Of a stretch of 5,439 nucleotides of DNA, positions 1-5,439 are shown piece by piece (position 1 is the stretch's first letter; each line of letters begins with the position of its first letter). The notes below the pieces were generated by a model. The model did no database searches and was not told the DNA's origin. It saw nothing but the letters and a program-made list of their open reading frames with translations. The DNA comes from a bacterium (GTDB lineage Bacteria > Thermosulfidibacterota > Thermosulfidibacteria > Thermosulfidibacterales > JALWSI01). Position numbers and translations under genes: made by a program. The stretch is from the NCBI GenBank assembly GCA_027080315.1, contig JALWSI010000139.1, positions 1 through 5,439 of the forward strand, given 5' to 3'.

Positions 1-73
1 GTGATTTTCTCCAAATCTTCTTACGGCGTTTCCTCTAAAAAGGGTTTTAGGGGATAAGGCAAGGAGGGAACAG
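1..73 (+). other. Leader before the receptor gene; possible 3' end of an upstream gene
   Basis: No complete gene fits here. One frame stays open from the left edge to a TAA at 55-57 (18 codons), a second is open to a TAA at 36-38 (11 codons), and the third has a TGA at 2-4. Any of these could be the tail of an upstream gene, and the peptides are too short to recognise. The stretch ends in a near-perfect Shine-Dalgarno sequence, AAGGAGGG at 61-68, five bases before the ATG at 74. I saw no convincing -35/-10 pair, so the transcript probably starts further upstream. Confidence 0.4.
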
Positions 74-847
74 ATGAGTATTAGAAGCAAGATAATCCTG
101 TTGGTGGTGGTAGCTGTTCTTGTGGCTTCGGGTTTGGTGGGAGGCTTGGCGATAAAGTTCAGCCTTAAAACCTTGAGAGGGGAGATCCTGAAACGCGGTG
201 AGGCTCTCACCCTTGCCTTGGGTTCTGCCTTAAGGGAACCTTTGGTGGTTCAGGATACGGTTAAGGTGAAAGAGGTGATTGACTCTTACGGTGAGATGAA
301 GGGGGTGATCCTTGCAGCGGCCCTTTCTCCAGACGGAGATGTATTGGCGGTCTCCCCTATGGAGAGGCTTTCACCAGAGCTTAGGTACTACCTGGTAAAG
401 AATATTAACGAGGAAGAGAACCCTGAAGGTGAAGAGATTTTATACTTTAAGTTTCCCACCCCGTTGGTCTCAAAAGGCGTCTCGTACGATTCGGTGTACG
501 TGGTGCACAAGACAATTCTGGGAGGCACTGGAGGTCATGTTTATCTGGCTTTGCCCACGGCTTTTGCCACAGTGGTTAAGACCCAGCATAAACTCGGTTT
601 TTTGGTTGGGGGAGCGGGGCTTGCTATGGCTGTGCTGGTTGCCATCTTGGCAGCGGCAATAGGAGTCGGTTTAACAAGGAGAATACTCTATCTGGCTGAT
701 GTGGCAGAGAGAATGAGCTTGGGAGAGCTGGATCTGCCTGTTGAGGTTAAAGGTTCAGATGAGCTGGCGAGACTTGCCGAGGCGTTGGAGAGAATGAGGG
801 TCTCTCTGAAAGCGGCTATAGAGAGACTTAAAAAGCGTACCATGTGA
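74..847 (+). CDS. Membrane sensor protein: single Cache-like periplasmic domain plus HAMP, no output domain
   Basis: This is a 257-residue inner-membrane protein with receptor architecture. Residues 1-6 are short and basic, and residues 7-28 form a first hydrophobic helix. Residues 29-173 form an extracytoplasmic domain of about 145 residues, resembling a single Cache (PAS-like) sensor: a helix with LALGSALREPLV, then a segment ending in SPDGDVLAVS and a late strand GGHVYLALP. Residues 174-200 are a second membrane helix. Residues 201-250 are a HAMP linker, with the typical GSDELARLAEALERM pattern at 227-241 starting its second helix. The protein stops about seven residues after HAMP. There is no methyl-accepting, histidine kinase, GGDEF or phosphatase domain, and the 26 bp to the next gene leave no room for a lost one. 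The start is firm: the strong Shine-Dalgarno at 61-68 is well spaced and no other start codon lies upstream in frame. Its neighbours suggest it passes a signal to the GTPase encoded next. Domain calls are by eye; the ligand is unknown. Confidence 0.85.
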   Translation: MSIRSKIILLVVVAVLVASGLVGGLAIKFSLKTLRGEILKRGEALTLALGSALREPLVVQDTVKVKEVIDSYGEMKGVILAAALSPDGDVLAVSPMERLSPELRYYLVKNINEEENPEGEEILYFKFPTPLVSKGVSYDSVYVVHKTILGGTGGHVYLALPTAFATVVKTQHKLGFLVGGAGLAMAVLVAILAAAIGVGLTRRILYLADVAERMSLGELDLPVEVKGSDELARLAEALERMRVSLKAAIERLKKRTM

Positions 848-873
848 GGCAGAAGAAGGATTGCTTATAGATC

Positions 874-1494
874 ATGTTGGTCAACTTAGCCAGCAAAGAG
901 GTCACCTTCAAGATAGTCTATTACGGACCGGGGTTGTGTGGGAAGACCACCAACCTTCTGCAGGTGCACTCAAAGCTGAAAAACAGTGAAAGAAGCGAAC
1001 TGGTTAGCCTGGCCAACAGGGAGGATAGAACCATATTTTTTGATTTTGCCTCGGTGGATCTGGGCACCCTTTCAGGGTTGAAGGTGAAGTTCAGCCTTTA
1101 TACGGTGCCAGGACAGTCTATCTACAAGGTTACCAGAAAACTGGTGTTGAAAGGCGTAGATGGCCTTGTCTTTGTGGCAGACTCTTCGCCTGATAGAATG
1201 AAGGCCAACATGCTCTCTTTTCAAGAGATGGTGGCTCATTTGAGAAAGATAGGGCTCTCTTTAAAGGAGGTTCCTATGGTGATTCAATACAACAAGAGGG
1301 ACTTGCCAAATGCTCTTCCTCTGAAGGTTCTGGAGAGGTTCAATGTGAGAAGGGCTCCTGCCATTGAGGCAGTGGCTGTAGAGGGTACAGGTGTTATGGA
1401 GACTCTCAATACCATCGCAAAGCTTGTTCTCTCAAAGCACGCTTCTGTTCTGAAGGGTGTGGGGAAGAGAAAAGCGGCAGCTGGGGGTGTGTAA
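874..1494 (+). CDS. MglA-family small Ras-like GTPase
   Basis: This 206-residue cytoplasmic GTPase matches the Myxococcus MglA family closely. The P-loop GPGLCGKTT is at 18-26. Switch I is EDRTIFFDF at 50-58, with the candidate catalytic arginine R52 and Mg-binding T53. G3 is TVPGQ at 77-81, with the family's Thr in place of the usual Ras Asp and with catalytic Q81. RKLVLKGVDGLVFVADS lies at 88-104, the base-specificity motif NKRD at 140-143, and the G5 region near EAVAVEGTGV at 165-174. Numbering runs one behind M. xanthus MglA. In known systems MglA sets cell polarity and motility and is switched off by the roadblock protein MglB. No roadblock gene is in this window. The tail (about 188-206) is longer and more basic than in M. 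xanthus MglA. Within switch II, QSIYKVTRKL differs from the M. xanthus QVFYDASRKL. The start is fixed by an in-frame TAG at 868-870. The AAGGA at 856-860 is 13 bases away, which is long. The stop shares one base with the next start (TAATG), suggesting translational coupling. Confidence 0.95.
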   Translation: MLVNLASKEVTFKIVYYGPGLCGKTTNLLQVHSKLKNSERSELVSLANREDRTIFFDFASVDLGTLSGLKVKFSLYTVPGQSIYKVTRKLVLKGVDGLVFVADSSPDRMKANMLSFQEMVAHLRKIGLSLKEVPMVIQYNKRDLPNALPLKVLERFNVRRAPAIEAVAVEGTGVMETLNTIAKLVLSKHASVLKGVGKRKAAAGGV

Positions 1495-2624
1495 TGAAAA
1501 GGCTGGTTATGGTGATTTTTGTGCTTTCTTTCATAGCCTGTGGGGTGAGTGTGGCTTGGTCCGAAGGGGTGGTGAAGATAGGAACCACCATGGGGCTTTC
1601 GGGTTATTACAGCGGTGTAGCTAATAATTTTCTTAAAGGCTACACACTGGCCTTTGAAGAGATAAACAGCCAAGGGGGAGTGAAGGGAAGGCGGTTAGAG
1701 CAGATTGTGTATGATGATGGATACGATCCAGCCCGTACCATAAAGGGGCTTAACAAGCTGGTGTACGAGGATAAGGTTCCTCTTTTATTTGCCGTCTTTG
1801 GGACGCCCCCCAACGCGGTGGCCTCTTTGAGACTGAAGGTTTTTAAGATTCCCCTCTTCTTCCCCTGTTCGGGAGGAGGCTTTCTCTATTCTAACCAGCC
1901 TTACGTATTCACCTTTCAGGCCTCTTACATGTCTGAAAGTAGGGCTATGATAGAGCAGGCTGTGAAAGATGGCTACAAAAGGATAGGAGTTGTTTACCTC
2001 ACCAACACCTACGGATGGGACTGTAAAATAGCCTCGTTGAAAGAGGCAAGAAAACAGAATGTGGAGGCCTTTCCTATACCTTTAAAAAAGAGCGAAGATA
2101 TACCTCTTGTGGTGAAGGAGCTGTTGGATAAGAAGGCAGATGCCGTCTATCTTGCTGTTCCCAACAAGTTCCTAGTGCCCTTGCTAAGATTCATGGATGC
2201 TAAAGGATACCATCCTGGCCTCTATGCTGAGTGCTACTGCAGGTTGGCCGATGCTCTTCAGGCCATAGGAGACGATGTGGCTTCCCGATTCCCCACAGCA
2301 GTGGCGGGACGCTTTCTCCCTCAGCTGAGCGAAAATTATCGTTGTGTGACCTGGTACAAAAAGGCCTTAGAGATGTTCTCGCCTGAGGAGCCTCCCAATC
2401 CTGTGGCCTTTCAAGGATACCTTATGGCCAGAACTCTTGGTGAGATACTAAAGCAGGCGCCTTCTTTGGACCCTAAAGGGATCATAAAGGGGGCTGAATC
2501 GGTGAAAGGCTTAGACGTTGGTTTGCCTGAAAAGATATCATATTCTCCCACAGATCATGTGGGACTTACAAGGGTTTTTCTTTACAGGGTTAAGCATGGT
2601 GAGTTGGTCCCACTGGTCAGGTGA
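1494..2624 (+). CDS. Periplasmic solute-binding protein, LivJ/Peripla_BP_6 type (first of two paralogs)
   Basis: This 376-residue secreted protein has the type I periplasmic-binding fold used for branched-chain amino acids, amides and many small carboxylates. Residues 1-23 are a signal peptide: MKR, a hydrophobic core, and a probable cut after AWS at 23. FIAC at 13-16 is only a weak lipobox, so a lipoprotein is possible but less likely. The mature protein opens with KIGTTMGLSGYY (28-39), typical of the first strand and ligand loop. It continues with EINSQGGVKGR (56-66), VYDDGY (72-77), FGTPPN (102-107), PCSGGGFLYS (124-133), YGWDC (173-177) and GYHPGLYAE (238-246). It is about half identical by eye to the next gene's product, and 322-364 is nearly identical. 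The start overlaps the GTPase stop by one base, and no good Shine-Dalgarno is visible, so coupling is likely. No LivH/M permease or LivF/G ATPase gene is nearby, so it may serve a sensor rather than a transporter. The ligand cannot be told from sequence. Confidence 0.92.
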   Translation: MKRLVMVIFVLSFIACGVSVAWSEGVVKIGTTMGLSGYYSGVANNFLKGYTLAFEEINSQGGVKGRRLEQIVYDDGYDPARTIKGLNKLVYEDKVPLLFAVFGTPPNAVASLRLKVFKIPLFFPCSGGGFLYSNQPYVFTFQASYMSESRAMIEQAVKDGYKRIGVVYLTNTYGWDCKIASLKEARKQNVEAFPIPLKKSEDIPLVVKELLDKKADAVYLAVPNKFLVPLLRFMDAKGYHPGLYAECYCRLADALQAIGDDVASRFPTAVAGRFLPQLSENYRCVTWYKKALEMFSPEEPPNPVAFQGYLMARTLGEILKQAPSLDPKGIIKGAESVKGLDVGLPEKISYSPTDHVGLTRVFLYRVKHGELVPLVR

Positions 2625-2626
2625 GC

Positions 2627-2631
2627 AGGTG
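2627..2631 (+). promoter_or_regulatory. Likely ribosome binding site for the second binding protein
   Basis: AGGTG matches the 3' half of the consensus AGGAGGTG. It lies 4 bases before the ATG at 2636 and 7 before the ATG at 2639, just after the stop of the upstream gene at 2622-2624. It supports these starts over the GTG at 2621 and the later ATGs at 2648 and 2660. The evidence is moderate because the motif is only five bases long. Confidence 0.45.
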
Positions 2632-2635
2632 TGAT

Positions 2636-3763
2636 ATGATGATTCATATGAGGGGAGTTATGAATAGAACAGTGGGATGTTTGATGATCCTCTTCCTTAT
2701 TTCTTTTTGGGGGATGGCTCAAGGGGGAGAGGTTATAAAGATAGGCACCTCTATGGACCTCTCAGGCTACTACGGGGAGGTTGGTAAGAAGCTGCTTGAG
2801 GGGTACAACTTGGCCTTTAAGGAGATAAACGCTTCTGGTGGGATCAAAGGTAGAGAGATAGAGCACGTGGTCTATGACGATGGTTACAATGTGGGCAGGG
2901 CCATGGAGAATGTGAGTAAGCTATGTTTGAAAGATAAGGTTTCTCTTCTCTTTGCGGTTTTTGGAACCCCGCCCAATGTGAGCTTGATGTCCAGATTGTC
3001 TGTGCTTAAAGTGCCGCACTTTTTCCCCATATCGGGAGGCTCTTTTCTTTACTCTGAAGTGAATCCTTACCTCTTCACCTTTCTCCCCTCATACAAGAAG
3101 GAGAGCCAATCTCTTGTTGATCTTGCCTATAAAGAGGGACACAAGGGATTGGGCGTTCTCTATCTTCCCAACGCCTACGGATGGGACTGTAAGATCGCCG
3201 CCAAGAGGGAGGCCAAAAGGCTGGGCATGGGTGTGGTCACCTACCGCCTTAAATCGGAAAGGGATGTGAGTTCCTTGGCTAAAAGGCTTGCCTCTCAGAA
3301 GATAGAGGCGCTTTACTTAGTGATACCCTATAAGTTTCTCTTGCCTTTGCTTAAGGCCATGGATGCAGAGGGATACCATCCTGCCCTATATGCGGAGTTC
3401 TATTGCAGGTTGCCTCAAGCCATGGCAGAGCTTAAAGAAAGGGCTAAGCTCTTTAGAGAGGCTGCCTGGGGCAGATTCATTCCCATGTTGGGTGAGGATT
3501 ATCCCGCCATTGGATGGTACAGAGATGCTCTTCAGAGGTTTGCCCCTGATCAGTCTCCGGATCCCACGGTGTTTATGGGTTATATTATGGGAAGGACCCT
3601 GGGAGAGGTATTAAAGAGAGCGCCCTCTTTAGATCCCAAGGGCATCATAAAGGGGGCAGAGTCTGTGAAGGATCTGGACGTGGGGCTCTCTGAGAAGATC
3701 TCATACTCCCCAACCGACCATGTGGGCTTGAGCAGGGTCTTTCTCTACCACCTGAGCCCTTGA
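2636..3763 (+). CDS. Periplasmic solute-binding protein, LivJ/Peripla_BP_6 type (second paralog)
   Basis: This is a tandem paralog of the preceding binding protein, with 375 residues from this start. A signal peptide ends near GMA at 26-28. The mature part repeats the family landmarks: KIGTSMDLSGYY (35-46), EINASGGIKGR (63-73), VYDDGY (79-84), FGTPPN (109-114), PISGGSFLYS (131-140), YGWDC (181-185) and GYHPALYAE (246-254). The C-terminal stretch 329-371 matches the paralog at 40 of 43 positions. Start choice is uncertain. A GTG at 2621 overlaps the previous stop; ATGs lie at 2636, 2639, 2648 and 2660. I chose 2636 because AGGTG at 2627-2631 sits just upstream. The ATG at 2660 gives a signal peptide of the same length as the paralog's, but its GGAG lies only two bases away. 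The gene is clearly in one operon with the GTPase and first binding protein. Two cysteines, C185 and C257, are shared with the paralog. Different ligand-loop residues (for example GTSMD versus GTTMG) suggest the two proteins do not bind exactly the same compound. Confidence 0.9.
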   Translation: MMIHMRGVMNRTVGCLMILFLISFWGMAQGGEVIKIGTSMDLSGYYGEVGKKLLEGYNLAFKEINASGGIKGREIEHVVYDDGYNVGRAMENVSKLCLKDKVSLLFAVFGTPPNVSLMSRLSVLKVPHFFPISGGSFLYSEVNPYLFTFLPSYKKESQSLVDLAYKEGHKGLGVLYLPNAYGWDCKIAAKREAKRLGMGVVTYRLKSERDVSSLAKRLASQKIEALYLVIPYKFLLPLLKAMDAEGYHPALYAEFYCRLPQAMAELKERAKLFREAAWGRFIPMLGEDYPAIGWYRDALQRFAPDQSPDPTVFMGYIMGRTLGEVLKRAPSLDPKGIIKGAESVKDLDVGLSEKISYSPTDHVGLSRVFLYHLSP

Positions 3764-3770
3764 GGTTTTT
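3750..3770 (+). terminator. Weak candidate intrinsic terminator at the end of the binding-protein block
   Basis: An imperfect hairpin, ACCTGAG / TTGAGGT with a CCC loop and one G-G mismatch, spans the stop codon of the second binding protein. It runs straight into TTTTT at 3766-3770. The stem is short and weak, so it may only attenuate transcription or be chance. If real, it would separate the thioesterase from the upstream block. Confidence 0.2.
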
Positions 3771-3838
3771 AATTCTGGGATGCGTGTGCCGAGGAGGCTT
3801 CTTTTGCTTAGAACCAAATGGAGAAGAGAGGGTGAATT

Positions 3839-4312
3839 ATGGATAGAGAGATACTGGAGTGGACAGATACCTTGGCATCTATTTACAGAAGGGCTCCTAT
3901 AAGCAAAACGCTAAACAGCGACATCTGGTTTGATAATGAGGCAAGAGCCCACTTTGTGCTCAGGTTCTACCCTGGAGTGTGTAACGCCATGGGGGACTAC
4001 CACGGGGGGATTATAGGGGCGATGGTGGATAACGCCACCTGGTTCACCGCTGCTGCCCAGTATCCCTGGGTATGGGTGACAACCACAGAGTTTCATACAT
4101 ACATCTTAAAGACTCCTGAGAGACAAGATATTTATTCTGAGGGTTGGATCTTGCATAAAGGCAAAAGATTGGCCGTTGCCAAGGCTGAGGTTAGACGGGC
4201 AGACGGCGCTTTGGTGGCCTATGGTACAGGGACCTTTGCCGTATTGAGTCACATCAGGTTTGATCCAGAGCAGGTGGAGGCCCGGTTGAGAGAACTGGGG
4301 GATGAAAGTTAA
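3839..4312 (+). CDS. Hotdog-fold acyl-CoA thioesterase, PaaI/4HBT-like
   Basis: This 157-residue cytoplasmic enzyme is predicted to hydrolyse a thioester, probably an acyl- or aryl-CoA. It carries the PaaI-type signature HGGIIGAMVDNA at 55-66, where H55-G56-G57 lies on the loop before the long hotdog helix and D64 is the expected catalytic acid. It then follows the family pattern: TTTEFHTYILKTP (81-93) as a core strand, GWILHKGKRLAVAKAEVRRADG (102-123) and YGTGTFAVL (128-136) as later strands. Members usually act as tetramers or dimers of dimers. The length is normal for a single-domain protein. The start is fixed by an in-frame TGA at 3833-3835, with GAGAGGGTG at 3826-3834 as a Shine-Dalgarno. 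It sits 75 bp after the binding-protein gene and 129 bp before the next gene, so operon membership is open. Substrate is not readable from sequence; family members often clear dead-end aryl-CoA thioesters in aromatic acid catabolism. Confidence 0.88.
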   Translation: MDREILEWTDTLASIYRRAPISKTLNSDIWFDNEARAHFVLRFYPGVCNAMGDYHGGIIGAMVDNATWFTAAAQYPWVWVTTTEFHTYILKTPERQDIYSEGWILHKGKRLAVAKAEVRRADGALVAYGTGTFAVLSHIRFDPEQVEARLRELGDES

Positions 4313-4389
4313 CAATTTGGATAGATCTCCTATTCTAAACGACTATATATTGGGGTGAGGTCTTTCGAGTGTGAACTTGCAAATCCATT

Positions 4390-4418
4390 TTGTCCTTAGA
4401 TCTGTATGGGGTTAAAAT
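4390..4418 (+). promoter_or_regulatory. Candidate sigma70-type promoter for the methyltransferase-glycosyltransferase unit
   Basis: TTGTCC at 4390-4395 (four of six bases of TTGACA) is followed by exactly 17 bases and then TAAAAT at 4413-4418 (five of six bases of TATAAT). Transcription would begin near 4425, leaving a leader of about 17 bases before the ATG at 4442. The rest of the 129-base gap (4313-4441) is relatively AT-rich and shows no other clear feature apart from two AGATCT palindromes (4323-4328 and 4398-4403), the second inside the spacer. A second, weaker pair (TTAACA at 4309-4314 and TATTCT at 4331-4336, 16 bases apart) is also possible. Confidence 0.45.
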
Positions 4419-4441
4419 TGAGCCTTGGTGTTTAGAAGGCA

Positions 4442-5326
4442 ATGGAGCGATTGATGGAGTGGAGAGGTTGCAGTTTAGAGGAGGTCTCTCGTTGTCCCCT
4501 ATGCGGTGATGAAGGGAGGGAGGAGGTTTACAATTTTCCTCCTTTCAAGGTGATGCGCTGCCATAGGTGTTCTGCTGCTTACCTCTCTCCTCGTTTGAGG
4601 GAGGAGGATATGGTGGGTTTTTACCAGGATCCTTCGTACTACTCCTCCTCCTCTTCTCCCCTTGGTTACTCTGACTATTCGGCCCAGGCAAAGGGTCTTG
4701 AGAAGAGCTTTAGGGTCCTCGCCAAGAAGCTTAAAAATATGGGTGTAACAGGGGGCTCGCTGCTTGAGATAGGCTGTGGACCAGGAATCTTATTGAAGGC
4801 GGTAGGTGATCTATTCTCTCACAAAGTGGGTGTGGATTTTTCGCGGTCTGCTTTGGAAAAAGCCAAGGCATATGCCCATGAGGTTGTGGTGGGTGGAATA
4901 GAGGTTCTTCCTAAGACCAGAAGATTTGATACGGTGGTGGGAGTGAGCCTCATAGAGCATGTCTATGAACCCATAGCCTTTATGAGAAGTGTGGTTAGCC
5001 ATGTTGAAGAAGACGGGGCCATAGTGATGGTGACACCTGATTTTGATGGTATTTGGAGGAAAGTTTTGGGAGAGAGATGGCCCTCTTTTAAGGTTCCAGA
5101 ACATGTGATCTTCTACAATAGAAATAGCTTGAGACTCTTAGGGGAAGTATGCGGCTTAACCAGCAGTTTTTTCTATTTCACCCAGTTTGCTCTTCTATCC
5201 TTGGTCTTGAATAGTCTGGGAATGGATGGGCTTTTGAAAGCCTTGGATGGGCTACAAGGCCTTTCTTTACCCTTGCCCCACACTATGCTGGGGGTGGTGT
5301 TTAAGAGGCAAGGTCATGGCAGTTGA
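4442..5326 (+). CDS. Class I SAM-dependent methyltransferase with N-terminal zinc-ribbon-like motif
   Basis: This 294-residue cytoplasmic protein begins with a CxxC-x18-CxxC arrangement (C18, C21, C40, C43), as in CPLCG and CHRC. That motif probably binds zinc and is common in methyltransferases found in surface-glycan and secondary-metabolite clusters. After a linker containing YYSSSSSP (66-73), the Rossmann core follows. Motif I is LLEIGCGPG at 107-115. GVDFS at 130-134 carries the acidic residue (D132) expected to hold the SAM ribose. The post-motif segment is FDTVVGVSLIEHVYEP at 162-177, with IEHV typical of the Methyltransf_11/23 group. VMVTPDFDG (195-203) is the next strand. The C-terminal third is more hydrophobic and may bind substrate. 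An in-frame TAG at 4433-4435 makes 4442 the earliest start. AGAAGG is only two bases from it, while the ATG at 4454 has GGAG six bases upstream, so the protein may start at residue 5. The 3' end overlaps the glycosyltransferase by 11 bp. The acceptor is unknown; a sugar, lipid-linked glycan or small metabolite are options. Confidence 0.9.
   Translation: MERLMEWRGCSLEEVSRCPLCGDEGREEVYNFPPFKVMRCHRCSAAYLSPRLREEDMVGFYQDPSYYSSSSSPLGYSDYSAQAKGLEKSFRVLAKKLKNMGVTGGSLLEIGCGPGILLKAVGDLFSHKVGVDFSRSALEKAKAYAHEVVVGGIEVLPKTRRFDTVVGVSLIEHVYEPIAFMRSVVSHVEEDGAIVMVTPDFDGIWRKVLGERWPSFKVPEHVIFYNRNSLRLLGEVCGLTSSFFYFTQFALLSLVLNSLGMDGLLKALDGLQGLSLPLPHTMLGVVFKRQGHGS
5303..5308 (+). promoter_or_regulatory. Ribosome binding site of the glycosyltransferase
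   Basis: AAGAGG lies inside the end of the methyltransferase gene, seven bases before the ATG at 5316. The spacing supports that ATG as the true start of the glycosyltransferase and points to coupled translation of the overlapping pair. Confidence 0.55.
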
Positions 5327-5439
5327 GCTTTCTGTTGTGGTGCCTGTGCACAACGAAGAGGGTGTTTTGCCCCGCTTCTTTGAAGAGCTTAAAAGGGTTA
5401 TGGATTCCCTTTCCCTATCGTGGGAGGTGATCTTTGTTG
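5316..5439 (+). CDS. Family 2 glycosyltransferase, N-terminal part (runs off the window)
   Basis: Only the first 41 codons are present. After MAVEL comes SVVVPVHNEEGVLPRFFEEL (6-25), the classic opening of GT2 enzymes with the GT-A fold: first beta strand, then PVHNEE, which contacts the nucleotide-sugar. Residues 37-41, WEVIFV, are the second strand, normally followed by the DDGS/DxD region, which is beyond the edge. The PVHNEE and EVIFV forms are most like the polyprenyl-phosphate mannosyl/glucosyl transferase branch (DPM1, ArnC, GtrB-like), but the diagnostic remainder is missing. Translation starts 11 bp inside the methyltransferase gene, so both are probably made from one transcript and may work on the same glycan or lipid carrier. 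Confidence 0.88.
   Translation, partial: MAVELSVVVPVHNEEGVLPRFFEELKRVMDSLSLSWEVIFV

Follow-up and report, generated by a model that had tools for sequence, protein, structure and literature searches.

A candidate receptor-to-GTPase signalling unit: a conserved operon for a Cache-HAMP receptor that ends after its HAMP domain, a Group 1 MglA GTPase and two periplasmic binding proteins

The window analysed here, meaning the whole stretch of 5439 bases, is an entire contig (C139) of a 94% complete MAG (G000) of 1.84 Mb in 253 contigs. Its open reading frames 74-847, 874-1494, 1494-2624 and 2621-3763, all on the plus strand, form the four-gene, one-strand arrangement given in the preliminary description. 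The 26 bp between the first and second genes and the single base shared by the second and third were also confirmed by the coordinates. The near-contact reported ahead of the fourth gene is less probable. This reading frame comprises 380 codons and opens with GTG at 2621, but translation probably starts at ATG 2660, behind the sequence AGGGGAG (2651-2657), which would leave 35 bp between the two binding-protein genes. The following features were assigned.

62-68, plus strand: Shine-Dalgarno-like sequence AGGAGGG preceding the receptor gene, from reading of the sequence.
74-847, plus strand: transmembrane Cache-HAMP receptor without output domain, 257 aa; based on Pfam and the predicted fold, kept in G007, G006 and G002.
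161-568, plus strand: predicted periplasmic Cache (PAS-like) sensor domain of the receptor, residues about 30-165; based on the AF2 model and VIA-align.
671-844, plus strand: HAMP domain (671-811) and conserved C-terminal tail ending in ...LERMRVSLKAAIERLKKRTM; based on Pfam and aligned receptors.
874-1494, plus strand: MglA, a Group 1 Ras-like GTPase, 206 aa; based on solved relatives and motifs.
1494-2624, plus strand: LivJ-type binding protein A (Peripla_BP_6, PF13458) with a signal peptide-like N-terminus, 376 aa.
2660-3763, plus strand: LivJ-type binding protein B, tandem paralogue of A, start as probable above; based on PF13458 and the AF2 fold.

As noted before, neither a permease nor an ABC ATPase gene is present in the window, and a search for RNA elements gave no Rfam match. 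Downstream of 3763, a 4HBT thioesterase-like gene and a methyltransferase gene are found, neither of which was seen beside the operon in related genomes.

The only Pfam domain detected in the receptor is HAMP (PF00672, 44 bits, residues 200-246). The protein ends there, with neither HisKA/HATPase nor, judged by Pfam and alignment, an MCPsignal domain behind HAMP, as zero residues follow the HAMP tail. Truncation by a frameshift or by the assembly was ruled out, because the same end point recurs in 15 receptors and the gene stops ahead of mglA. No Pfam Cache match was obtained for the periplasmic part, but the predicted fold supports its assignment as a Cache domain. The AlphaFold model (mean pLDDT 71; most sensor blocks 67-88, with a weak loop at residues 115-119) displays the elements in Cache order, and the modelled sensor could be superimposed by VIA-align on WalK (Z 12.8, 3.2 A over 137 residues) and on CitA (Z 11.8).

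MglA proteins control type IV pili and polarity. The product of the second gene was recognised by Pfam as an Arf/Ras-like GTPase, and its best relatives of solved structure are MglA of Thermus and Myxococcus (E 1e-62 to 1e-59). The P-loop GxxxxGK[ST] and the G4 motif [NT]KxD are present as GPGLCGKT and NKRD, respectively. An arginine beside the G2 threonine (RTIFFDF) and TVPGQ in G3 are present as well; these two marks define Group 1 MglA in the text excerpts of Wuichet and Sogaard-Andersen (PMC4316618).

Since the contig begins only 73 bases before the first gene, the upstream genes had to be read in relatives. Nine genomes of the phylum were compared, among them G007 and G006, which belong to other families of the same order as the host genome. 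In G007 (contig C99), the order is D1, D2, an ORF of 93 aa, DUF4388, Roadblock, HAMP receptor, binding protein, MglA, binding protein, where D1 is a DUF4388 protein and D2 a weak DUF4388 match; DUF4388 is taken here to be the PATAN domain. In G006, the order is D2, Roadblock, receptor, MglA, binding protein, the last gene running on into contig C243 via an exact overlap of 127 bases. G002 harbours D2, Roadblock, receptor and binding protein, without a Group 1 MglA; two of its contigs, C24 and C115, were counted as one operon because they overlap by about 145 bases, with one mismatch. From Roadblock onward, the spacings in all three operons are below 20 bp. The MglB-type gene suspected immediately upstream was detected directly before the receptor in all three genomes. 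Neither of the outcomes named as refutations in the preliminary description was encountered: in G007 and G006 the genes have remained clustered, and no transporter gene, Liv permease and ATPase genes included, adjoins the operon in any of the three relatives. Complete Liv transporters are encoded elsewhere in the host genome.

The conservation of the operon exceeds chance, as it is kept in G007 and G006 and, without MglA, in G002. Receptor, Roadblock and DUF4388 share one distribution: all three are present in four of the nine genomes and missing from the remaining five, two of which are only 71-73% complete. Strong MglA matches were obtained in three of the four genomes with the receptor (0/5 of the others). 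A four-of-four against none-of-five distribution corresponds to one chance in 126 per pair of traits if the genomes are assumed to be independent, which they are not. In the host genome itself, the Roadblock gene, a member of the cluster in G007 and G006, is unlinked to mglA and stands alone on contig C159 after rtcB; the single DUF4388 gene, on contig C145, is likewise unlinked to the operon, and D2 was not found. Therefore, the unit is scattered or reduced in this genome. C159 was considered as the upstream continuation of the window and rejected, because its Roadblock gene is flanked by rtcB and a gene on the opposite strand.

A receptor profile was scanned against named genomes. Receptors ending 0-5 residues past the common tail were detected in Acidobacteria, Nitrospirae, Deinococcales, an Aminicenantes bacterium, Thiomargarita and one further bacterium, while other HAMP matches of the profile run on for hundreds of residues. 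Fourteen aligned receptors have the tail signature LAExLExMRxS(L/M)xxA in common. In two Nitrospirae (L099, L102), the tail-bearing receptors adjoin Roadblock and MglA in the order D1, D2, a small ORF, DUF4388, receptor, Roadblock, MglA, with 9 and 15 bp separating the last three genes. Among 386 sampled genomes, eight that lie outside the phylum encode a tail receptor close to Roadblock and MglA; they represent five lineages (L146, L148, L150/L151, L152/L153 and L154/L155), with a distance of 1.1 kb in the last. Counting the two Nitrospirae, the receptor-Roadblock-MglA unit thus occurs in at least seven lineages outside the phylum and is widespread. Because these loci were chosen as the top profile matches, they document that the unit recurs but give no measure of its frequency. 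The acidobacterial receptors lie behind DUF4388, and MglA is not adjacent there.

The sensor parts of these receptors differ. One Nitrospirae receptor carries dCache_1, and one examined acidobacterial receptor has sCache_3-type domains. The sensor half of the window receptor is homologous to MglA-linked receptors elsewhere (hhalign 97%, E 4.8e-11) and weakly matches chemoreceptors adjoining related binding proteins (87%, E 3.7e-6), both matches partly covering the first transmembrane helix. Exchanged sensor types combined with a fixed HAMP tail and fixed Roadblock and MglA neighbours would fit a receptor family sharing a non-covalent output.

Both binding proteins match PF13458 (A, 145 bits; B, 142 bits) and are 56% identical to each other. 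The AF2 model of protein B (pLDDT 83) has its closest solved fold in 4kv7, a presumed Leu/Ile/Val-binding protein; it would be premature to take a branched-chain amino acid as the ligand. The operon binding proteins group together as one clade in the phylogenetic tree (97/96), and their sister group consists of the C-terminal binding-protein domains of GAF-HD-GGDEF proteins of about 1000 aa in G003, G005 and G008. The binding proteins of the Liv-type loci of the genome branch apart (96/97), and none of the transporter-linked binding proteins tested falls into the operon clade; the outer placement is less certain owing to long branches. Complete Liv transporters are located on other contigs of the host genome, where binding proteins of their own lie beside them. 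That the genes belong to a Liv transporter operon was ruled out by gene context, with no PF02653 permease or ATPases beside the operon, and by phylogeny. The operon binding proteins are thus encoded with a membrane receptor and branch apart from transporter binding proteins.

Outside the phylum, the 25 nearest relatives for which a locus was available (L197-L221) were surveyed for neighbours within 1.5 kb flanks. Ten of them adjoin a HAMP or Cache membrane protein: a HAMP-MCP chemoreceptor (L200, L201, L208), a HAMP-HisKA sensor (L214), a HAMP sensor read without its end (L216, L218-L221), one of which weakly matches the TorS sensor domain, or a weakly Cache-like membrane protein (L199). In three others (L203, L209, L211), the binding protein is fused to a Ser/Thr kinase, and only one (L207) adjoins Liv ATPases. 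Several of these relatives are from one genus, so that the independent cases are fewer. The suggestion that the binding proteins serve the receptor gains independent support from these neighbourhoods and from the separate clade. Only in the small phylum of the window were binding proteins seen linked to the GTPase unit. The receptor-GTPase unit itself is not confined to this operon and recurs in several phyla.

From gene content, conservation, domain make-up, the separation of the binding proteins and the recurrence of the receptor-Roadblock-MglA unit, we infer the following contacts, signalling direction, ligand and output. The two periplasmic binding proteins would capture a small solute and, once loaded, bind to the Cache domain of the membrane receptor, which would be a dimer. 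From there, the signal would run via the second transmembrane helix and HAMP to the short conserved C-terminal helix, which carries no kinase or chemotaxis domain. This helix would act on Roadblock, an MglB-like GAP, and, where present, on PATAN (DUF4388) partners, and these would set the GTP/GDP state or the location of MglA. The preliminary description, in which the HAMP segment changes the GTPase state, is thus supported in part: HAMP would probably not act alone but through the Roadblock and PATAN partners, and the nutrient-sensing role suggested there is a conjecture. The output would probably be a surface behaviour, for example the use of type IV pili. All nine genomes of the phylum encode PilT, including the five without the receptor unit; pili are therefore no specific correlate, and co-occurrence does not support them as the specific output. 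Together with a PilM-Roadblock-DUF4388-second GTPase block adjoining the operon in G006, PilT makes pili plausible as an output, not specific.

A receptor-to-GTPase signalling unit of this kind, leading from binding proteins over Cache, HAMP tail and Roadblock/PATAN to MglA, is the reading we favour, with a probability of roughly 0.55. Elsewhere, the input pair occurs with chemotaxis or kinase outputs and the output unit with other Cache inputs; the phylum of the window combines the two halves, and joining both is the most economical reading. The Cache domain might instead bind a small ligand of its own, with the binding proteins outside sensing and co-expressed for scavenging or for another receptor, while the receptor still controls Roadblock and MglA. 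Its fold resembles ligand-binding Cache domains such as that of CitA, and the unit can work without a binding protein, because related receptors beside Roadblock and MglA in other phyla have none next door. We nevertheless regard this as unlikely, since each receptor-bearing genome of the phylum has a binding protein directly beside the receptor or MglA, and relatives of the binding proteins lie next to Cache/HAMP receptors that have other outputs.

A role of the HAMP protein in anchoring MglA and Roadblock to the membrane, or in marking the pole for them, instead of in signal transduction would suit its lack of a catalytic output and the fact that MglA systems work through localisation (Myxococcus literature, e.g. 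PMC2907295). It is improbable, however, as the sensor domain is conserved, and its exchange for other Cache types (dCache, sCache_3) in other phyla suits sensing; the adjoining binding proteins would also be left unexplained. Similarly improbable is a supply of substrate to a Liv-type ABC transporter encoded elsewhere, with an incidental position beside receptor and GTPase. Binding proteins can serve transporters encoded at a distance, the genome does encode Liv permeases and ATPases, and L207, a close outside relative, adjoins Liv ATPases; but the Liv transporters of the genome have binding proteins of their own that branch apart, and different families of the order have preserved the linkage to receptor and MglA.

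What is known of bacterial Ras-like GTPases comes mainly from motility polarity and conservons, where the known inputs arrive via chemosensory or histidine kinase proteins. A conserved HAMP-ended receptor encoded with a GTPase and a GAP-like partner would be a kinase-free signal route, and as far as sequence analysis goes bacteria may possess such a route from an outside signal straight to a GTPase. Beyond the operon, it is conceivable, though we hold it only tentatively, that the class of Cache-HAMP receptors with a LERMRxSLKxAIERL tail acts directly, without phosphorylation, on Roadblock, PATAN and MglA in several phyla, the branch in the window having adopted binding-protein input. If so, this branch would be a bacterial counterpart, in logic, of G protein-coupled reception. 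The operon also offers a concrete set of partners for PATAN/DUF4388 domains and points to a class of binding proteins now annotated as transporter parts.

A literature search that paired MglA or Roadblock with HAMP, PATAN/DUF4388 or Cache receptors, and whose coverage lay largely outside subscription journals, yielded no description of the combination. The architecture is real, conserved and well supported, and is best regarded as a novel form of MglA/Roadblock signalling. With the Liv operon for branched-chain amino acid ABC transport, it shares the LivJ-type Peripla_BP_6 proteins, but permease and ATPase are missing from the window. Periplasmic binding proteins acting through membrane receptors are known from LuxP-LuxQ and TorT-TorS. 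The sCache receptor TlpB is driven by two binding proteins, AibA/AibB (PMC6321045). The receptors of all three systems end in histidine kinase or chemotaxis domains, whereas in the receptor described here nothing follows HAMP and its tail, and the linked gene encodes a GTPase. With the polarity module MglA-MglB of Myxococcus and Thermus, the operon has in common a Group 1 MglA, the intrinsic arginine, TVPGQ and, in the relatives, an adjacent Roadblock gene; input in Myxococcus comes from the Frz chemosensory system and RomR, whereas in the window a Cache-HAMP receptor is encoded beside mglA. Group 1 MglA and Roadblock beside PATAN (DUF4388), as read in the relatives, are shared with known MglA/MglB-PATAN neighbourhoods. 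PATAN genes near Group 1 and Group 5 MglA were noted earlier (PMC4316618, and Makarova et al. 2006 as cited there); the excerpts of PMC4316618 mention neither an output-less HAMP receptor nor binding proteins in such neighbourhoods. Nearest in logic are the actinobacterial conservons (CvnA-CvnD), in which CvnA is a histidine kinase and CvnD a Group 2 GTPase without the G2 arginine. Conservons also encode a Roadblock protein, CvnB; a Roadblock gene lies in the operon of the relatives and is unlinked in the genome of the window. Two defining features of conservons, the CvnA kinase and the Group 2 GTPase, are absent: the operon is kinase-less, its GTPase belongs to Group 1 with arginine and TVPGQ, its accessories are of the PATAN/DUF4388 type, and binding proteins have been added.

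Binding proteins A and B, encoded in tandem in the window, share 83-87% protein identity over their C-terminal ~60 codons and 23-67% in the remaining parts. The stretches compared were:
2390-2620, + strand, C-terminal end of A
3530-3760, + strand, C-terminal end of B

Because identity is concentrated in these last codons, the sequences point to gene conversion or to a common constrained C-terminal surface. In the relative G007, contig C31 (L181:9266-9643) contains a 125 aa remnant with 63% identity to B, seemingly a degenerate additional copy.

In another relative, G006, contig C243 carries a gene block convergent to the operon (L180:10125-12782) that encodes PilM, Roadblock and DUF4388 proteins together with a second small GTPase, distinct from the first; a GTPase similar to this second one is encoded near the operon of G002 (L047:3725-4264). 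In acidobacterial and Nitrospirae clusters, a protein of 125-167 aa is regularly encoded between the accessory genes D2 and DUF4388 (L096:7528-8013, L099:3349-3723). It has no Pfam match and resembles Roadblock by size only.

LivJ-type binding-protein domains were also detected in other protein and gene contexts:
L182:1154-4162 (G008), L183:4614-7661 (G003), L184:920-4015 (G005), C-terminal on ~1000 aa GAF-HD-GGDEF fusions
L203:1483-4038, L209:1450-3825, L211:130-2598, C-terminal (Peripla_BP_6) on Ser/Thr protein kinases, genomes outside the phylum
L218:2648-4021, L220:1-1373, L221:1-1373, binding protein and HAMP sensor, preceded by response regulator-SpoIIE phosphatase and RsbW-like HATPase genes

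The GAF-HD-GGDEF make-up was defined by a Pfam run on the G008 protein. Since no obvious transmembrane segment is present in these three fusions, their architecture suggests a c-di-GMP protein carrying a cytoplasmic solute sensor. The SpoIIE/RsbW-like loci, with domains called by Pfam on L218, are by predicted gene content a partner-switching arrangement within one genus.

Directly upstream of output-less HAMP receptors, a gene for a large protein was observed at three loci:
L144:5115-8017, large protein and receptor
L145:5476-8252, large protein and receptor
L105:6926-10174, large protein and receptor

In both cases tested, L144 and L105, the large protein is a Ser/Thr kinase, with a REC domain that is clear in L105 and weak in L144. 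As the kinase gene directly precedes the receptor gene, such kinases may represent a second kind of partner for this receptor class.
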